Assembly: GCA_016214955.1 (NCBI GenBank)
Contig: JACRMN010000012.1
Coordinates: 372,001-436,000, forward strand
Direction: 5' to 3'
DNA: 64,000 bases
Source of the DNA: Deltaproteobacteria bacterium
GTDB lineage: Bacteria > Myxococcota > Myxococcia > Myxococcales > Anaeromyxobacteraceae
Part shown: positions 1 through 64,000 of the stretch, piece after piece
How the letters are laid out: each line of letters opens with the position of its first letter
How positions within the stretch are numbered: the first letter of the stretch is position 1
The notes under the pieces: model-generated
Seen by the model: only the letters and a program-made list of their open reading frames with translations
What the model was told of the DNA's origin: nothing
Databases searched by the model: none
Made by a program: the position numbers and the translations under genes

Positions 1-95
1 ACCGGGCCCGGCCGAAGGACCCGGCCCGCCGAGGGGCGCGGAGGACCGAGGCCCGGCCGAGGACGGGCGCGGAGGACCGGGCCCGGCCGACGATG
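1..95. repeat. GC-rich short direct repeats at the left edge
   Basis: A core of the form ACCGRGGCCCGGCCGA occurs three times (about 1-15, 45-60 and 76-90). The last two copies share a longer block beginning GGGCGCGGAGGACC at 34 and 65, a 31-bp step. The repeat is cut by the window edge, so its full extent is unknown. No convincing reading frame runs through it. Confidence 0.6.
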
Positions 96-424
96 GTCGC
101 GCCCTCGCGGACGGGGCCGACTCCACCCATCGTGGGGTACCGGATGGGTATGCTGATGACCCATGAGAGCGAGTCCCGTATGACTCAACCGCGCAGAATG
201 ACGCAGCGCATACAGGGCGGCACATGTGCCTAAATGTCCGTTAGAACGGCACTTTCAGGCACAGGTCGGGTGGACGCCTCCCTCCGTGACGCGATAGGTC
301 AGGCGCGCGGCGGATGTCCCCGGTTTCGGTGACAGCCGCCGGCGGCCGGCAGCGCGGCGGGAGCGGGGATTCGGTACCCGCCGCGCGTCCGGCCGCTCAC
401 CCGAGAAGCAGCAGCGGAGGAAGC
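96..424. other. Non-coding leader region before the cytochrome lipoprotein
   Basis: No supported gene lies here. Base composition drops in AT-richer patches at about 130-260, unlike the surrounding coding DNA, which fits a promoter region for the gene at 425. I looked for a c-di-GMP (GEMM) riboswitch core, often found before cytochromes in related bacteria, and did not see one. A GGAGG ribosome-binding site lies just before 425. Confidence 0.5.
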
Positions 425-1894
425 ATGAAGCCCAAGCACAGCACCGTCCGGACCGCCCTGGCCGTCACTGCGGTCGCGCTGGCCCTGTTCGCCGCCGCCT
501 GCGGCGGCACGCAGGCCCCCAGCAACACCGTCCGCGGCGCCGTCGTCGCCGCCGCTCCCGTCGCAGCCGAGGTCACCCTGAAGGACTCCTCGAGCCCGCC
601 GCGCACCGTCGCCACCACCGCCGACGCCTCCGGCCAGTTCTCCCTCGACGTCACCGGCCTGACCCCGCCCTACGTGCTCCGGGCCCGGTCGCCCGACGGG
701 TCCGGCCAGGTCCAGATGCACACCGTGTCCGGTGGCGGCAGCGCCGACATCAACCCGCTGACCGACACCGCCGTGGCCGGGGCCTCCCGCCACGAGGATG
801 CCGGCCAGAGCTACGACGACGACGACGCCGCGGAGCACCAGCGCACCGGGGACCGGTTCCTCTCGGTGCTCACCCAGCTTCGCACCGTGCTGGCGCCGCT
901 CTTCGACCTGTACGGCATCGGCGCCGACCCCCTGGCCGACAGGCAGAAGCTCGCGGCCCTGCTGCACGACGTGCGCTTCACCGTGCGACGCGGCACGGTG
1001 ACGGTCACCAACCGTGCCACCGGCGGGGTCATCTTCACCGGCCCGCTCTCCGACCTGGCCTCGGGGACCTTCTACCCCGAGAACCTGCCCGGCGGCCCCG
1101 GCACGCCGCCCCCGACCCTCGACGGCGCCGCCCTCTACGCCGACAACTGCATGAGCTGCCACGGCCCGCTGGCCACCAGCCAGGTGAGAGGCGCCAGCGC
1201 CTCCTCCATCCAGGCCGCCATCGACGCCAACCGCGGCGGCATGGGCTCCACCACCCTGCGGGCCCTCACGCCGGAGCAGGTGGCGGCAATCGCCGCGGCC
1301 CTCTCCACCAGCACCACCGCCTGCACCTACACCTACGGTGACTGGTCGGCCTGCGGCGCGGACGGCACCCAGAGCCGCACCGTCGTCTCGGCCACGCCCG
1401 CGGGCTGCACCGGCACCCCGGTGCTGACCCAGTCGTGCACGCCCCCGGTCACCGCCTGCACCTACACCTACAGTGACTGGTCCGCCTGCGGCGCGGACGG
1501 CACCCAGAGCCGCACCGTGGTCTCGGCCACGCCCGCGGGCTGCACCGGCACCCCGGTGCTGACCCAGTCGTGCACGCCCCCGGTCACCGCCTGCACCTAC
1601 ACCTACAGTGACTGGTCGGCCTGCAGCTCGGCCGGCACCCAGACCCGCACCGTCGTCTCCGCCACGCCCGCGGGCTGCGCCGGCACCCCGGTGCTGACCC
1701 AGGCCTGCACCCCGCCCATCGACGGGGCGGCGCTCTACACCACCTACTGCGCCGGCTGCCACGGCAACTCCAAGAAGGGCAGCTCGGCCTCGTCCATCCA
1801 GGCCGCCATCGACAGCAACCGCGGCGGCATGGGCACGACGGCGCTGCGCGCGCTCACGCCCGAGCAGATCGCCGCCATCGCCGCGGCGCCGTAA
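425..1894 (+). CDS. Lipoprotein with two c-type haem domains flanking three thrombospondin-like repeats
   Basis: Predicted 489-residue exported lipoprotein. The N-terminus has a positively charged start, a hydrophobic core and a lipobox ending LFAAAC, so it should be acylated on the Cys. A region of carboxypeptidase-regulatory or transthyretin-like character follows, then a CMSCH haem motif near residue 240. Three 45-residue Cys-rich units of the type CTYTYSDWSAC (Cys at residues 300, 345 and 390) resemble thrombospondin type 1 repeats. A second haem motif, CAGCH, lies near the C-terminus. The two haem domains are close paralogues sharing SSIQAAID and NRGGMG, with a Met that could be the axial ligand. 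The start at 425 is chosen for its GGAGG site and signal sequence. The likely role is surface or periplasmic electron transfer; partners are unknown. Confidence 0.85.
   Translation: MKPKHSTVRTALAVTAVALALFAAACGGTQAPSNTVRGAVVAAAPVAAEVTLKDSSSPPRTVATTADASGQFSLDVTGLTPPYVLRARSPDGSGQVQMHTVSGGGSADINPLTDTAVAGASRHEDAGQSYDDDDAAEHQRTGDRFLSVLTQLRTVLAPLFDLYGIGADPLADRQKLAALLHDVRFTVRRGTVTVTNRATGGVIFTGPLSDLASGTFYPENLPGGPGTPPPTLDGAALYADNCMSCHGPLATSQVRGASASSIQAAIDANRGGMGSTTLRALTPEQVAAIAAALSTSTTACTYTYGDWSACGADGTQSRTVVSATPAGCTGTPVLTQSCTPPVTACTYTYSDWSACGADGTQSRTVVSATPAGCTGTPVLTQSCTPPVTACTYTYSDWSACSSAGTQTRTVVSATPAGCAGTPVLTQACTPPIDGAALYTTYCAGCHGNSKKGSSASSIQAAIDSNRGGMGTTALRALTPEQIAAIAAAP
1322..1726 (+). repeat. Three 135-bp tandem coding repeats
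   Basis: Units begin at 1322, 1457 and 1592, an exact 135-bp (45-codon) period inside the cytochrome lipoprotein gene. Units 1 and 2 differ at only a few bases. Unit 3 is more diverged, reading CSSAGTQT where the others read CGADGTQS. The low divergence indicates recent duplication or gene conversion. Confidence 0.9.
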
Positions 1895-1911
1895 CCCCTG
1901 CCGGGAGGGGA

Positions 1912-1939
1912 GCCCCGCGCCGCACCGCCGGCGCGGGGC
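1912..1939. terminator. Hairpin between convergent genes
   Basis: A perfect 10-bp inverted repeat (GCCCCGCGCC and GGCGCGGGGC) with an 8-base loop lies between the stops of two convergent genes. No U-tract follows on either side. It could act as a bidirectional terminator or mRNA 3'-end stabiliser. Confidence 0.55.
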
Positions 1940-1957
1940 CACCCGCAATCCCGCGCG

Positions 1958-2986
1958 CTACCCGGTGTACCGGGCGATGAGCGCGTTGGCCTCGGCCGGG
2001 TGGGCCTTGCACTCCAGCAGGGCCGAGAGCACGAGCGGCACCACGATGGTGGCGTCCGACTCGACGACGAACATGGGCGTGGCCTCGGTGAGCTTGTCCC
2101 AGGTGATCTTCTCGTTGGGGGTGGCGCCCGAGTAGGAGCCGTACGAGGTGGTGGAGTCGGAGATCTGGCAGAAGTAGGCCCAGGGCTTCACCGGCTGCTG
2201 CAGGTCGTACTTGATCGACGGCACCACGCAGATGGGGAAGTCGCCGGCGATGCCGCCGCCGATCTGGAAGAAGCCCACCCCGGGGCCGCGGGAGAGCTTG
2301 CGGTACTGGTCGTAGAGCTCGGCCATGTACTCGATGCCCGACTTCACGATCAGGGCCGAGCACTCCCCGGTCTTCACGTGCGAGGCGAAGATGTTCCCGA
2401 AGGTGGAGTCCTCGTGGCCCGGGACCACGATGGGCAGGTTCTTCCGGGCCGCGGCCAGGAGCCAGCACTCGGCGGCCTTGCCCTGGTGCAGCTCCCTGGG
2501 CAGCGCCTGGATGAGCTCGTAGAAGTACTCGTGCCAGAAGCGCCGCTCCTTCCTCTTGGTGGCGCGGGTCCACATGGGCACGATGAACTTCTCGACCGCC
2601 CGGAAGGCCTCGTCCTCGGGGATGGAGGTGTCGGTCACCCGGCGCATCCGCTCCTCGAGGATGCGGGTGTCGTCCGACTTCCTGAAGTAGCGGTAGTCGG
2701 GGAAGTCCTTGTAGTGGTCGTGGGCCACCAGGCGGAAGAGCGACTCCTCCAGGTTGGCGCCGGTGACCGAGAGGCCGTGGATCAGGCCGGCGCGGATGGC
2801 CGGGGCCATGGTGATGCCGAGCTGGGCCGACGACATGGCGCCGGCCACCGCCCAGAACATCCGGCCGCCGCCCTCGACGTGGCGCCAGTAGGCGACCAGC
2901 GCGTCGCGCGTGGCGCGGGCGTTGAAGTTCTTGTAGTTCCGGAGGACGAGCTCGAGGACCGGCAGCGAGGGCGTGGGCTTGGCCAT
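1958..2986 (-). CDS. Deoxyhypusine-synthase-family protein
   Basis: 342 residues, about the length of bacterial members of the deoxyhypusine synthase family, which transfer the aminobutyl group of spermidine using NAD. The hallmark segment GSYSGATPNEKITWDKL is present. Its Lys (about K298) matches the Lys that forms the enzyme-imine intermediate in the eukaryotic enzyme. Bacteria lack the eIF5A substrate, so characterised bacterial homologues act on small polyamines, for example in homospermidine formation. That makes a polyamine aminobutyltransferase the best inference here. The ATG at 2986 starts the conserved region; a GTG 18 bases upstream is possible. It converges on the cytochrome gene. 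Confidence 0.85.
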   Translation of the reverse strand: MAKPTPSLPVLELVLRNYKNFNARATRDALVAYWRHVEGGGRMFWAVAGAMSSAQLGITMAPAIRAGLIHGLSVTGANLEESLFRLVAHDHYKDFPDYRYFRKSDDTRILEERMRRVTDTSIPEDEAFRAVEKFIVPMWTRATKRKERRFWHEYFYELIQALPRELHQGKAAECWLLAAARKNLPIVVPGHEDSTFGNIFASHVKTGECSALIVKSGIEYMAELYDQYRKLSRGPGVGFFQIGGGIAGDFPICVVPSIKYDLQQPVKPWAYFCQISDSTTSYGSYSGATPNEKITWDKLTEATPMFVVESDATIVVPLVLSALLECKAHPAEANALIARYTG

Positions 2987-3049
2987 GGCGCCGTTCTCTA
3001 GCACGGGCCGGGCCCGCCTTGGAACGCCGCCGCGGCCGCGGCCCCCCGC

Positions 3050-3946
3050 TCAGGCCCCCGAGGCCACCGCGCCCGGCGCCGCCGGGGCGGCTCGCGCCGG
3101 CCGGTGGGTGGCCAGGTAGGAGCCGAGGAGGATGAGCGGGAAGCCCACCGCCATGCCCAGGGTGAAGGGCTCGGCGAGGAGCGCCACCCCGGCGGCCACG
3201 GCCACGGCGGGGTTGAGGTAGGCCACCACCGTGGCCCGCACCGGACCCACCTCGGCGATGAGCCGGAAGAAGAGCAGGAAGGCGATGGCGGTGCAGAAGA
3301 CCCCGAGCCCGAGCACCGCGCCCATCGCCGCCGGCGAGGGCAGGTGCGAGGGGAGCTGGGCGATGCCCACGGGCGCGTAGGCGAGGGCCGCCAGCGCCAG
3401 GGAGCCGGCCACGACGTCGAGCGTGGGAAGGTCGGAGAGGCGCCGGGCGATCACCATGGGGCCCACCGCGTACCCCACCACCACCAGCACCATCTCGCCC
3501 ACGGAGAAGAGGTCTCCGCCGGTGAGGTCGATCCCCAGGAGCGCCACCAGCCCGCCCAGCCCCAGCGCCAGGCCCGCCAGGCCGCGGCCGCCCATGGGCT
3601 CGTGGCCGCCGGCCAGCCGGGCCAGCAGCGCGCCCACCCAGGGCACCGAGGCCACCAGCAGGCCGGCCAGCGAGCTGGAGAGCCGGCGCTCGGCGTCGGA
3701 GAGCAGCAGCCACGGCACCGCCAGCTCCAGCACGGTGAAGAGGACCAGGGGCCGCCAGCGGGCCAGGAGCGCCCGCGGCCGGCCGCGGGCCAGGGCCACC
3801 GGCACGAGCAGCGCGGCGCCGACGGTGGTGCGCAGGAAGACGACGCTGGCCGGAGAGAGCTCCTGCACCGCCACCTTGATGAGCAGGTAGGGCAGGCCCC
3901 AGATCACCGCCAGCCCGCCGAACAGGAACCACGCGCGCCTCGTCAC
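3050..3946 (-). CDS. EamA/DMT-family membrane transporter
   Basis: 298 residues, almost entirely hydrophobic, with about ten predicted membrane helices in two repeated halves, as in the drug/metabolite transporter superfamily. The N-terminal FGGLAVIWGLPYLLIKVAV helix with its Trp-Gly is typical of EamA repeats. The family exports amino acids, nucleosides or other metabolites; the substrate cannot be read here. The GTG at 3946 has a GGAGG nine bases upstream. A second GTG at 3955 sits directly on that site and is less likely. The gene may be co-transcribed with the deoxyhypusine-synthase-like gene downstream. Confidence 0.85.
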   Translation of the reverse strand: MTRRAWFLFGGLAVIWGLPYLLIKVAVQELSPASVVFLRTTVGAALLVPVALARGRPRALLARWRPLVLFTVLELAVPWLLLSDAERRLSSSLAGLLVASVPWVGALLARLAGGHEPMGGRGLAGLALGLGGLVALLGIDLTGGDLFSVGEMVLVVVGYAVGPMVIARRLSDLPTLDVVAGSLALAALAYAPVGIAQLPSHLPSPAAMGAVLGLGVFCTAIAFLLFFRLIAEVGPVRATVVAYLNPAVAVAAGVALLAEPFTLGMAVGFPLILLGSYLATHRPARAAPAAPGAVASGA

Positions 3947-4179
3947 CCGGGACACCCTCCTCGCCGGCCGGCTGCGCGGCGGCGAGCCCTCTGTACACCC
4001 GCGGCCATCGCCGGGGCGAGTCTCATCGGTGCGCGGGGGAGGCGCATCGATGCGGCACCCGCCCGGAGGCCCGCGCCGGGCGGCCGGCCCGGGCGAGGAG
4101 GGGGAGCGCGGGCGGATCCTCGATTTCACGGTTCGGCCGTGCTCTGCTCGGGCGGGAGGAGAGGAGAGGGAGCCCGGAC

Positions 4180-5631
4180 GTGACTCTCGGCAACGCAGCC
4201 CCGGCGCCCGGCGCCGCCCGCGGCGGCATCGCCGGCGAGGTGCTGGCCGAGCAGCTCGCCGGTCTGGCCCGCCGCCTGCCGGTGGCGCTGGCCACCGTGG
4301 TGGTGAACAGCGCCGCGGTGGCGGCGGTGCTGCACCACAGCCTGCGTGGCGGGCTCTGGCCCTGGGCCGGTGCGCTCTGGCTGCTCTCGTCGCTCCGGCT
4401 CTGGGTCGCCTGGAGCTACCGGCCGCGCCCCGGCGAGCCGGCGGCCCAGGCGAGGCAGCGGCTCTGGTTCGTGGGCGGCAGCCTCGCCAACGGCCTGGCC
4501 TGGGGCGCGCTGCCACTCCTCTTCTCCGAGCTCGCCGCGTCGGAGCGAGCCTTCGTGGCGGTGGTGCTGGTGGGCATGTCGGCGGGCGCCGCCGGGAGCA
4601 ACTCCACCTACCTGCCCGCCTTCCTCGCCTTCCTGGTGCCGGCGCTGCTCCCGCTGGAGGTGCAGCTCCTCCGCTCCCGGGTCGCGCTGGAGCTGGCCAC
4701 CGGGGTGATGGGGCTGGTGTTCACCGGAGCCATGGTGGCCATCGTCCGCCAGGGCTCGCGGTCGCTGGTGGAGATCCTGGGGAGCCGGGACCGGAACCGG
4801 GCCCTGGCCGAGGAGCTGGGCGCGGCCCGGGAGCAGCTCGCGGAGGTGAACGCCGGCCTGGAGGAGCGGGTGCGGGGGCAGACCCGCCGGCTCATGGAGG
4901 TGGAGCGGGAGCTGGCGCAGGCGGCGCTCCTGGCCAGCGTGGGCAGCCTCTCGGCCAGCGTGGCCCACGAGATCAACAGCCCGCTCTCGGGCGTGATGGC
5001 CAACCTCGCCTGGCTGGAGCGGGAGCTGGCCACGGTGGCGGGCGAGGGCGGCGCCGCGCTGCTCGAGGCCGTCACCGAGTCGCGCCAGGGGGCGGCGCGG
5101 GTGCGGGACATCGTGCGCAACCTGGGGGCGCTGGCGGCGCCGGCCTCCGGTCCCGCAGCCGCCGACGTGCGCGAGACGCTGGAGGCCTGCGCCGCGGTGG
5201 TGGGCTCGGAGCTGCGCGGCCGGGCCAGGCTGGTGCGCGAGTACGGGGACGTGCCGCGGGTGGGCGCCGACCGCGCCCGGCTGTCCCAGCTCCTCCTCAG
5301 CCTGGTGCTCCACGCGGTGCGCTCGGTGCCGCCCGGCGCACCGGAGCACCACGAGATCCGGCTGCGCACCGGCTGGGATCCGGTGCGGCGCCAGGTGCAG
5401 GTGGAGGTCTCCGACACCGGCCCGGCGCTCTCGCCCGACGACCGGGCGCGGCTCTTCGACCTGGCTGCGGCGCCGGCGGTGCGCGGCGCCCAGGCGCTCG
5501 GCCTCTCGCTCTGCCACCAGCTGGTGTCGGGCGTGGGCGGCAGCATCCGGGCCCGGGGCGCCGAGGGGCTGCCCAACGTGGTCGAGGTGCTCCTGCCGGT
5601 GGCTGCCGAGGCCGAGGGGCGCGGCTCCTAG
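4180..5631 (+). CDS. Membrane sensor histidine kinase with degenerate ATP-binding motifs
   Basis: 483 residues. About six hydrophobic helices fill residues 25-190, followed by a coiled coil (roughly 200-245), a HisKA dimerisation helix with the phospho-acceptor H263 in VAHEINSPLSG, and an HATPase domain to the C-terminus. Within the ATPase domain the usual N-box Asn is replaced: LSLVLHAVRS has His where NLLLNA-type motifs have the Mg-binding Asn. The G2 region reads GAQALGLSL rather than GTGLGL. ATP hydrolysis may therefore be weak, or the protein may act mainly as a scaffold or phosphatase. No response regulator is adjacent. The GTG at 4180 follows a purine-rich stretch. Confidence 0.85.
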   Translation: MTLGNAAPAPGAARGGIAGEVLAEQLAGLARRLPVALATVVVNSAAVAAVLHHSLRGGLWPWAGALWLLSSLRLWVAWSYRPRPGEPAAQARQRLWFVGGSLANGLAWGALPLLFSELAASERAFVAVVLVGMSAGAAGSNSTYLPAFLAFLVPALLPLEVQLLRSRVALELATGVMGLVFTGAMVAIVRQGSRSLVEILGSRDRNRALAEELGAAREQLAEVNAGLEERVRGQTRRLMEVERELAQAALLASVGSLSASVAHEINSPLSGVMANLAWLERELATVAGEGGAALLEAVTESRQGAARVRDIVRNLGALAAPASGPAAADVRETLEACAAVVGSELRGRARLVREYGDVPRVGADRARLSQLLLSLVLHAVRSVPPGAPEHHEIRLRTGWDPVRRQVQVEVSDTGPALSPDDRARLFDLAAAPAVRGAQALGLSLCHQLVSGVGGSIRARGAEGLPNVVEVLLPVAAEAEGRGS

Positions 5632-5858
5632 GCGGACCGGAGCGCGGGCGAAGCCGGCGTGTTCCACCGGCCGCGCGCGTCCCGGTGGGAGCCAGGCGGC
5701 GCGGAAGGGATTCGCCGCGCGCCGCGCCCTCGGTCCAGCGCTCGCCAGATTCACCCAGCGTCAAGCAAGTGCGCCATGCGTCAACCGACCGCGGCCCTCC
5801 GCCCGCAACCGGCACCCCGCCGGGGGGTTCGAGGTCCCGACAGCGGCGCGGAGGCAAC

Positions 5859-6128
5859 GTGGACCCCCTGCAGCGATTGCGCGACCTGGCAGTGAGCGAG
5901 AGCGGCTTCGTCTTCGACCCCTACAGCGGGCAGACCTACAGCCTCAACCCCAGCGGGCAGGTGGCCCTGGAGGCGGTGCGGCGCGGCGAGGGGCCCGAGG
6001 CGGTGGCCGAGGCGCTGCGCCTGCGCTTCGAGGTGGATCCGGGCCAGGATCTGGCGCGCGACGTGGCCGAGTTCCTGCGTGCGCTGCGCGAGCAGGGCTG
6101 GCCCGCTCCGGGCGCGGAGGGGCCGTGA
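5859..6128 (+). CDS. PqqD-like small protein (RiPP-recognition-element fold)
   Basis: 89 residues. The pattern SGFVFDPYSGQTYSLN, then a helix, then a helix ending FLRALREQGW is that of the PqqD/RRE family. In that family a short beta-hairpin and three helices bind the leader of a peptide and present it to modifying enzymes. The GTG at 5859 follows GGAGG. The stop overlaps the GTG of the ATP-grasp gene by 4 bp, so the two are translationally coupled. No precursor peptide is evident in the 227 bases upstream. Peptide-chaperone function is inferred from family and position. Standalone PqqD-like proteins also occur in HPr-kinase-related systems, but no such kinase is encoded here. Confidence 0.75.
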   Translation: MDPLQRLRDLAVSESGFVFDPYSGQTYSLNPSGQVALEAVRRGEGPEAVAEALRLRFEVDPGQDLARDVAEFLRALREQGWPAPGAEGP

Positions 6129-7195
6129 GCACACGCCCCCTCACCGTGGCCGTCACCGGGCTCAACGCCACCGACAACCCGGCCCCCGGGGTGGGGGTGA
6201 TCCGCTCGCTGCGCGACGCGCCCGGCTTCCGCGGCCGCATCGTGGGGCTGGCCTACGACGCGCTCGACTCCGGTCTCTACGCCCGCGACATCGGCCTCGA
6301 CGCCGGCTGGCTCATCCCCTACCCGAGCCAGGGGGTGGAGGCGCTGCGGGAGCGGCTGCGCTTCATCCACGCCGCCCGGCCCATCGACGTGCTGGTGCCG
6401 ACGCTCGACTCGGAGCTCCCCGGCTTCATCGAGCTGGAGCCGGAGCTGCGCGAATGGGGCATCCGCATGTTCCTGCCCACCCGCGAGCAGCTGGAGCTGC
6501 GCCAGAAGTCGCGGCTCGCCGACCTGGGCGCCCGCGCCGGCCTCGAGGTCCCGGCCAGCAAGGCGCTCTCCGACGTGAGCGAGCTCTACCGCATCCAGGC
6601 CGAGATCCCGTATCCGCTCATGGTGAAGGGTGTCTTCTACGGCGCCGTGCTGGCCCGCTCGCCCGACGAGGCGGCGGCCGCCTTCCACGCCACCGCCGCC
6701 CGCTGGGGGCTGCCGGTCATCGCCCAGCGCTGGCACGCCGGCGAGGAGTACGACGTGGTGGCGGTGGGCGACGGCCGCGGCGGCATGGTGGGCGCGGTGC
6801 CCATGAAGAAGCTCTTGCTCTCCGACAAGGGCAAGGGCTGGGCCGGGGTGGCGGTGCGGGACCCCAACCTCCTGGAGGCGGCCCGCCGCTTCTTCGCCGC
6901 CACCTCCTGGCGCGGCCCCTGCGAGCTGGAGATCCTGCGGACCGCCGAGGGGCGCTACCTGCTCATCGAGGTGAATCCGCGCTTCCCGGCCTGGAGCTAT
7001 CTGGCAGCGGGCGCCGGCCAGAACCTGCCCTGGGCGGTGGTGCAGCTCGCCCTGGGCGACTCGCTGGCGCCGCTCCCCGACTTCCGCGCCGGCACCCTCT
7101 TCGTCCGCATCTCCCTCGACCAGATCGCGACGCTGGCGGAGCTGCAGGCCCTGACCACCGGAGGCCTGTCGCGCCTCGAGGAGCACCTTCCGTGA
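6125..7195 (+). CDS. ATP-grasp ligase
   Basis: 356 residues with the ATP-grasp layout. An N-terminal Rossmann-like pre-ATP domain (VTGLNATDNPAPGVGVIRSL) is followed by an ATP-binding domain with the Lys in YPLMVKG. The C-terminal metal-binding signature is LLIEVNPRFPAWSY, in which Glu and Asn should chelate Mg. It resembles carbamoyl-phosphate-synthase-large-subunit/PylC-like enzymes more than ribosomal-peptide graspetide ligases. The general reaction is carboxylate plus ATP to acyl-phosphate, then attack by an amine or thiol. It overlaps both the PqqD-like gene and the decarboxylase gene by 4 bp, implying a common pathway. The substrate is unknown; a peptide or amino-acid carboxylate is inferred. 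Confidence 0.85.
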   Translation: MSTRPLTVAVTGLNATDNPAPGVGVIRSLRDAPGFRGRIVGLAYDALDSGLYARDIGLDAGWLIPYPSQGVEALRERLRFIHAARPIDVLVPTLDSELPGFIELEPELREWGIRMFLPTREQLELRQKSRLADLGARAGLEVPASKALSDVSELYRIQAEIPYPLMVKGVFYGAVLARSPDEAAAAFHATAARWGLPVIAQRWHAGEEYDVVAVGDGRGGMVGAVPMKKLLLSDKGKGWAGVAVRDPNLLEAARRFFAATSWRGPCELEILRTAEGRYLLIEVNPRFPAWSYLAAGAGQNLPWAVVQLALGDSLAPLPDFRAGTLFVRISLDQIATLAELQALTTGGLSRLEEHLP

Positions 7196-8532
7196 AGCAG
7201 GCCTACGAGCGGCCGGCGCTGGTGAAGCACCAGCCCGGCCTGATGAACAAGCTGTCGGGCGTGCAGGCCATGCGCCCCATGGAGCGCATCGACGGCGTGC
7301 CGGTGAAGGAGCTGACCGCGCGCTTCGGCTCCCCGCTCTTCGTCTTCTCGGAGCGCACCCTGGTGTCGCGAGCCCGCGAGCTGCGCGAGGCCTTCGCCCT
7401 GCGCCTCCCCCGGACGCAGCTCGCCTGGTCCTACAAGACCAACTACCTCGACGCCGTCTGCAAGGTGTTCCACCGCGAGGGCTCCTGGGCCGAGGTGGTC
7501 TCGGAGATGGAGCTCGACAAGGCCCTGCGCCACGTGCCCGGGAGCCAGGTGATCTTCAACGGCCCCTACAAGCCGGAGGGGGCGCTGGAGAAGGCCTTCC
7601 GTGCCGGCGTCCGCGTGCACCTGGACCACTTCGACGAGCTGGCGCGGGCCGAGGCGGTGGCGCGCCGGCTGGGGCTGCGGCCCCAGGTGGCCATCCGGGT
7701 CAACATGGCGCTGCCGGGCACGCCGCCCTGGTCCCGCTTCGGCTTCAACCTGGAGAACGGGCAGGCCATGGACGCCGTGCGCCGGCTGCGCGCCGGCGGC
7801 GTGCTGGAGCTGCGCGGCCTGCACAGCCACATCGGCACCTTCGTGCAGGAGGTGGACGCCTACCGGCAGGAGGCGCGCCAGCTCGCCGGGCTCGCCAACC
7901 GCATCGCCGCCGAGCAGGGCGTGGCGGTGGACTGGATCGACCTCGGCGGCGGCTTCGCCTCGCGCAACACCCTGCACGGCCAGTACCTCCCCGGCAGCCA
8001 GGCCAGCCCCTCCTTCGCCCAGTACGCCGAGGCGGTGGCCGACGGCCTCTCGGCGCTCCAGCTCCCCGGCGGTCGCGAGCCCACCATCCTGCTGGAGACC
8101 GGGCGGGCGCTGGTGGACGAGGCCGGCCACCTCCTCACCACGGTGCACGCCAGCAAGCGGCTCCCCGACGGCCGCCGCGCGCTCATCGTCGACGCCGGCG
8201 TCAACGTGCTCTTCACCGCGTTCTGGTACCGGCACGAGCTGGCGCCGGCCCAAGAGCTCACCGGGACGCCGGAGCCCACCGTGGTCTTCGGCCCGCTCTG
8301 CATGGCCATCGACGTGGTGCGCGATCAGCTCCTCTTCCCGCCCATGGCGGCCGGCGACCAGCTCGTCGTCAAGGGCGTCGGCGCCTACAACGTCACCCAG
8401 TGGATGCAGTTCATCACCGAGCGGCCGGCGGTGGTGATGATCTCCCGCGACGGGGAGGCGAGCCTGATCCGCCGGCGCGAGACGGTGGAAACGCTGCTCG
8501 GGCAGGAGGAGCTCCCGGCGTGGCTCCGGTGA
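7192..8532 (+). CDS. PLP-dependent fold-type III amino-acid decarboxylase-like enzyme
   Basis: 446 residues, alanine-racemase-type barrel plus beta domain, as in diaminopimelate, ornithine and biosynthetic arginine decarboxylases. The PLP Lys is K82 in WSYKTNY. Other landmarks are GLHSHIGT (stacking His), DLGGGFAS (phosphate loop), LLETGRALVD (variant of the EPGR motif) and GPLCMAID, which carries the active-site Cys contributed across the dimer. The length is close to diaminopimelate decarboxylase, but the operon is not a lysine operon, so it more likely makes a specialised amine or D-amino acid. It overlaps its neighbours on both sides by 4 bp. The exact substrate cannot be read from sequence. 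Confidence 0.85.
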   Translation: MKQAYERPALVKHQPGLMNKLSGVQAMRPMERIDGVPVKELTARFGSPLFVFSERTLVSRARELREAFALRLPRTQLAWSYKTNYLDAVCKVFHREGSWAEVVSEMELDKALRHVPGSQVIFNGPYKPEGALEKAFRAGVRVHLDHFDELARAEAVARRLGLRPQVAIRVNMALPGTPPWSRFGFNLENGQAMDAVRRLRAGGVLELRGLHSHIGTFVQEVDAYRQEARQLAGLANRIAAEQGVAVDWIDLGGGFASRNTLHGQYLPGSQASPSFAQYAEAVADGLSALQLPGGREPTILLETGRALVDEAGHLLTTVHASKRLPDGRRALIVDAGVNVLFTAFWYRHELAPAQELTGTPEPTVVFGPLCMAIDVVRDQLLFPPMAAGDQLVVKGVGAYNVTQWMQFITERPAVVMISRDGEASLIRRRETVETLLGQEELPAWLR

Positions 8533-10700
8533 GCGCCCTCGCCGCTCGCGCCGGATCGGCCGCCGAGGCGGCCGCCCCGCGCCGCCTGGCGCCGCCGGCC
8601 TTCGTCTCGGCTGCGCTCCGCGCCTACGCCCAGGTGCTCTTCCTGGGGCGGCGCCGGCACGGGCTGCTCCTGCTCGCCGCCACCCTGCTCGAGCCCCGCG
8701 TCGGGCTCCACGGGCTGGCGGCGGTGCTGGCGGCCCAGGTGCTGGCCCGGGCGCTGCAGCTCGGCGAGGAGGCCACCGCCGGCGGCCTGCACGGCTACAA
8801 CCCGCTGCTGGTGGGGCTGGCGGTGGGCGCCTCGTTCGAGCCGGGCCCGGCCACCGCCGCGCTCCTCCTCCTGGCGGTGGGTGCCACCGTGTTCCTGGAG
8901 GCGGCGCTGCAGGCCTCGCTGGGCGCCTGGCTCGGGCTGCCGGTGCTCTCGCTCCCCTTCCTCGGGGTCACCTGGCTGGCCCTGGCGGCCGCCCCCTCGC
9001 TCGGGCCGGTGGCGCGCGCGGTGCCGGCGCTGGTGCCGCCGGCGCCGCCCGCCTGGCTCCCCGAGGCGGCCTGGCTCTACCTGCGCAGCATGGGCGCGAT
9101 GCTCTTCTCGCCTGGCGCCGCCACCGGTGCGCTGGTGGCGCTGGCGCTGCTCCTGCACAGCCGCATCGCCCTCCTCCTCTCCCTGGCCGGCTTCGGCATC
9201 GCCTGGGTCCTGGCCGCGCACGTCTTCACCTTCGCCAGCGATCCCAGCCTGCTCCTGCTCCACGCCAACGCGGCGCTGGTGGCGGTGGCCCTGGGCGGCG
9301 TCTGGTTCGTGCCCCAGGCCTCCTCCTTCCTCCTGGCGGCGGCGGCGGTGCTGGTGACGGCCCTGTTCACCGCCGGCAGCCTGCCCATCTTCCGCGCCGC
9401 GGGCCTGCCGGTCCTGTTCCTCCCCTTCGACCTGGCGGTGCTGGTGGTGCTGGCGGCCATGCGCCAGCGCACCCGCGACGGCTCGCCCAAGTCGGTGGAC
9501 TTCGCCGCCGGTGCGCCCGAGGCCAACCTGGCCCACTACCGGACCCGGCTGGCGCGCTTCGGCCCCGGCCCCGCGATCCGGATGGCGCCGCCCTTCTCCG
9601 GCCGCTGGACCGTGACCCAGGGCGTGGACGGCCCGCACACCCACCGCGGCGCCTGGCGCCACGCCCTCGACTTCGAGGTGCTCGACGCCGCCGGGCGCAG
9701 GCACACCGGCACCGGAACCCAGCTCCGCGACCACCTCTGCTACCGGCTCCCGGTGCTGGCGCCGGCCGACGGGACCGTGGTCAAGGTGGTGACCGACCGG
9801 CCTGACAACCCGCCGGGCGAGCTCGCGACCCGCGATCCCTGGGGCAACCTGGTGCTGCTCCACCACGGCCCAGGCCTCTACTCGCTGGTGGCCCACCTGG
9901 CGCCGGCCTCCTCCGACCTGCGCGAGGGGCAGACGGTGCGCCAGGGGGCCCGGCTCGGCCTGTGCGGCAACAGCGGCCGCTCCTTCGTCCCGCACCTCCA
10001 TTTCCAGCTGCAGGCCACGGCGCGGCTGGGGGCGCCGACGCTGGAGCTGGCGCTGGCCGACGCCGTGGTGGAGGAGGAGGGCGTGCCGCGCCTCCACCGC
10101 TCGCTGCTGCCCTCCGAGGGCCAGGCGCTGCGCGGCCTGACGCGCCAGGACGACCTCGCCGAGCTGCTCGCCTTCCCGCTGGGCCGGCGCTGGACCTGGC
10201 TCTGCCGGGAGCCGGGCGGGCGCGAGCTGCGCGAGGCGATCACCTCGGAGATCAGCCTCACCGGCGAGCTGTACCTGGCCTCGGCGGACGGCGGCGGCCG
10301 GCTCTGGTTCGAGACCCTGGGGCGCCAGCTGCTGGTCTACGACCACCTGGGGCCGCGCCGGAGCGTGCTCCACCTGCTGGCCGCGGCGCTGCCGCGGGTG
10401 CCCTACGAGCTGCCGGCAGGGCTGCGCTGGGACGACGTGCTGCCGCGGCGCCGCTTCCGGCCAGCCTGGGCGCGCTGGGCCGCCGACCTGGCCGACCCGT
10501 TCCTGGCGCAGGACGGCCTGGTGATGCGCTACCGCGCGGAGCGGAACGGAGTCCTGCAGGTGCGGGGCGAGGGACGGCTCGGCGGCCGCACGGTCGAGAC
10601 GGGCGCGGTGGTGCTCCCCGGGCGCGGTCCGGTGGAGCTGTGGCTGCAGGTCGGGCGCGAGCGCTGGAGCGCCTGCGCCGTCGAGGAGGAGGAGCCGTGA
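8529..10700 (+). CDS. Urea-transporter domain fused to an M23-type peptidase domain
   Basis: 723 residues. Residues about 20-310 are membrane helices with urea-transporter signatures in two halves: LHGYNPLLVGLAVG and LPVLSLPFLGVTWL. Residues about 345-500 resemble a lysostaphin-like M23 zinc peptidase: a THRGAWRHALDFEV segment, the long glycine-rich core GDGTVVKV-like strand region, and PHLHFQL with H489 and H491. The first metal motif is spaced H378-x-x-D381, not the usual HxxxD; the preceding His of THRG could substitute. The last 200 residues are an unrecognised conserved-looking domain. The GTG overlaps the decarboxylase stop. A periplasm-facing M23 domain tethered to a small-molecule channel is unusual. 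Transport of urea itself is not proven. Confidence 0.75.
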   Translation: MSALAARAGSAAEAAAPRRLAPPAFVSAALRAYAQVLFLGRRRHGLLLLAATLLEPRVGLHGLAAVLAAQVLARALQLGEEATAGGLHGYNPLLVGLAVGASFEPGPATAALLLLAVGATVFLEAALQASLGAWLGLPVLSLPFLGVTWLALAAAPSLGPVARAVPALVPPAPPAWLPEAAWLYLRSMGAMLFSPGAATGALVALALLLHSRIALLLSLAGFGIAWVLAAHVFTFASDPSLLLLHANAALVAVALGGVWFVPQASSFLLAAAAVLVTALFTAGSLPIFRAAGLPVLFLPFDLAVLVVLAAMRQRTRDGSPKSVDFAAGAPEANLAHYRTRLARFGPGPAIRMAPPFSGRWTVTQGVDGPHTHRGAWRHALDFEVLDAAGRRHTGTGTQLRDHLCYRLPVLAPADGTVVKVVTDRPDNPPGELATRDPWGNLVLLHHGPGLYSLVAHLAPASSDLREGQTVRQGARLGLCGNSGRSFVPHLHFQLQATARLGAPTLELALADAVVEEEGVPRLHRSLLPSEGQALRGLTRQDDLAELLAFPLGRRWTWLCREPGGRELREAITSEISLTGELYLASADGGGRLWFETLGRQLLVYDHLGPRRSVLHLLAAALPRVPYELPAGLRWDDVLPRRRFRPAWARWAADLADPFLAQDGLVMRYRAERNGVLQVRGEGRLGGRTVETGAVVLPGRGPVELWLQVGRERWSACAVEEEEP

Positions 10701-11893
10701 CCCGGATCTGCCTGCTGGCCCTGTCGCTCCTGGCCGCCGCACCGGCCGGGGCCGACGGCTACGACGAGGCCCTGGCCGAGGCGCGGCGCGAGGCGGCGGC
10801 GGGACGGTTCGCCAGCGCCGCCCGGCTCCTCGAGGCGCCGGCCCGGCGCTGGCCGCAGGACTACCCGGTGCAGCTCGAGCGGGCCTGGTTCCTCTTCCAG
10901 GCCGGCGCCTACGGCGAGGCCGCGGCCGGCTACCGCCAGGCGCGGGCGCTGGCGCCCGAGGCGGTGGAACCGGTCCTGGGGCTCGGCTGGACGGCGCTGC
11001 GGGAAGAGGACGCCGCCTCGGCGCGCGGGCTCCTCGAGGAGGCGCTGCGCCGCAGCCCGGAGAGCGGACCGGCGAGGGAGGGGCTGGCGCTCCTGGGGCC
11101 GGAGAACCGGCTCACGCTGGCGCTGGGCGGCGGCTACACCGGCTACGAGGCCGCTTCGCGCCCCTGGCTGGCCACCGGCACGGTGTCGCTCGACGGCCTG
11201 CTCCTCGACCGGCTGGCCGTCGGCGCCCTCTACCGGCTGCTGGGCACGCAGAGCAGCCTGGTGGGTGGGCGGGGGCGCAGCGCCGCCTCGGCGCCGCTGC
11301 AGCACGAGCTCCACGGCTCCCTGGGCTGGTCGTCGGCTCGCTGGAGCGCGATGCTTCACGGTGGGTGGATCGGCGGGGCGGCGGCGGGCACCGGAGCCAC
11401 CGGGGCCACCCTGGCCGGCGCCGGCACCCTGGCTGGCGCCTCGGGCTGGGGCCGGCCGCTTCCGTGGCTGGAGCTCGACGGCGCCCTGCTCCGTACCTTC
11501 CGCGGCGGCGGGGAGGTCACCCAGTGGCAGGCGGCCGCCGGCGTCAGGCTTTCCACCCGGCTGCTCCTGCGCGCCGGCGCCCGCGGTCAGGACGCTCCGG
11601 AGGGCGCGGGCCTGGCCGGGCTCGTCAGCCTGGAGCTTCGCGGGCGCACCTGGGGCTGGCTGGCGGGCGAGATGGGCACCCAGCGGCAGCCGGTGGACCT
11701 GGCCGCCCGCGTCATCCACGCCACGCCGGCGCCGCTGCGCTGGGCCGCGCGCACCGGCGTGGGCTTCCCGCTCGGCGGCTCGCTCTCCGGCGTCGCCGCG
11801 CTCGACCTGGAGGCGTGGGGCGCGAGCGCCGCCGGTGCCACCGACGCCGGCCTGGCGTGGCGCGGCAGCGCAGGTCTGCGCCTGACGTTCTGA
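10697..11893 (+). CDS. Secreted TPR plus outer-membrane beta-barrel protein
   Basis: 398 residues. A cleavable signal peptide (ends about AGADG) is followed by three TPR-like helical pairs (residues 25-130, for example AYGEAAAGYRQARALAPEAVEPVLGLGW). About 250 residues of alternating hydrophobic/polar strands rich in Gly, Leu, Ala and Arg end in GLRLTF, with the terminal Phe typical of outer-membrane barrels. The TPR-then-barrel order recalls polymer-export porins such as PgaA or BcsC, though it is much smaller. The GTG overlaps the stop of the transporter/peptidase gene by 4 bp. Likely role: outer-membrane component of the same system. Confidence 0.7.
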   Translation: MTRICLLALSLLAAAPAGADGYDEALAEARREAAAGRFASAARLLEAPARRWPQDYPVQLERAWFLFQAGAYGEAAAGYRQARALAPEAVEPVLGLGWTALREEDAASARGLLEEALRRSPESGPAREGLALLGPENRLTLALGGGYTGYEAASRPWLATGTVSLDGLLLDRLAVGALYRLLGTQSSLVGGRGRSAASAPLQHELHGSLGWSSARWSAMLHGGWIGGAAAGTGATGATLAGAGTLAGASGWGRPLPWLELDGALLRTFRGGGEVTQWQAAAGVRLSTRLLLRAGARGQDAPEGAGLAGLVSLELRGRTWGWLAGEMGTQRQPVDLAARVIHATPAPLRWAARTGVGFPLGGSLSGVAALDLEAWGASAAGATDAGLAWRGSAGLRLTF

Positions 11894-11914
11894 CCTTCAC
11901 CCGAGGTGACCATC

Positions 11915-12517
11915 GTGCGCTCCACCGCCCTCTTCCTGCTCCTCCTCGCCGCACCCGCGGCCGCCCCCGCCGAGCCCGGCGACGCCTGGCGCCTCTCCTA
12001 CGCCGCCGAGGCCCGGGGCGACAACGCCGCCGCGCTGGTGGCCCTGGAGAGCGCCGGCGGCGGCCCGGTGACCTACGTGCTGGCGCTGCGGCGCGGCTGG
12101 CTGCTGCACCTCGCCGGGCGGCACGCCGACGCGGCCGAGGCCTACCAGCAGGCCCTGGCCCTCGAGCCCCGGGCCGTGGAGGCGCGAGTGGGCGCGATGC
12201 TGCCGCTCATGGCGCTGCGCCGCTGGAAGGAGGCCGAGCGGCTCGGCGAGGAGGCGCTGGCCATCGCCCCCGGTGACCTCACCGCCCGCTCCCGCCTCGC
12301 CTGGATCGACTACAGCCAGGCCCAGTGGCAGAAGGCCGAGCAGCACTACCGCGAGGCCCTGGCCGCCTGGCCCGCCAGCGCCGAGCTGCGCACCGGGCTG
12401 GGCTGGAGCCTGCTGAAGCAAGGGCGCCACCGCGAGGCCCGCGCCGAGCTGGAGCGCGTGCTCGCCTGCGCGCCCGACCACGCACCGGCGCGCGAGGGGC
12501 TGGCGCTGATCCCCTGA
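11915..12517 (+). CDS. Secreted TPR-repeat protein
   Basis: 200 residues with a signal peptide (cleavage near APAEP) and four to five TPR motifs, such as AGRHADAAEAYQQALALEP and QWQKAEQHYREALAAWP. The GTG at 11915 is chosen because GAGGTGA lies five bases upstream; a GTG at 11906 would destroy that site. The last gene of the cluster, it resembles the TPR half of the preceding protein, suggesting duplication. It probably acts as a periplasmic scaffold for the peptidase or barrel proteins. A terminator-like hairpin follows directly. Confidence 0.75.
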   Translation: MRSTALFLLLLAAPAAAPAEPGDAWRLSYAAEARGDNAAALVALESAGGGPVTYVLALRRGWLLHLAGRHADAAEAYQQALALEPRAVEARVGAMLPLMALRRWKEAERLGEEALAIAPGDLTARSRLAWIDYSQAQWQKAEQHYREALAAWPASAELRTGLGWSLLKQGRHREARAELERVLACAPDHAPAREGLALIP

Positions 12518-12518
12518 C

Positions 12519-12539
12519 GCGCTCCCTCTCCGGGAGCGC
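12519..12539 (+). terminator. Terminator-like hairpin after the PqqD/ATP-grasp operon
   Basis: A perfect 8-bp stem (GCGCTCCC and GGGAGCGC) with a 5-base loop begins at the stop codon of the TPR gene. No run of T follows. It marks the probable end of the six-gene operon. Confidence 0.55.
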
Positions 12540-12651
12540 TCGCGACCGTTGAACGGCGCGGTGCCGCTGCCTAGAACCGGGGCCTGCCGGCGCAGCGCGC
12601 GGCGGCAGACCGGCAGCACTGGCCACCCTGGAGGGGGAGTCAGGGTATGCG

Positions 12652-14223
12652 ATGGTTTGCACCCGCAGCGCACTCGTCCTGTCGCTCGCCGTTTTCGCTG
12701 CACCCGCCCTCGCCGCGCCGCCGAGGCCGCCGGCCCGGTCCGCCACCCGCACCGCCGCCAGGCTCTCGGCCGGCTCGCGGGCCTGCGTCGAGTGCCACAC
12801 GGGCCTGACGGCCGGAATCGTCGAGCACTGGCGCGGGAGCAGGCACGCCGAGAAGGGCGTGGGCTGCCTGGAGTGCCACCAGGCCAGCAAGGCGGCGGCC
12901 GACGCCTGGGAGCACGGCGGCGCCTGGGTGCACACGGTGGTGACGCCGCGCGACTGCGCCCGCTGCCACGCGACGGAGGCGAAGGAGTTCGGCGCCAGCC
13001 ACCACGCCAAGGCCGGCAACATCCTGGCCTCGCTCGACAACTACCTGGCCGAGACGGTGGAGGGGGCGCGCGAGCCCTTCGACCCGCACGCCCGCACGCC
13101 GGGGCGCGACCTGCCGGCCAGGGTGAACGGCCTCGCCTCGGCGCAGCAGGGCTGCCAGCAGTGCCACGGCGGGCGGGTGGCGCTGCAGGCGCGGAGCGGC
13201 GGCCCGGTGACGGTGGAGGACCTCAGGCCGGGCGCCGACGGCCTGCCCGGCGACGCGGGGGCAGCGGCGCGCGTGGCCCGCAACGCCGACGGCCGCCCGC
13301 TGCTGGTGGACGCCACCTGGCCCAACACCGGCATCGGCCGGCTCAACCTCGACGGCTCGCTGGGCTCCTGCGCCGCTTGCCACAGCCGGCACGACTTCTC
13401 GGCGCGGCGGGCCCGGCAGCCGGAGAACTGCGGCAAGTGCCACCTCGGCCCCGACCACCCGCAGAAGGAGATCTACGAGGAGTCGAAGCACGGCGTGGCC
13501 TACCGCGACCTCAAGGACCAGCTCGCCCTCGACGGCCGCACCTGGGTGCTGGGCAAGGACTACTCGGCGGCGCCCACCTGCGCCACCTGCCACATGTCGG
13601 CCAACGCCAACGGCGGCAAGGTCACGCATGATCCCGGCGAGCGCATCTCCTGGACCAACCGGCCGCCGGTCTCGCTCCCCATGGACACCGACGCCGCCCA
13701 CCGCGTGGTCACCGAGGCCGACCCGGAGAGGCGCAGGGCGCTGGTGGCCGACACCGCCCTCGCCAAGCGGGCGCGGATGCAGCAGGTGTGCACCACCTGC
13801 CACGCGCCCAGCTACGTGGACGGCTTCTACCGGCAGTACGACGACTTCGTCCAGCTCTACAACGAGAAGTTCGCCCGGCCCGGCCTGCAGATCATGAACG
13901 TGCTCCACGAGCAGGGGCTGGTGGACAAGGGCAAGTTCCGCGACGAGATCGAGTGGACCTGGTTCTACCTCTGGCACCACGAGGGGCGCCGCGCCCGCCA
14001 CGGCGCCGCCATGATGGCGCCCGACTACGCCCACTGGCACGGCATGTACGAGGTGGCCGAGGACTTCTACATGAAGCTCGTGCCCCAGGCCCGGGAGCTG
14101 GCCCACGCCGCCGAGGTGCGGGGCGAGAAGGCCAAGGCCGAGGCGGTGCGCGCGGTGGTGGACCGGATCCTGGCCCGGCCCGAGCACGCCTGGCAGGCGA
14201 AGGAGCGGCCGGCGGGGCGCTAG
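12652..14223 (+). CDS. Octahaem c-type cytochrome of the hydroxylamine oxidoreductase family
   Basis: 523 residues with a signal peptide (cleavage after APALA). Eight CxxCH motifs occur: CVECH, CLECH, CARCH, CQQCH, CAACH, CGKCH, CATCH and CTTCH, all within the first 390 residues. A helical C-terminal domain follows, with PDYAHWHGMYEVAEDFY. Haem count, spacing and this tail match the octahaem HAO family. Members of this family oxidise hydroxylamine or hydrazine, or (epsilonproteobacterial type) reduce nitrite and hydroxylamine. The direction depends largely on a Tyr that cross-links the catalytic haem, which I cannot assign with certainty by eye. In a non-nitrifying background a reductive or detoxifying role is more likely. 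The gene overlaps the convergent gene by 4 bp. Confidence 0.85.
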   Translation: MVCTRSALVLSLAVFAAPALAAPPRPPARSATRTAARLSAGSRACVECHTGLTAGIVEHWRGSRHAEKGVGCLECHQASKAAADAWEHGGAWVHTVVTPRDCARCHATEAKEFGASHHAKAGNILASLDNYLAETVEGAREPFDPHARTPGRDLPARVNGLASAQQGCQQCHGGRVALQARSGGPVTVEDLRPGADGLPGDAGAAARVARNADGRPLLVDATWPNTGIGRLNLDGSLGSCAACHSRHDFSARRARQPENCGKCHLGPDHPQKEIYEESKHGVAYRDLKDQLALDGRTWVLGKDYSAAPTCATCHMSANANGGKVTHDPGERISWTNRPPVSLPMDTDAAHRVVTEADPERRRALVADTALAKRARMQQVCTTCHAPSYVDGFYRQYDDFVQLYNEKFARPGLQIMNVLHEQGLVDKGKFRDEIEWTWFYLWHHEGRRARHGAAMMAPDYAHWHGMYEVAEDFYMKLVPQARELAHAAEVRGEKAKAEAVRAVVDRILARPEHAWQAKERPAGR

Positions 14224-14882
14224 CGCACCAGCCCGCGGACGAGCCCGTCCAGCTCCCTGGGGGTGAGGCCGCAATCGCGCAGCACCTGACCCCAGGTGGC
14301 CTTGCCGGCGCGGACCTGTGCCACCAGCGGCGCGGTGGGGACCGAGAGGCGGGCGGCCAGCGCCGAGGCCAGGATGCGCTCCTCGGGCGAGGCGCCGGCG
14401 TCGTGCAGCGTCCGCAGCGCCGCGGGCGCCACGCCCATGCGCGTCGCCAGCACCTCGTCCACCGCCAGCGAGGCCAGCGCCCTGCCGTCGGCGCCGCGGG
14501 CCAGCGCCGCGGCGAAGGGGCCGTCGAGCTCCTTCTGCCCGGCCAGCGCCGCCGGCCAGCCCTTGCGCTCCTCGCGGAGCGAGAGCAGGTGCGGGGCGCC
14601 GAGGCCGGTGCGGCTGCCGGCGTAGTAGGCCACCCAGAGATCCTCGGCGGCGGTGCCTGTCATCGCCGTGCTCACCAGCGTGCGCTTGTCCACTCGGTAG
14701 GCGGCCGAGAGCAGGGAGCTCCGCGTGGTGGCCAGGATGTACGGGTCGGCGGCTCCGGGACGCTCCGGATCGAAGGTGCGGTCCCGGTAGCAGTGGCAGG
14801 CAGCGGCGCTCTCGCCAGGAGCCGCTGCGGCCGGGAGGAGGAGCGCGGCGCCCAGGGCCGCCAGGGGCAACAGGCGCGCCAT
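14220..14882 (-). CDS. Secreted protein with CHCY motif, function unknown
   Basis: 220 residues. A signal peptide (MARLLPLAALGAALLLPAAA) is followed by a short AACHCYRDRTFDPERP segment at the mature N-terminus. A mostly helical Ala/Leu-rich domain comes next. The two Cys and His near the mature N-terminus could bind metal or haem, but there is no CxxCH. I do not recognise a named family. The ATG overlaps the stop of the DUF2249 gene (ATGA), so it is coupled to it. It lies tail-to-tail with the octahaem cytochrome, which hints at a shared nitrogen-oxide-related role. Confidence 0.7.
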   Translation of the reverse strand: MARLLPLAALGAALLLPAAAAPGESAAACHCYRDRTFDPERPGAADPYILATTRSSLLSAAYRVDKRTLVSTAMTGTAAEDLWVAYYAGSRTGLGAPHLLSLREERKGWPAALAGQKELDGPFAAALARGADGRALASLAVDEVLATRMGVAPAALRTLHDAGASPEERILASALAARLSVPTAPLVAQVRAGKATWGQVLRDCGLTPRELDGLVRGLVR

Positions 14883-15118
14883 CAGCCCTCCCGCTCGAAG
14901 GTGGTGACGAACTCCTCGGGCCCGGTCTCCACGGTGGAGGCGCGGACGCCGAGCGGCGCCGCCAGTTCGAGGATCTTCCCCGGCAGGTGCGGGGTGACGA
15001 GCTCGTAGCGCTCGCCCGGGGCGAGGGCAGCGAGGTCGCGCAGCACCTGGTCCACCGGGTGGATGCCGGCGGCCCGCAGCGGGCGGGCGTCGAGCCGCTT
15101 CACCAGGCGCCCGCTCAC
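14882..15118 (-). CDS. DUF2249 small protein
   Basis: 78 residues with the DUF2249 pattern: LDARPLRAAGIHPVDQVLRDL, then LAPGERYELVTPHLPGKILEL, and an Arg/Glu-rich end. The fold is SirA/TusA-like. DUF2249 proteins often accompany nitrite/nitric-oxide respiration and haem-copper oxidase genes; their biochemical role is not settled. The GTG at 15118 overlaps the stop of a 29-codon upstream ORF by 4 bp. The end overlaps the start of the CHCY protein, giving a coupled three-cistron unit. Confidence 0.75.
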   Translation of the reverse strand: MSGRLVKRLDARPLRAAGIHPVDQVLRDLAALAPGERYELVTPHLPGKILELAAPLGVRASTVETGPEEFVTTFEREG

Positions 15119-15204
15119 GCCGGCCTCGCCGGGCGCACCATGGTGAGCGGCCGGGCGGGCGGCAGCGCCGCGGGGTCGATCGCTTTCACGCTGGCTCGGG
15201 TCAT
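15115..15204 (-). CDS. 29-residue coupled mini-ORF
   Basis: A short frame starting MTRASVKAIDPAAL and ending RPARPA, preceded by AGGAG five bases before the ATG. Its TGA overlaps the GTG of the DUF2249 gene (GTGA). The good ribosome-binding site and exact overlap argue that it is translated, perhaps as a leader that sets translation of the operon. No domain is recognisable, and it could be chance in GC-rich DNA. Confidence 0.4.
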   Translation of the reverse strand: MTRASVKAIDPAALPPARPLTMVRPARPA

Positions 15205-15389
15205 CTCGGCTCCTCGGGCGCGACCGCGGCGGTGGAAGGCCGGCGCAGGCGCCCGGGCCAGGGCAATAGCAAGGAGCCGGCCAGCGGCCCCGCGACGGGA
15301 TTCCGCGCCCTTGGCTCCGCCGGCCAGGCGCGCCGCACCGAAATCTGGGTGGGGACCACGGCCGGAGGGTGGCCGGGCGGATGCGCCCA

Positions 15390-16439
15390 TCAGGCCACGA
15401 TGCGCTGGACGAACCAGATGGCACCGGTGAGGGCCACCGCCAGCGACGCGCCGCGCACCACCCAGCGCTCCCAGGCGGCCCGGCGCAGCCAGAGGAAGAG
15501 GGGCAGGGCGGCGGCGATGACCAGCGCCTGGCCGGCCTCGATGCCCAGGTTGAAGAGGGCCAGGGCGCCGGCGAGCCGCCACGGCGGCAGCGCCAGCCCT
15601 TCCAGCGCCGAGGCGAAGCCGAAGCCGTGGACGAGGCCGAAGGCGAAGGTGAGGAGCCAGCGGTGATCGGGGGCGCCGTCGCCGCGCAGGTTCTCGACCG
15701 CCACCCAGACGATGGAGGCGGCGATGGCGGGCTCGACGATCCGCGCCGGCACCACCACCAGGCCCAGCACCGCCGCGGCCAGCGTGAGGCTGTGGGCCAG
15801 GGTGAAGGCGGTGATGACGCCCAGCAGGCCGCGGAGACGCCTGCCGCGCAGGAGGAGCGCGCCGAGGAAGAGCAGGTGGTCGAGGCCGGAGAGGATGTGC
15901 TCGAGCCCCAGCGTGAAGAAGCCGGCCGGCGTGCGGGAGCCGCTGCCGCCGCCCACCTCCAGCGTCGCCTCGGGCGCCTCCTGCGAGAGGGCCGCCTCGC
16001 GCGGGCCGCCGGGCCCGTCGAGCCGCAGCAGCGTGCGGTGGTGCTCGCCGAGCAGGCCGGGCCAGCCGTCGCGCAGCACCAGCCGGTCGGGCGTCGACGG
16101 GCAGCGCAGCGCCACCTCGACGTCGAGCCGTCCGCTCCCCACGCCGGTGCCCTGCACCGTCACCCGGCCCGGGCGGCAGGGCACGGCGCCGACGAGGGCC
16201 ACCGCCCGCAGCCGCGCCTCCTCGGCCACCCGCTCGGCGGCCGCGGCGTCGCCGCCTGCGGCGGCGGCCAGGAGCCGGCGCGGCTCCTCCGGGAGCTCGT
16301 CGAGCACCAGCGTGAGCCGGTAGCGCAGGCGCTCGCCCTCCACCGTCACCCGGGCCAGGCCGGTGCTGGTGGCGTGGGCCCGGGCCGCCGCCGGGAGGAG
16401 GAGGACCAGGGCCGCCGAGAGCAGCGCCCGCCTGCTCAC
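15390..16439 (-). CDS. HupE/UreJ-like membrane protein
   Basis: 349 residues. A signal peptide and an extracytoplasmic domain (residues about 22-185) precede six or seven helices. The helices contain the HupE/UreJ-type His motifs GLEHILSGLDHLLFL, FTLAHSLTL and FGLVHGFGFASAL. Classical HupE and UreJ are implicated in nickel transport. This longer class with an N-terminal soluble domain is widespread and largely uncharacterised, so nickel is only a possibility. The start overlaps the stop of the DUF4340 gene by 4 bp, placing it last in the ABC/GldG operon. Confidence 0.8.
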   Translation of the reverse strand: MSRRALLSAALVLLLPAAARAHATSTGLARVTVEGERLRYRLTLVLDELPEEPRRLLAAAAGGDAAAAERVAEEARLRAVALVGAVPCRPGRVTVQGTGVGSGRLDVEVALRCPSTPDRLVLRDGWPGLLGEHHRTLLRLDGPGGPREAALSQEAPEATLEVGGGSGSRTPAGFFTLGLEHILSGLDHLLFLGALLLRGRRLRGLLGVITAFTLAHSLTLAAAVLGLVVVPARIVEPAIAASIVWVAVENLRGDGAPDHRWLLTFAFGLVHGFGFASALEGLALPPWRLAGALALFNLGIEAGQALVIAAALPLFLWLRRAAWERWVVRGASLAVALTGAIWFVQRIVA

Positions 16440-16981
16440 CTCTCCTCCGTGAGCGCCTGGAACGGATCGGCGACGAAGGCGTTGAGCAGCAGCACCTCGG
16501 CGCTCCCGGCCCGGCGCGCGTAGCGGGCCTGGCCCTGGGGGTTGCGGCTGCCGAGCTCGAGCGCGAAGGAGGGCTCTCCCGGGAACTCCACCCGCACCAC
16601 CAGCGCCGGCGGCAGGAGCCCCACCTCGGCGAGGCTCATGGCCCGGACCTCCTCGGCCGCCATGACCCGCTGCGGGATCGAGCCGTGCAGCAGGCGCAGC
16701 CCCAGCTCCGCCGTGGGGCCGGGCTGGCGCGGGCCGGCGGGGCTGCCGGGCGCCGCCGCCCAGCCCGAGGGGCCGCGCTGGTAGCGCCAGCGCCGGCCGT
16801 CGCGCAGCACCTCGATGGCCGAGGCCCGGGAGGTGTCGCGGTCCACCATCACCCCGGCCGCCTGGAAGCGGGCCAGGCCGGCCTCGGGCCGCTCGCCGTG
16901 GAGGGCCAGCGCCGCCAGGGCGCCCGCGGCCGCCAGCGCGGCCAGGGCCCAGGCCACGGTCCTCAGCGACGGCGCCGCCAC
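16436..16981 (-). CDS. DUF4340-type membrane-anchored protein
   Basis: 181 residues. One N-terminal membrane anchor (VAWALAALAAAGALAALAL) is followed by a beta-rich extracytoplasmic domain containing RRWRYQRGPSGW and VVRVEFPGEPSFALELG, resembling DUF4340 repeats but containing only one. DUF4340 proteins are usually encoded next to GldG-type ABC accessory proteins, as here. Its start lies 19 bases inside the end of the GldG gene. The role is probably structural, in the same envelope complex. Confidence 0.75.
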   Translation of the reverse strand: MAAPSLRTVAWALAALAAAGALAALALHGERPEAGLARFQAAGVMVDRDTSRASAIEVLRDGRRWRYQRGPSGWAAAPGSPAGPRQPGPTAELGLRLLHGSIPQRVMAAEEVRAMSLAEVGLLPPALVVRVEFPGEPSFALELGSRNPQGQARYARRAGSAEVLLLNAFVADPFQALTEER

Positions 16982-18447
16982 CAGAGGATCCCTCCCGCCA
17001 GCGCCGCCAGGCCCGGCAGCACGATCACCAGCGTCACGAAGATGCCGGTCACCTGCCGGCTGGTGAGCACCACCCGCGGCAGCACCTCCACCGGCGGCTT
17101 CATGGTGGGCGCCAGCTCCTCCCGCGCCAGCCAGGCGACGGCGGCCAGCGCCAGGTCGGAGTTGGCCAGGTAGGGGAAGAAGGAGTTGGAGGCGAAGTCG
17201 GCGTCGCCGATGAGCACCAGCCGGAAGGGCGCGGCCCCGGCGGCGGCGCCCGGCCAGGTCCCCTCGGCGGCGGCGCCGAAGGTGCGCGAGCCGCGCTCCC
17301 CCACCACCCGGGTGTCGCGCGGGCTGGCGGCGAGGGGGCGCAGGTGGCTCTCGGGGCTGGTGGCGAGGAGCGGCGTCACGGTGACGCCGGCCGGCGGCCG
17401 GCCCACCACCACCGGGCGCGCGCCGGGGAAGAAGGAGAGGGCCAGGCCGCGGGTGATGGCATGCGGGCCGTAGTCGGTGACCGTCACCATCTGCTCGTCG
17501 GTGAAGTAGTGCTCGCGGGGATCGAGGAGCACGCCGTCGCCCGGCGAGAGGCCCACCTGGCCCAGCGCCGCCGCCAGCTCCGCCTCGACGGGCGCGTCGA
17601 GATCGAAGAGCAGGAGCGCCGCGCCGCCCGAGGCCAGGTAGCGGACCAGGGCCTCGATCTCCTGGGGTGTGTGGCGGGTGCGCGGGCCCGGCATCACCAC
17701 CACGCTGCAGCGGGAGGGCACGCCCCCCTCGGCCGAGAGCGCGAACCGGGAGGAGGCGAAGCCCAGGCTCTCGAGCGCGCGGCGAACCCGGCCGAAGCCG
17801 TGCTGCTGCATCAGCACCACCCGGGCGCCGTGGGAGTCGTGGCTGTGGGACTGCGATCCCTCGAAGTGGGTGTGGTACTCGAAGTTGTCGATGTCGTACT
17901 CGGCGTGACCTGTGGTGAAGCAGACGGTGCGCACCACGCTGCGGGACACGCGGATGATGGCCAGGGCGATCTCCACCTCGCTGGTGGTGGCGACCTGCAA
18001 CCGCCGCCCCTCCGACTCGATGACCGCCACGTTGTAGCCGCGCACGCCGTAGCGGCTGGCGACGCCGGGGTGCTGGTCCGGGTCCACCGAGCGGACGTGG
18101 AGGCGGGGGCTCTGGCGAGCCACGACCTCGAGCACCGTGCGCAGCGCCTTGGCCCCCGGATCCTGCTTCTGGAAGAAGTAGGTGAGGTCCACGTCGCGCT
18201 GCAGCCCCCTGGCCAGCCGCTGCAGCTCCGGCGAGGCGGTGAAGGCCCGGGAGGCGGTGAGGTCGAAGTGCAGGTCGTGGCGGAAGAGGGCCAGGTTGGC
18301 GGCCACCGCCGCCAGGAGGGCCACCGCCGGGAGCAGGAGCCGCCCGGCCCAGCGCGGCCAGCCCGGCCGCCCCACGGGCAGGCGCACGCCGGCCGCGAAG
18401 AGCAGCAAGGAGGCCGCCAGCACAACGGCGAACACCAGGCCGTTCAT
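16963..18447 (-). CDS. GldG-family ABC-transporter auxiliary protein
   Basis: 494 residues. Two N-terminal helices precede a long extracytoplasmic region (DLTASRAFTASPELQRLARGL, then a glutamine-amidotransferase-like fold as in ABC_transp_aux domains). A final membrane helix (IFVTLVIVLPGLAALAGGIL) ends in Arg residues. A His-rich loop, HTHFEGSQSHSHDSHG, follows the GHAEYDIDNFEY segment and could bind a metal. GldG works with GldF and GldA in flavobacterial gliding, but most relatives are in non-gliders and poorly understood. It lies between the permease and DUF4340 genes. Confidence 0.85.
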   Translation of the reverse strand: MNGLVFAVVLAASLLLFAAGVRLPVGRPGWPRWAGRLLLPAVALLAAVAANLALFRHDLHFDLTASRAFTASPELQRLARGLQRDVDLTYFFQKQDPGAKALRTVLEVVARQSPRLHVRSVDPDQHPGVASRYGVRGYNVAVIESEGRRLQVATTSEVEIALAIIRVSRSVVRTVCFTTGHAEYDIDNFEYHTHFEGSQSHSHDSHGARVVLMQQHGFGRVRRALESLGFASSRFALSAEGGVPSRCSVVVMPGPRTRHTPQEIEALVRYLASGGAALLLFDLDAPVEAELAAALGQVGLSPGDGVLLDPREHYFTDEQMVTVTDYGPHAITRGLALSFFPGARPVVVGRPPAGVTVTPLLATSPESHLRPLAASPRDTRVVGERGSRTFGAAAEGTWPGAAAGAAPFRLVLIGDADFASNSFFPYLANSDLALAAVAWLAREELAPTMKPPVEVLPRVVLTSRQVTGIFVTLVIVLPGLAALAGGILWWRRRR

Positions 18448-18460
18448 GGCGCGCGGCTCC

Positions 18461-19162
18461 TCACCGGTCGGCCAGTGCCCGGGTGGTGAGGAAGAGGGCC
18501 AGCAGCGTGCCGGTCAGGTAGTAGCCGGCGTCGGAGAGGAAGACCGAGCCGCTGACGAAGGGGGCGAAGTGGCCCAGCAGCGAGAGGTTGACGAAGAACA
18601 GGTCGATGGGCTCCGGCAGGATGTAGGCCACCGAGTCGGCGAACCAGAGCATGAGGAAGGTGCCGAGCGAGGCCGAGGCCGCCACCACCTGGTTCTCGGT
18701 GATGCTGGACCAGAGGGTGCCCACGCCCACCAGCAGGCTGGCCAGCAGGAGCAGCGCCAGGTAGCCGCCGGCGATGGGCCCGAGGTCGGGATCGCCGTGG
18801 AGGGCCAGCACCGCCGCGTAGGAGGTGCTGGCCACCAGCAGCACCAGCACCAGCGCCAGGCTGGAGAGGTACTTGGCCAGCACCACCGAGATCTCCCGCA
18901 CCGGCGCGGTGAGGAGCAGCTCCAGCGTGCCCGCCTTCCGCTCCTCCGCGAAGGAGCGCATGGTGATGACCGGCACCAGCAGCACCAGCAGGATGTAGAG
19001 CTGGTGGAAGACGTAGGTGAGGTTGGCCACCTTGGTCATGAAGAGGGAGAGGCTGAAGGTGTAGCCGGCCACCAGCAAGAAGACGCCGCCCACCGCCCAG
19101 GCCACCGGCGAGGTGAAGGTGGCGTGCAGCTCCTTCTTCAGCAGGACGCCGAGGGCGCTCAT
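18461..19162 (-). CDS. ABC-2-type transporter permease (GldF-like)
   Basis: 233 residues with six predicted helices. The region VITMRSFAEERKAGTLELLLTAPV is a recognised hallmark of ABC-2/GldF permeases: a membrane-entry Glu-rich coupling segment just before the second hydrophobic cluster. It overlaps the ATPase gene by 4 bp and precedes GldG by 13 bp. It forms the membrane channel of the complex with the ATPase. The substrate is not known. Confidence 0.9.
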   Translation of the reverse strand: MSALGVLLKKELHATFTSPVAWAVGGVFLLVAGYTFSLSLFMTKVANLTYVFHQLYILLVLLVPVITMRSFAEERKAGTLELLLTAPVREISVVLAKYLSSLALVLVLLVASTSYAAVLALHGDPDLGPIAGGYLALLLLASLLVGVGTLWSSITENQVVAASASLGTFLMLWFADSVAYILPEPIDLFFVNLSLLGHFAPFVSGSVFLSDAGYYLTGTLLALFLTTRALADR

Positions 19163-19848
19163 GCCAGCGAGAGGAACAGCGCCTCGAGGTCGGGCGTCTC
19201 GGCCATGGAGCGCACCGTCAGGAGCCCGCCGCGGAGCAGGATGGCCACCCGGTCCACGGTGCGGGCGATCTCCGAGAGGATGTGGGAGCTCATGATCACG
19301 GTGCAGCGCCCGGCCAGCCCGCGGATGAGGTTGCGGGTCTCGATGATCTGGCGCGGGTCCAGGCCGTTGGTGGGCTCGTCGAGCACCAGCACGCTGGGCC
19401 GGTGCACCAGCGCCTGGGCGATGGCCACCCGCTGCCGGTAGCCGCGGGAGAGGTGGCGGACGGGCGTCTCCAGCACGTCGTCCACCGAGAGCGACTCGGC
19501 CACCTCGCCCACCGCCCCGCGGATGGCGCCGCGCTCGACGCCGCGGAGCGCGGCCATGAAGGAGAGCATCTCCCGCACCCGCATGTGGTCGTAGAGCGGG
19601 TGGGACTCGGGGACGTAGCCCACCCGCCGCCGGGCCTCGAGCGGCTGGCGCACGCTGTCGAAGCCGGCCACGGTGAGCTGGCCGCTGGTGGGGGTGTGGG
19701 CCCCGGTGAGCATGCGCAGCAGCGTGGTCTTGCCCGATCCGTTGGGGCCGAGGAGCCCGAGCACCTCGCCCTCGGCCACCGAGAGCGTCACGTCGCGCAC
19801 GGCCAGGTGCGCGCCGTAACGCTTGGTGACGTTCCTGAGCTCGACCAC
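19159..19848 (-). CDS. ABC transporter ATP-binding protein (GldA-like)
   Basis: 229 residues. Walker A GLLGPNGSGKTT, Q-loop region VGYVPESHPLYDHM, signature LSRGYRQR, Walker B VLVLDEPTNGLDP and a switch His in IMSSHILSEI. All are intact, so it should be an active ATPase. The GTG start at 19848 gives the usual MVELRNVTKRYG opening. It is the first gene of the leftward five-gene operon ending with the HupE-like gene. It is separated from the hydrolase gene upstream by 25 bases, so readthrough from that gene is possible. Confidence 0.9.
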   Translation of the reverse strand: MVELRNVTKRYGAHLAVRDVTLSVAEGEVLGLLGPNGSGKTTLLRMLTGAHTPTSGQLTVAGFDSVRQPLEARRRVGYVPESHPLYDHMRVREMLSFMAALRGVERGAIRGAVGEVAESLSVDDVLETPVRHLSRGYRQRVAIAQALVHRPSVLVLDEPTNGLDPRQIIETRNLIRGLAGRCTVIMSSHILSEIARTVDRVAILLRGGLLTVRSMAETPDLEALFLSLA

Positions 19849-19873
19849 GCCGCCCCCTCCTGCCGCGCCGCCG

Positions 19874-20740
19874 CTACTCGTAGTACTCGGGCGCCTTCTT
19901 GGTGGCCTTGAAGACCTCGGGATCGTGCGCGAAGAAGATCGAGGCCCCCTCGGCGTCGCGGAGGAAGCGCAGCTTGTCGTAGCCCTCGTAGAGGCCGGCC
20001 GGGCTCCAGGAGGCGCCGGTACCGGGGATGATGTTCTTGTCCAGGTTCTCCTTCAGGTAGCAGGCATCGCTGGTGAGCACCACGGTGCCGGTCTTGGCCA
20101 GCCGCACGATGGCGAACTGGCTGCCCGGGGTGTGGCCCGGGGAGCGGATCACCTCGAGGCTGCCGTCGCCGAAGACGTCCAGGTTCCCGGCGAGGCGGCG
20201 GATGTTGTAGTTGCGCGCCTCCGAGAAGTCGCCGGGGATGTAGAAGATCTTGTAGCCGGGCTCGGGCCAGCCGGCGGCGTGCAGCTCGTCGGTCTGGACG
20301 ATGAAGGTTGCGTTGGGGAACTTCTGCATGTTGCCGGCGTGATCCAGGTGCATGTGGCCCAGGATCACGAACCTCACGTCGGAGGGCTTCACGCCCACCT
20401 TGGCGAGCTGGGTGTCGATGGCGTCGTCGGCGGTCATCTTCAGGCCGAAGGCCTTGGCCAGCGGGCCCCAGTAGCCGGCGGCGTCGGAGATGGTCCTGTC
20501 GTTGTTGCCGGTGTCGAAGAGCACCGTGCCCCTCGGGTGCTTGAGGAGGTAGAAGCCGACGGGGACGGTGAAGTTGTCCTGGGTGGCGCCCTGCTGGAAC
20601 GCGCCCTTGTTGGCGGTCAGCGAGCCGGAGGTGAACACGTACAGCTTGGAGCCGGCCGGCGCAGCGGCGGCGGCGCTCCCGGCGGTGAGCAGCAGCGCGG
20701 CGACCAGCAGCGTTCCGAGAACGCGAACGGAGCGAAGCAT
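19874..20740 (-). CDS. Secreted metallo-beta-lactamase-fold hydrolase (AHL-lactonase-like)
   Basis: 288 residues with a signal peptide (cleavage near GSAAAAAP). Metal motif ILGHMHLDHAGN supplies the HxHxDH ligands. A further His lies in SPGHTPGS, an Asp in LTSDACYL and a C-terminal His in FFAHDPEVF. The overall pattern is that of the N-acyl-homoserine-lactonase family. A signal peptide is not typical for cytoplasmic quorum quenchers, so the substrate could be another lactone or ester. AGGAGGT lies six bases before the ATG. A copy of the repeated operator motif lies about 100 bases upstream, linking it to the neighbouring catabolic regulon. Confidence 0.85.
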   Translation of the reverse strand: MLRSVRVLGTLLVAALLLTAGSAAAAAPAGSKLYVFTSGSLTANKGAFQQGATQDNFTVPVGFYLLKHPRGTVLFDTGNNDRTISDAAGYWGPLAKAFGLKMTADDAIDTQLAKVGVKPSDVRFVILGHMHLDHAGNMQKFPNATFIVQTDELHAAGWPEPGYKIFYIPGDFSEARNYNIRRLAGNLDVFGDGSLEVIRSPGHTPGSQFAIVRLAKTGTVVLTSDACYLKENLDKNIIPGTGASWSPAGLYEGYDKLRFLRDAEGASIFFAHDPEVFKATKKAPEYYE

Positions 20741-20841
20741 GTGGCGACCTCCTGGGCGAAGCGATGGGGGTGCGAAGCCCTCGACGAAATCATCGCCAGG
20801 GCGTCGAGGCCCTGCTGACTGCGGTAGCCTGAAGCAGGCAG

Positions 20842-20864
20842 GTCGTCATGATATCCGTACAACT
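20842..20864. promoter_or_regulatory. Operator-like motif, copy A
   Basis: The sequence GTCATGATATCCGTACAAC (20845-20863) matches the central part of the two stronger arrays at 25016 and 30447. Only two hexamer units (20842 and 20850) are clear, and the right half TACAAC matches the palindrome of copy C. It lies upstream of the metallo-hydrolase gene. An AACTAGTT palindrome follows at 20861-20868. Confidence 0.5.
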
Positions 20865-20868
20865 AGTT

Positions 20869-21161
20869 CAGTCCATGTGCTCGTTGGGGCAGAACCTAAG
20901 TGGGACAAATGCGCTTAGCGCAGTGATGACGAGGTGTTGCCGTTCGGCGCCTCCGGGCCTCCGGGGTGCCGGACACGCGGCTTCCGCGGCTTCGGTGCCG
21001 GCTTCGGTGCGGGCTTCGGTACGCGCGTGCGGGCCTTCGGGGGCTTCGGTGCCGGACGCGGGCGGAGCGGGGCGCCCGAGGTGGAGGATGACTCTCGGTC
21101 AACCACGGAGGCCAGTCACTTCATGGATTCCGGGTCCCCTGGTCCGGGTCCACCGGATTCA
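20869..21161. other. Intergenic stretch with GGCTTCGGT repeats; possible Pro/Lys-rich frame on the minus strand
   Basis: With the preceding operator region this makes a gap of about 420 bases. Around 20985-21055 the word GGCTTCGGT recurs several times in near tandem. Read on the minus strand, a 63-codon frame (21106 to 20915) contains PKPAPKPAPKPRKP, a composition seen in disordered nucleic-acid-binding tails. The opposite strand reads Gly-Phe repeats. No ribosome-binding site is convincing, so I do not call a gene. Confidence 0.4.
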
Positions 21162-22037
21162 CTACTGGTCCCGGGTCGACGGCTTCCGCCGCGGCGGGAT
21201 GCGCTCCTCGCAGGGCACCTTGGTCTGGCACAGGCCGCAGCCCGGCACTGGCGTGCCCCACGGCCCGGCCAGCGACGCCTTGAGCGTCCCGTCCACGTAC
21301 TCGGCGCACTTCACCTTGTCGTGGCCGGCGGTGGTGATGGCGCCCACCGGGCAGCGGGCGATGCAGGCGGTACAGGCCTCGCCATCGTAGAAGCCGCAGT
21401 GGCCGCGCGGCCCGGCCCTGTCGGTGGCGCTGGAGGTGGGGCGCAGCGGTGCCGTGGTCACCACGCTGCCGAGGCGGTGGGCGATTCCCAGCGGCGTGAT
21501 GAGCCCGTCGGAGAGGCCGAAGGTGCCCAGGCCGGCGGCGTAGGCCGCGTGGCGCTCCGACCAGGTGGAAGCGATGCCCACCGGCGTCGCCTCGAGCCGC
21601 CGCCAGTCGGAGGCGACGTGCGGCGCCACCGCGCCGAAGCCGCGCGCCCGCAGCCACTCCTCCACGCGGCGCCGCAAGGCCACGTTGAACTCCTCGCCGA
21701 AGCTGCGGGTCTCGGCCCAGGAGCGGGCCGGCAGCAGCTTCTCGCGCCGGTTGTCGATGCGGGTGTCTCGCCGGATGGGCAGCACCCAGACGACCACCGC
21801 CGCGGCGCCGGGGACGATCTCCTCCGGCGTGCGGTGGAAGTCGCCGATGATCGTCTTGTAGCGCCGGAAGAGCTCGTCGCCGGCGGCGGCCACGCCCACC
21901 AGCGGGGCGTCGAAGAAGGGCTGGTCGCGGGAGCGGAAGCGGTTGGCCTCGCCCTCGCGCACGTGGCGGGCGATCTCGTCACGCAGCGATGCATCCAGGT
22001 CCACGGAACCCCGCGTCGCCTCGGCTGTCACAGCCAT
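21162..22037 (-). CDS. 4Fe-4S protein related to epoxyqueuosine reductase (QueG-like)
   Basis: 291 residues. The N-terminal two thirds resemble the COG1600/QueG fold: AAAVVVWVLPIRRDT and YAAGLGTFGLSDGLITPLG. Two Fe-S cluster motifs follow: CTACIARCPVGAI with an upstream CGFYDGEAC, and CAEYV with CGLCQTKVPCEERIP. It is about 80 residues shorter than tRNA-modifying QueG, so a different reductive reaction is likely. The family is also related to reductive dehalogenases, but the cobalamin site cannot be judged by eye. The start overlaps the permease gene by 10 bases, making it the last gene of the leftward catabolic operon. Confidence 0.75.
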   Translation of the reverse strand: MAVTAEATRGSVDLDASLRDEIARHVREGEANRFRSRDQPFFDAPLVGVAAAGDELFRRYKTIIGDFHRTPEEIVPGAAAVVVWVLPIRRDTRIDNRREKLLPARSWAETRSFGEEFNVALRRRVEEWLRARGFGAVAPHVASDWRRLEATPVGIASTWSERHAAYAAGLGTFGLSDGLITPLGIAHRLGSVVTTAPLRPTSSATDRAGPRGHCGFYDGEACTACIARCPVGAITTAGHDKVKCAEYVDGTLKASLAGPWGTPVPGCGLCQTKVPCEERIPPRRKPSTRDQ

Positions 22038-23311
22038 CCCAGCATCCTCCACCACAGGTAGTCGAGCGGCAGCACCACCGCCGCGGTGAGGCCGAACAGC
22101 AGCACCGACACGCGCGAGGTGGCGCCGACGGGCAGTCCGCCGAGCTGCGCGGCCACCACCAGCGGCGGCGACTGGTAGGGCAGGAGGTTGTTGCCGTAGC
22201 CGAGCGTCTCGGCCATGAGCACGGTCTTGGCCGGCAGGCCGGTGACGCCGCTGAGCCAGCCGGCCATGGCGGTCATCACCGCCGGCAGGCCGGGCGCGGT
22301 GGTGAAGAGGGCGAGCGCCGCGCCCAGCGCCGCCAGCGAGGCGAAGTTGAGGGCCGGGCTCCCGGGCGCGAAGGGGAGGGCGCCGCCCAGCGCCCGGCCC
22401 AGCGCCACCGCGGCGCCGGAGTGGCCCAGCACCGCGCCCACGCCGATGACGCCGGCCACGAAGAAGAGCGAGGCGTAGCTCACCTGCTCCTGGAAGGCGC
22501 GCGGCGGCACCAGTCCCGCCTGCGGCACCAGCACCAGGAGCCCCACCGCCAGGCTCACCCAGGCGGCGGGGATGCCGTGGAGCGCGTCGGTGGCCCAGAG
22601 GAGGAGGGCCAGGCCCACCAGGGCCGACACCGCCACCTCGCGCCGCGACCAGGGCGCGGCGGCCTTCCCGGCGCCGTTGCCGCCGGCGATGGCGGCCGGG
22701 AAGAGGCGCGGGAGGAGGGCCGCGAGCAGCAGCGCGCGGAGGAGCCCGAGTACCGGGAAGTGGAGCGCCAGGTACTCGAGGTAGCCGATGGTGACGCCCA
22801 GCGCCTCGGCCCCGCCGAGGAGCACGGCGTTGGGCACGTTGGACGGCAGGATGGAGAAGGCCGGCACCGTGGTGCCGAAGGCGGCGGCCAGCAGGATGCC
22901 GGTGCGGCCGCGGTCGCGGGCGCCGAGGCCGCAGCGCTCCGCCACCGCGGCGGCGATGGGCACGAGCAGCACCACCCGGCCCATGGCCGAGGGCATGACG
23001 AAGGAGAGGCCGGTGCCCAGCGCCACCATGCCGGCCACCACCCTGCCGTAGCTCTCGCCCCCCAGGGTGCGCAGCGCGCCCCCGGCGAGCCGCTCGGCCA
23101 GGCCGGTGTGCTTGATGGCCGCGCCCATGAGCTGGCCACCGAAGATGAGCCACAGTGCACCCGAGGTGAACCCCGAGAGCACCACCGCCGGCGGCGCCAC
23201 CTGGAGCAGGATGGCGGCGGCGAAGAAGTAGAGCGCCACCAGGTGCTCGGGCACGCGGCCCGAGGCCCAGGCGGCGACGGCCAGGGCGGTGAGGACCCCG
23301 GCGAGGATCAT
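22028..23311 (-). CDS. SLC13/DASS-like permease
   Basis: 427 residues with 11-12 helices. It has the inverted-repeat organisation of DASS (di/tricarboxylate:sodium) carriers: FGTTVPAFSILPSNVPNAV in the first half holds an SN motif in the position of SNT. FTTAPGLPAVMTAMAGWL and YGNNLLPYQSPPLVVA are the second-half equivalents. The TP-rich loops are consistent with dicarboxylate uptake. It overlaps the lyase gene by 4 bp. Its place among CoA-ester enzymes of C4-C5 diacids supports import of such an acid. Confidence 0.75.
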   Translation of the reverse strand: MILAGVLTALAVAAWASGRVPEHLVALYFFAAAILLQVAPPAVVLSGFTSGALWLIFGGQLMGAAIKHTGLAERLAGGALRTLGGESYGRVVAGMVALGTGLSFVMPSAMGRVVLLVPIAAAVAERCGLGARDRGRTGILLAAAFGTTVPAFSILPSNVPNAVLLGGAEALGVTIGYLEYLALHFPVLGLLRALLLAALLPRLFPAAIAGGNGAGKAAAPWSRREVAVSALVGLALLLWATDALHGIPAAWVSLAVGLLVLVPQAGLVPPRAFQEQVSYASLFFVAGVIGVGAVLGHSGAAVALGRALGGALPFAPGSPALNFASLAALGAALALFTTAPGLPAVMTAMAGWLSGVTGLPAKTVLMAETLGYGNNLLPYQSPPLVVAAQLGGLPVGATSRVSVLLFGLTAAVVLPLDYLWWRMLGWL

Positions 23312-24150
23312 GGCCCGGGCGGCGCCTTCCCTGCCTGGGCCAGGATGCTGCGGGCGCGCTCCAGCACCGGGCGGTCCACCAGCGTGCCGCGGTAGGAGAA
23401 GACGGCCCGCTCCGCCACCGGCCGGGCGGCCCACTCGGAGAGCAGCCCCTCGGCCCAGGCCACCTCGGCGTCGGCGGGGTGGAAGCCCTGGTGGATGGGC
23501 GCGAGCTGGCGCGGGTGGATGCAGAGCTTGCCGGCGAAGCCGAAGCGGCGACCGCGGACGGCGTCGGCGAGGATGCCGGGCTCGTCGTCGATGGAGAGGG
23601 GCACCGAGTCCACCGGCGGGGCCACCCCCGCCACCCGCGAGGCAACGGCGATGCGGGCCCGCACCCAGGCGAAGGTCTCGCCCTCGTCGTGCATCCCGGT
23701 GTCGAGCTGGAAGTCGAGGGCGCCGAAGGCGAGCCGCTCCACCCGCGGGTGGCGCGCCACCGGCTCGGCGTTCCAGAGGCCGGCGGCGGTCTCGACGATG
23801 GGCACCACCCGCTGGCCGGCAGGCAGCGCCGCCGCGGCCCGGGCCACCGCCTCGGCCGAGTCGGTCTTGGGGAGCAGCAGGCCGGCGAGGGGCAGCGCCG
23901 CGGCCACCGCCAGATCGCCCTCGAACCACTCGGTGCCGAACCCGTTCACCCGCAGGTACACCGGCGGGCCGGCCGGCAGCGCCGCGCCGCGCAGGGCCTC
24001 CCGCGCCGCCACCTTCTCGGCCGGCGCCACCGCGTCCTCGAGGTCGAGGATCACGCGATCGGCGCCGCTGCGCGCCGCCTTCTCGAAGCGCTCTCGCCGG
24101 GTCGCCGGCACGAAGAGCCAGGACCGGGCCGGCCCGGTCAGCGGATCCAT
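23308..24150 (-). CDS. HpcH/HpaI-family CoA-ester lyase (citramalyl-CoA lyase-like)
   Basis: 280 residues, the size of CitE/citramalyl-CoA lyases. Landmarks are RSWLFVPATRRERFEKA, the Mg-binding Glu in RVILDLEDAVAP, VPIVETAAGLWN, FGALDFQLDTGM and the substrate-tail segment KLCIHPRQL. Enzymes of this family split 3-hydroxyacyl-CoA diacids, for example citramalyl-CoA to acetyl-CoA and pyruvate, or malyl-CoA to acetyl-CoA and glyoxylate. The neighbouring hydratase and class III CoA-transferase favour the citramalyl-CoA reaction. It overlaps the hydratase gene by 13 bases. Confidence 0.85.
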   Translation of the reverse strand: MDPLTGPARSWLFVPATRRERFEKAARSGADRVILDLEDAVAPAEKVAAREALRGAALPAGPPVYLRVNGFGTEWFEGDLAVAAALPLAGLLLPKTDSAEAVARAAAALPAGQRVVPIVETAAGLWNAEPVARHPRVERLAFGALDFQLDTGMHDEGETFAWVRARIAVASRVAGVAPPVDSVPLSIDDEPGILADAVRGRRFGFAGKLCIHPRQLAPIHQGFHPADAEVAWAEGLLSEWAARPVAERAVFSYRGTLVDRPVLERARSILAQAGKAPPGP

Positions 24151-24986
24151 GCCTCGGCCTCCAGCCCCACCTGGCCCAGGTTCTCGGTGGTCCAGAGCCT
24201 GATCTGCCCCGGGTCGGCGCCGGGCTCGCCCTCGACGGTGAACGGGGTCGTGTCCACGGTGGGGCGCAGCCCGCGGAAGCGGAAGCGCTCCACCGCCGCG
24301 CCCGGCCGCTGGCGGCGGACCAGGTCGACGAGCAGCGTGGCCAGCAGCGGGCCGTGGACGACCAGGCCGGCGTACCCCTCCTCGCCGGTGACGTAGCGCC
24401 TGTCGTAGTGGATGCGGTGGCCGTTGAAGGTCAGGGCCGAGTAGCGGAAGAGCAGCACCTCGTCGGGGACGATCTTCCGGCTCCAGGCGCTGCGCGGCGC
24501 GGGCTCGAGGGGCGGCGCGGCGGCGCCGGCCCGGGGGGCCTCGCGGTAGACGATGTCCTGCTCCTCGACGATGGCCGGTCCCCCGGCGCCCGACACGGTG
24601 TGACGCACGGTGACGAAGACGAGCGACCCGGCCCGGCCGCTCTTCGCCTCCACCTTCTCGATCAGCGAGACCAGCTCCACCTTCTCGCCCACGTGGATGC
24701 GCCCCGGGAACCGGAGGCGGCTGCCGGCCCACATGCGCCGCGGCAGGGGCACCGGCGGGAGGAAGCCGCCGCGTCTGGCGTGGCCGTCGGGCCCCAGCTC
24801 AGACTGCCGGGCCAGCGGCGGGAAGAGGCACCAGTGGAAGGTCTCGGGCGCCGGGTCGCCCTCGCGCGGGAAGGGGTCGTCGCGATCGAGGGTGGCGTTC
24901 CAGGCGGCCAGGTGGTTGGGGTTCACCCAGTCCACCCGCTGCTGGCTCCGTCCCACCCACTTCGAGAAGTCGAGCGGCTCGGTCAT
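24138..24986 (-). CDS. HTD2/mesaconyl-C4-CoA-hydratase-like enzyme (FAS1-like dehydratase)
   Basis: 282 residues forming two hot-dog domains. The first contains LPRRMWAGSRLRFPGRIHVGE. The second carries the catalytic hydratase motif in YSALTFNGHRIHYDRRY and the GYAGLVVHGPLLATLL segment typical of COG3777 enzymes (3-hydroxyacyl-thioester dehydratase type 2, mesaconyl-C4-CoA hydratase, itaconyl-CoA hydratase). It would hydrate an unsaturated diacid-CoA to the substrate of the lyase encoded next. First gene of the leftward operon; its promoter lies in the operator-containing divergent region before 25093. Confidence 0.85.
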   Translation of the reverse strand: MTEPLDFSKWVGRSQQRVDWVNPNHLAAWNATLDRDDPFPREGDPAPETFHWCLFPPLARQSELGPDGHARRGGFLPPVPLPRRMWAGSRLRFPGRIHVGEKVELVSLIEKVEAKSGRAGSLVFVTVRHTVSGAGGPAIVEEQDIVYREAPRAGAAAPPLEPAPRSAWSRKIVPDEVLLFRYSALTFNGHRIHYDRRYVTGEEGYAGLVVHGPLLATLLVDLVRRQRPGAAVERFRFRGLRPTVDTTPFTVEGEPGADPGQIRLWTTENLGQVGLEAEAWIR

Positions 24987-25013
24987 CGAGGGCTCCGCCG
25001 TGTGAGGTCTGGG

Positions 25014-25042
25014 TTGACGTCCTGATGTCAGGATGTCATGAT
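25014..25042 (+). promoter_or_regulatory. Possible sigma70-type promoter inside the operator array
   Basis: TTGACG at 25014-25019 and CATGAT at 25037-25042 are separated by 17 bases, the usual spacing, and point toward the acyl-CoA dehydrogenase gene. The hexamers overlap the GAYGTC array, so a bound regulator would block polymerase. The -10 match is only four of six. Confidence 0.45.
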
Positions 25043-25053
25043 GTCCGTACGCT
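25016..25053. promoter_or_regulatory. Operator-like array, copy B: four GAYGTC units every 8 bp
   Basis: GACGTC (25016), GATGTC (25024), GATGTC (25032) and GATGTC (25040) follow at exact 8-bp intervals, then CGTAC. It lies in the divergent region between the hydratase (leftward) and acyl-CoA dehydrogenase (rightward) genes. The same arrangement recurs at 30447. The probable binder is the HutC-type GntR regulator encoded at 28814-29593. Confidence 0.7.
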
Positions 25054-25092
25054 AGGCGGTTGTCAACCCGAGGAGACCGAGGAGAGAGGTCC

Positions 25093-26247
25093 GTGTCGAG
25101 CGAACGGTATCCCGAGATCCGCGAGGGAGTCAGGGCGCTTTGCCGCGATTTCCCGGCACCCTACTGGCGGGCGGTGGACGAGAAGCAAGGCTACCCGGAC
25201 GAGTTCTTGAAGGCCCTGACCCACGCCGGCTGGCTGGCGGCGCTGATCCCGGCCGAGTACGGCGGGGCCGGTCTGGGGCTGGCCGAGGCCTCCGTGATCA
25301 TGGAGGAGATCAACCGCTCGGGCGGCAACTCCGGCGCCTGCCACGGCCAGATGTACAACATGGGCACCGTGCTGCGGCACGGCTCGGAGGTGCAGAAGAG
25401 GAGGTACCTCCCGGCCATCGCCTCGGGCGAGCTCAGGCTGCAGTCGATGGGCGTCACCGAGCCCACCACCGGCACCGACACCACGCGGCTCAAGACGACC
25501 GCGGTGAGGCGGGGCGACCGGTACGTGGTGAACGGCCAGAAGGTGTGGCTCTCCCGCGTCCAGCACTCCGACCTCATGATCCTGCTGGCGCGGACCACGC
25601 CGCTCGCCGACGTGAAGAAGAAGACCGACGGCATGTCGGTGTTCCTCGTGGACGTGCGGGCCGCGGTGGGCCATGGCCTCACGCTCCGGCCCATCCGCAA
25701 CATGGTCAACCACGAGACCAACGAGGCCTTCTTCGAGGACCTGGAGATCCCGGCCGAGAACCTCATCGGCGAGGAGGGGAGGGGCTTCAAGTACATCCTC
25801 GACGGCCTCAACGCCGAGCGCACCCTCATCGCCGCCGAGTGCATCGGCGACGGCCGCTGGTTCGTGGAGAAGGCCAGCGCCTACGCCAACGAGCGCGTGG
25901 TCTTCGACAGGCCCATCGGCCAGAACCAGGGCGTGCAGTTCCCCATCGCCCAGTGCCACATCGAGATCGAGGCCGCCGACCTGATGCGCTGGCGCGCCTG
26001 CGAGCTCTTCGACGGGCACCAGCCCTGCGGGGCCGAGGCCAACATGGCCAAGTACCTGGCCGCCAAGGCGAGCTGGGAGGCGGCCGACGTCTGCCTGCAG
26101 ACCCACGGCGGCTTCGGCTTCGCGGCCGAGTACGACGTGGAGCGGAAGTTCCGCGAGACCCGGCTCTACACCGTGGCGCCCATCTCCACCAACCTCATCC
26201 TCTCCTACGTGGGGGAGCACGTGCTCGGGCTCCCGCGCTCCTTCTGA
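25093..26247 (+). CDS. Acyl-CoA dehydrogenase with helix-G catalytic Glu
   Basis: 384 residues, a full-length FAD-dependent acyl-CoA dehydrogenase. FAD/substrate motifs include LQSMGVTEPTTGTD, VVNGQKVWLSR and the C-terminal CLQTHGGFGFAAEYDVERKFRET. In the usual medium-chain place of the catalytic Glu (YEGT) the sequence reads TVAPIST. A Glu occurs instead at E242 in DGLNAER, the position used by isovaleryl-CoA and long-chain enzymes, suggesting branched substrates. The GTG at 25093 follows GAGAGAGG; a TTG at 25062 is possible. First gene of a rightward operon with a CoA-transferase and a MmgE/PrpD protein. Confidence 0.9.
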   Translation: MSSERYPEIREGVRALCRDFPAPYWRAVDEKQGYPDEFLKALTHAGWLAALIPAEYGGAGLGLAEASVIMEEINRSGGNSGACHGQMYNMGTVLRHGSEVQKRRYLPAIASGELRLQSMGVTEPTTGTDTTRLKTTAVRRGDRYVVNGQKVWLSRVQHSDLMILLARTTPLADVKKKTDGMSVFLVDVRAAVGHGLTLRPIRNMVNHETNEAFFEDLEIPAENLIGEEGRGFKYILDGLNAERTLIAAECIGDGRWFVEKASAYANERVVFDRPIGQNQGVQFPIAQCHIEIEAADLMRWRACELFDGHQPCGAEANMAKYLAAKASWEAADVCLQTHGGFGFAAEYDVERKFRETRLYTVAPISTNLILSYVGEHVLGLPRSF

Positions 26248-26255
26248 CGCCGAGC

Positions 26256-27434
26256 ATGCGACCGCTCGCCGATCTCACGGTCGTCACCCTGGAGCACGCG
26301 GTCGCGGGCCCCTTCTGCACGCGCCAGCTCGCCGACTACGGGGCGCGGGTCATCAAGGTGGAGCGGCCCGGCACCGGCGACCTGGCCCGGGGCTACGACA
26401 GGAGCGTCAACGGCCTGGCTTCCTACTTCGTGTGGCTCAACCGCGGGAAGGAGAGCGTCACCCTCGACGTGAAGCAGGCCGGCGGGCGCGCGGCGCTGGA
26501 TCGGCTGGTGGCCCGCGCCGACGTGGTGGTGCAGAACCTGGCGCCGGGCGCGGCCGCCCGGCTCGGGCTCGGCTGGGAGGCGCTCGCGGCCCGGAACCCA
26601 GGGGTCATCGTCGCCGACATCTCCGGCTACGGCGACGGCGGCCCCTACGAGCACAAGAAGGCCTACGACCTCCTCATCCAGGGCGAGGCCGGCCTGGTGG
26701 GCGTCACCGGCACCGCCGGGGAGCCATCGCGCTGCGGCGTCTCCATCGCCGACATCGCCTCGGGCATGTACGCCTACTCGGGCATCCTCACCGCGCTCCT
26801 CACCAGGGAGCGGACCGGCCGCGGCACGCGGGTGGAGATCTCGATGCTGGAGGCGCTGGCCGAGTGGACCAGCCAGCCGGTCTACTACGGCCACCACGGC
26901 GGAACGTCCCCGCGCCGCACCGGCGCCACCCACCCCACCATCGCCCCCTACGGCCCGCACCGCTGCGGCGACGGGCGCGAGGTGCTCTTCGGCCTGCAGA
27001 ACTGGAGCGAGTGGCCCACCTTCTGCCGCGAGGTGCTGAAGCGGCCCGAGCTCGCCACGGACCCGCGCTTCGCCGGCAACACCGAGCGGGTGGCGAACCG
27101 CGCCGAGCTCACGCCCATCATCGAGCAGGCCTTCTCCACCCTGACCGCCGACGAGGTGGTGGCCCTCCTCGACCGGCACGGCATCGCCAACGGCCGCATC
27201 AACGGAGTCGGCGACGTGGCCCGCCACCCGCAGCTTCGAGCCCGGGGCCGCTGGCGCAGCGTGGGCACGAGCGCCGGCCCGATGGAGGCGCTCCTCCCGC
27301 CCGCCAACCTCGGCGGCGTCGAGCCGGCCATGGGCGACGTGCCGGCGCTGGGCCAGCACACCGACGAGGTGCTCCGCTGGCTGGGCTACGGGCCGGCCGA
27401 GGTGGCGGCGCTGCGGGCGCAGGGCGCGATCTAG
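26256..27434 (+). CDS. Class III (CaiB/BaiF, Frc-like) CoA-transferase
   Basis: 392 residues, the standard length for formyl-CoA-transferase-type enzymes that move CoA between carboxylic acids through an aspartyl-CoA thioester. The catalytic Asp is D166 in CGVSIADIASGMYA. Other family segments are VVTLEHAVAGPFCTRQLADYG, IKVERPGTGDLAR, WLNRGKESVTLD and the PVYYGHHGG region. With a hydratase and citramalyl-CoA-lyase-like enzyme nearby, itaconate or mesaconate CoA-transferase is a reasonable guess. It follows the dehydrogenase gene after 8 bases. Confidence 0.9.
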   Translation: MRPLADLTVVTLEHAVAGPFCTRQLADYGARVIKVERPGTGDLARGYDRSVNGLASYFVWLNRGKESVTLDVKQAGGRAALDRLVARADVVVQNLAPGAAARLGLGWEALAARNPGVIVADISGYGDGGPYEHKKAYDLLIQGEAGLVGVTGTAGEPSRCGVSIADIASGMYAYSGILTALLTRERTGRGTRVEISMLEALAEWTSQPVYYGHHGGTSPRRTGATHPTIAPYGPHRCGDGREVLFGLQNWSEWPTFCREVLKRPELATDPRFAGNTERVANRAELTPIIEQAFSTLTADEVVALLDRHGIANGRINGVGDVARHPQLRARGRWRSVGTSAGPMEALLPPANLGGVEPAMGDVPALGQHTDEVLRWLGYGPAEVAALRAQGAI

Positions 27435-27442
27435 GAGGACCC

Positions 27443-28804
27443 ATGGCCGACCCCACACCGACGCGCACGCTGGCCGAGTTCCTCGCCTCCCTCCGCTACC
27501 AGGACCTGCCGCCGGCGGTGGTCGCCGAGACCAAGCGGCTGATGGTGGACTGGCTGGGCTCGGCGCTGGCCGGCCGGGGCGCGCGGCCGGTGAAGGCGCT
27601 GGAGGCCTTCTCCCGTCAGATGGGGCCGCCCCGCGGGCCCAGCGAGGTGCTGGTGAGCCGCGAGGGCACCAGCCCCTGGTTCGCGGCGCTGGTGAACGCC
27701 GCCTCCTCCCATGTGGCGGAGCAGGACGACGTCCACAACGGCTCGGTCTTCCACCCGGCCACGGTGATCTTCCCGGCGGTGCTGGCGGTGGCGCAGGCGC
27801 AGGGCTCCTCCGGAAAGCAGCTGCTCCTCGCCTCGGTGGCCGGCTACGAGGCCGGCATCCGCATCGGCGAGTTCCTGGGGCGCTCCCACTACCGGGTCTT
27901 CCACACCACCGGCACCGCCGGCACGCTGGCGGCGGCCGCCGCGGTGGGCAAGCTCCTCGGCCTCGACGCCGAGAAGATGCTGATGGCGCTGGGCTCGGCC
28001 GGCACCCAGGCCGCCGGCCTGTGGGAGTTCCTCCGCGACGCCGCCGACTCGAAGCAGGTCCACACCGCCAAGGCGGCCGGCGACGGGCTGCTGGCCGCGT
28101 TCCTGGCGCAGGAGGGCGTCACCGGCGCCCGCCGCATCCTGGAGGGGCCGCAGGGCATGGGGGCCGGCATGTCCACCGACGCCGACCCGGCGCGGCTCAC
28201 CGACAGGCTGGGCCTGCGCTGGGCGACGGCCGAGACCTCCTACAAGTGGCACGCCTCCTGCCGCCACACCCACCCGGCCGCCGACGCGCTGCAGGCGCTG
28301 ATGGCCCGCGAGCGGCTCGGCGCCGGCGACGTCGCCCAGGTGGTGGCCCGGGTGCACCAGGGGGCCATCGACGTGCTGGGACCGGTGGTGAACCCCACCA
28401 CCGTCCACCAGGCCAAGTTCTCGATGGGCACGGTGCTGGGGCTGGTGGCGGTGCGGGGCAGCGCCAGCCTGGCCGACTTCGAGACCGCCCTGGCCGACCG
28501 GGCCGTGGCCGCCTTCCGCGAGCGGGTCCGGATGGAGCTCGACGACGAGGTGAACGGCGCCTACCCGGAGCGCTGGATCGGGAAGGTGGAGGTGCGCACC
28601 ACCGGCGGCCGGACGCTCTCGGCGCGGGTGGACGTGCCCAAGGGCGACCCGGGCAACACGCTCGGCACCCCGGAGCTGGAGGAGAAGGCGGTGCGGGTGG
28701 GGACCTTCCGCGGCGCGGCCACCGAGGCCGAGCTGCGGGCGGCCATCGGGCGGCTGCAGGCGCTGGAGACGGTGGAGCGGGTGGGGAGGCTGCTGCCGGG
28801 GTAG
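27443..28804 (+). CDS. MmgE/PrpD-family protein
   Basis: 453 residues with the all-helical MmgE/PrpD N-terminal domain (LMVDWLGSALAGRGARPVKAL, AEQDDVHNGSVFHPATVIFPA, AGYEAGIRIGEFLG) and the lid domain (YKWHASCRHTHPAADAL, QAKFSMGTVLGLVAV). The family includes 2-methylcitrate dehydratase and cis-aconitate decarboxylase, which makes itaconate. The substrate here is not decided by sequence. In this operon an unsaturated or hydroxylated C5-C6 diacid fits. AGGAGG lies six bases before the ATG. It converges closely on the GntR gene. Confidence 0.85.
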   Translation: MADPTPTRTLAEFLASLRYQDLPPAVVAETKRLMVDWLGSALAGRGARPVKALEAFSRQMGPPRGPSEVLVSREGTSPWFAALVNAASSHVAEQDDVHNGSVFHPATVIFPAVLAVAQAQGSSGKQLLLASVAGYEAGIRIGEFLGRSHYRVFHTTGTAGTLAAAAAVGKLLGLDAEKMLMALGSAGTQAAGLWEFLRDAADSKQVHTAKAAGDGLLAAFLAQEGVTGARRILEGPQGMGAGMSTDADPARLTDRLGLRWATAETSYKWHASCRHTHPAADALQALMARERLGAGDVAQVVARVHQGAIDVLGPVVNPTTVHQAKFSMGTVLGLVAVRGSASLADFETALADRAVAAFRERVRMELDDEVNGAYPERWIGKVEVRTTGGRTLSARVDVPKGDPGNTLGTPELEEKAVRVGTFRGAATEAELRAAIGRLQALETVERVGRLLPG

Positions 28805-28813
28805 GGCTCCTGC

Positions 28814-29593
28814 TCATCCCTTCCGCGCGTCCGGCGCCGGCTCGGGCGCCTGGGTCCCGGCGTACGCCAGGTCGAGTTGCATCGTGTACTGGTACCGGTC
28901 GGCCGGGTGAAGCGAGAGCGAGACCTCGAACACCTCGTCCTGCGTCGAGCGGTACTGGCGCAGCACCGAGAGGCCGGGGCTGCCCGCCGGGACGCGTAGG
29001 TGTGTGGCCACCCGCGCGGCGATGGCCACCGCGCTGATCTCCTGGCGCACGCTGCGCGTCTTGATGCCGAAGCGCGACTCGATGAGCGAGTAGATGGGGA
29101 CGGCGTCCCGCTCCTTGGCCTCGGTCACCGCTGCGTAAGCCGGCCGCACGTAGATCTGGGTCCAGGCGATGGGGCGGGCCTGGTCCTCGAGGAACCGGAG
29201 CCCCTCCATGAGCCGCCAGCGCACCTTGGGGTCGCCGGGCAGCGCCACCTCGGCGTCGGCCGCGGCCACGTCGGTGAGCTTGAGGAGCGTGCGCTTCGTC
29301 TCCTTCACGTACTGCCAGATGTCGGGGAGGCTGCCGAGCCGCTGCTCGTAGTGCTCGGCCACGCTCTGCCGCTCGACGCGCGTGCCCACGCCCTGGTGGC
29401 GCGACACCAGCCCGAGCTGGAGCAGGAGCCGGGTGGCCTCGCGCACCGTCTGCCGGCTGACGTTGAACTGCTGGCACAGCTCCGCCTCGGGCGGCAGCAT
29501 GCTGCCCACCGGGTAGGTGCCGGCCTGGATGGCGGCGGTGAGCTGCTCCGCCACCGTCTGGTACAGCGGCCGCTTGGCCTCGAAGACTCTCAC
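28814..29593 (-). CDS. GntR-family regulator, HutC subfamily (UTRA domain)
   Basis: 259 residues. An N-terminal winged helix (residues about 5-75, with LPPEAELCQQFNVSRQTVREA and SRHQGVGTRV) is followed by a UTRA ligand-binding domain (about 95-240, including PIAWTQIYVRPAYAAV and LSVLRQYRSTQDEVFEVSLSLHP). HutC-type members usually repress and bind a small organic acid or sugar ligand. Known HutC operators are GT/AC palindromes, and GTTGTCCGCACAAC at 30471-30484 fits that pattern. The GTG at 29593 has AAGGAG eight bases upstream. It is probably co-transcribed with the DUF1847 gene, hence autoregulated. Confidence 0.85.
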   Translation of the reverse strand: MRVFEAKRPLYQTVAEQLTAAIQAGTYPVGSMLPPEAELCQQFNVSRQTVREATRLLLQLGLVSRHQGVGTRVERQSVAEHYEQRLGSLPDIWQYVKETKRTLLKLTDVAAADAEVALPGDPKVRWRLMEGLRFLEDQARPIAWTQIYVRPAYAAVTEAKERDAVPIYSLIESRFGIKTRSVRQEISAVAIAARVATHLRVPAGSPGLSVLRQYRSTQDEVFEVSLSLHPADRYQYTMQLDLAYAGTQAPEPAPDARKG

Positions 29594-29652
29594 CGGTCCC
29601 GCTCCTTCACGCCCAGCATGCCCCGACGCTCCGCCGCCGAGCCGCTCCACGC

Positions 29653-30375
29653 TCACGCCTCCTCGGCCTCGACGCGCATCGGCTTCTTCAGCCGACGATA
29701 GTAGTGGCCTCCGTAGAGGGGTGCAGCCGGATTGTGGCCGGTGACCCGGTCCTTCACCACCAGGGTGGTCACCGGCGCGTCGGAGTGCTTGTTGAAGAGG
29801 GTGTCGTGCCCGACGCACAGCCCCATGATGATGTTGAGGTCGGTGCCGAGGGCGTTGCAGATGCCGGCCTGGGCGATGGGGTTGCAGGCCGCCTCGAAGC
29901 CGCCGGGCCGGATCTTGGCGCCGTCCTCCACGCCCACCTCGGTCTTGTCGGTGCTCCCGGCCTTGCAGCAGACGCTGTGGGTCTCGAAGCCCTGGGCCTC
30001 CAGCACCGCCACCAGACGGGCGGTCTCCTCGAGCAGGCCCAGGCAGGTGGCGATCCCGATCTTCCGGTAGCCCATGAGCCTGGCGAAGGCGATGGTGTCC
30101 TCGACCCGCGTCCAGCGCGCCTGCGGCCCCTCCTCGGTCTGCCGGTAGGCCAGCCCCTCGACCCGCGCCGCCACCCGCGCCAGCCGCGCGTCCTCCGAAT
30201 CGCCGCGAAGCTCTTCGAGCGCCGATCCGATGACCTCACCCTGGGTGCTTGTCGGGCAGGACCCCGGCCGCGGGGGGCCGGCGGCGTCGCCGGCGCTGCA
30301 GTTGGTCTTCCCGAGCTTGGTGTTGACCACCCCACAGTTGCTGCAGGTGAGGGCGGCGGCTTCGGCAGGGGACAT
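29653..30375 (-). CDS. DUF1847 Cys-rich protein
   Basis: 240 residues. Cys residues are grouped as CSNCGVVNTK near the N-terminus and as C-x-CC-type pairs (HSVCCKAGS, AACNPIAQAGICN, IMGLCVGHD) in the core, suggesting a metal or Fe-S site. The C-terminal VTGHNPAAPLYGGHYYRRL is characteristic of DUF1847. The function of the family is unknown; members are frequent in anaerobes. First gene leftward from the operator array at 30447, followed by the GntR gene, so the two probably form one transcription unit. Confidence 0.75.
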   Translation of the reverse strand: MSPAEAAALTCSNCGVVNTKLGKTNCSAGDAAGPPRPGSCPTSTQGEVIGSALEELRGDSEDARLARVAARVEGLAYRQTEEGPQARWTRVEDTIAFARLMGYRKIGIATCLGLLEETARLVAVLEAQGFETHSVCCKAGSTDKTEVGVEDGAKIRPGGFEAACNPIAQAGICNALGTDLNIIMGLCVGHDTLFNKHSDAPVTTLVVKDRVTGHNPAAPLYGGHYYRRLKKPMRVEAEEA

Positions 30376-30444
30376 GGCTGGCTCCGGGGAAACTTCGACT
30401 GATCAAAGGGTTGGGGCCTCTCAGCCCCGCCATTCTAGCAGAGT

Positions 30445-30473
30445 TTGACATCCGGACGTCAAGATGTCATGTT
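30445..30473 (+). promoter_or_regulatory. Possible promoter of the ABC-transporter operon
   Basis: A perfect TTGACA -35 hexamer (30445-30450) is followed after 17 bases by CATGTT (30468-30473), a weak -10. It overlaps operator array copy C and points to the transporter genes. Confidence 0.5.
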
Positions 30474-30484
30474 GTCCGCACAAC
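30447..30484. promoter_or_regulatory. Operator-like array, copy C: four hexamers every 8 bp plus a palindrome
   Basis: GACATC (30447), GACGTC (30455), GATGTC (30463) and GTTGTC (30471) lie at exact 8-bp intervals. The last unit starts an inverted repeat, GTTGTCCGCACAAC (30471-30484), of the TTGT-N4-ACAA form expected for HutC-type GntR proteins. It sits between the divergent DUF1847/GntR and transporter operons. Confidence 0.7.
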
Positions 30485-30530
30485 TCGCTCGGCGGCACCT
30501 TGTTCCTGCTCACTCAGCGAAGGGGGCGCG

Positions 30531-31283
30531 GTGGCTCTCGCGGTCCGGGACGTATCCATCAGCTTCGGCGGGGTCGTCGCCGTGAAGGGGATGGGCCTCG
30601 ACATCTCCGAGGGCGAGATCGTCGGGCTCATCGGACCGAACGGCGCCGGCAAGACCACCTTCATCAACTGCATCGCCGGCACCTACCAGCCGAGCTCCGG
30701 CACCGTCGCCTGGCAGGGGCGGGAGCTCCGCGGCCTCGCCCCCCACGCCGTCATCCGCCAGGGCGTGGCCCGCACCTTCCAGAACGTGGCTTCGCTCCAC
30801 GACCTCACGGTGCTCGACATCGTGAAGCTCGGCGCCGGGGCTCGCGGTGGCGCCAGCCCGCGCGACGCCGCCCGCGCCTTCGTCCGCGGCGAGGCGGAGC
30901 TGGAGGCCGAGCTGCACGAGGCCGTGCTCGGGCCTCTCCGGCTCTCTCCCATCGCCGCCCAGCCCATCCAGACCCTCTCCTACGGGCTGCGCAAGGCCGT
31001 GGACCTGGCCCGCGCGCTCGCCAGCCGCCCCCGGCTCCTGCTCCTCGACGAGCCGGTGGCCGGGCTCACCGCACAGGAGGGGCGGCAGATGGCGGGGGTG
31101 ATCCGCGAGGTGCGCGACCGCACCCGCTGCGCCGTTCTCATGGTGGAGCACAAGATGGACGTGGTCATGAGCACCTGCGACCGCATCGCGGTGATGGCGG
31201 CCGGGGCCAAGATCTTCGAGGGGACCGGTGCCGAGGTGCAGGCCGACCCCGAGGTCCGGCGCGTCTACCTGGGGGAGCCCTAG
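30531..31283 (+). CDS. livG: Branched-chain-amino-acid-type ABC transporter ATPase (LivG-like)
   Basis: 250 residues. Walker A GLIGPNGAGKTT, Q-loop ARTFQNVASL, signature LSYGLRKAVDLARAL (LivG proteins typically lack the canonical LSGGQ), Walker B LLLLDEPVAGL and switch His in VEHKMDVV. The C-terminal extension IFEGTGAEVQADPEVRRVYLG is LivG-typical. The GTG start at 30531 follows GGGGGCGC. First of five genes for a complete high-affinity importer. The substrate may be an organic or aromatic acid rather than an amino acid, given the adjacent catabolic genes. Confidence 0.9.
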   Translation: MALAVRDVSISFGGVVAVKGMGLDISEGEIVGLIGPNGAGKTTFINCIAGTYQPSSGTVAWQGRELRGLAPHAVIRQGVARTFQNVASLHDLTVLDIVKLGAGARGGASPRDAARAFVRGEAELEAELHEAVLGPLRLSPIAAQPIQTLSYGLRKAVDLARALASRPRLLLLDEPVAGLTAQEGRQMAGVIREVRDRTRCAVLMVEHKMDVVMSTCDRIAVMAAGAKIFEGTGAEVQADPEVRRVYLGEP

Positions 31284-32198
31284 ATGCTCCTGCTCCAGAT
31301 CGCCACCGCCGGCATCGCCACCGGGAGCGTCTACGCGCTCATCGCCATCGGCATCGTCCTCATCTACAAGTGCTCCGGCGTCGTGAACTTCGGGCAGGGC
31401 GGCTACGTCATGCTCGGCGCCTACGCGGCCTACGCCCTCACCCGCCTCGGCCTCTCGCCGCAGCTGGCCGCCGCCGGCGCGGTGCTGATCCTGGCGGCGG
31501 TGGGCGCCCTCACCGAGCTCCTGGTGCTGCGCCGCATGCTCAAGGCCCCGGTGGTGGCGGTGATGATGGTCACCCTGGGCCTCCTCATCCTCTTCCGGGC
31601 GGTGTGCCTGGCCATCTTCGGCCCCGACCAGATCGCCTTCCCGCAGATCTTCCCGCAGGGCGCCGTCGACATCGCCGGCATCTTCATCACCTACAACTAC
31701 GTGGCGGCGGCGGTGCTGTCGCTGGTGCTCTCGCTCGCCTTCCTGGCCTTCTACCGCTACACGCCCATGGGGCTCATGCAGCGGGCGGCCGCCGACAACT
31801 CCCGCGCCGCCCTGGCGGTGGGCATCCACGTCTCCAACCAGGTGAGCGTGGCCTGGGCGGTCTCCTCGGCCCTGGCCGGCCTGGGCGGCGTGCTGCTCGC
31901 CACCCTCAACAGCCTCTCCCTCACCCTCTCCTCCATCGGCCTGGTGGCCTTCCCGGTCATCGTCCTCGGCGGCCTCACCAGCCTCATGGGATCGCTGGTG
32001 GCCGGCCTGCTCCTGGGCATGCTCGAGGCCTTCACCGACGGCCTGCTCACCCCGGCCCTCGAGTCCTTCCTGCGGGCCCACACCTCGGTCTACTCGGTGG
32101 GGGCGCTGCAGCAGGTGGTCCCCTACATGCTCGTCGGCGCCATGCTGCTGGTGCGGCCGCAGGGGATCTTCGGCCAGCGCGGCACGGAGCGGGTCTAG
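31284..32198 (+). CDS. livH: ABC transporter permease (LivH-like)
   Basis: 304 residues, about eight helices. It opens with the LivH-type GIATGSVYALIAIGIVLIYK and VNFGQGGYVMLGAY segments. The permease coupling loop is near NQVSVAWAVSSALAGLGGVL, and the C-terminus reads VRPQGIFGQRG. It begins directly after the ATPase stop. It forms the membrane pore together with the LivM-like partner. Confidence 0.92.
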   Translation: MLLLQIATAGIATGSVYALIAIGIVLIYKCSGVVNFGQGGYVMLGAYAAYALTRLGLSPQLAAAGAVLILAAVGALTELLVLRRMLKAPVVAVMMVTLGLLILFRAVCLAIFGPDQIAFPQIFPQGAVDIAGIFITYNYVAAAVLSLVLSLAFLAFYRYTPMGLMQRAAADNSRAALAVGIHVSNQVSVAWAVSSALAGLGGVLLATLNSLSLTLSSIGLVAFPVIVLGGLTSLMGSLVAGLLLGMLEAFTDGLLTPALESFLRAHTSVYSVGALQQVVPYMLVGAMLLVRPQGIFGQRGTERV

Positions 32199-32201
32199 CC
32201 C

Positions 32202-33254
32202 ATGTCGCGCCGCCGGCAGATCGCCGCCGCCGCCGCCGTGGTGCTGGCGGTGGCCGGCTGCTTCGCGCTGGGCCGCTACGGCGCCTACCTGGTGCACGCC
32301 GTGGCCATCTCGGCCATCGCCGCGCTCGGGCTCAACCTGCTCACCGGCTTCGCCGGCCAGATCAGCTTCGCCCAGGGGGCGCTGGTGGGCATCGGCGCCT
32401 ACACCGCCGGCAACCTCGGCAACGCCGGCTGGGGCGCGGGCGCGGTGCTGGCGGGCGGCGTGGCGGGCGGCGTGGCCAGCGTGGTCATCGGCCTGCCGGC
32501 GCTGCGGCTCCGCGGCCTCTACTACGCCATCGCCACCCTGGCCGCACAGTTCGTGCTCGAGTACCTCTTCAAGATCGTCGAGCCGCTCACCAGGGGCATC
32601 TCGGGGATGAACGTCTCCCCGCTGGTGCTGCTGGGCCGCACCGTGGCCAGCGACCAGGCCTACGCCGCCCTCTCGCTGGCGCTCCTGGCGATCACCTGGG
32701 CCGGCCTGCAGCGGCTCATGCACACCAACGTGGGCCGCTCCTTCCTGGTGGTCCGGGAGAACGAGCTGGTCGCCAGGGGCATGGGCATCGACGTGGTGCG
32801 GGTGAAGCTCTGGGCCTTCCTGGTGAGCGGCTTCGTCACCGGCGTCTCCGGGGCGCTGGTGGCCTTCACCACCCGGCTCGCCACCCCCGAGGCCTTCAGC
32901 CTGCAGCTCTCGGTGGACCAGGTGGCCATGCTCATCGTCGGCGGCCAGGGCGTCTGGGCCGGCTCGCTGCTGGGCGCCACCTTCGTGGTGCTGGTGCCCG
33001 AGGCCATCCAGCGCGCCGGCGAGGCCTTCAAGGCCGCCAACCTGCTCTCGGCCAGCCGCGAGATGGCCTTCGGCCTGCTCATCATCCTCTTCCTGGTCTT
33101 CGAGCCCCGCGGCCTGGCGGCCCTGCTCCGCCGCCTGGGGCGCGCCCTCTCCCGCCTGGTCGCTTCCCGCGCTTCCCGCGCTTCCCCGACGCCCGCAGCC
33201 CTCGCCACGTCCCGCTACCCCGCAACCGGAGGCTCCCGTGAGAAAGCCCATTAG
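32202..33254 (+). CDS. livM: ABC transporter permease (LivM-like)
   Basis: 350 residues with about nine helices. LivM landmarks are AALGLNLLTGFAGQISFAQGALVGIGAYTAG, RGLYYAIATLAAQFVLEYL and the coupling segment GIDVVRVKLWAFLVSGFVTGVSGAL. The C-terminus is a long Arg/Ala/Ser-rich tail (about 45 residues), including repeated ASRASRASP, that is longer than usual. The 3' end overlaps the binding-protein gene by 17 bases. Confidence 0.9.
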   Translation: MSRRRQIAAAAAVVLAVAGCFALGRYGAYLVHAVAISAIAALGLNLLTGFAGQISFAQGALVGIGAYTAGNLGNAGWGAGAVLAGGVAGGVASVVIGLPALRLRGLYYAIATLAAQFVLEYLFKIVEPLTRGISGMNVSPLVLLGRTVASDQAYAALSLALLAITWAGLQRLMHTNVGRSFLVVRENELVARGMGIDVVRVKLWAFLVSGFVTGVSGALVAFTTRLATPEAFSLQLSVDQVAMLIVGGQGVWAGSLLGATFVVLVPEAIQRAGEAFKAANLLSASREMAFGLLIILFLVFEPRGLAALLRRLGRALSRLVASRASRASPTPAALATSRYPATGGSREKAH

Positions 33255-34413
33255 CCGCCTGTCCGCGATTCTCGCCGCACTGGCCCTCGCCGCACCGCTC
33301 GCCGCCCTCGCCGACGTCAGCGTCTGCGTCTGGGGCACCATCACCGGCCCCGACGCCGGCGTGAACGGCATGAGCTACGGCACGGTGGCCTACCTCGAGC
33401 ACCTCAACCAGACCCAGGGTGGAATCGCCGGCCAGAAGGTGAAGGTCCTGCTTCTCGACGGCCGCTACAAGCTCGACGAGGAGCTCAAGATCTACCGCCG
33501 CTGCGTGGACCAGGAGAACGCGGTGCTGGTGAAGGGCTGGTCCACCGGCTCGGCCAAGGCGCTCCGCGAGCAGGTGCAGCAGGACGGCGTGCCCTTCGTC
33601 TCCGAGACCTTCTCCAGCGAGGTGCTCGACCCCGCCAAGTATCCGTTCCTCTTCATCCAGGGCGCCACCTACGAGCAGCAGATGCTCATCGGCCTGCGCG
33701 CCGCCAAGGCCCAGGGCGCCAGGAAGGTCATGCTCATGCACGGCGACGTCGAGTACGGCCGCGCCCCGGTGGCGGTGGTCCGCAAGTCCGGCGACATCGA
33801 GAAGATGGGGCTCGAGCTCGTGGACACCATCGAGTTCCGCTACGACGCCCAGGACCTCACCGCCCAGCTCCTCCGGGTGAAGTCCAAGAGCCCCGACGTG
33901 GTCTACATCCAGGCCTCCACCCCCCAGGCCCTCGTCATCCTCCGCGACGCCGCCAAGGTCGGCCTCTCGGCCAAGCTCTTCATCGGCAACATGTACAACA
34001 TCCACCCCAGCATCCCGGAGCAGCTGGGGGCCGCCGCCGAGGGCTTCCGCGCCATCCAGCTCTACTCCAACTACGGCGACGCCATCCCGGCGATGAAGGA
34101 GATCGAGGCCTTCAAGGCCAGGAACACCGTCGAGAAGCAGGACCTGTACTTCATGAAGGGCTGGTTCGGCGGCAAGTTCATCGCCGCCGGCATCGCCAGC
34201 GCCATCCAGAAGAACGGCGGCAAGCCGCCCGCCGACATCAAGGCCTTCCGCAGGGCGGTCCGCGACGCGCTGGAGGCCCTGAAGGACCTCGACTCCGGCG
34301 GCATCGCCCCGCCCTCCACCTGGGCCAACCACCAGGGGCCCACCCAGGCCCGCATGGCCGAGGTGAAGGGCGGCAAGTACGTCTCCGCCGGCGAGTGGGT
34401 CAACGCGCAGTAG
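33238..34413 (+). CDS. Periplasmic substrate-binding protein of the ABC transporter
   Basis: 391 residues with a signal peptide (cleavage near AALAD) and the type I periplasmic-binding fold of LivJ/LivK-like proteins. Examples are GTITGPDAGVNGMSYG, ENAVLVKGWSTGSAKAL and VVYIQASTPQALVILRDAAKVG. The binding-site residues differ from canonical leucine-binding proteins as far as can be seen (SETFSSEVLD region), consistent with another ligand. The GTG at 33238 follows GGAGG. It defines the specificity of the importer. Confidence 0.88.
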   Translation: MRKPISRLSAILAALALAAPLAALADVSVCVWGTITGPDAGVNGMSYGTVAYLEHLNQTQGGIAGQKVKVLLLDGRYKLDEELKIYRRCVDQENAVLVKGWSTGSAKALREQVQQDGVPFVSETFSSEVLDPAKYPFLFIQGATYEQQMLIGLRAAKAQGARKVMLMHGDVEYGRAPVAVVRKSGDIEKMGLELVDTIEFRYDAQDLTAQLLRVKSKSPDVVYIQASTPQALVILRDAAKVGLSAKLFIGNMYNIHPSIPEQLGAAAEGFRAIQLYSNYGDAIPAMKEIEAFKARNTVEKQDLYFMKGWFGGKFIAAGIASAIQKNGGKPPADIKAFRRAVRDALEALKDLDSGGIAPPSTWANHQGPTQARMAEVKGGKYVSAGEWVNAQ

Positions 34414-34427
34414 CGCGGAGCCGGTCC

Positions 34428-35141
34428 ATGCTCGAAGCCCGCCAGGTCTCCCTCCGCTACGACGGCGTCATCCAGGCCGTCGACGGCGTCGACTTCACCG
34501 TCGCACCGGGAGGCCTGGTGGCGCTGCTCGGTCCCAACGGGGCCGGCAAGAGCACGCTGCTCAAGGCGGTGGCCGGCATGCTGCCCTTCGAGCAGGGTGA
34601 GGTGGCGGCGGGGAGCATCTCCTTCGACGGCCGGTCGCTCCTGGGGATGCACCCGGCCTCCATCGCCCGCCTCGGCATCGCGCTGGTGCAGGAGGGGCGC
34701 CAGTGCTTCCGCGGCCTCTCCATCGCCGAGAACCTGAAGGCCGCCTCCCTGGCCCGGCCGCGGGGCGCGGCGACCCGCCTCGACATGGTGTTCGACTACT
34801 TCCCCTTCCTGCGGGAGATGCGGCAGCGGCCCGCCGGCCACCTCTCTGGCGGCCAGCTGCAGATGCTGGTCATCGGCATGGCGATGATGGGCCAGCCGCG
34901 CCTGCTGCTGCTCGACGAGCCCAGCCTCGGGCTCTCGCCCACCATGGTGCAGACCGTCTTCGACGTGGTGGAGCGGATGCACCACGAGCTCTCGGTGACG
35001 GTGGTGGTCGCCGAGCAGACCGTCCCGCGGCTCCTCAAGATGGCCACCGACGTCTACGTGCTCTCGCGCGGACGGGTGGTGATGCACACCCCGCCGGCCC
35101 AGGCCGACGAGGAGACCTTGCAGCGCGTGTACCTCAGCTGA
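34428..35141 (+). CDS. livF: ABC transporter ATPase (LivF-like)
   Basis: 237 residues. Walker A LLGPNGAGKST, Q-loop LVQEGRQCFRGL (LivF-type REGR variant), signature LSGGQLQML, Walker B LLLLDEPSLGLSP and the switch residue region VVAEQTVPRLLKMA, in which Gln replaces His as usual for LivF. Second ATPase of the importer. The aldehyde dehydrogenase gene follows after 16 bases, tying transport and metabolism in one operon. Confidence 0.9.
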   Translation: MLEARQVSLRYDGVIQAVDGVDFTVAPGGLVALLGPNGAGKSTLLKAVAGMLPFEQGEVAAGSISFDGRSLLGMHPASIARLGIALVQEGRQCFRGLSIAENLKAASLARPRGAATRLDMVFDYFPFLREMRQRPAGHLSGGQLQMLVIGMAMMGQPRLLLLDEPSLGLSPTMVQTVFDVVERMHHELSVTVVVAEQTVPRLLKMATDVYVLSRGRVVMHTPPAQADEETLQRVYLS

Positions 35142-35157
35142 CACGGAGGACGAGGCG

Positions 35158-36594
35158 ATGACCGACCAGATCTACGTCGATGGTGCCTGGCGCAGGCCGG
35201 CCAGCGGGGAGACCCTCCCGGTGGTCTGCCCCAGCGACGGCAAGGAGTTCGCCCGCATCGCGCGCGGAGGGGCGAAGGACATCGACGCCGCGGTGGCCGC
35301 GGCGCGCCGGGCCTACGAGGGACCCTGGGGCAAGCTCACCGCCCTGGAGCGCGGCCGGCTGCTCATGAAGGTGGGGGTGAAGATCGCCGAGCACGCCGAG
35401 GAGCTGGCCCAGCTCGAGGCCCGCGACACCGGCAAGCCGCTCAAGCAGGCCCGGGCCGACATGGTGGCCGCCGCCCGCTACTTCGAGTTCTACGGCGCCG
35501 CGGCCGACAAGGTGCACGGCGAGGTCATCCCCTTCCTGGCCGGCTACACGGTGCTGGTGAAGCACGAGGCCCGGGGCGTGACCGGCAACATCATCCCCTG
35601 GAACTACCCGGCCCAGATGTTCGGCCGCACCCTGGCCCCGTCGCTGGCGGTGGGCAACGCCGCGGTGCTGAAGCCGGCCGAAGAGGCCTGCCTCACCTCG
35701 CTGCGCATCGCCCAGCTCTGCCACGAGGTGGGCTTCCCGCCCGGCACCATCAACGTCGTCACCGGCCTCGGCGAGGAGGCCGGCGCCGCCCTCGCCGGCC
35801 ACCCCGGCGTCGACTTCGTGGCCTTCACCGGCTCACCGCAGGTGGGCACGCTCATCCAGAAGGCCTGTGCCGACCACCACCGCGCCTGCGTGCTGGAGCT
35901 GGGCGGGAAGTCGCCGCAGATCGTCTTCGAGGACGCGAAGTTCGAGAGCGTGCTGCCGGTGGTGGTGAACGCCATCGTCCAGAACGGCGGGCAGACCTGC
36001 TCCGCCGGCAGCCGCGTCCTGATCCAGCGCTCCATCTACGAGAGGTTCACCGCCCAGCTCGCCGAGCGCTTCGCCAGGCTGCGCGTCGGCAGCCACGAGA
36101 TGGACCTCGACTGCGGCCCGCTCATCAGCGCGGTGCAGCGCGACCGGGTGGCCCGCTTCGTGCGCGACGCCAGGGCCGCCCGGATCCCGGTGCTGGCCGA
36201 GGCGCAGCTCGCCCCCGGCGTCCCGGCGGGCGGCTACTACGCGGCGCCCGTGCTCTTCGGCAACGTGCCCCTCGATCACGAGCTGGCCTGCGAGGAGGTT
36301 TTCGGCCCGGTGCTCTCGGCCATCCCCTTCGAGGACGAGGCCGACGCCATCCGCATCGCCAACGGTACGCCCTACGGCCTGGCGGCGGGCATCTGGACCA
36401 CCGATGGCACGCGGCAGATGCGGGTGGCCCACGCCATGCGTTGCGGGCAGGTGTTCGTCAACGGGTACGGGGCGGGCGGCGGCATCGAGCTGCCGTTCGG
36501 CGGCATCAAGAAGAGCGGCCACGGGCGCGAGAAGGGGCTGGAGGCCATGCGCGAGTTCTCCGTGGTCAAGACCATCGTCATCAACCACGGCTGA
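35158..36594 (+). CDS. NAD(P)-dependent aldehyde dehydrogenase
   Basis: 478 residues, standard ALDH superfamily. The catalytic Cys is C281 in NGGQTCSAGSR, and the general-base Glu lies in ACVLELGGKSPQIV. Also present are the cofactor loop FTGSPQVGTLIQ, the NAD-site IIPWNYPAQM, and the C-terminal PFGGIKKSGHGREKG. It oxidises an aldehyde intermediate to the acid; the substrate is unknown. CGGAGGACGAGGCG precedes the ATG. It lies between transporter and SDR genes, and both probably act on consecutive alcohol/aldehyde steps. Confidence 0.93.
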   Translation: MTDQIYVDGAWRRPASGETLPVVCPSDGKEFARIARGGAKDIDAAVAAARRAYEGPWGKLTALERGRLLMKVGVKIAEHAEELAQLEARDTGKPLKQARADMVAAARYFEFYGAAADKVHGEVIPFLAGYTVLVKHEARGVTGNIIPWNYPAQMFGRTLAPSLAVGNAAVLKPAEEACLTSLRIAQLCHEVGFPPGTINVVTGLGEEAGAALAGHPGVDFVAFTGSPQVGTLIQKACADHHRACVLELGGKSPQIVFEDAKFESVLPVVVNAIVQNGGQTCSAGSRVLIQRSIYERFTAQLAERFARLRVGSHEMDLDCGPLISAVQRDRVARFVRDARAARIPVLAEAQLAPGVPAGGYYAAPVLFGNVPLDHELACEEVFGPVLSAIPFEDEADAIRIANGTPYGLAAGIWTTDGTRQMRVAHAMRCGQVFVNGYGAGGGIELPFGGIKKSGHGREKGLEAMREFSVVKTIVINHG

Positions 36595-36606
36595 GGGAGA
36601 GGACCC

Positions 36607-37356
36607 ATGCGTCTCGCGAAGAAGAAGATCATCGTCACCGGCGGCGGCTCGGGCTTCGGCGCGGCCATGTCGCGTCTCTTCGTCAAGGAGGGGGCCCAGG
36701 TGCTGGTCGCCGACCTCAACGGCGCCGCCGCCGAGAAGGTGGCCAGGGAGATCGGGCCCGGCGCCCTGCCCTTCACCGCAGACGTGGCCGACGGCAAGCA
36801 GGTGAAGGCCATGGTGGAGAAGGCGGTCTCGGCCTTCGGCGACCTCGACGGCGTGGTCAACAACGCCGGCTACACCCACAAGAACATGCCCATGCTCGAC
36901 GTGGACGAAGCCAGCTTCGACCGCGTCTACGACGTCAACGTGAAGTCCATCTACTGGGCGGCGCAGGCGGCGGTGCCGGTGTTCCGCAAGCGCGGCGGCG
37001 GCGTCTTCCTCAACATCGCCTCCACCGCCGGCATCCGGCCGCGCCCGGGCCTCTCCTGGTACAACGGCTCCAAGGCCGCCGCCATCATCCTCACCCGCTC
37101 CATGGCGGTGGAGCTGGCGCCCGACAAGATCCGCGTCAACGCCCTCTGTCCGGTGATGGGCGCCACCGGAATGCTCGAGTCCTTCATGGGCATGCCCGAC
37201 ACCCCGCAGAATCGGGCCAAGTTCGTGGGCACCATCCCGCTCGGCCGCCTGGCCGAGGCAGAGGACATCGCCAAGGCCGCCATCTACTTCCTGGCCGACG
37301 AGTCCGACTTCATCACCGGCGTCTGCATGCCGGTCGACGGCGGCCGCACCATCTAG
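36607..37356 (+). CDS. Short-chain dehydrogenase/reductase
   Basis: 249 residues, classical SDR. The cofactor motif TGGGSGFGAAM, NNAGYTHKN, catalytic Ser in LNIASTAG, and the YxxxK pair in WYNGSKAAAI are all present. DLNGAAAEKV after the second strand has an Asp, indicating NAD rather than NADP preference. The C-terminus FITGVCMPVDGGRTI is typical. It oxidises a secondary alcohol or reduces the corresponding ketone. It is 12 bases after the aldehyde dehydrogenase gene. Confidence 0.92.
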   Translation: MRLAKKKIIVTGGGSGFGAAMSRLFVKEGAQVLVADLNGAAAEKVAREIGPGALPFTADVADGKQVKAMVEKAVSAFGDLDGVVNNAGYTHKNMPMLDVDEASFDRVYDVNVKSIYWAAQAAVPVFRKRGGGVFLNIASTAGIRPRPGLSWYNGSKAAAIILTRSMAVELAPDKIRVNALCPVMGATGMLESFMGMPDTPQNRAKFVGTIPLGRLAEAEDIAKAAIYFLADESDFITGVCMPVDGGRTI

Positions 37357-37367
37357 CGTCCCGGGCC

Positions 37368-38723
37368 ATGGGCGAGCGCGCCGCGATGAAGGTCCTCTCG
37401 CCCACGGCCATCCTGGGTTACGGCTTCCCGGCGGCCTCCTTCGAGCGGGGGCTCTCGCTCCGGCCCGACGTCATCGCCGTCGACGCAGGCAGCACCGACC
37501 CCGGCCCCCACTACCTGGGGGCCGGGAAGTCCTTCACCAGCCGCAAGGCGGTGAAGCGCGACCTCGCCCACATGCTGCGCGCGGGCCGCGCCCTGGGCAT
37601 CCCGGTGCTGGTCGGCTCGGCCGGCGGCGCCGGGGCGGCGCCCCACCTGGCCTGGAGCGAGGAGATCGTCCTCGAGATCGCCCGCGAGGAGGGGCTGCGC
37701 TTCCGGATGGCGGTCATCCCCGCCGACGTGCCGGCGGCCCGGGTGGTGGAGGGGCTGCGCCGGGGGCGGGTGACGCCCATGGCCTGCGCCCCGCCCCTCA
37801 CCGAGGCCGACGTCACCGGCAGCGCCCACCTCGTGGCGCAGATGGGCCACGAGCCCATCCTCGAGGCCCTGGCGGGCGGCGCCGAGGTGGTGCTCTGCGG
37901 CCGGGCCTACGACCCCGCGCCCTTCGCCGCGCCGGCGCTGCGGGCCGGCTTCGACCCGGGGCTGGCGCTCCACATGGGCAAGATCCTGGAGTGCGCCGCC
38001 ATCGCCGCCACGCCCGGCAGCGGCAGCGACTGCGTGCTGGCCACGCTCCGGGAGGACTGCTTCGAGCTGCAGGCCCTCTCCGACGTCCGGCGCTTCACGG
38101 CGCTCTCGGCGGCGGCCCACTCCCTCTACGAGAAGTCCGACCCCTACGAGCTGCCCGGGCCCGGCGGCACCCTCGACCTGCGCGCCACCCGCTACCAGGA
38201 GCTCCCCGGCGGCCGGGTGCGGGTCTCGGGCACGCGCCTCGCGCCCACGCCCTACGCGGTGAAGCTGGAGGGGGCGCGGCGCATCGGCTGCCGGGCCATC
38301 AGCATCGCCGGGGTCCGCGACCCCATCCTCATCGGGCAGGTGGAGCAGGTGCTGGAGACCGTGCGGGCCCAGGTGGTGGAGTCCACCGGCACCAGCGCCC
38401 GGGTGCTGTTCCACGTCTACGGCAAGAACGGCGTGATGGGGCCGCTCGAGCCGCGGCAGGAGCCGGCCCACGAGCTCGGCATCGTCATCGAGGCGGTGCA
38501 CCCGGAGCAGGCCGAGGCCGACACCGTCTGCTCGCTGGTGCGCAGCACACTGCTCCACTTCGGCTACCCGGGGCGCATCTCCACCGCCGGCAACCTGGCG
38601 CTGCTCTACAGCCCCTCCGACATCAGCTGCGGCGAGGTGTACGAGTTCTCCGTCTACCACCTGCTGCGCGTGGACGATCCCGTCGAGCTCTTCCCGGTGC
38701 GCTACCTGGAGGTGGGGCGATGA
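37368..38723 (+). CDS. AtuA-family (DUF1446) protein
   Basis: 451 residues, matching the acyclic-terpene-utilization AtuA family: VIAVDAGSTDPGPHYLGAG near the start, VLVGSAGGAGAAPHL, and EVVLCGRAYDPAPFAAPAL. The C-terminal half holds SDPYELPGPGGTLDLR and the VYEFSVYHLLRVDDP end. AtuA is needed for citronellol/geraniol degradation in Pseudomonas but its reaction is not established. Most relatives are paired with DUF4387, as here, and lie beside CoA-transferases or MmgE/PrpD genes. An alternative ATG lies at 37386. Confidence 0.85.
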   Translation: MGERAAMKVLSPTAILGYGFPAASFERGLSLRPDVIAVDAGSTDPGPHYLGAGKSFTSRKAVKRDLAHMLRAGRALGIPVLVGSAGGAGAAPHLAWSEEIVLEIAREEGLRFRMAVIPADVPAARVVEGLRRGRVTPMACAPPLTEADVTGSAHLVAQMGHEPILEALAGGAEVVLCGRAYDPAPFAAPALRAGFDPGLALHMGKILECAAIAATPGSGSDCVLATLREDCFELQALSDVRRFTALSAAAHSLYEKSDPYELPGPGGTLDLRATRYQELPGGRVRVSGTRLAPTPYAVKLEGARRIGCRAISIAGVRDPILIGQVEQVLETVRAQVVESTGTSARVLFHVYGKNGVMGPLEPRQEPAHELGIVIEAVHPEQAEADTVCSLVRSTLLHFGYPGRISTAGNLALLYSPSDISCGEVYEFSVYHLLRVDDPVELFPVRYLEVGR

Positions 38724-39070
38724 GCACGGTGCGGCTCCGCGAGGTGGCCCAGGTCATCCGCTCCAAGAACGCCGGCCCCTACGAGCTGACCCTCGACGTC
38801 ATGTTCCCCACCGAGCAGCTCTACGCCCGCATCCGCGACGCCGGGGTGTTCAGCGCTCGGGCCATGGCCGCGCTCTACCGCGTGCCCGAGGCCTCCATCC
38901 TCAAGGTGGTCCACTACGACCCGGCCCGGGCGGTGAAGGTGACCATGGTCCGGCCACTGGTCTCGGGCGCGGTGGGGGAGACCGACGTCTACGGCGCCCA
39001 GCAGCACGCCCCGCTCCTCGACCTGGAGATCCCGGCGGCGCTGGTGGCGGGGGAGGGCAGGGGACGGTGA
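38720..39070 (+). CDS. DUF4387 protein, partner of AtuA-like protein
   Basis: 116 residues with LREVAQVIRSKNAGPYELTLDVMF and VPEASILKVVHYDPARAVKVTM, the hallmark DUF4387 sequence. The ATG overlaps the AtuA stop (ATGA). The two proteins are fused in some bacteria, so they very likely form one complex or enzyme. The activity is unknown. Confidence 0.85.
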   Translation: MSTVRLREVAQVIRSKNAGPYELTLDVMFPTEQLYARIRDAGVFSARAMAALYRVPEASILKVVHYDPARAVKVTMVRPLVSGAVGETDVYGAQQHAPLLDLEIPAALVAGEGRGR

Positions 39071-39200
39071 GTGGCTTCCGTTCCGCGCCCGGCCCGGGTA
39101 CACCAGCCGGTGGTCCGCCCGCGAACCCACGCGCCCGGGCCGCACCCGGGCCGCCCCGGGGAGCGGCCGCCGGCGCGCCAACCGAGAAGGAGGAGGCCCC

Positions 39201-40331
39201 GTGAAGACCCTGGCTACGGTGCTCCGCGCCGTCACCGACAAGCGCCCCTACGTGGATTCCCGCCCCCTGGCCGTCGAGGAGGTGACGCTGGGCGCGCCCC
39301 GCGCCGGCGAGCTGCTGGTACGCATGGAGGCCGCCGGCGTCTGCCACTCCGATCTCTCGGTGGTGGACGGCTCCCGGGTGCGGCCGCTCCCCATGGCGCT
39401 GGGCCACGAGGCGGCCGGCGTGGTGGAGGCGGTGGGTCCCGGCGTGCGCGACGTGAAGGCCGGCGACCACGTGGTGCTCACCTTCGTGCCCAGCTGCGGC
39501 GTCTGCGCCGAGTGCTCCTCGGGCCGGCCGGCCCTCTGCACCCCGGGAGCCGCGGCCAACGGCGCCGGGGCGCTGCTCCACGGCCCCTCGCTGCTCTCCG
39601 ACGCCTCCGGCGCCCCCATCCACCACCACATGGGCATCAGCGGCTTCGCCCGCCACGCCGTGGTGGCCCGCGAGTCGGCGGTGGTGGTGCCCTCCGACGT
39701 GCCCCTGGTCACCGCCGCCCTCTTCGGCTGCGCGGTGCTCACCGGGGCAGGGGCGGTGATGAACACCGCCCCGGTGCGGCCGGGCCAGGCGGTGGCGGTC
39801 TTCGGCCTCGGCGGCGTGGGCCAGGCGGCGGTGATGGGCGCGGCCGCGGCAGGCGCCGCCATGGTCATCGCCGTGGACCCGGTGGAGGCGAAGCGCAAGC
39901 TGGCGCTGCAGGTGGGCGCCACCCACGCGCTGGCGCCCGAGGGGGCGGAGCAGCGCATCAAGGAGCTCACCGGCGGCGGCGCCGAGCTGGCCTACGAGGC
40001 CGCCGGGGTGCCGGCGGTGCTGGAGGCCACCTTCCGCTCGCTGCGGCGCGGCGGCACCGCGGTGGCCATGGGCCTGCCCCACCCCTCGCGCACCCTGACC
40101 CTGCCGGCCCTGGCCTTCGCCGGCGAGGGGAAGAACCTGGTGGGCTCGTACATGGGCTCCTCCTCGCCCCAGCGCGACATCCCGCGCTACCTGGCGCTGT
40201 GGAAGGCGGGCAAGATGCCGGTGGACAGGCTGCTCACCGACACGCTGCCGCTCTCCCGCGTCAACGAGGCCATGGAGGCGCTGGCCAGCGGGCAGGCGGT
40301 GCGGCAGGTGCTGCTGCCGCAGGCGCCCTGA
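39201..40331 (+). CDS. Zinc-dependent alcohol dehydrogenase
   Basis: 376 residues, medium-chain class III-like. The catalytic zinc site is Cys in GVCHSDLS, the His-Glu of LGHEAAGVVEAVG and a further Cys in ALFGCAVLTGAG. A structural-zinc loop is present but reduced: CGVCAECSSGRPALC. Coenzyme motif AVFGLGGVGQAAVMGA is followed by IAVDPVEAKRKLA, with Asp favouring NAD. AAGGAGGAGG precedes the GTG. It is separated by 130 bases of GC-rich inverted-repeat-containing DNA from the DUF4387 gene, so it may have its own promoter. It could oxidise the alcohol upstream of the aldehyde dehydrogenase. Confidence 0.92.
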   Translation: MKTLATVLRAVTDKRPYVDSRPLAVEEVTLGAPRAGELLVRMEAAGVCHSDLSVVDGSRVRPLPMALGHEAAGVVEAVGPGVRDVKAGDHVVLTFVPSCGVCAECSSGRPALCTPGAAANGAGALLHGPSLLSDASGAPIHHHMGISGFARHAVVARESAVVVPSDVPLVTAALFGCAVLTGAGAVMNTAPVRPGQAVAVFGLGGVGQAAVMGAAAAGAAMVIAVDPVEAKRKLALQVGATHALAPEGAEQRIKELTGGGAELAYEAAGVPAVLEATFRSLRRGGTAVAMGLPHPSRTLTLPALAFAGEGKNLVGSYMGSSSPQRDIPRYLALWKAGKMPVDRLLTDTLPLSRVNEAMEALASGQAVRQVLLPQAP

Positions 40332-40359
40332 GCGGCATGGCGGGCGGAGGGAGTCACCC

Positions 40360-41175
40360 ATGGTGAAGCATCTCCTGGTTCACGTCGACTCGACGCCGCG
40401 CAGCGAGGAGCGGCTGGGCCTGGCGCTGGCGGTGGCCCGGCGCCACGGCGCCCGGGTCACCGGCCTCTTCGCCGAGCTGGAGACCATGGGCGGCAGCCTG
40501 GTGGCCCGGCGCACGCCCGACCAGGTGCACGAGGCGGCCCGCGCCGCGCAGGCACGGTTCGGCGCGGCTGTGGCCGCGGCCGGCGCCCCCTCGGCCTGGT
40601 GGACGCTGGCCGGCGCCGAGCCCTCCGACCTGGTGGGCCGCTTCGTCACCTGTGCCCGCTACGCCGACCTCGCCGTCCTCGGCCAGCCCGAGGAGCACGG
40701 CCGCATGCCGCACTACCTGGTGGACCAGGTGGTGCTGGAGAGCGGCCGGCCGGCGCTGGTGGTCCCGTCGAGCGGCCGCCACCCCGACGCCGGCCACCGG
40801 GTGGCGGTGGGCTGGAACGCCAGCCGCGAGTCGGCCCGCGCCCTTCACGACGCCATGCCCTTCCTCCGCGCCGCCGAGCAGGTGGGGCTCCTCGCCTTCC
40901 AGCGGGCGGCCGGCGAGGGCGAGGAGCCGGGCGGCCCGCACCCCGACGTGATGGAGCTGCTGGCGCTGCACGGCGTCCGCGCCCGCTACGAGCGGGCCAT
41001 GGCCGACCCGCACGGCATTGGCCTGGCCGGCGTGCTCATGAACCACGCCTTCGACACCCAGGCCGACCTGGTGGTGCTGGGGGCGCGGGCCGAGGGCTTC
41101 CCGGTGAAGCACCTCGGCGAGGTGGCCCGGGAATACCTGCGCTCCATGGCCACGCCGGTGCTGTTCGCCGCCTGA
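40360..41175 (+). CDS. Tandem universal stress protein
   Basis: 271 residues made of two Usp domains. The first starts KHLLVHVDSTPRSEERLGLALAVARRHGA, the second HRVAVGWNASRESARALHDAMPFL. The second ends FDTQADLVVLGARAEGFPVKHLGEVAREYLRSMATPVLFA. The ATP-binding GxxGxxx(S/T) loop is altered (GARAEGFPVKH), so it may not bind ATP. Found downstream of the alcohol dehydrogenase by 28 bases. Confidence 0.88.
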   Translation: MVKHLLVHVDSTPRSEERLGLALAVARRHGARVTGLFAELETMGGSLVARRTPDQVHEAARAAQARFGAAVAAAGAPSAWWTLAGAEPSDLVGRFVTCARYADLAVLGQPEEHGRMPHYLVDQVVLESGRPALVVPSSGRHPDAGHRVAVGWNASRESARALHDAMPFLRAAEQVGLLAFQRAAGEGEEPGGPHPDVMELLALHGVRARYERAMADPHGIGLAGVLMNHAFDTQADLVVLGARAEGFPVKHLGEVAREYLRSMATPVLFAA

Positions 41176-41185
41176 CGGATCGGGC

Positions 41186-42373
41186 GTGGCCGAGCCGACC
41201 GTCCGGCCGGAGGGCCCGGGGAGCCTCCTGGCGCTGACGGTGGTCGGGGCCTCGGCCACCCTCAACCTGTACAGCACCCAGCCGCTCCTGCCGCTGCTGG
41301 GACGCACCCTGGGTGTGCCCCCGGTGGCGGCGGCGCTCACGGTGAGCGCCACCACCGTCGCGGTGGCGCTGGGCTCGCCGCTGGCCGGCTGGCTGGCGGG
41401 CAGGTACGGCCGGCGCCGCACCATCGTGGCGGCGCTGTTCGCGCTGGTGGTGCCGACGCTGCTGGCCGCCACCTCGCGCGGCATCGCCGACCTCTGGGCC
41501 TGGCGCTTCCTGCAGGGGCTGGCGGTGCCGGGCATCTACGCGGTGGGCATCGCCTACGCCACGGTGGAGTGGCAGGCGCACGGCGTCGGGCGGGCCATGG
41601 CGTCGCTCATGACGGGCAACGTGCTCGGCGGCTTCCTGGGGCGACTGGTCGCGGCCACCGCCGCCGCCCGGGCCTCGTGGCGCGCCGCCTTCCTGGCGCT
41701 GGGCGCCGTGACCCTGGCCGCAGCGCTGGCGGTGCGCCACTGGCTCCCGCCCGGCTCCGACAGGCCCGGGCCGGCGCGCAGCGGGCCCCGCGCCGGCCCC
41801 GCCGGCTGGGGCTGGCTGCTCGAGCCGCCGCTCCTCGCCACCCTGGCGGTGGGCATGGGCACCTTGTTCACCAACGGTGCCATGTTCACCTACGTCACCT
41901 TCCACCTCTCGGCGCCGCCCTTCTCCCTCTCGGTGGCCGCCATCGGCTGGCTCTTCGCCGTCTACCTGGTGGGCGCGGCGGTGCTCCCCTTCCTGGGCCG
42001 CTGGCTCGACGAGCTGGGCTCGCGGCGGGCCGTGGCCGCCTCCACGCTGGTGACGCTCCTGGGGATGGGGCTCACGCTGCTGCCCAGCCTGGCCGCGGTG
42101 GCGGCGGGTCTGGTGCTGGTGAGCACCGCGGCCTTCGTGGCCAACGCCGCCGCCACCGCCCACCTCGCGGTGGCCGCCCCGCCGGCGGTGCGCTCGGCCG
42201 CCGCCGGCGCCTACGTCTCCTCCTACTACCTGGGCGGCGCGCTGGGGGCGGTGCTGCCCGGCGCCGCCTGGCACCGCGGCGGCTGGCCGGCCACCGTGGC
42301 CTTCAACGCGGCGGTGCTGGTGCTGGCCACGGCGGGTGCGCTCATCCACTGGCGGCGGCCGCGGGTGCCGTAG
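41186..42373 (+). CDS. MFS transporter
   Basis: 395 residues, twelve hydrophobic helices. It has the MFS signature between helices 2 and 3 (GWLAGRYGRRRTIVAALF) and its echo between helices 8 and 9 (FLGRWLDELGSRRAV). The N-terminal YSTQPLLPLLGRTLGV is like YnfM/drug-proton antiporters. The substrate is unknown. The GTG start lies ten bases after the stress-protein gene. Confidence 0.88.
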   Translation: MAEPTVRPEGPGSLLALTVVGASATLNLYSTQPLLPLLGRTLGVPPVAAALTVSATTVAVALGSPLAGWLAGRYGRRRTIVAALFALVVPTLLAATSRGIADLWAWRFLQGLAVPGIYAVGIAYATVEWQAHGVGRAMASLMTGNVLGGFLGRLVAATAAARASWRAAFLALGAVTLAAALAVRHWLPPGSDRPGPARSGPRAGPAGWGWLLEPPLLATLAVGMGTLFTNGAMFTYVTFHLSAPPFSLSVAAIGWLFAVYLVGAAVLPFLGRWLDELGSRRAVAASTLVTLLGMGLTLLPSLAAVAAGLVLVSTAAFVANAAATAHLAVAAPPAVRSAAAGAYVSSYYLGGALGAVLPGAAWHRGGWPATVAFNAAVLVLATAGALIHWRRPRVP

Positions 42374-42454
42374 CCGAGCCGCGCCGCCACGGCCGGACGG
42401 TGCGCGCCACCCTCGGTCTGCGCTATGGATCGGCCTCCACCGGAGGTGACGGCC

Positions 42455-43843
42455 ATGGCCGGACGGCAACGGGCGGTGCTGCTGAGCGACCTGCACCTCT
42501 GCTCCAACCCGCGCATCGACGACTTCCTCTGGGACGCCGAGCTCGCGGCCCTGCTCGAGGCACCGGAGCTCGCCCCCCGGGGCCAGGACCAGGTGGACCT
42601 GGTGCTGCTGGGCGACGTCTTCGATCTGTGGCAGTCGGTGCCGGAGGCCGAGTGCCGGGCCCGGCGGTCGGCCGACATCGAGCTGGCCTTCGGCGCCGGC
42701 AGCGAGATCGGCCGGATCGGCGCGGTGCTGGCGCGCCACGGCCCCGCCCTCGCGGCGCTGGGCGCGTTCGCCCGCCGCCCCGGCTGCCGCCTGGTCGTCG
42801 TCCCCGGCAACCACGACCACGTGCTGGTGGACCCGGCGGTGCAGGCGGCGGTGGCGGCGCGCCTCGGGCTTTCGCCGGGCGCGCCGTCCCTCTCCTTCGC
42901 CCCCTCCTACGAGAGCCCGCCGCTCTCCCTCTACGCCGATCACGGCTGCCAGTACGACGCCAACAACGCCTACGGCGACTTCGGCTCCATCCGGCTGCGC
43001 GACGAGGCCGCCGGCTACTTCTTCGTGAAGCTCTTCTTCAACCGCGTCGAGTACCGCGACCCCCGCATCGAGAACTCGCCCGGCGGCTGGGGCGCGGTGT
43101 GGCACTGGCTGCGGCGGGTGCTCGACCTCTCGCTGCTGGCCTCGGCCATCCGCTGGTTCTGGCAGTACTGGAACGACGGCCGGGTGGCGCGCCGGCTGGC
43201 GCTCCTCCCCGGCGCCGGTCCGGCCCGGGCTGGCGCGGCGGCGCTGGCCATGCCCCTGTCCCCGGCGCTCCTGCTCGGCGGCAGGCGCGGCCGCTCCGCC
43301 GATCGCTTCTTCGCGGTCGACCCGGGCATGGAGGAGTTCTACCGGGCCGCCTACCAGGAATCGGCCGAGGTGCGGCGGGCGGTGAACGAGATCCTGGAGG
43401 CGCAGGCGCGCGCTCCCCGCGGCGGGAAGCCCCGCGCCAGGCCGGCGCGCCCCGGGCCCCGGCGGCGTGCGGCGGGCCGGCCCTCGTCGGCCCCGCGCCC
43501 CGAGGTCCCCGCGCCGCGCGACCGCGCCCGGGCGCTTTGCCCGCCGGTGGCGGCGGCGCCGGCCGGCCCCCTCGGCCCGCCCGAGGACGTGGTCTGGGCC
43601 GAGCGGCTCTACACCCGCGGGCCCTGGTTCCGCGGCCCGCTCGACGTCGCCCACACCCGCTTCGCAGTATTCGGACACACCCACGGCGAGCGGACGCAGC
43701 CGCTCGGCAACGGCGCCACCTATCTCAACACCGGAAGCTGGACCGGCAGCGACTCGCGCCTGCCGGCGGTGGTCGCCGAGCAGGGGGCCGGCGGCGAGCC
43801 GGTGGCGACGCTGGTCCACTTCCAGGGCGGGAAGCTGGGGTAG
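42455..43843 (+). CDS. Calcineurin-like metallophosphoesterase with a low-complexity insert
   Basis: 462 residues. Metal motifs in order: LLSDLHLC, LLGDVFDLW, VVPGNHDHV, ADHGCQYDANN and, after a long gap, VFGHTHGERT. All dimetal ligands appear intact. Between them lies an Arg/Pro/Ala-rich, probably disordered stretch of about 60 residues (near 335-395). The family includes UDP-diacylglucosamine hydrolase-like and cyclic-nucleotide enzymes; the substrate is not evident. The ATG at 42455 has GGAGGTGA five bases upstream; the ATG at 42425 is less likely. Confidence 0.85.
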   Translation: MAGRQRAVLLSDLHLCSNPRIDDFLWDAELAALLEAPELAPRGQDQVDLVLLGDVFDLWQSVPEAECRARRSADIELAFGAGSEIGRIGAVLARHGPALAALGAFARRPGCRLVVVPGNHDHVLVDPAVQAAVAARLGLSPGAPSLSFAPSYESPPLSLYADHGCQYDANNAYGDFGSIRLRDEAAGYFFVKLFFNRVEYRDPRIENSPGGWGAVWHWLRRVLDLSLLASAIRWFWQYWNDGRVARRLALLPGAGPARAGAAALAMPLSPALLLGGRRGRSADRFFAVDPGMEEFYRAAYQESAEVRRAVNEILEAQARAPRGGKPRARPARPGPRRRAAGRPSSAPRPEVPAPRDRARALCPPVAAAPAGPLGPPEDVVWAERLYTRGPWFRGPLDVAHTRFAVFGHTHGERTQPLGNGATYLNTGSWTGSDSRLPAVVAEQGAGGEPVATLVHFQGGKLG

Positions 43844-43875
43844 CGGCGGGTGACGCAGGTCAACGCCGGGCCCTT

Positions 43876-43896
43876 CCGGCAGGCCTAGACTGCCGG
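43876..43896. terminator. Hairpin downstream of the phosphoesterase gene
   Basis: A perfect 7-bp stem, CCGGCAG and CTGCCGG, with a 7-base loop. It lies between the phosphoesterase stop and the next start, without a T-run. Confidence 0.4.
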
Positions 43897-43910
43897 GTGG
43901 AGGTGGTGGC

Positions 43911-44177
43911 ATGGCCCGAGTCGATCTCTCCCGCATCTGCGCCGAGCTCGCCGAGCTTCCCCCCGAGAGCCGCGTGGCCGCCTGCCTGGGGCTGGCCGCG
44001 GCCGCGCAGCAGGCGGTCCGGAGCGGGCCCGACGCCCGCTCGCTCCGCGTCTTCGACCCGCTCGAGTGCCACCCGGACGACGCCGAGCGCTGCGCCTTCT
44101 ACGGCCGGCCGGTGGAGCACGACCAGCGCATCTGCCTGGTGGCCATCGATGGCGAGGTGAGCTGCGGGCAGTCGTAG
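43911..44177 (+). CDS. Small Cys-containing protein of unknown function
   Basis: 88 residues, preceded by GGAGGTGG. It starts MARVDLSRICAELAELPPES and contains four Cys in its second half or edges (ECHPDDAERCAF, RICLVAIDGEVSCG). These could form a metal site or disulphides. No signal peptide. No family recognised. It converges with the membrane-protein gene 8 bases beyond its stop. Confidence 0.6.
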   Translation: MARVDLSRICAELAELPPESRVAACLGLAAAAQQAVRSGPDARSLRVFDPLECHPDDAERCAFYGRPVEHDQRICLVAIDGEVSCGQS

Positions 44178-44184
44178 GCCGTCG

Positions 44185-44655
44185 CTAGCGTCCGCGCCCC
44201 GCCGGCCGGTAGGGCTGCGCGTCGGAGGTCACCAGCCGAAGCTCCGCCCGAGCCCAGCGCCGCCGCTCGGCGCGCTGGTGGATGGCCCAGGTGAGGGCGC
44301 CGAGCCAGGCCTGCAGGCCGCAGAGGGCGAGCTGCGCGCCCCGTCCGTCGTCCAGCCACGAGGCCAGCAGGAAGACGGCGGTGAGCCCCTCGGCGGTGAG
44401 GAGCAGCACCACGCCGTGGCTGCGCCGGAACTCGAGCAGGTACCCGACCGCCAGCACCATCAGCAGCACGCCCGACTGGCGCACCAGGTAGCTCGAGCCA
44501 CCGGGCAGCCCCGAGAGCGCGATGACGCGCGCCGGCGCCACCGCCGCCAGCAGGCCGGCCAGCATCGTGCCGCCCACCGCCGCCCCGACGAGGGCGAGCT
44601 CGGCGATCTCCCAGCCGCTCCGGCCTCGCGGCGCCGCGGTGGCCTCCCCGCTCAC
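44185..44655 (-). CDS. Four-helix membrane protein of unknown function
   Basis: 156 residues with four predicted transmembrane helices (IAELALVGAAVGGTMLAGLL, the PGGSSYLVRQSGVLLMVLAVGYLL region, VVLLLTAEGLTAVFLLASWL, and LCGLQAWLGALTWAI) and a basic C-terminus. The GTG overlaps the stop of the protease gene. Co-transcription with a hydrogenase maturation protease is the only clue to function. Confidence 0.6.
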   Translation of the reverse strand: MSGEATAAPRGRSGWEIAELALVGAAVGGTMLAGLLAAVAPARVIALSGLPGGSSYLVRQSGVLLMVLAVGYLLEFRRSHGVVLLLTAEGLTAVFLLASWLDDGRGAQLALCGLQAWLGALTWAIHQRAERRRWARAELRLVTSDAQPYRPAGRGR

Positions 44656-45188
44656 GCCGCACCTCCGGCCGAGGCCTCCCACCACAGGTCGGGCTCCAGC
44701 GCAGGCTCCCGCGGGGCCGGCTCCACGCCCAGCGAGGCGAGCTGGCGCAGCACCTCGGCCACCGCCGGCGCCACCGCCGCCTTCACGGGGGCGGAGAGGC
44801 CGACGCCCAGCTCCACCCGGGCCGGCACCACCCCGACGAGTCGCACCTCCGGCGGCGCCGTCCCCTCGAACTCCATGGCGAACAGGGCCTCGCGCAGCCC
44901 GGGCTCGTGGGGGCTCATGGGCAGGAGCGGCTTCCTCGCGAGCAGCGCCGGCTTGTCGAGCACGCGGATCTCCCCCGGCTGGCCGCTGAGCTTCACGGTA
45001 TCCACGACAACCACCGCATCCAGTCCCTCGAGATGGGTGGTCAGGGCGGCGCCGGGGGTGCCGGCCTCGACGAGGGCCACCCCGGCAGGGAAGCGCCAGC
45101 CAGCCTCCAGTCGCTTCAGCACGTGGGCGCCCAGGGCGTCGTCGCCCATGAGCACGTTTCCGATGCCGAGCACGCCGATGCGGGCCAT
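44652..45188 (-). CDS. Hydrogenase maturation protease (HyaD/HybD, M52 family)
   Basis: 178 residues. GIGNVLMGDDALGAHVL at the N-terminus, the Asp in VVVVDTVKLSGQPGEIR and the His in PMSPHEPGLREAL match the Ni-binding residues of HybD-like proteases. These cut the C-terminal tail of the NiFe-hydrogenase large subunit after nickel insertion. No hydrogenase structural gene is in this window, so the enzyme must serve one elsewhere. The ATG at 45188 starts the conserved domain. Confidence 0.85.
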   Translation of the reverse strand: MARIGVLGIGNVLMGDDALGAHVLKRLEAGWRFPAGVALVEAGTPGAALTTHLEGLDAVVVVDTVKLSGQPGEIRVLDKPALLARKPLLPMSPHEPGLREALFAMEFEGTAPPEVRLVGVVPARVELGVGLSAPVKAAVAPAVAEVLRQLASLGVEPAPREPALEPDLWWEASAGGAA

Positions 45189-45311
45189 CCCTTCGAGAGC
45201 TAGCACCAATCCCGCTGCGGCGCATCCCGGGCGACCCGCTCGCGCCCGAGCCCGGCGGCGAGGCGCTGCCGGAAGCTGGACGGGAGGCGGATCCGGGGTT
45301 CAGATATCGCC

Positions 45312-45818
45312 GTGGACGGGACTGCGGCGGTGGGTGGAGCGGTGGAGCGGGCGGCGCGCCTGGTGCTGGGGCGCGAGCTGGGCGCGGGCGTGGGGCGCGA
45401 CGAGCTGCGCACCGCCTTCCGCCGGCGGGCCCTGGAGCTGCACCCCGACCGCGCCGCCGCGCTGGGGCGCGACGCCGCAGCGCTCTCCGAGGAGTTCCGG
45501 GCGCTCTGCGAGGCCTTCGAGGCCCTCGAGCCGGTGGCCTGCGACGAGGAGCGAGCCGCACCGGCCGAGCGCCCCCGGCGCCGCGCCGCGGGAACGCTGC
45601 CGCCCCGGCCGCTGCGCTTCGCGGAGTACCTCTACTACGCGGGCCGGATCAGCTGGGCCGACCTCGCCGAGGCCATCGCCTGGCAGCGCCACGCCGGCCG
45701 CCGCATCGGCCAGTGGTTCGTGGAGCGGGGTCTCATCGGACCCGGAGAAGTGCGCGGAGTCCGCGAGGCGCTGGCGCGCCACAACTCCGCGGGCGGGCGC
45801 CAGATTCCGAGCATGTAG
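45312..45818 (+). CDS. J-domain protein with a C-terminal PilB/GspE-N-like segment
   Basis: 168 residues. Residues about 10-70 are a J domain with the essential HPD in ALELHPDRAAAL. Residues about 95-155, RFAEYLYYAGRISWADLAEAIAWQR and GRRIGQWFVERGLI, resemble the helical N-terminal domain of type II secretion/type IV pilus ATPases. The first part would stimulate a DnaK ATPase; the second may bind a client. The GTG start is at 45312; the divergent neighbour is the hydrogenase protease. Confidence 0.75.
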   Translation: MDGTAAVGGAVERAARLVLGRELGAGVGRDELRTAFRRRALELHPDRAAALGRDAAALSEEFRALCEAFEALEPVACDEERAAPAERPRRRAAGTLPPRPLRFAEYLYYAGRISWADLAEAIAWQRHAGRRIGQWFVERGLIGPGEVRGVREALARHNSAGGRQIPSM

Positions 45819-45896
45819 CCAGCGCTCCCACCGGGTCGAGCGCCCGGTCCGAGCTGCCCCATGTGAAACGCCCGGCGAACGCGGTATGGACCCAGC

Positions 45897-48092
45897 GTGT
45901 TGGTCGCACGTTTGCGCGCGGCCGCCGCCGAGGAGGGCAGCTTGGTCCGACACCAGCGCCGCAGCACCTGGCTCGTTCCCCTGGCGGTGTTCGCCGGCGG
46001 TGTGACAGGGCTCGGCCTGCTGGCAGCGGAGGGGCTCGGCGCGGTGCGGCGGCTCGTGGCCGCGGGCGCGGACGAGGCCCTGGCGGCCACCGCGGCGCGC
46101 CACCTGCTGCTTTCCGCCGCGGCCATCGCCGCGCTGGGCGCGGCCGCCGTCTGGCTCTGGGCCCGGCGCCGGCTCCGGGCGGCTGCAGAGCGCGCCCTGG
46201 AGTCCAGGCTCAGCGCGCTCCAGGCCCGCTTCTCCATGCTGCAGCGGCACGGCAACGACATCGTCATGCTCCTCGACGAGAGCGGCACCATCGTCGAGGC
46301 CAACGACCGCGCCAGCGAGGCCTATGGCCTCCCCCCGGAGCGGCTCCGCGGCATGTCGGTGGCGGCGCTCCGCGCCCCCGAGAGCGGCCCGAGCCCGGCC
46401 GAGCGGCTCGCCGAGATCCGGCGGCGCGGCGGGCTGGTCTTCGAGACCCGCCAGCTCCGGGCCAGCGGCGAGGAGTTCCCGGTGGAGATCTCCACCCGCT
46501 GCTTCGAGGCCGAGGGGCGCCTCTACTTCTACTCGGTGGGGCGCGACATCACCGAGCGGCGCCGCATCCAGCGGCGCCTGCGCGAGAGCGAGGACCGGCT
46601 CCGCGCCATCCTCCGCGACCTGCCGGTGTTGCTGGTGGCCCTCGACCGCGAGGGCACGGTGACGCTGGGCGAGGGGCAACAGCTCCTCGCCGGGCTTCCG
46701 CCGGCGCAGGCGGTGGGGCAGTCGGCCTTCGTGCTCCTGGCCCACCTGCCCGGCGCCGAGCAGGTGCTGCGCCGCGCCCTGGCCGGCGAGACGCTGGTGC
46801 AGAAGGCCCGCGTCGACGGCCGGCGGCTCGACTGCCACTTCACGCCGCTGCGCGATGCCGGCGGGCACCTGGCCGGCACCGTCTGCGTGGCCGCCGACGT
46901 CTCCGAGCGCCACCGGCTGCGGCGCGCGCTGCGGGAGAGCGAGGAGCGGCTGCGGCTGGCGCTCGACGGGACCCAGGCCGCGGCGGTGGACTGGGACTTC
47001 GAGGCCGGGCTCGTCCACGTCGGGCACTACTGGGCAGAGCGGCTCGGACTCCCCGGCGGCGAGCTCCGCGGCACCGTGGACGAGATCGTGCCCCGGCTGG
47101 TGCGGCCCGAGGACCAGGGGCGGGTGCGGGCCGCGATGCGGGAGCACCTGGCGGGCCAGGTCGAGACCTACGACGCCGAGCACCAGGTGGCGCTGACCGC
47201 CGGTGACCTGCGCTGGGTCCACCTGCGCGGCCGGGTGGTGGCACGCGGCGCCGACGGGGCGCCGCGCCGCTGGGTGGGCATCGCCACCGACGTCACCGCC
47301 CAGCGCCAGCTCGAGGCCCGGCTCCAGATCGGCGAGCGCATGGCCAGCCTGGGCCGCCTGGCCGGCGGAGTGGCCCACGAGATCAACAACCCGCTCTCCT
47401 ACGTGGTCTCCAACCTGGCCTTCGCCGCCGACCAGCTCCGGGGGCGGCCGCTGGCGGAGACCGAGGAGGTGCTCCAGGCGCTGGAGGACGCCCGCGTTGG
47501 CGCCCAGCGGGCCCGCGACATCGTCCGCGACCTGCGCACCTTCTCCCAGCCGGGCGAGGATCGCACCGAGCCGGTGGACGTGCGCCACGCCGTCACCACC
47601 GCCCTGGCGCTGGCTGCCGGTGAGCTCAAGCACCGCGGGCGGCTGCTGACCCGCTTCGACGAGGTGCCGCGGGTGATGGCCGCCGAGCGGCGCCTGGGCC
47701 AGGTGTTCCTCAACCTGGTGGTCAACGCCGCCCAGGCCCTCGACCCCAGGCGCAGCGCGCAGAACGAGGTCCGGGTCGAGGTGACGCGCGCCGGCGACGG
47801 CCGCGTGGTGGTGGAGGTGAGCGACAACGGCTGCGGGATGTCCTCGCAGGTGCAGGCGCGCCTCTTCGAGCCCTTCTTCACCACACGCCCCATCGGCGCC
47901 GGGACCGGCCTCGGCCTCTCGGTGTGCCACGGCATCGTCAAGGCGCTGGGCGGCGAGATCGAGGTCGAGAGCCAGGAGGGGCGGGGCAGCGTCTTCCGCG
48001 TCCTCCTCCCCGCCCTCGAGAGCGGTCCGGCCGAGCGAGGTTTCCCGCTGCCGGCCGCCGAGGTCGCGCCCGCGCCCCTGGCGCGGGCCTGA
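45897..48092 (+). CDS. Multi-PAS membrane histidine kinase
   Basis: 731 residues. Two N-terminal helices enclose a short periplasmic loop (residues 25-100). Three PAS domains follow: one starting NDIVMLLDESGTIVEAN, a second near RAILRDLPVLLVALDREG and a third near ALDGTQAAAVDWDFEAG, of PAS_3 type with W-V-H/R-G residues. A HisKA domain has H494 in GGVAHEINNPLSYV. The HATPase has the N-box FLNLVVNAAQAL, VSDNGCGMS and GTGLGLSVC, all canonical. No response regulator is adjacent. The start GTG at 45897 is the earliest plausible. Confidence 0.9.
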   Translation: MLVARLRAAAAEEGSLVRHQRRSTWLVPLAVFAGGVTGLGLLAAEGLGAVRRLVAAGADEALAATAARHLLLSAAAIAALGAAAVWLWARRRLRAAAERALESRLSALQARFSMLQRHGNDIVMLLDESGTIVEANDRASEAYGLPPERLRGMSVAALRAPESGPSPAERLAEIRRRGGLVFETRQLRASGEEFPVEISTRCFEAEGRLYFYSVGRDITERRRIQRRLRESEDRLRAILRDLPVLLVALDREGTVTLGEGQQLLAGLPPAQAVGQSAFVLLAHLPGAEQVLRRALAGETLVQKARVDGRRLDCHFTPLRDAGGHLAGTVCVAADVSERHRLRRALRESEERLRLALDGTQAAAVDWDFEAGLVHVGHYWAERLGLPGGELRGTVDEIVPRLVRPEDQGRVRAAMREHLAGQVETYDAEHQVALTAGDLRWVHLRGRVVARGADGAPRRWVGIATDVTAQRQLEARLQIGERMASLGRLAGGVAHEINNPLSYVVSNLAFAADQLRGRPLAETEEVLQALEDARVGAQRARDIVRDLRTFSQPGEDRTEPVDVRHAVTTALALAAGELKHRGRLLTRFDEVPRVMAAERRLGQVFLNLVVNAAQALDPRRSAQNEVRVEVTRAGDGRVVVEVSDNGCGMSSQVQARLFEPFFTTRPIGAGTGLGLSVCHGIVKALGGEIEVESQEGRGSVFRVLLPALESGPAERGFPLPAAEVAPAPLARA

Positions 48093-48176
48093 GCCGCCTC
48101 CGCTCATCCCTGGCGCGGCCCCGGACCGGGCGCTAGACCCTCGGCGGACGTGACCAGGCTCGGGTGCGAGGCCCCC

Positions 48177-48788
48177 ATGACCGTGAATCGGCAGGTTCTG
48201 TTCATCCAGGGCGGCGGCGCGGGCACGCACGACGAGTGGGATGACGAACTGGTCGCCAGCCTGGGGCGACATCTCGGGCCAGGTCGCGAGGTCCGGTACC
48301 CGCGCATGCCCCACGAGGACGACCCGAGCCATGCCCGGTGGGGCGCGGCAATCCGGCGGGAGCTGGCGGCCCTCGGCGACGGCGCCACCGTCGCCGCCCA
48401 CTCGGTGGGCGGGACGCTCCTCCTCCATGCGCTTGCCGAGCGGATGCCGCGCCGGACGCCGGCGACGGTCGTGCTGATCGCCGCCCCGTTCGTGGGCGCT
48501 GGCGGCTGGGCCGGTGACGAGTTCGAGCTGCCGAGCGATCTCGGAGCGAGGCTGCCGCAGGGCGTGCAGGTGCATGTGTTCCATGGGCTCGAGGACGAGA
48601 CGGTCCCGCCCTCGCATGCCGACCTGTACGCCCGCGCGATCCCGCAGGCGCAGCTTCACCTCCTGCCCCGGCGCGATCACCAGCTGAACGGCGACCTCCG
48701 CGAGGTGGCGCGCGCGATTCGCGCCGACGAGCGCGGGCGGAGTGCCTCGGCGTCCCCGCGTCCCCGCGCTTCGCGACTGCGACGCTGA
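48177..48788 (+). CDS. Small alpha/beta-hydrolase (RBBP9/YdeN-like)
   Basis: 203 residues. It opens with VLFIQGGGAGTHDEWDDEL. The nucleophile is the Ser in VAAHSVGGTLLL (AHSxGG rather than GHSxGG), Asp in FHGLEDETVPPSHA and His in PRRDHQLNGDL. This small single-domain shape fits the serine-hydrolase family RBBP9/YdeN. The natural substrate is unknown. GAGG lies five bases before the ATG at 48177. The C-terminal tail is Arg/Ser-rich. Confidence 0.8.
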   Translation: MTVNRQVLFIQGGGAGTHDEWDDELVASLGRHLGPGREVRYPRMPHEDDPSHARWGAAIRRELAALGDGATVAAHSVGGTLLLHALAERMPRRTPATVVLIAAPFVGAGGWAGDEFELPSDLGARLPQGVQVHVFHGLEDETVPPSHADLYARAIPQAQLHLLPRRDHQLNGDLREVARAIRADERGRSASASPRPRASRLRR

Positions 48789-48897
48789 GCGAATCGTCGA
48801 GCTCCCGCTCGCCCAGGCACCGACCGCCCGTCCGGGCCCTTGGCCCCGGCGCCCGCCGCAGGGCAAGCTAGGCCCACCCACCTTCCCGAGGTCCCCC

Positions 48898-49452
48898 ATG
48901 CGCCTGCTCGCCGCCCTGCTCGCCGTCGCCGTCCTCGCCCCATCCGCACTCGCCCTGGAGGTGGCCGGCGTCCAGGTGGACGGGGCCGCCGAGCTCGACG
49001 GCAAGAAGCTGGTCCTCAACGGCGCCGGCCTGCGCAAGAAGCTCTTCTTCAAGGTCTACGTCGGCGCCCTGTACGTCGAGCAGCGCAGCGGCGACCCGGC
49101 CGCGATCCTCTCCGCCGACGCCCCGCGGCTGGTGCGGCTCCACATGCTGCGCGAGCTGGATCGCGAGTCCATCCTCAAGGCCTTTCGCGAGGGCATCGAG
49201 AAGAACTCCGGGGCCCAGGCCGCAGCCGCGCTCGCCAAGCTGGCGCAGGTGGAGAAGGCCATCCCCGCCGAGCTCAAGCCCGGCCAGGTGGTGACGGTCG
49301 CCTACCAGCCCGGCGCCGGCACCTCCCTCGGCATCCAGGGCGGCACCGCGGCGTCGGTGGAGGGCAAGGACTTCGCCGACGCCATCCTGCGGGTGTGGCT
49401 CGGCGACGAGCCGGTGGACGCCGACCTCAAGGCGGGGATGCTGGGCAGGTAG
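48898..49452 (+). CDS. Chalcone-isomerase-like secreted protein
   Basis: 184 residues with a signal peptide (cleavage near LALEV) and the bacterial chalcone-isomerase-like fold: LVLNGAGLRKKLFFKVYVGALYVE, LVRLHMLRELDRESI, and LPGQVVTV-type strand before GTAASVEGKDFADAILRVWLG. Bacterial members bind fatty acids or have no known activity; they are not flavonoid enzymes by default. A hairpin terminator follows the stop immediately. Confidence 0.85.
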   Translation: MRLLAALLAVAVLAPSALALEVAGVQVDGAAELDGKKLVLNGAGLRKKLFFKVYVGALYVEQRSGDPAAILSADAPRLVRLHMLRELDRESILKAFREGIEKNSGAQAAAALAKLAQVEKAIPAELKPGQVVTVAYQPGAGTSLGIQGGTAASVEGKDFADAILRVWLGDEPVDADLKAGMLGR

Positions 49453-49479
49453 GCCCCGGCGCGCGACGGGCGCCGGGGC
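49453..49479. terminator. Bidirectional terminator hairpin
   Basis: A perfect 10-bp stem, GCCCCGGCGC and GCGCCGGGGC, with a 7-base loop lies between the convergent chalcone-isomerase-like and AraC genes. It is very similar in layout to the hairpin at 1912-1939. Confidence 0.6.
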
Positions 49480-49485
49480 GCGACC

Positions 49486-50472
49486 TCACGGGCGCGGCGG
49501 CTCCTCGGAGCGGCGCAGCGTCTGCGAGGGCGACTCGCCGAAGAGGCGGCGGTAGTCGCCGGCGAAGCGGCCCAGGTCCCAGAAGCCGTGGCGGGTGGCC
49601 ACCTCGGACACCAGCGTGCCGGAGCCGGCCCGCTGCAGCACGCGCCGCACCTGGTTGAGGCGGCGGAGCTTGAGGAAGCGGTTGGGGCCGACGCCGTACA
49701 CGTTGCGGAAGGCGCTGCGCAGCGTGCGCTCCGAGACGCTGGTGGCCTGGCACAGGTCGGCGACGTACAGCGGCAGCGCCAGCCGGGCCCGCATGAACTC
49801 CTCGGCCTTGGCGACGATGCGGCTGTGGGAGAGCAGCGTGCGCTCCCGCTCGGCCGGCCGGTCCGGCAGCCCCTCGAGCATCTGCACCGTGAGCCCGAGC
49901 AGCTGCTCGGTGAGGGCGCGGCGGGCCTCGGGGCTGGCCAGCGAGCCCGGGTCCTCGCGGGCCACGCGCTGCACCCGGTCGATGGTGTCGGTGAGCTGCG
50001 CGCCTGCGGCAGGTGCCGGTCGCGCCACCCGGCAGTTCTCCGGGAAGCGGGGCAGCTCGGTTCCCCACAGCGTCACCATGGTCCGCTGGAAGCGGGCCAG
50101 GGGCACGGTGAACATGGCGCAGCGGTCGGGCCCGGGGACGGTGGCCTGCATCTCGCTGCCGGGCCGGTAGAGCAGCGCCTGGCCGCGCTCCACGGAGTGG
50201 CCGTTCCACACCAGCGGCGCCGTCGAGGCCAGCGGCAGGCCGAGCTGGTAGACGCCGGTGTGGCTGACGGCGTGGGCCAGGTGCGGTACGTCGATCTCGC
50301 CGAGCTGGAGGGAGGCGCTCTCGTCCAGGTCGATCCGCATGAGCCGCGAGTTCATCTGCGCCGGTGTGGCCAGGGGTACGAACTCGACGTCTGCGTGGAG
50401 GATGGCTGCGGCCATCTCGTCCAGATCGTGGAACTGCCGCTCGACGATACCGGTATCTTGCCGAATCTCCAT
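49486..50472 (-). CDS. AraC-family transcriptional regulator
   Basis: 328 residues. The N-terminal two thirds form an AraC-binding-domain type (AraC_binding_2: LGEIDVPHLAHAVSHTGVYQLGLPL). The C-terminal 100 residues hold two helix-turn-helix units (VADLCQATSVSERTLRSAFRNVYGVGPNRFLKLRRL and VSEVATRHGFWDLGRFAGDYRRLFGESPSQ). The start at 50472 is the ATG nearest the conserved domain. It may control the outer-membrane protein gene upstream, on the same strand, or the chalcone-isomerase-like gene. Confidence 0.88.
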   Translation of the reverse strand: MEIRQDTGIVERQFHDLDEMAAAILHADVEFVPLATPAQMNSRLMRIDLDESASLQLGEIDVPHLAHAVSHTGVYQLGLPLASTAPLVWNGHSVERGQALLYRPGSEMQATVPGPDRCAMFTVPLARFQRTMVTLWGTELPRFPENCRVARPAPAAGAQLTDTIDRVQRVAREDPGSLASPEARRALTEQLLGLTVQMLEGLPDRPAERERTLLSHSRIVAKAEEFMRARLALPLYVADLCQATSVSERTLRSAFRNVYGVGPNRFLKLRRLNQVRRVLQRAGSGTLVSEVATRHGFWDLGRFAGDYRRLFGESPSQTLRRSEEPPRP

Positions 50473-50559
50473 GGTGCCTCGCTCCCGCCATCCCATGCTT
50501 ACCGAAACCACGCGGGCGGTCCACTGCAGTCGGCCGCTCGCCTGGGTTCCTAACCCTTT

Positions 50560-51375
50560 TCAGCGAGGGTAGAGGAGCGACAAACCGGCGCGGAGGCTCC
50601 AGTCGGCATGCGGCGTGCTGCTTCTGGGTGCGACGTTCGCGTAGGCCTCCAGCGACACCGCCAGGCGCTGGGAGGACACGCCGAAGATGCGTCCCACGCC
50701 GCCGCCCAGCGGCACGGTGAAGCGGTCGCTCGTGGCCGCGTCCCAGTCGGCCTGGAGCCGGGGGGCCGTCACCAGGTACCAGCCGGACCGGAAGGTCCAG
50801 GTGAGGACCGGCTGGACCACCAGGCGGTTCACGTCCGGAGCGGTGTGCACGCTGCCCATGGTGAAGAGCTGCCGGGCCGTCACCGAGAGCGAAGCCGCAC
50901 CCCAGGCGCCGCCCAGCGCCAGGGCCGGCCCGATCTGCCACTTGCTCTCCGAGGTGCGGCGGTCGCTGCCGGTGGGGAGCACCAGCGCCAGGCCGCCGCC
51001 GGCGGCGAGGCCCGTGCCCGCCAGCCAGGTGCCGTAGAGCTCGTAGCCCAGGTCGCCGAGGCCGTAGATGCCGCCATACCGCGCCACCACCTCGGGCTGC
51101 CAGACCAGGGGCAGCTGGATGTGGTGCGCCAGCCCCCAGCGCTCGCCGACGAGCGTGAGGAAGCTGGTCTCCGGGACGGTGACGTTGCCGACGCGGTCGC
51201 GGCGGCCGATGCCGAAGGAGGTCTCGTTGCGCAGGGTCACCTGCACGGTGTCGGACAGCACGTCGTACCGTCCCCGCACCAGGGCGCGGTCGGCTCCCTC
51301 GTCGGCGCGGGCGGCCGGCGCGAGGGCGAGGGCGAAGGCGAGGGCGAGGCTGGCGGCGCGGGACGGCAGGGTCAT
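50560..51375 (-). CDS. Outer-membrane beta-barrel protein
   Basis: 271 residues with a signal peptide (cleavage near AARAD). Alternating amphipathic strands and the C-terminal aromatic signature WSLRAGLSLLYPR suggest a barrel related to MetA-pathway/phenol-type channels. Segments like ALVLPTGSDRRTSESKWQIGPAL are typical of that fold. Role: possible hydrophobic-compound channel or uncharacterised porin. It lies upstream of the AraC-type regulator on the same strand. Confidence 0.7.
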   Translation of the reverse strand: MTLPSRAASLALAFALALAPAARADEGADRALVRGRYDVLSDTVQVTLRNETSFGIGRRDRVGNVTVPETSFLTLVGERWGLAHHIQLPLVWQPEVVARYGGIYGLGDLGYELYGTWLAGTGLAAGGGLALVLPTGSDRRTSESKWQIGPALALGGAWGAASLSVTARQLFTMGSVHTAPDVNRLVVQPVLTWTFRSGWYLVTAPRLQADWDAATSDRFTVPLGGGVGRIFGVSSQRLAVSLEAYANVAPRSSTPHADWSLRAGLSLLYPR

Positions 51376-51501
51376 CGTCGGGGTCTCCGGGAGGCGCTTC
51401 CGTAGCATACCCCCGTGGCCGCGACCACCCGGCCGGCGGGGGCCTGGCCGGTGCCGCGCCACCCGCTTCCTTCGACGGGGAGCGCGTCATAGAGTGCCGC
51501 C

Positions 51502-53304
51502 GTGGCGCAGCTGCCCATCCGCATCGCCGGCCCCGGCGATCTCGAGGCCCCGGGCCGCCTCCTCGCCATCCTGGGCGTGGGGCTCACCCTGGTGGACCGC
51601 AACATGCGGGTCCAGTGGGCCAACGAGTTCGTCCGCAACTACGCCGAGGAGCTCTCCTGCGGGAGCGACCACTGCTTCTCGGCCCTGTGGCACAAGGAGA
51701 GCCGCTGCTCCGACTGCCTGCCGGTGCTCGTCTTCCGCACCGGCGAGCCGCGCGAGGGGCTCCGCGAGCGCGGCCGGCCCGGCGAGCCGCCCGAGACCTG
51801 GCGGGTGCGGGCCGTGCCCGTCCTCGACCAGGGCGGGGCGGTGGCCTGGGTGGCGGAGAGCCTGGTGCGGCTCTCGGGCGTGGTGCCGGAGCTGGCGGGT
51901 CGGGCGCCGGCGCTGTCGAGCGGCGCCGCCTTCGTCGTCATCGACCGCTCGGAGCGCATCGTCTCCTGGAGCCCGGCCGCGGCCCAGGTGTTCGGCCACT
52001 CGGTGGAGCAGGCGCTGGGCCGCCGCATCGACCTCATCGTCCCGCCGGAGCGCGTCGAGGAGGAGCGCTCGCTGGCGGCGCGCGTCGAGGCACAGGGGCG
52101 GGTGGGCCGATTCGAGACGGTGCGCCGCGCCCGCGACGGCCGCGACGTACCGGTGGCGCTGGAGGCGGTGGCGCTGCGCGACGAGGCCGGGGCGCTGGTG
52201 GGCCGCACCTGCGTCATCGAGGACCTCTCCACCCTGCACCAGCTCCGCGGCCGCGTGGCCGAGCAGGAGCAGCTCCTGGCCCACATCACCCGCGAATCGG
52301 CCGACGCCATCATCGGGGTGGACGCCGGCGGCCGGGTCACCAGCTGGAACCGCGGCGCCGAGCAGCTCCTGGGCCTGCCCCAGGAGGAGATGCTGGGTCG
52401 CTCGCTGGAGGGCATCCTGGCCCGCCCGCGCAGCGCCGAGATGCTGGTGCAGCTGGGCCAGCGCCGGCCGGTCCGGCCGCAGCGCATGGAGTGGCGCGAC
52501 GCCCGCGGCGAGACGGTGCCGGTGGACGTCTCGGTGGCGCTGCTCCCCGGCCCGGGCGGCGGGGCGGCGCTGGTGGCCCGCGACCTCTCGGCCCAGCAGC
52601 GGCTCGACAGGCAGCTGGTCCGCTCCGAGAAGCTGGCGGTGGTCGGCAGCCTGGCCGCCGGCCTGGCCCACGAGATCGGCACGCCGCTCAACGTCATCAG
52701 CGCCACGGCCGAGTACCTCATGCCCGAGGCCGGGCGCGAGGGGCAGGAGCGCCTCAGGGAGATCGTCGCCGAAACCGAGCGCATCAGCCGGCTGGTGCGC
52801 GAGCTCCTCTCCTTCGCCCGCGGCACGCCGCCGGGCCGCGTCCAGCTCCGGCTCTCCGAGGCGGTGGAGCGGGTGCTGCGCCTGCTGCGCTACGCGCTGG
52901 AGAAGGAGCAGATCGCGCTCACCTGCGACGTGCCCGAGGGCCTGCCGGCCCTGCAGGCCGACCCCGACGGCGTCCACCAGGTGCTGCTCAACCTGCTCAT
53001 GAACGCCGTCAGCGCCGTGGGCCGCGGCGGCCAGGTCGGCATCCGGGCCCGCCTCGCCGAGGCGGCCCGCGGCGATCGCGTCGTGGTGGTGGAGGTGCAC
53101 GACGACGGGCCTGGTGTTCCCGTCGAGGTGCGGGAGCGCATCTTCGACCCCTTCTACACCACGCGGCCCGAGGGCACCGGCCTGGGCCTGGCGGTCTGCT
53201 CGCGCATCGTGGCCGAGCACGGCGGCGACATCCAGGTGGGGGAGGGGCCGCTCGGAGGGGCCAGCTTCGTCGTCCAGTTCCCGGTCCGGGAGGAGGAGCG
53301 GTGA
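51502..53304 (+). CDS. PAS-domain histidine kinase with Cys-rich sensor
   Basis: 600 residues, no membrane helices. The first PAS (residues about 15-120) contains C53, C58, C69 and C72, in SCGSDHCFSALW and ESRCSDCLPV, a CxxC-type PAS seen in redox-associated kinases. Two further PAS domains start near GAAFVVIDRSERIV and DAIIGVDAGGRVTSWN. HisKA H390 lies in GLAHEIGTPLN. HATPase motifs are LLNLLMNAVSAV, VHDDGPGVP and GTGLGLAVC. The stop overlaps the start of the response-regulator gene by 4 bp, so they form a two-component pair. Confidence 0.9.
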   Translation: MAQLPIRIAGPGDLEAPGRLLAILGVGLTLVDRNMRVQWANEFVRNYAEELSCGSDHCFSALWHKESRCSDCLPVLVFRTGEPREGLRERGRPGEPPETWRVRAVPVLDQGGAVAWVAESLVRLSGVVPELAGRAPALSSGAAFVVIDRSERIVSWSPAAAQVFGHSVEQALGRRIDLIVPPERVEEERSLAARVEAQGRVGRFETVRRARDGRDVPVALEAVALRDEAGALVGRTCVIEDLSTLHQLRGRVAEQEQLLAHITRESADAIIGVDAGGRVTSWNRGAEQLLGLPQEEMLGRSLEGILARPRSAEMLVQLGQRRPVRPQRMEWRDARGETVPVDVSVALLPGPGGGAALVARDLSAQQRLDRQLVRSEKLAVVGSLAAGLAHEIGTPLNVISATAEYLMPEAGREGQERLREIVAETERISRLVRELLSFARGTPPGRVQLRLSEAVERVLRLLRYALEKEQIALTCDVPEGLPALQADPDGVHQVLLNLLMNAVSAVGRGGQVGIRARLAEAARGDRVVVVEVHDDGPGVPVEVRERIFDPFYTTRPEGTGLGLAVCSRIVAEHGGDIQVGEGPLGGASFVVQFPVREEER

Positions 53305-54722
53305 GCGAGGCGGCGGGGGCTGTGGCCGGACGGCCGCTGCAGGTGCTGGTCGTCGAGGACGACGCCCGGATGCTCGACATCCTGGTGCGTCACCTCGAGC
53401 GCATGGGCTACGCGGTCCGCGCCGCGCCGTCGGGAGGGCGGGCGCTGCAGCTCCTCGAGGCCGAGCCGGCCGACGTGGTGCTCTCCGACATCCGCATGCC
53501 CGGGATGGACGGGCGCACCCTGCTGCAGGAGGTGAAGGTCCGGCACCCGGCCACCAAGGTGGTGCTGATGACCGCCTTCGGCACCGTGGCGGACGCCGTC
53601 GAGGCCATGCAGGCCGGCGCCTACACCTACGTCACCAAGCCCTTCAAGGTGGAGGAGGTGGCGGCGGTCCTGCGCAACGCCGCGCGCGAGGCGGCGCTCA
53701 CCCACGAGGTCACCAGCCTGCGCAAGGTGGTCCGCGGGCGCTGGTCGCCCGACAGGCTCATCGGCAACTCGCCGCAGATGCAGGAGGTGCGGCGGCTCAT
53801 CCGCGAGGCCGCCGAGGTGGCGGCCACGGTGCTCATCACCGGCCGCAGCGGCACCGGCAAGGAGATGGCGGCACGGGCCATCCACTTCGGCAGCGCCGAG
53901 CGCGGGGCCGGCCCCTTCGTGCCGGTGAACTGCGCCGCCATCCCCGAGTCGCTCTTCGAGAGCGCCATGTTCGGCCACCGGCGCGGCGCCTTCACCGGCG
54001 CCGTGGAGAGCCAGGTGGGCTTCGTCGAGCAGTCGAGCGGCGGCACCCTCTTCCTCGACGAGGTGGGCGAGATCCCGGTGGGCCAGCAGGCCAAGCTGCT
54101 GCGGGTGCTGCAGGAGCAGGAGCTGACGCCGGTGGGCTCGCCGCGCCCGGTGAAGGTGGACCTGCGCGTCATCGCCGCCACCAACCGCAACCTCGAGGGC
54201 ATGGTCCGCCAGGGCGAGTTCCGCGAGGACCTCTACTACCGGCTCCACGTGCTCCGCATCCACCTGCCGGAGCTGGCCGAGCGGGCCGGCGACGTCCCCT
54301 CGCTGGCCGAGCACCTGCTCCTCGACATCGCCCAGGAGCACGGTGTGCCGGCCCTGGGATTCACCGAGGCGGCGCTGGCGGCGCTCACCCGCCACCGCTG
54401 GCCCGGCAACGTCCGCGAGCTGCGCAACGTGCTGGAGCGGGCCATCCTCGCGGCCCGGGGCCGGCGCATCGACGCCGCCGACCTCCCCATCATCGCCCTC
54501 GACGTGGCCGGGCGCACCGACGGGCCGCTCCCCAACGCCCGCACCCTGGCCGAGGTGGAGAAGGAGCACGTCGGCAAGGTGCTGGCGCTGTGCGGCTGGA
54601 ACCGGTCGGCCGCCGCCAAGGTGCTGGGCATCGACCGGCGCACCCTGTTCAGCAAGATCCAGCGCTACGGCCTCATCGGCCCGCTGCGGCACGGCCCCGA
54701 GGCCGACGACGAAGCCGAGTGA
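53301..54722 (+). CDS. Sigma54-dependent response regulator (NtrC family)
   Basis: 473 residues. Receiver domain: phospho-acceptor D63 in VVLSDIRMPGMDG, Thr in MTAFGTV and Lys in YVTKPFKVEE. AAA+ domain: Walker A TGRSGTGKEM, the sigma54-contact GAFTGA (residues 229-234) in FGHRRGAFTGAVE, and Walker B GGTLFLDEVGEIP. Fis-type DNA-binding domain: CGWNRSAAAKVLGIDRRTLFSKIQ. All are intact. It is translationally coupled to the kinase and lies just upstream of a bc1/cbb3 operon, whose start carries a sigma54-like promoter. Confidence 0.93.
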   Translation: MSEAAGAVAGRPLQVLVVEDDARMLDILVRHLERMGYAVRAAPSGGRALQLLEAEPADVVLSDIRMPGMDGRTLLQEVKVRHPATKVVLMTAFGTVADAVEAMQAGAYTYVTKPFKVEEVAAVLRNAAREAALTHEVTSLRKVVRGRWSPDRLIGNSPQMQEVRRLIREAAEVAATVLITGRSGTGKEMAARAIHFGSAERGAGPFVPVNCAAIPESLFESAMFGHRRGAFTGAVESQVGFVEQSSGGTLFLDEVGEIPVGQQAKLLRVLQEQELTPVGSPRPVKVDLRVIAATNRNLEGMVRQGEFREDLYYRLHVLRIHLPELAERAGDVPSLAEHLLLDIAQEHGVPALGFTEAALAALTRHRWPGNVRELRNVLERAILAARGRRIDAADLPIIALDVAGRTDGPLPNARTLAEVEKEHVGKVLALCGWNRSAAAKVLGIDRRTLFSKIQRYGLIGPLRHGPEADDEAE

Positions 54723-54761
54723 GGCCGCTGGCGGGCCGCATAGACATAGATAAGGTCTCGC

Positions 54762-54785
54762 CGCTCCCGCTCCCGCTCCCGCTCC
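54762..54785. repeat. CGCTCC hexanucleotide repeat, four copies
   Basis: CGCTCC repeats exactly four times, immediately followed by TCCC-rich DNA and the complementary GGGAGCGGG at 54800-54808. Each copy can pair with that element, so hairpins in several registers are possible. Confidence 0.75.
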
Positions 54786-54808
54786 CCTCGTCCCCGTCCG
54801 GGAGCGGG
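54778..54808 (+). terminator. Hairpin downstream of the response regulator
   Basis: A 9-bp stem, CCCGCTCCC (54778-54786) with GGGAGCGGG (54800-54808), and a 13-base loop. No T-run follows. It probably ends the two-component operon. Confidence 0.55.
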
Positions 54809-54913
54809 CAACGTACAAATCGATCCCAGAGCCCCTCCGACATTCCCGCCCCAGGGGCCGGACGAGTGCCCCGATTCCTCAGGAGTTCCGGGGGCCCAGC
54901 ACGCATTCCCGAC

Positions 54914-54929
54914 CGGCACCGCGCTTGCT
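54914..54929 (+). promoter_or_regulatory. Sigma54-like promoter before the electron-transport operon
   Basis: CGGCACCGCGCTTGCT matches the -24/-12 consensus TGGCACGNNNNTTGCW at 13 of the fixed or semi-fixed places by eye. The GG and GC elements are at the correct distance. Counting 12 bases from the GC puts the transcript start at about 54940, only 2 bases before the ATG at 54942. The transcript would then be essentially leaderless. Confidence 0.45.
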
Positions 54930-54941
54930 CTAGGCGGCCCC

Positions 54942-56714
54942 ATGGCTCGTTTCCCGATCGAAGTTCCCGAGGGGCGCTACTTCGACCGCCTGATCGCCTG
55001 TCGCGAGGGGTGCCCGGTGCACACCGACTCCCGCGGCTACGTCCAGGCTGCCGCCGCCGGCGACTGGGCGCAGTCCTACCGGATCGCGCGCGGCCCCAAC
55101 CCGTTCGCCTCCATCTGCGGCCGGGTCTGCGGGGCTCCCTGCGAGAAGGCCTGCCGCCGCGGCGCCATCGACGAGCCGGTCTCGATCCGCGCCCTGAAGC
55201 GCGCCGCCACCGAGCGCCACGGCCCCGAGGCCGTCGGCGACCTCGCGGCCACCCTGGCCCTGTCCACCGCCCCCGGCTCCCTCCATCCGGCGCCGCGCAC
55301 GGAGAAGGTCGCCGTGGTGGGCGCGGGCGTGGCCGGGCTCACCGCCGCCCACGACCTGGCGCGCCTCGGCTACAAGGTCACCGTCTTCGAGGAGAGCGGG
55401 GCGCCGGGCGGCATGCTCCGCACCGGCGTGCCGCTCTTCCGCCTGCCCCGCCAGGTGGTGCAGCGAGAGATCGACGCCATCCTGGCGCTGGGCGTGGAGC
55501 TCCGCTGCGGCGTCCGCGTGGGCTCGCAGGTGACGCTGCCCGAGCTGCGCGCCCAGGGCTACGCCGCGGTGCTCATCGCGGTGGGCCTGCAGAAGGCCCG
55601 CATGCTGGAGCTGCCCGGCGCCAAGCTGGCCGGCGTGGTCGGCGGCCTCGACTACCTCCGCGACTTCAACGACAAGAAGTCCATCGCGCCCATGGGCCGC
55701 GTGCTGGTCATCGGGGGCGGCAACGTCGCCTACGACTGCGCCCGCAGCGCCGTGCGCACCGCCGGCACCACGGGCGTGACCCTTGCCTGCCTCGAGGCGC
55801 TCCACGAGATGCCGGCCGACCAGGTCGAGATCGACGAGGGCGACGAGGAGGGGATCGCGCGGCGCAACCGGGTGGGCCCGGTGCGCTTCGTCGAGGGGCC
55901 GGACGGCAAGCTGGCGGGCGTCGAGGTCCGCAAGGTCTCGCGGGTCTTCGACGAGAACCGGCGCTTCGCCCCCGAGCTCGTTGCCGGCACCGAGGAGATC
56001 ATCCCCTGCGACACCGTGCTGGTGGCGGTGGGCCAGGCGGGCGACACCACCTTCGTCGCCGGGCTGCCCGAGGCGCAGCTCGGCCGCGCCGGCACCATCA
56101 TCGCCGACAAGCAGACCGGCAAGACCTCCATCCCCTGGCTCTTCGGCGCCGGCGACGCCGCCATGGGCCCCGGCCTCTTCATCGACGCCATCGCCCAGGC
56201 GAGCCGGGCGGTCCGCTCCATCGACGCCTTCCTGCAGAAGAGGCCGGTCGCCGAGGCCGAGGCGGTCCGCGGCTTCGCGGTGGAGGGCTCGCGCCAGGGG
56301 ATGTGGTCCAACTGGCTCGAGCTCGACCGCAAGGCGCCGCCGGTGGCCCCGGTCCAGAGCCGGGTGAAGTCGCTCGAGGAGCAGGTCGAGCTCTCGTACC
56401 CGGAGGAGGAGGCCCGCCGCCAGGGCGCCCGCTGCCTCCGCTGCGAGGTCGAGACCGTCTTCGACGGCAGCCTCTGCATCCAGTGCGGCGGCTGCTCCGA
56501 CGTCTGCCCCACCTGGTGCCTGCGCCTGGTCTCCCTGGACGAGATCGGCATGCCGCAGCCCGCGGGCCAGCAACTGAGCGCCATCATCAAGGACGAGGAG
56601 CGCTGCATCCGCTGCGCCGCCTGCGCCGACCGCTGCCCCACCGACGCCATCACCATGGAGCGGCTCTGCGGCTTCGAGCCCTGGGCGCCCATCGTGACCG
56701 GAGAGGCGGCGTGA
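54942..56714 (+). CDS. FAD/NAD oxidoreductase with N- and C-terminal 4Fe-4S domains (GltD-like)
   Basis: 590 residues. The N-terminus has CREGCPVHTD and CGRVCGAPCEKACRRG, the glutamate-synthase small-subunit-type Fe-S domain. FAD-binding VVGAGVAGLTAAHDLARLGYKV and NAD-binding VIGGGNVAYDCARSA follow. The C-terminal 100 residues hold two ferredoxin clusters, CIQCGGCSDVCPTWC and CIRCAACADRCPTDAI. Such modules move electrons between NAD(P)H and ferredoxin or quinone-linked partners. Being first in an operon with a bc complex and cbb3 oxidase suggests a redox input to that chain. There is no ribosome-binding site ahead of the ATG. A distant glutamate synthase role is unlikely because no GltB is present. 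Confidence 0.88.
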   Translation: MARFPIEVPEGRYFDRLIACREGCPVHTDSRGYVQAAAAGDWAQSYRIARGPNPFASICGRVCGAPCEKACRRGAIDEPVSIRALKRAATERHGPEAVGDLAATLALSTAPGSLHPAPRTEKVAVVGAGVAGLTAAHDLARLGYKVTVFEESGAPGGMLRTGVPLFRLPRQVVQREIDAILALGVELRCGVRVGSQVTLPELRAQGYAAVLIAVGLQKARMLELPGAKLAGVVGGLDYLRDFNDKKSIAPMGRVLVIGGGNVAYDCARSAVRTAGTTGVTLACLEALHEMPADQVEIDEGDEEGIARRNRVGPVRFVEGPDGKLAGVEVRKVSRVFDENRRFAPELVAGTEEIIPCDTVLVAVGQAGDTTFVAGLPEAQLGRAGTIIADKQTGKTSIPWLFGAGDAAMGPGLFIDAIAQASRAVRSIDAFLQKRPVAEAEAVRGFAVEGSRQGMWSNWLELDRKAPPVAPVQSRVKSLEEQVELSYPEEEARRQGARCLRCEVETVFDGSLCIQCGGCSDVCPTWCLRLVSLDEIGMPQPAGQQLSAIIKDEERCIRCAACADRCPTDAITMERLCGFEPWAPIVTGEAA

Positions 56715-56860
56715 CCGCCCTCACCCTCTGCCTGATCGTGGGCGGCCTGGTACTGGCGGCGAGCGCCGCCATCGCCTTCGCCGGCGCGGTCCGCGGGGGC
56801 CACCTCGACGACCTCGAAGAGACGAAGTTCCAGATGATCCGCGAGAAGGAGACCCGATGA
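56711..56860 (+). CDS. ccoS: CcoS-like cbb3-oxidase assembly protein
   Basis: 49 residues: one membrane helix (ALTLCLIVGGLVLAASAAIAF) followed by AGAVRGGHLDDLEETKFQMI. The A-x-x-G-x-x-DDLE motif is the conserved end of CcoS/FixS. CcoS is needed for haem/copper maturation of cbb3 oxidase. Its GTG overlaps the previous stop, and its TGA overlaps the Rieske ATG (ATGA). Its position apart from CcoG is unusual. Confidence 0.7.
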   Translation: MTALTLCLIVGGLVLAASAAIAFAGAVRGGHLDDLEETKFQMIREKETR

Positions 56861-57333
56861 GCGACCACGATTCCAAGGCGGCACCGAAGGGCCGCCGCGA
56901 GTTCCTGACCCTGCTGTCGGGCTCGGCCTTGACGGTGGCCGGCCTGGCCACCGCCGGCGCCAGCCTGGTCTACCTGCGCCCCCGCGTGACCTACGGGCCG
57001 CCCTCGCGCCTGTCGGTGGGCAAGCCCGAGCTCTACGGCTCCGGCTCCCAGGTGGCGCTGCCCGAGGCCAAGATGGTGATCCGGCGCCAGGGCAACAAGG
57101 TCGCCGCCATCAGCACGGTGTGCACGCACCTGGGCTGCACCGTGAACCCCAGCGAGACCGGCTTTGACTGCCCCTGCCACGGCAGCACCTACGACGAGCG
57201 GGGCGAGGTCACCGGCGGCCCGGCTCCCAAGGCGCTGGCCTGGTACCGCTGCACGCTCGCGCCCAACGGCGAGATCGTGGTCGACAAGCACCAGGTGGTC
57301 GCGGCCGACACCTTCCTGGAGATCCAGTCATGA
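56857..57333 (+). CDS. Rieske iron-sulphur protein
   Basis: 158 residues. A twin-arginine-type signal [13 protein letters not shown] leads a membrane anchor that is typical of bc-complex Rieske subunits. The 2Fe-2S ligands are C89/H91 in CTHLGCTVN and C105/H108 in [15 protein letters not shown]94 and C107 give the stabilising disulphide. It is the electron acceptor from quinol in the cytochrome bc complex whose other subunits follow. Confidence 0.95.
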
Positions 57334-58076
57334 GCATCCGCGAGGTCGCGGTCGCCGACGAGGCCGGCCTGCTGGGCCGCATCTACCGCTCCATCTTCCG
57401 CGTCCGCCCCGTCCCCCAGACCGAGCTGGAGCGGTCGCAGGCGGTGGCCTCGAACTTCTTCTTCCACATCCACTCGGCCAAGGTCTACGAGGAGACCCTG
57501 AAGTTCAAGAAGACGCTGGGGCTCGGCCTCTTCTCCCTCTTCACCTTCGTGGTGCTGGTCATCACCGGCATCCTGCTGATGTTCTATTACGTGCCGGCGC
57601 CGGAGCAGGCCTACCAGCGCATGCTCGACCTGCGCGGCGTGGTGAGCTTCGGCACCTTCCTGCGCAACATGCACCGCTGGGGCGCCCACGCCATGGTGGG
57701 CCTGGTGATCCTGCACATGATGCGGGTCTACCTCACCGGCGCCCACAAGGCTCCCCGCGAGCTGAACTGGGTCATCGGCGTGGTGCTGCTGCTCCTGACC
57801 CTGTTCCTCTCCTTCACCGGCTACCTGCTTCCCTGGGACCAGCTGGCCTACTGGGCCATCATGGTCGGCACCTCGATCGCCAGCTACGCGCCGGTGGTCG
57901 GCGACCAGATCCGCTTCTTCCTGCTGGGCGACGACGACGTGGGCCGCGAGGCGCTGCTGCGCTTCTACGTGCTGCACGTGGTCGTGCTGCCGGCAGTGCT
58001 CTCCGCCCTGATCGGCCTCCACTTCTGGCGCATCCGCAAGGACGGCGGCCTGGCCCGTCCCTCCACCGACGAGTAG
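57330..58076 (+). CDS. Cytochrome b, N-terminal half (b6-type)
   Basis: 248 residues with four core helices carrying the two b-haem His pairs: [23 protein letters not shown] and [29 protein letters not shown] and the Qo-side [13 protein letters not shown] are present. The protein is split from its C-terminal half, as in the b6/subunit IV arrangement. It overlaps the Rieske gene by 4 bp. It oxidises quinol at the P side and transfers electrons across the membrane. Confidence 0.95.
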
Positions 58077-58093
58077 CCCACGGAGCCCCCGAG

Positions 58094-58630
58094 ATGAACG
58101 CACGACCCCAGAACGCAGAGGCGCCGGCGCACGAGCGCTTCCCGCTGAAGCCCGGCAAGACCTACGGCCTCATGTGCGTGGTCCCCACCCGCACCGAGAA
58201 CACCGGGTCCGCCGCCGAGAAGCAGGTCCAGAGCTGGCCGGCCGCGCTGTCGCGCGAGCTGCTGCTCTTCCTGGTGACGGTGGTGGCCCTGGGCCTGGTC
58301 TCCTACTTCTTCAACGCCCCGCTGGAGGAGCCTGCCAGCGCGCTGCACCCGCCCAACCCGGCCAAGGCGCCCTGGTACTTCCTGGGCCTGCAGGAGATGG
58401 TCTCCTACTCGGCCTTCTGGGGCGGCATCGGCATCCCCGGCATCCTGGTGGGCCTGGCCATGGCGGCGCCGTACCTCGAGCGGAAGAGGGGCGGCGAGGG
58501 AGTGTGGTTCCACCACTCCCGCAGCGGCGCCAACTGGACCTTCCTCACGCTGATGACGACGCTCGGCATCCTCACCCTCATCGGCACCCTGTTCCGCGGC
58601 GAGAACTGGGCGCTCATCGTCCCCTGGTAG
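58094..58630 (+). CDS. Cytochrome bc complex subunit IV (C-terminal cytochrome b half)
   Basis: 178 residues with three membrane helices. The Qo motif region reads [12 protein letters not shown], equivalent to PEWYFL with the Glu replaced by Pro-Trp spacing; APWYF is the form common in b6f-type and many menaquinol-using complexes. [15 protein letters not shown] lies in the last loop. A 17-base gap separates it from the cytochrome b gene. Confidence 0.9.
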
Positions 58631-58639
58631 GAGCGCGAG

Positions 58640-60325
58640 ATGAAGAAGATCGGCATCGCCACCCTCGTCGCCGCCGTCCTGGTCCTCGGGCTGCTGGGGG
58701 CCACCGTGGCCCGCTCCGGCACCGAGGACTGGCGCGGCTGGCAGACCCGGTACCTGGAGCAGTGGAAGGCAAAGGGCGGGACCGGCGCCCCTCCGCCCGT
58801 CGAGGTGAAGCAGGACCGCCTCCTCGGCTTCGGTGAGGAGCGCATCGATCGCTGCCGCAGCTGCCACGTCGCGGTCGACGACCCGCTCTTCAAGGACGGC
58901 AAGGAGCCGCTCCGCACCCACGTCTCCATCGCGCCGCACAGCTTCGGCGAGATGGGCTGCAGCATCTGCCACGAGGGCGACGGGCGCGCGCTCGACGCCG
59001 ACCTGGCCCACGGCAAGGACCACTTCTGGCCCGAGCCGCTGCTCCAGGGCGCCTTCATCGAGTCGGCCTGTGCCCGCTGCCACGTGGCGCCCTACCCGGC
59101 GGAGGCCAAGCACCTGCGCCGCGGCCGCGAGCTGTTCGAGAAGTACGCCTGCGTCGGCTGCCACACGGTGCAGGGCCTCTCCCGCGGCAACATCGGCATC
59201 GAGCTGACCGACATCGGCAACAAGCGCAAGCACGACTTCCTGCTGCAGAAGGTGGAGAAGCCGCGCTTCAACGTGCCGCTGACGCTGATGCCGCCCTTCC
59301 ACATCCCCGAGGCCGACCGCATCGACCTGGTGGTGTTCCTGAAGAGCCTGCGCGGCCCGACGCCCATCGCCGAGGATCCGATGGAGCGGCGCGCCCGCCT
59401 CAAGAGGTTCAAGAACGAGAGCCCGGCGGAGGTCGAGGTCTCGGTGGAGGCCGGCAAGAAGGCCTTCGAGGCCCGCGGCTGCATCTCCTGCCACAAGCTC
59501 GGCACCGCCGACGGCAAGCTGGCGCCCGACCTCGGCTACCTGGGCCTGGTGCGCAGCGCCGACTGGGTCGAGGCCCACCTCGCCGACCCGCGGCAGCACG
59601 TGCCCGGCTCCTCGATGCCCACCTTCTTCACCTCCAGGTCGGAGCGGAAGGCGCTGGCCACGTACCTGACGTCGCTCAACGGCCTCACCGCCCCGGCGGC
59701 GCCCGCCGAGCAGTACGCGCAGCTCTGCGCCCGGTGCCACGGCGAGAAGGGCGGCGGCGACGGCCCGGTGGCCGAGACCCTCGTTCCCCGGCCCCGCATC
59801 TTCACCAACGCCAAGTTCTTCAACTGGCTCCCCGAGGAGCGCGCCTACAAGGCCATCCGCGAGGGCGTGCCCGGCACCGCCATGCCACCCTTCGGCAAGA
59901 TCCTCGACGAGAAGCAGGCGCAGGCCCTGTTCGGCTGGGTCCGCACCAACTTCCTCGGCGAGCAGCGCACGCAGCCGCCGGTGCCGCGCAAGGTGCCGGA
60001 GAAGAACCCGGTCGCCTACTCGGCGGAGAGCGTCAAGCGGGGCAAGGCCGCCTTCCTGGAGCGCTGCTACGGCTGTCACGGCCGCATCGGCGACGGCAAG
60101 GGCCCCAACGCCCCCGACATGCTGCCGCGCCCGCGCAACCTGACCACGAAGTTGTTCTTCAAGGACGTACCGGACTCGCGTCTCTTCGAGTCGATCACCT
60201 ACGGCGTCGTCGGTACCGGGATGCCGCCGTGGGACATGCTGTCCGAGGACCAGCGGTGGGACCTCGTCAACTACGTCCGGTTCCTGTCGACCACGGGGCC
60301 GGCCGCAACCGGAAGGGGGCAGTGA
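58640..60325 (+). CDS. Heptahaem c-type cytochrome
   Basis: 561 residues with an N-terminal signal-anchor. Seven CxxCH motifs: CRSCH, CSICH, CARCH and CVGCH in the first 190 residues, then CISCH, CARCH and CYGCH in three cytochrome-c-like domains. Each of these has a Met in MPPF-like or MPTF/MPPW ligands: [14 protein letters not shown] and TGMPPWD. The middle segment [18 protein letters not shown] belongs to the fourth haem domain. It most likely accepts electrons from the Rieske protein and delivers them to the oxidase, replacing cytochrome c1 and the CcoP haem domains. The next gene starts 1 bp inside its stop. Confidence 0.9.
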
Positions 60326-61704
60326 TGAGCAGCGGACTGAGTAGGGCCTGGAGGGAGGAGCCGTCCTCGACGCTCTTCCTCCTCAGCTCGGTGGTGTTCT
60401 TCGCCATCACCACGCTGGTAGGTCTCCTAGTGGCGACCAAGTTCGTCTTCCCGGAGTTCATGGGCAACATCTCCTTCCTGACCTACGGAAGGCTGCGCCC
60501 GCTGCACATCAACGGGGTGCTCTTCGGCTGGCTGCTGGCCGCCGACATGGGGCTGTGCTTCTACCTGGTGCCCCGCCTGTGCGGCAACAAGCTCTGGAGC
60601 GAGAAGCTGGGCATCGCCAACGCGATCCTCTTCGACCTCATCATCCTGGGGGCGGTGTTCACCACCACCGCCGGCATCACCCAGGGCATGGAGTACGCCG
60701 AGCTGCCCTTCGTCCTCGACGTCGGCGTGGTGGTGGCCTGGCTGATGTTCGGCGCCAACGTCTTCGGCACCGTGGCCACCCGCAAGCACGAGAAGATGTA
60801 CGCCTCCACCTGGTACATCATGGGCGCGGTGATCTGGACGGCCTTCGTCTACCTGGCCGGCAACTTCGCCACCATCTTCTTCTCCGGCACCAACCAGGCG
60901 AACCTGAACTGGTTCTACGTGCACAACGCCGTGGGCCTGATCTTCACCCCCCTGGGCGTCGGCATCGCCTACTACTTCATCCCCAAGGCCTCCCAGTCGC
61001 CCCTCTACAGCCACCGGCTGTCGATGATCGGCTTCTGGACCATCGCCTTCATCTACGTGTGGACCGGCGCCCACCACATGATCCATGGGCCCATCAGCCA
61101 GTGGCTGCAGACGGTCTCCATCCTCTTCAGCGCCATGCTCATCATCCCGGTGTGGACGGTGATCGTGAACTTCTTCGGCACCGTCTCCGGCAAGTGGGAC
61201 AAGGTTCGCCAGGACCCGATCCTCAAGTTCCTCATGGCCGGGACCACCTTCTACCTCCTCACCTGCTTCCAGGGCCCCATGCACTCCCTGCGCACGGTGA
61301 ACGCCATCGTCTCCAAGACCGACTGGATCGTGGGCCACGCCCACATGGCCGTGCTCGGTGCCTTCAGCTTCTTCGCCATCGCCGGCAGCCTGTTCGCCGT
61401 CCCGGTGCTGGCCGGCCGCCAGCTCCACTCGCTGAAGCTCGCCAACCAGGCCTTCTGGCTCATCTTCACCGGCGGCATCGTCTTCTTCGCCGGCCTGTGG
61501 GTGGGCGGCTTCATGCAGGGGCTGCAGTGGAACAACCCGGCCATCCCCTTCATCGACACCGTCAAGTTCATGCGGCCCTTCTGGATCGTCCGCCTCCTCT
61601 CCGGCGCGCTGGTCTACGTGGGCATCTTCCTCATCTTCTACAACCTGATCCGCACCCTGACCGGCAGCGCGGTCGAGCGCGCAGCCACCTCGCCGGCGGT
61701 CTAG
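60325..61704 (+). CDS. ccoN: cbb3-type cytochrome c oxidase subunit I
   Basis: 459 residues with 12 helices. Haem-copper ligands: low-spin haem His in RPLHINGVLFGW, Cu-B His in TGAHHMIHGPISQW and WFYVHNAVGLIFTPLG, and GHAHMAVLGAFSFF for the high-spin haem. Sequence features are those of CcoN (no conserved Glu of the D-channel). It reduces oxygen at low concentration while pumping protons. The ATG overlaps the cytochrome stop and is preceded by GGAAGGGGGC. Confidence 0.95.
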   Translation: MSSGLSRAWREEPSSTLFLLSSVVFFAITTLVGLLVATKFVFPEFMGNISFLTYGRLRPLHINGVLFGWLLAADMGLCFYLVPRLCGNKLWSEKLGIANAILFDLIILGAVFTTTAGITQGMEYAELPFVLDVGVVVAWLMFGANVFGTVATRKHEKMYASTWYIMGAVIWTAFVYLAGNFATIFFSGTNQANLNWFYVHNAVGLIFTPLGVGIAYYFIPKASQSPLYSHRLSMIGFWTIAFIYVWTGAHHMIHGPISQWLQTVSILFSAMLIIPVWTVIVNFFGTVSGKWDKVRQDPILKFLMAGTTFYLLTCFQGPMHSLRTVNAIVSKTDWIVGHAHMAVLGAFSFFAIAGSLFAVPVLAGRQLHSLKLANQAFWLIFTGGIVFFAGLWVGGFMQGLQWNNPAIPFIDTVKFMRPFWIVRLLSGALVYVGIFLIFYNLIRTLTGSAVERAATSPAV

Positions 61705-61714
61705 GGAGAACGAC

Positions 61715-62249
<535 letters not shown>

Positions 62250-62260
<11 letters not shown>

Positions 62261-62429
62261 CGTCGTCGCGAGCGAGGTGGTCGTCTACGGCTTCATGTTC
62301 CTGAACATGGCCACCGTCGTCGTGGGGCTGCTGTGGGCCTGGCGGCGGAGGGCGATGTTCGCCAAGCAGGACGGGGAGATCCCGGGGCTCGGCCCCGAGA
62401 TCCCCGCCCAGGAGACCCGCAATGTCTGA
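62250..62429 (+). CDS. ccoQ: CcoQ-like small membrane subunit
   Basis: 59 residues. It starts MSGDVVASEVVVYGFMFLNM, with one membrane helix and a cytoplasmic tail rich in charged residues (RRRAMFAKQDGEIPG). Position after CcoO and size match CcoQ. The sequence is not close to the proteobacterial CcoQ, so the name rests on position and shape. Its TGA overlaps the next ATG by 8 bases. Confidence 0.6.
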
Positions 62430-62616
62430 GCCCAACGAGATCCACGAGTATCCCAGCGAGCTGAAGGAGCGGGGCGGTGGACCGATCCCGCTGTTCCTGA
62501 AGCTCACCTACATCGGCTTCACCGTGTTCGGCCTCTCCTACTGGTTCCTGTATCGGGCCGGCGACGGTGCACCGTTGGTGAAGCTGTTCAACGCGGCAAC
62601 CGGCAACGGTCCGTAG
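62422..62616 (+). CDS. Minimal CcoP-like membrane subunit lacking haem domains
   Basis: 64 residues. NEIHEYPSELKERGGGPIPLF resembles the N-terminal cytosolic segment of CcoP (E-Y-D-N-P-L-P-type), followed by one helix (LKLTYIGFTVFGLSYWFLY) and a short tail. The two cytochrome c domains of CcoP are absent, and the frame stops 87 bases before CcoG. No haem motif is downstream. The upstream heptahaem protein could provide the missing haems. Confidence 0.6.
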   Translation: MSEPNEIHEYPSELKERGGGPIPLFLKLTYIGFTVFGLSYWFLYRAGDGAPLVKLFNAATGNGP

Positions 62617-62703
62617 CAGGTTCGATGCGGCAACGGGCCACGGCCCGCGGCAGAATCCCACCACGCATCAAATGGCTCATGAGGCGTTAGAGGACTATTC
62701 CAG

Positions 62704-63942
62704 ATGATCCCTAACGCAACATGGGTCCGGCCTCCCGCGCGCGCCGGGCTTCACAAGGCCCGGCGCGCGTTCCAGATCGTCACCTCCTTCCTCTTCATCA
62801 TCGCCCCGTTCGTCGACCTGCTCCGGTTCGACCTCAAGAACGGGCGGCTGATCCTCTTCGGCGTGCACCTGGGGCTGGGCGAGCTGGGCGTCGCCTACGC
62901 CATCATCCTCGCCTCCTTCATCCTGGTCTTCGCCGGCGCCCTGCTCTACGGCCGCATCTACTGCGGCTGGATGTGCCCGCAGACCACCCTCTCCGAGCTG
63001 GTGGCCACCCTGGAGCGGTGGGTGTGCCCCAAGCGCGGCGAGCGCACCACCAAGTGCAAGGTGATGTCGGTGGCGGCCGCGCTGGTGGTGGCGCTCTTCG
63101 TGTCCTGGAGCCTGGTGGCCTACTTCCTGGACCGCTCCGAGTGGTTCTGGCCCAGCGCCACCGTGTGGATCGTCTGGCTCATCACCGCCGGCGTCCTGGC
63201 CGCCGACTTCCTCTGGCTGCGCCACCGGTTCTGCGTCGGCGTCTGCCCCTACGGCCTCCTGCAGAACATCATCCAGGACAACCGCACCCTGGGGGTCGAG
63301 CTCGATCCTGCCCGGGCGTCGGAGTGCACCAACTGCCTCCTCTGCGTCCGGGCCTGCTTCATGGGCGTCGACATCCGCAAGCAGGCCTTCGACCCCATGT
63401 GCCTCAACTGCGGCGACTGCATCGCAGCCACCCGCCTGGCCAAGACCTGCCCCGAGGAGCCGCTCATCCGCTTCCGCTACGGCACCCAGCCCTCGCGCTG
63501 GCCGGCGTGGCTGCGCAAGGCCGGCGTGCTCGACGGGCGCCGGGCGGTGGTGGCGGGCCTCTTCTTCCTCTCGGTGGCGGCCACCGCCATGGCCACCGGC
63601 TCGCGCGCCGACCTCGACCTGCAGATCGCCGGGCAGTTCGACCGGACCCGCGTCGACGCCCAGGGCACGGTACACAACGAGTACAAGCTCACCCTCGGCA
63701 ACCGGCTCCACGAGCCCGTGAAGCTGACGCTGCAGGTGGAGGGCGTGCAAGGGCTCACGGTGCTCGAGCCCACCGGCGAGCTGGCGCTCGACGCCGGCGA
63801 GCGGAGCCTGCGGCCGGTGGTCCTGGCTGCACCTTCCGCGGGCAACCCGGCCGGTGCCCATCCCATCAAGGTGCGTACCCTCGACGGACCGAAGGTCGTC
63901 GGGGAGCTGTCGGCCATCTTCTTCGTCCCGGAAAAGGGGTAG
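62704..63942 (+). CDS. ccoG: cbb3 oxidase accessory protein CcoG
   Basis: 412 residues. Five membrane helices in two groups enclose the CcoG-type YGRIYCGWMCPQTTLSEL and FCVGVCPYGLLQNI. Two 4Fe-4S motifs follow: CTNCLLCVRACFMGVDI and CLNCGDCIAATRLAKTC. The last 110 residues are an immunoglobulin-like FixG_C domain (NEYKLTLGNRLHEPVKLTL). CcoG is implicated in copper reduction/insertion for cbb3. Stop and next start are 3 bases apart. Confidence 0.95.
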   Translation: MIPNATWVRPPARAGLHKARRAFQIVTSFLFIIAPFVDLLRFDLKNGRLILFGVHLGLGELGVAYAIILASFILVFAGALLYGRIYCGWMCPQTTLSELVATLERWVCPKRGERTTKCKVMSVAAALVVALFVSWSLVAYFLDRSEWFWPSATVWIVWLITAGVLAADFLWLRHRFCVGVCPYGLLQNIIQDNRTLGVELDPARASECTNCLLCVRACFMGVDIRKQAFDPMCLNCGDCIAATRLAKTCPEEPLIRFRYGTQPSRWPAWLRKAGVLDGRRAVVAGLFFLSVAATAMATGSRADLDLQIAGQFDRTRVDAQGTVHNEYKLTLGNRLHEPVKLTLQVEGVQGLTVLEPTGELALDAGERSLRPVVLAAPSAGNPAGAHPIKVRTLDGPKVVGELSAIFFVPEKG

Positions 63943-63945
63943 CCC

Positions 63946-64000
63946 ATGCGCAAGATCATCGCCGCCACCATCGTGCTCTTCTGCGGGATCCTCGTCGCCT
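63946..64000 (+). CDS. Start of a probable CcoH/FixH-like protein (cut by window edge)
   Basis: Only 18 codons are visible, MRKIIAATIVLFCGILVA, a hydrophobic membrane segment after two basic residues. Position immediately downstream of CcoG suggests CcoH. The sequence is too short for identification. Confidence 0.45.
   Translation, partial: MRKIIAATIVLFCGILVA

Follow-up and report, generated by a model that had tools for sequence, protein, structure and literature searches.

The established role of RiPP recognition elements (RREs) is to hold short precursor peptides. In lasso-peptide systems, the discrete RREs TbiB1, TfuB1/FusB1 and PbaB1, together with LppB, work with YxxPxL or WxxPxL leaders, and TbiB1 and TfuB1 recognise the sequence [Y/W]xxPx[L/V/I/F/A] (PMC13381572; PMC12710340). 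Moreover, RRE surveys have recorded "orphan" discrete RREs without known machinery (PMC7470986; PMC12710340).

Two small-molecule pathways and two membrane systems are also relevant. In the rhizoferrin route, FslA/FslC (FigA/FigC) act in the order ligase, then N-citrylornithine decarboxylase on the amide conjugate. Butirosin biosynthesis uses the trio BtrI/BtrJ/BtrK (carrier, ATP-grasp, decarboxylase), of which BtrJ is the ATP-grasp member. Bacterial urea transporters (dvUT, Yut) and exporters of the BcsC/PgaA type, in which TPRs precede a barrel, complete the set. Here, we describe a six-gene cassette with parts resembling each of these systems.

Gene organization and conservation

All six genes lie on the + strand at positions 5859-12517 of the window (the whole stretch of 64,000 nucleotides that was analysed), as follows:

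5859..6128, + strand: PqqD-like protein, a discrete RRE of the lasso B1 type by profile (PF05402, 43.5 bits, cut-off 23.4; TbiB1/TfuB1 matches)
6125..7195, + strand: ATP-grasp ligase, carbamoyl-phosphate-synthase-like (PF15632, 29.8 bits; CPSase large subunit the best PDB relative)
7192..8532, + strand: alanine-racemase (AR)-fold PLP decarboxylase, FslC/FigC-like (PF02784 and PF00278; 7kh2 FslC closest)
7201..7257, + strand: candidate docking tail at the decarboxylase N-terminus, AYERPALVKHQPGLMNKLS, residues 4-22 (leader-like YxxPx[LIV] motif)
8529..10700, + strand: urea-transporter-fold channel (UT; residues ~25-315), M23 metallopeptidase (~355-500) and C-terminal region (PF03253, 151 bits; PF01551, 56.6 bits)
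10697..11893, + strand: TPR domain followed by a predicted 14-strand outer-membrane beta-barrel (AF2 model; Foldseek)
11906..12517, + strand: small, secreted protein with TPRs, roughly 205 aa (TPR Pfams)

Overlaps of 4 bp at 6125, 7192, 8529 and 10697 chain genes 1-5, and gene 6 begins 12 bp past the end of gene 5; coordinates and Pfam domains, called above curated cut-offs with PF15632 marginal, agree with the layout given in an earlier note on this DNA. The kinase upstream (4180-5631) and the cytochrome downstream (12652-14223) were rejected as cassette members: tblastn against L032 and L033, the nearest two relatives, matched neither.

The same gene set, its order nearly kept, recurs in 84 loci of Myxococcota, Bacteroidota, Ignavibacteria, Gammaproteobacteria and others, despite ATP-grasp proteins that are only 43-80% identical, which places the association far beyond chance. 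ATP-grasp was present in 84 of these loci, PqqD in 82, the decarboxylase in 80, UT-M23 in 72 and TPR in 65, many of the loci being cut by contig ends. The gene distances of the cassette members correlated with one another at r 0.84-0.93. Within the Bacteroidota phylum, the cassette occurred in 15 of 148 sampled genomes, and ATP-grasp, tail and a UT coincided in these same 15; beyond these, the 148 gave a single marginal match to the tail and two UTs whose frames are just 280-294 aa long. In alignment A5, one of the 22 rows is noise (L035, out of frame), and alignment A1 (L033 out of frame) was left unused.

Judged from these comparisons, the cassette is best read as a conserved, patchily distributed biosynthesis-and-export unit. 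The earlier proposal that the genes act together fits one conserved functional unit, with strong synteny, not its loss, in relatives across phyla. Likewise, no named family or publication matching the combination was found in the open-access literature searched, in line with the view that it lies outside named systems. A role in anti-phage defence was rejected, as PADLOC gave no match.

The PqqD-like protein and the decarboxylase tail

The top PDB matches of the cassette PqqD profile were the lasso-peptide RREs TbiB1 (2e-13) and TfuB1 (8e-11), and the gene is the only PF05402 gene in the whole genome. Among the LppB-aligned columns, the four most conserved correspond to crystallographic leader contacts of LppB, N33, F74, M78 and D70 (Mann-Whitney p 3e-5). 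Across 83 cassette PqqDs, the N33 position is Asn in 82, D70 Asp in 77, F74 Phe in 78 and M78 Leu in 77 and Met in one; since the N, D and F contacts are common across the whole PqqD family, this conservation shows a working RRE, not its ligand. Asp70, which bonds the leader Tyr in LppB, is kept in 70/72 loci with a Y-type tail versus 2/6 with a W-type, the loci being phylogenetically non-independent. These observations support placing the protein among true peptide-binding RREs, nearest to those of lasso peptides.

The NCBIfam lasso PqqD model scored 41.6, below its cut-off of 70, and neither the asparagine-synthetase-like cyclase nor the B2 protease of lasso clusters was found in the operon, scanned flanks or recurrent neighbours. 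Scores also fell short for PQQ biosynthesis (TIGR03859 PqqD, 18.7 vs 46 bits), with pqqA/C/E absent from recurrent neighbours, and for the HPr-rel-A system (TIGR04353, 32.2 vs 35 bits), with the HprK-related kinase absent from the same neighbours. The small protein, ATP-grasp enzyme and AR-fold decarboxylase follow the three-part logic of butirosin, whereas the cassette PqqD is not an acyl carrier; a covalent carrier of the LysW or ACP kind was rejected for want of a universally conserved C-terminus or attachment residue.

In lasso systems the recognition sequence belongs to a peptide; in the cassette it lies on a 446-aa enzyme. The motif [YW]xxPx[LIVM] stands at the decarboxylase N-terminus in 80/80 loci, within a tail of consensus [YW]xxPx[LIV]x[KR]xxxGxMNKFG that is conserved on cassette decarboxylases to the same degree as the enzyme domain. 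In 78 sequences, P8 and K20 (100% each) are the sole invariants of the tail, and position 5 is Tyr in 94% and Trp in 6%. AF2 predicts the tail as unstructured (pLDDT < 50 at residues 1-3 and 10-25) and the decarboxylase domain mostly above 80. The conserved GxMNKFG extends the tail beyond the RRE motif.

This motif is the ligand sequence of lasso RREs, the very subtype nearest the cassette PqqD, although likeness of so short a motif (YxxPx[LIV]) to lasso leaders could be coincidence. The conserved Gly of the tail follows the Tyr by 11 residues, versus 9 in lasso leaders. The earlier note had PqqD-like proteins present peptides to modifying enzymes; the peptide-binding character held up, and, from motif and RRE type, the likely ligand would be the decarboxylase tail instead of a free precursor.

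Ligase and decarboxylase

The ATP-grasp protein keeps K168 and E282xN284 in nearly all alignment rows. For the decarboxylase, FslC (7kh2, 328 bits, vs 234 for DAPDC) is the nearest solved relative; the cassette enzyme shares Met371, Thr342 and Tyr346 with FigC, where DAPDC has acidic/Arg residues, and C370 and M371 are invariant. The lysA equivalog reached 217.5 vs 297.9 bits, with Met371 (after the catalytic Cys) and Thr342 (in the specificity helix) replacing the acidic/Arg residues. A standard lysine or polyamine decarboxylase was rejected on NCBIfam scores below cut-offs and on wrong specificity residues, and the standard amino-acid pathway that would have told against the earlier proposal was not encountered. 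Nor is it simply FslC: the NCBIfam FslC model gave 228 vs 500 bits, Ile373 takes the position of the citrate-contacting His357 of FigC, and the cassette ligase is ATP-grasp, not an NIS synthetase.

A Streptomyces protein fuses ATP-grasp and decarboxylase of the cassette type, and D. vulgaris has a related pair side by side; both lack the tail, and a PqqD annotation was not found beside either, the D. vulgaris decarboxylase being a distant homologue (29%) and hence a weak control for tail absence. Conjugation by ligase and decarboxylase is likely, as the earlier note suggested. The decarboxylase, in contrast to the free-amine supplier imagined there, resembles conjugate-acting enzymes (the FslC/FigC, BtrK and MccE clade), and more likely acts after the ligase.

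Channel, peptidase and outer-membrane components

The channel half matches dvUT (2e-50) and has the fold and length of bacterial urea transporters, to which the cassette adds the M23 domain. Gln24, Thr130, Glu187 and Thr294 of dvUT are presumably the urea-coordinating residues; in 67 cassette sequences, Gln was found at the first in 45, Thr at the second in nine (Ser in 54), Glu at the third in none and Thr at the fourth in six, and the last two counts make urea selectivity doubtful. TIGR03441 gave 87.8 on the channel half (cut-off 274.6), and pore Phe27 of bacterial urea transporters is mostly kept. A pore of urea size is small for a conjugate, which counts against a channel step.

The zinc/catalytic residues expected of an M23 metallopeptidase (H372, D381, H456, H489 and H491) are present in 67/67, although the first motif (HxGxWxxALD) is longer. 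This domain had been placed in the periplasm; it is probably cytoplasmic, since it follows a channel whose relatives keep both termini intracellular. For gene 5, the AF2 model has 14 strands (pLDDT 87.7, pTM 0.77) and Foldseek ranked BcsC best (7e-11) and OmpG next, supporting, at the level of a model, the outer-membrane barrel named in the earlier note. TPR and barrel follow each other as in BcsC/PgaA-type exporters; the cassette version differs in its 14 strands, short TPR region and lack of a polysaccharide synthase.

Discussion

We lean, with slightly better than even confidence, towards a mechanism in which the RRE docks the decarboxylase by its tail beside the ATP-grasp ligase, both enzymes producing a decarboxylated amino-acid conjugate handled by the channel/M23 and outer-membrane parts. 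The PqqD-like RRE would clamp the YxxPx[LIV] tail, as motif, RRE type, contact residues and co-occurrence suggest, so that the decarboxylase sits beside the ligase. The ligase would form an amide bond between an amino acid and another small molecule; from this conjugate the decarboxylase would strip the alpha-carboxylate, as FigC does on N-citrylornithine. In the last and weakest step, the decarboxylated conjugate or a co-product may be handled by the inner-membrane channel/M23 fusion, the TPR proteins and the barrel.

Alternatively, the PqqD-like protein may be employed otherwise, e.g., as a regulator or stabiliser of the ATP-grasp enzyme, the tail docking on that enzyme or on the partner subunit of the decarboxylase dimer. 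The position of GxMNKFG outside the RRE motif would suit such a role, and co-evolution of all cassette genes means that any pair could interact; we consider it unlikely, as the tail motif matches what this very RRE subtype is known to bind and the contact cleft is the most conserved part of the PqqD.

A true RiPP pathway, with a precursor elsewhere or missed, presented by the RRE to ATP-grasp and decarboxylase and relieved of its leader by M23, appears quite improbable. The RRE is of lasso type, and both ATP-grasp ligases (graspetides; PMC8939145) and AR-fold decarboxylases (MccE, microcin C; PMC7857480) work on peptides. Against this, no conserved small ORF (15-110 aa, E up to 1e-4) was found within 3 kb in the 84 loci and the window, the search yielding only chance clusters, flank or antisense, in agreement with the earlier observation that no precursor peptide lies nearby. 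The fusion of a peptidase to a membrane channel is reminiscent of peptidase-containing exporters, a further point for such a pathway. Nevertheless, a profile of the tail returned a single match per genome, the decarboxylase, in 12/12 genomes at E<0.01, and a free precursor leaves the recognition sequence on the decarboxylase unexplained.

It is very doubtful that the tail is itself the substrate, a precursor fused to its own maturase on which the ligase charges an amino acid (e.g., at Lys20), the decarboxylase converts it tethered and M23 releases a short product for export: invariant Lys20 and Pro8 in an unstructured segment, a probably cytoplasmic M23, and BtrK and MccE acting on a carrier-bound amino acid and a peptide conjugate, respectively, are consistent with it, but cleavage would cost the enzyme its tail at every turnover, and the role of Lys20 may simply be contact with the RRE or with the core of the enzyme. 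If true, enzyme and RiPP-like substrate would be one, in a ribosomal "built-in carrier" pathway across several phyla.

Returning to tail docking, the presence of the cassette in about one in ten sampled Bacteroidota-phylum genomes implies a new, probably common metabolite and export route. If docking is true, it would account for some of the "orphan" discrete RREs, and an RRE recognition sequence on a metabolic enzyme would mean that leader/RRE logic also builds enzyme complexes, a new use of RREs.

Organization and distribution of the cassette

The six-gene cassette is real, widespread and unnamed. In the window, it comprises the following genes:

5859-6128, plus strand, PqqD-like gene (gene 1)
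6125-7195, plus strand, ATP-grasp gene (gene 2)
7192-8532, plus strand, PLP decarboxylase gene (gene 3)
8529-10700, plus strand, urea-transporter (UT)/M23 fusion gene (gene 4)
10697-11893, plus strand, TPR and barrel gene (gene 5)
11906-12517, plus strand, TPR gene (gene 6)

The gene types and close coupling described in the earlier note were confirmed, with Pfam backing the domain calls (the ATP-grasp match barely exceeds its cut-off, 29.8 vs 29.1), 4 bp overlaps at four junctions and a 12 bp gap at the last. No NCBIfam model attained its cut-off for any core gene, whether in this operon or in that of a Bacteroidota relative.

A genome-wide scan by ATP-grasp alignment yielded at least 556 relatives; going by the titles of their records, the best 80 loci (43-80% identity) belong to Myxococcota, Bacteroidota, Ignavibacteria/Chlorobi, Gammaproteobacteria and others. 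Co-occurrence across genomes, the check proposed previously, bore the cassette out: ORF clustering of 84 loci recovered PqqD in 82, decarboxylase in 80, UT-M23 in 72 and TPR in 65, many missing genes falling at contig ends, and gene order was near-constant. In the window's own family, ATP-grasp orthologues occurred in five other genomes (48-80% identity), with neighbours kept as far as contigs extend. Among 148 genomes sampled from the phylum to which one Bacteroidota member belongs, 15 carry the ATP-grasp orthologue; the conserved N-terminal tail of the decarboxylase was detected in those 15 and in one further marginal match, and a UT in those 15 and in two further frames of 280-294 aa. The four core genes also have correlated protein distances (0.84-0.93).

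Regarding neighbours, two-component regulators are frequent upstream in other loci. A sensor histidine kinase (4180-5631) immediately precedes the window's cassette and is unmatched in its nearest relatives; other kinases or regulators recur at this place elsewhere. A GNAT gene accompanies the cassette in Chitinophagaceae, and in Ignavibacteria the gene directly upstream of PqqD encodes a secreted protein bearing a type IX secretion sorting domain (L088:7904-8743; orthologues e.g. in loci L059, L082 and L112). The window's cassette is followed directly by a multihaem c-type cytochrome (12652-14223; PF13447) with weak NCBIfam similarity to hydrazine dehydrogenase, and then by a protein without Pfam match (14220-14882, minus strand). 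A secreted protein at 314-1894 carries three near-identical CTYTY(G/S)DWSAC repeats flanked by two CxxCH motifs.

A probable recognition motif on the decarboxylase

The closest solved relatives of the cassette PqqD, the only PF05402 gene in the window genome, are the lasso-peptide B1 proteins TbiB1 (2e-13) and TfuB1 (8e-11), followed by PQQ PqqD (2e-3). YxxPxL leaders are ligands of lasso-type RiPP recognition elements (RREs) (PMC10368454), a motif widened to [Y/W]xxPx[L/V/I/F/A] in work that shows the contacts of LppB and PbaB1 in crystals (PMC13381572), and recognition has been extended to W/Y/LxxP groups (PMC12710340). All 80 decarboxylases open, ahead of the catalytic fold, with a conserved segment matching [YW]xxPx[LIVM], after which comes the consensus x[KR]xxxGxMNKFG. 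In 78 long sequences, whose median identity is 51%, two tail residues never vary (Pro8 and Lys20), and Asn19 (96%), Tyr5 (94%, otherwise Trp) and Gly16 (90%) are also strongly kept; overall, the tail matches the enzyme domain in conservation. FslC and diaminopimelate decarboxylase (DAPDC) structures align to the decarboxylase profile only from position 22 or later. In an AF2 model with 22 homologues, residues 1-30 have pLDDT 37-61 (<50 at 1-3 and 10-25), and those beyond mostly >80. In each of 12 genomes searched, the single tail-profile match at E<0.01 was the decarboxylase; three other matches had E 0.5-0.7.

Thus, a single operon encodes both a lasso-like RRE and a recognition sequence of the kind such RREs bind, and this sequence is carried by an enzyme. 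When LppB leader contacts were mapped onto 83 cassette PqqDs, N33, F74, M78 and D70 were the top four conserved aligned columns (Mann-Whitney p 3e-5). LppB D70 hydrogen-bonds the leader tyrosine; this position is Asp in 70/72 Y-type vs 2/6 W-type loci (Fisher 1.5e-4, indicative only, since the loci are related). RRE binding of the tail is our strongest new inference, and we consider it likely.

Ligase and decarboxylase chemistry

The decarboxylase profile is nearest to the N-citrylornithine decarboxylase FslC/FigC (328 bits), with DAPDC more distant (234 bits). As in FigC, Met follows the catalytic Cys and the specificity helix carries Thr and Tyr, whereas DAPDC and basic-amino-acid decarboxylases have acidic residues or Arg there; however, the citrate-contacting His of FigC is absent. 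Enzymes of the FslC/FigC clade act on amino acids in conjugated form, among them one held on a carrier (BtrK) and one linked to a peptide (MccE) (PMC7857480).

A Streptomyces zaomyceticus plasmid (NZ_CP108525.1; L134:8995-11268) encodes a 758-aa fusion, annotated hypothetical, of a cassette-type ATP-grasp to a PLP decarboxylase, the latter with a GRSCMEND motif containing the same CM as the cassette enzyme. On a Nitratidesulfovibrio vulgaris RCH1 plasmid (NC_017311.1; L133:5670-8578), an ATP-grasp adjoins a DAPDC-like decarboxylase; FemAB/GNAT and acyltransferase genes are also next to this pair, and a gene for a PrsK kinase is close by. Both lack the tail, and no PqqD was annotated in the stretches viewed. 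Such fusion or adjacency favours ligase and decarboxylase serving what would be one pathway, and a ligase-then-decarboxylase route to a conjugate is marginally favoured.

Transport and envelope components

The channel half of the fusion is collinear with the urea transporter dvUT, and Phe27 and Phe297 are mostly retained; a urea role appears doubtful from the residues, because Glu187 (0/67) is absent and Thr294 (6/67) mostly so. The M23 domain had been taken as a periplasmic end; it is probably cytoplasmic instead, since both termini of the urea transporter UT-B are inside (PMC5700210) and the segment past the last helix is rich in Arg/Lys. Its five catalytic residues are invariant (67/67 sequences). 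Standalone M23 proteins sharing about 40% identity with it (H3-H8, H10 and H16) are encoded on haloarchaeal plasmids, except for H4, which is from Thermus. Haloarchaea lack murein, and the archaeal occurrence of this branch suggests a non-murein substrate. The outer-membrane barrel proposed earlier is supported, gene 5 modelling as TPR plus 14 strands with a fold matching BcsC and OmpG. Transport via the channel is a tentative, rather improbable function, while the overall cassette model, docking core included, seems slightly better than evenly balanced.
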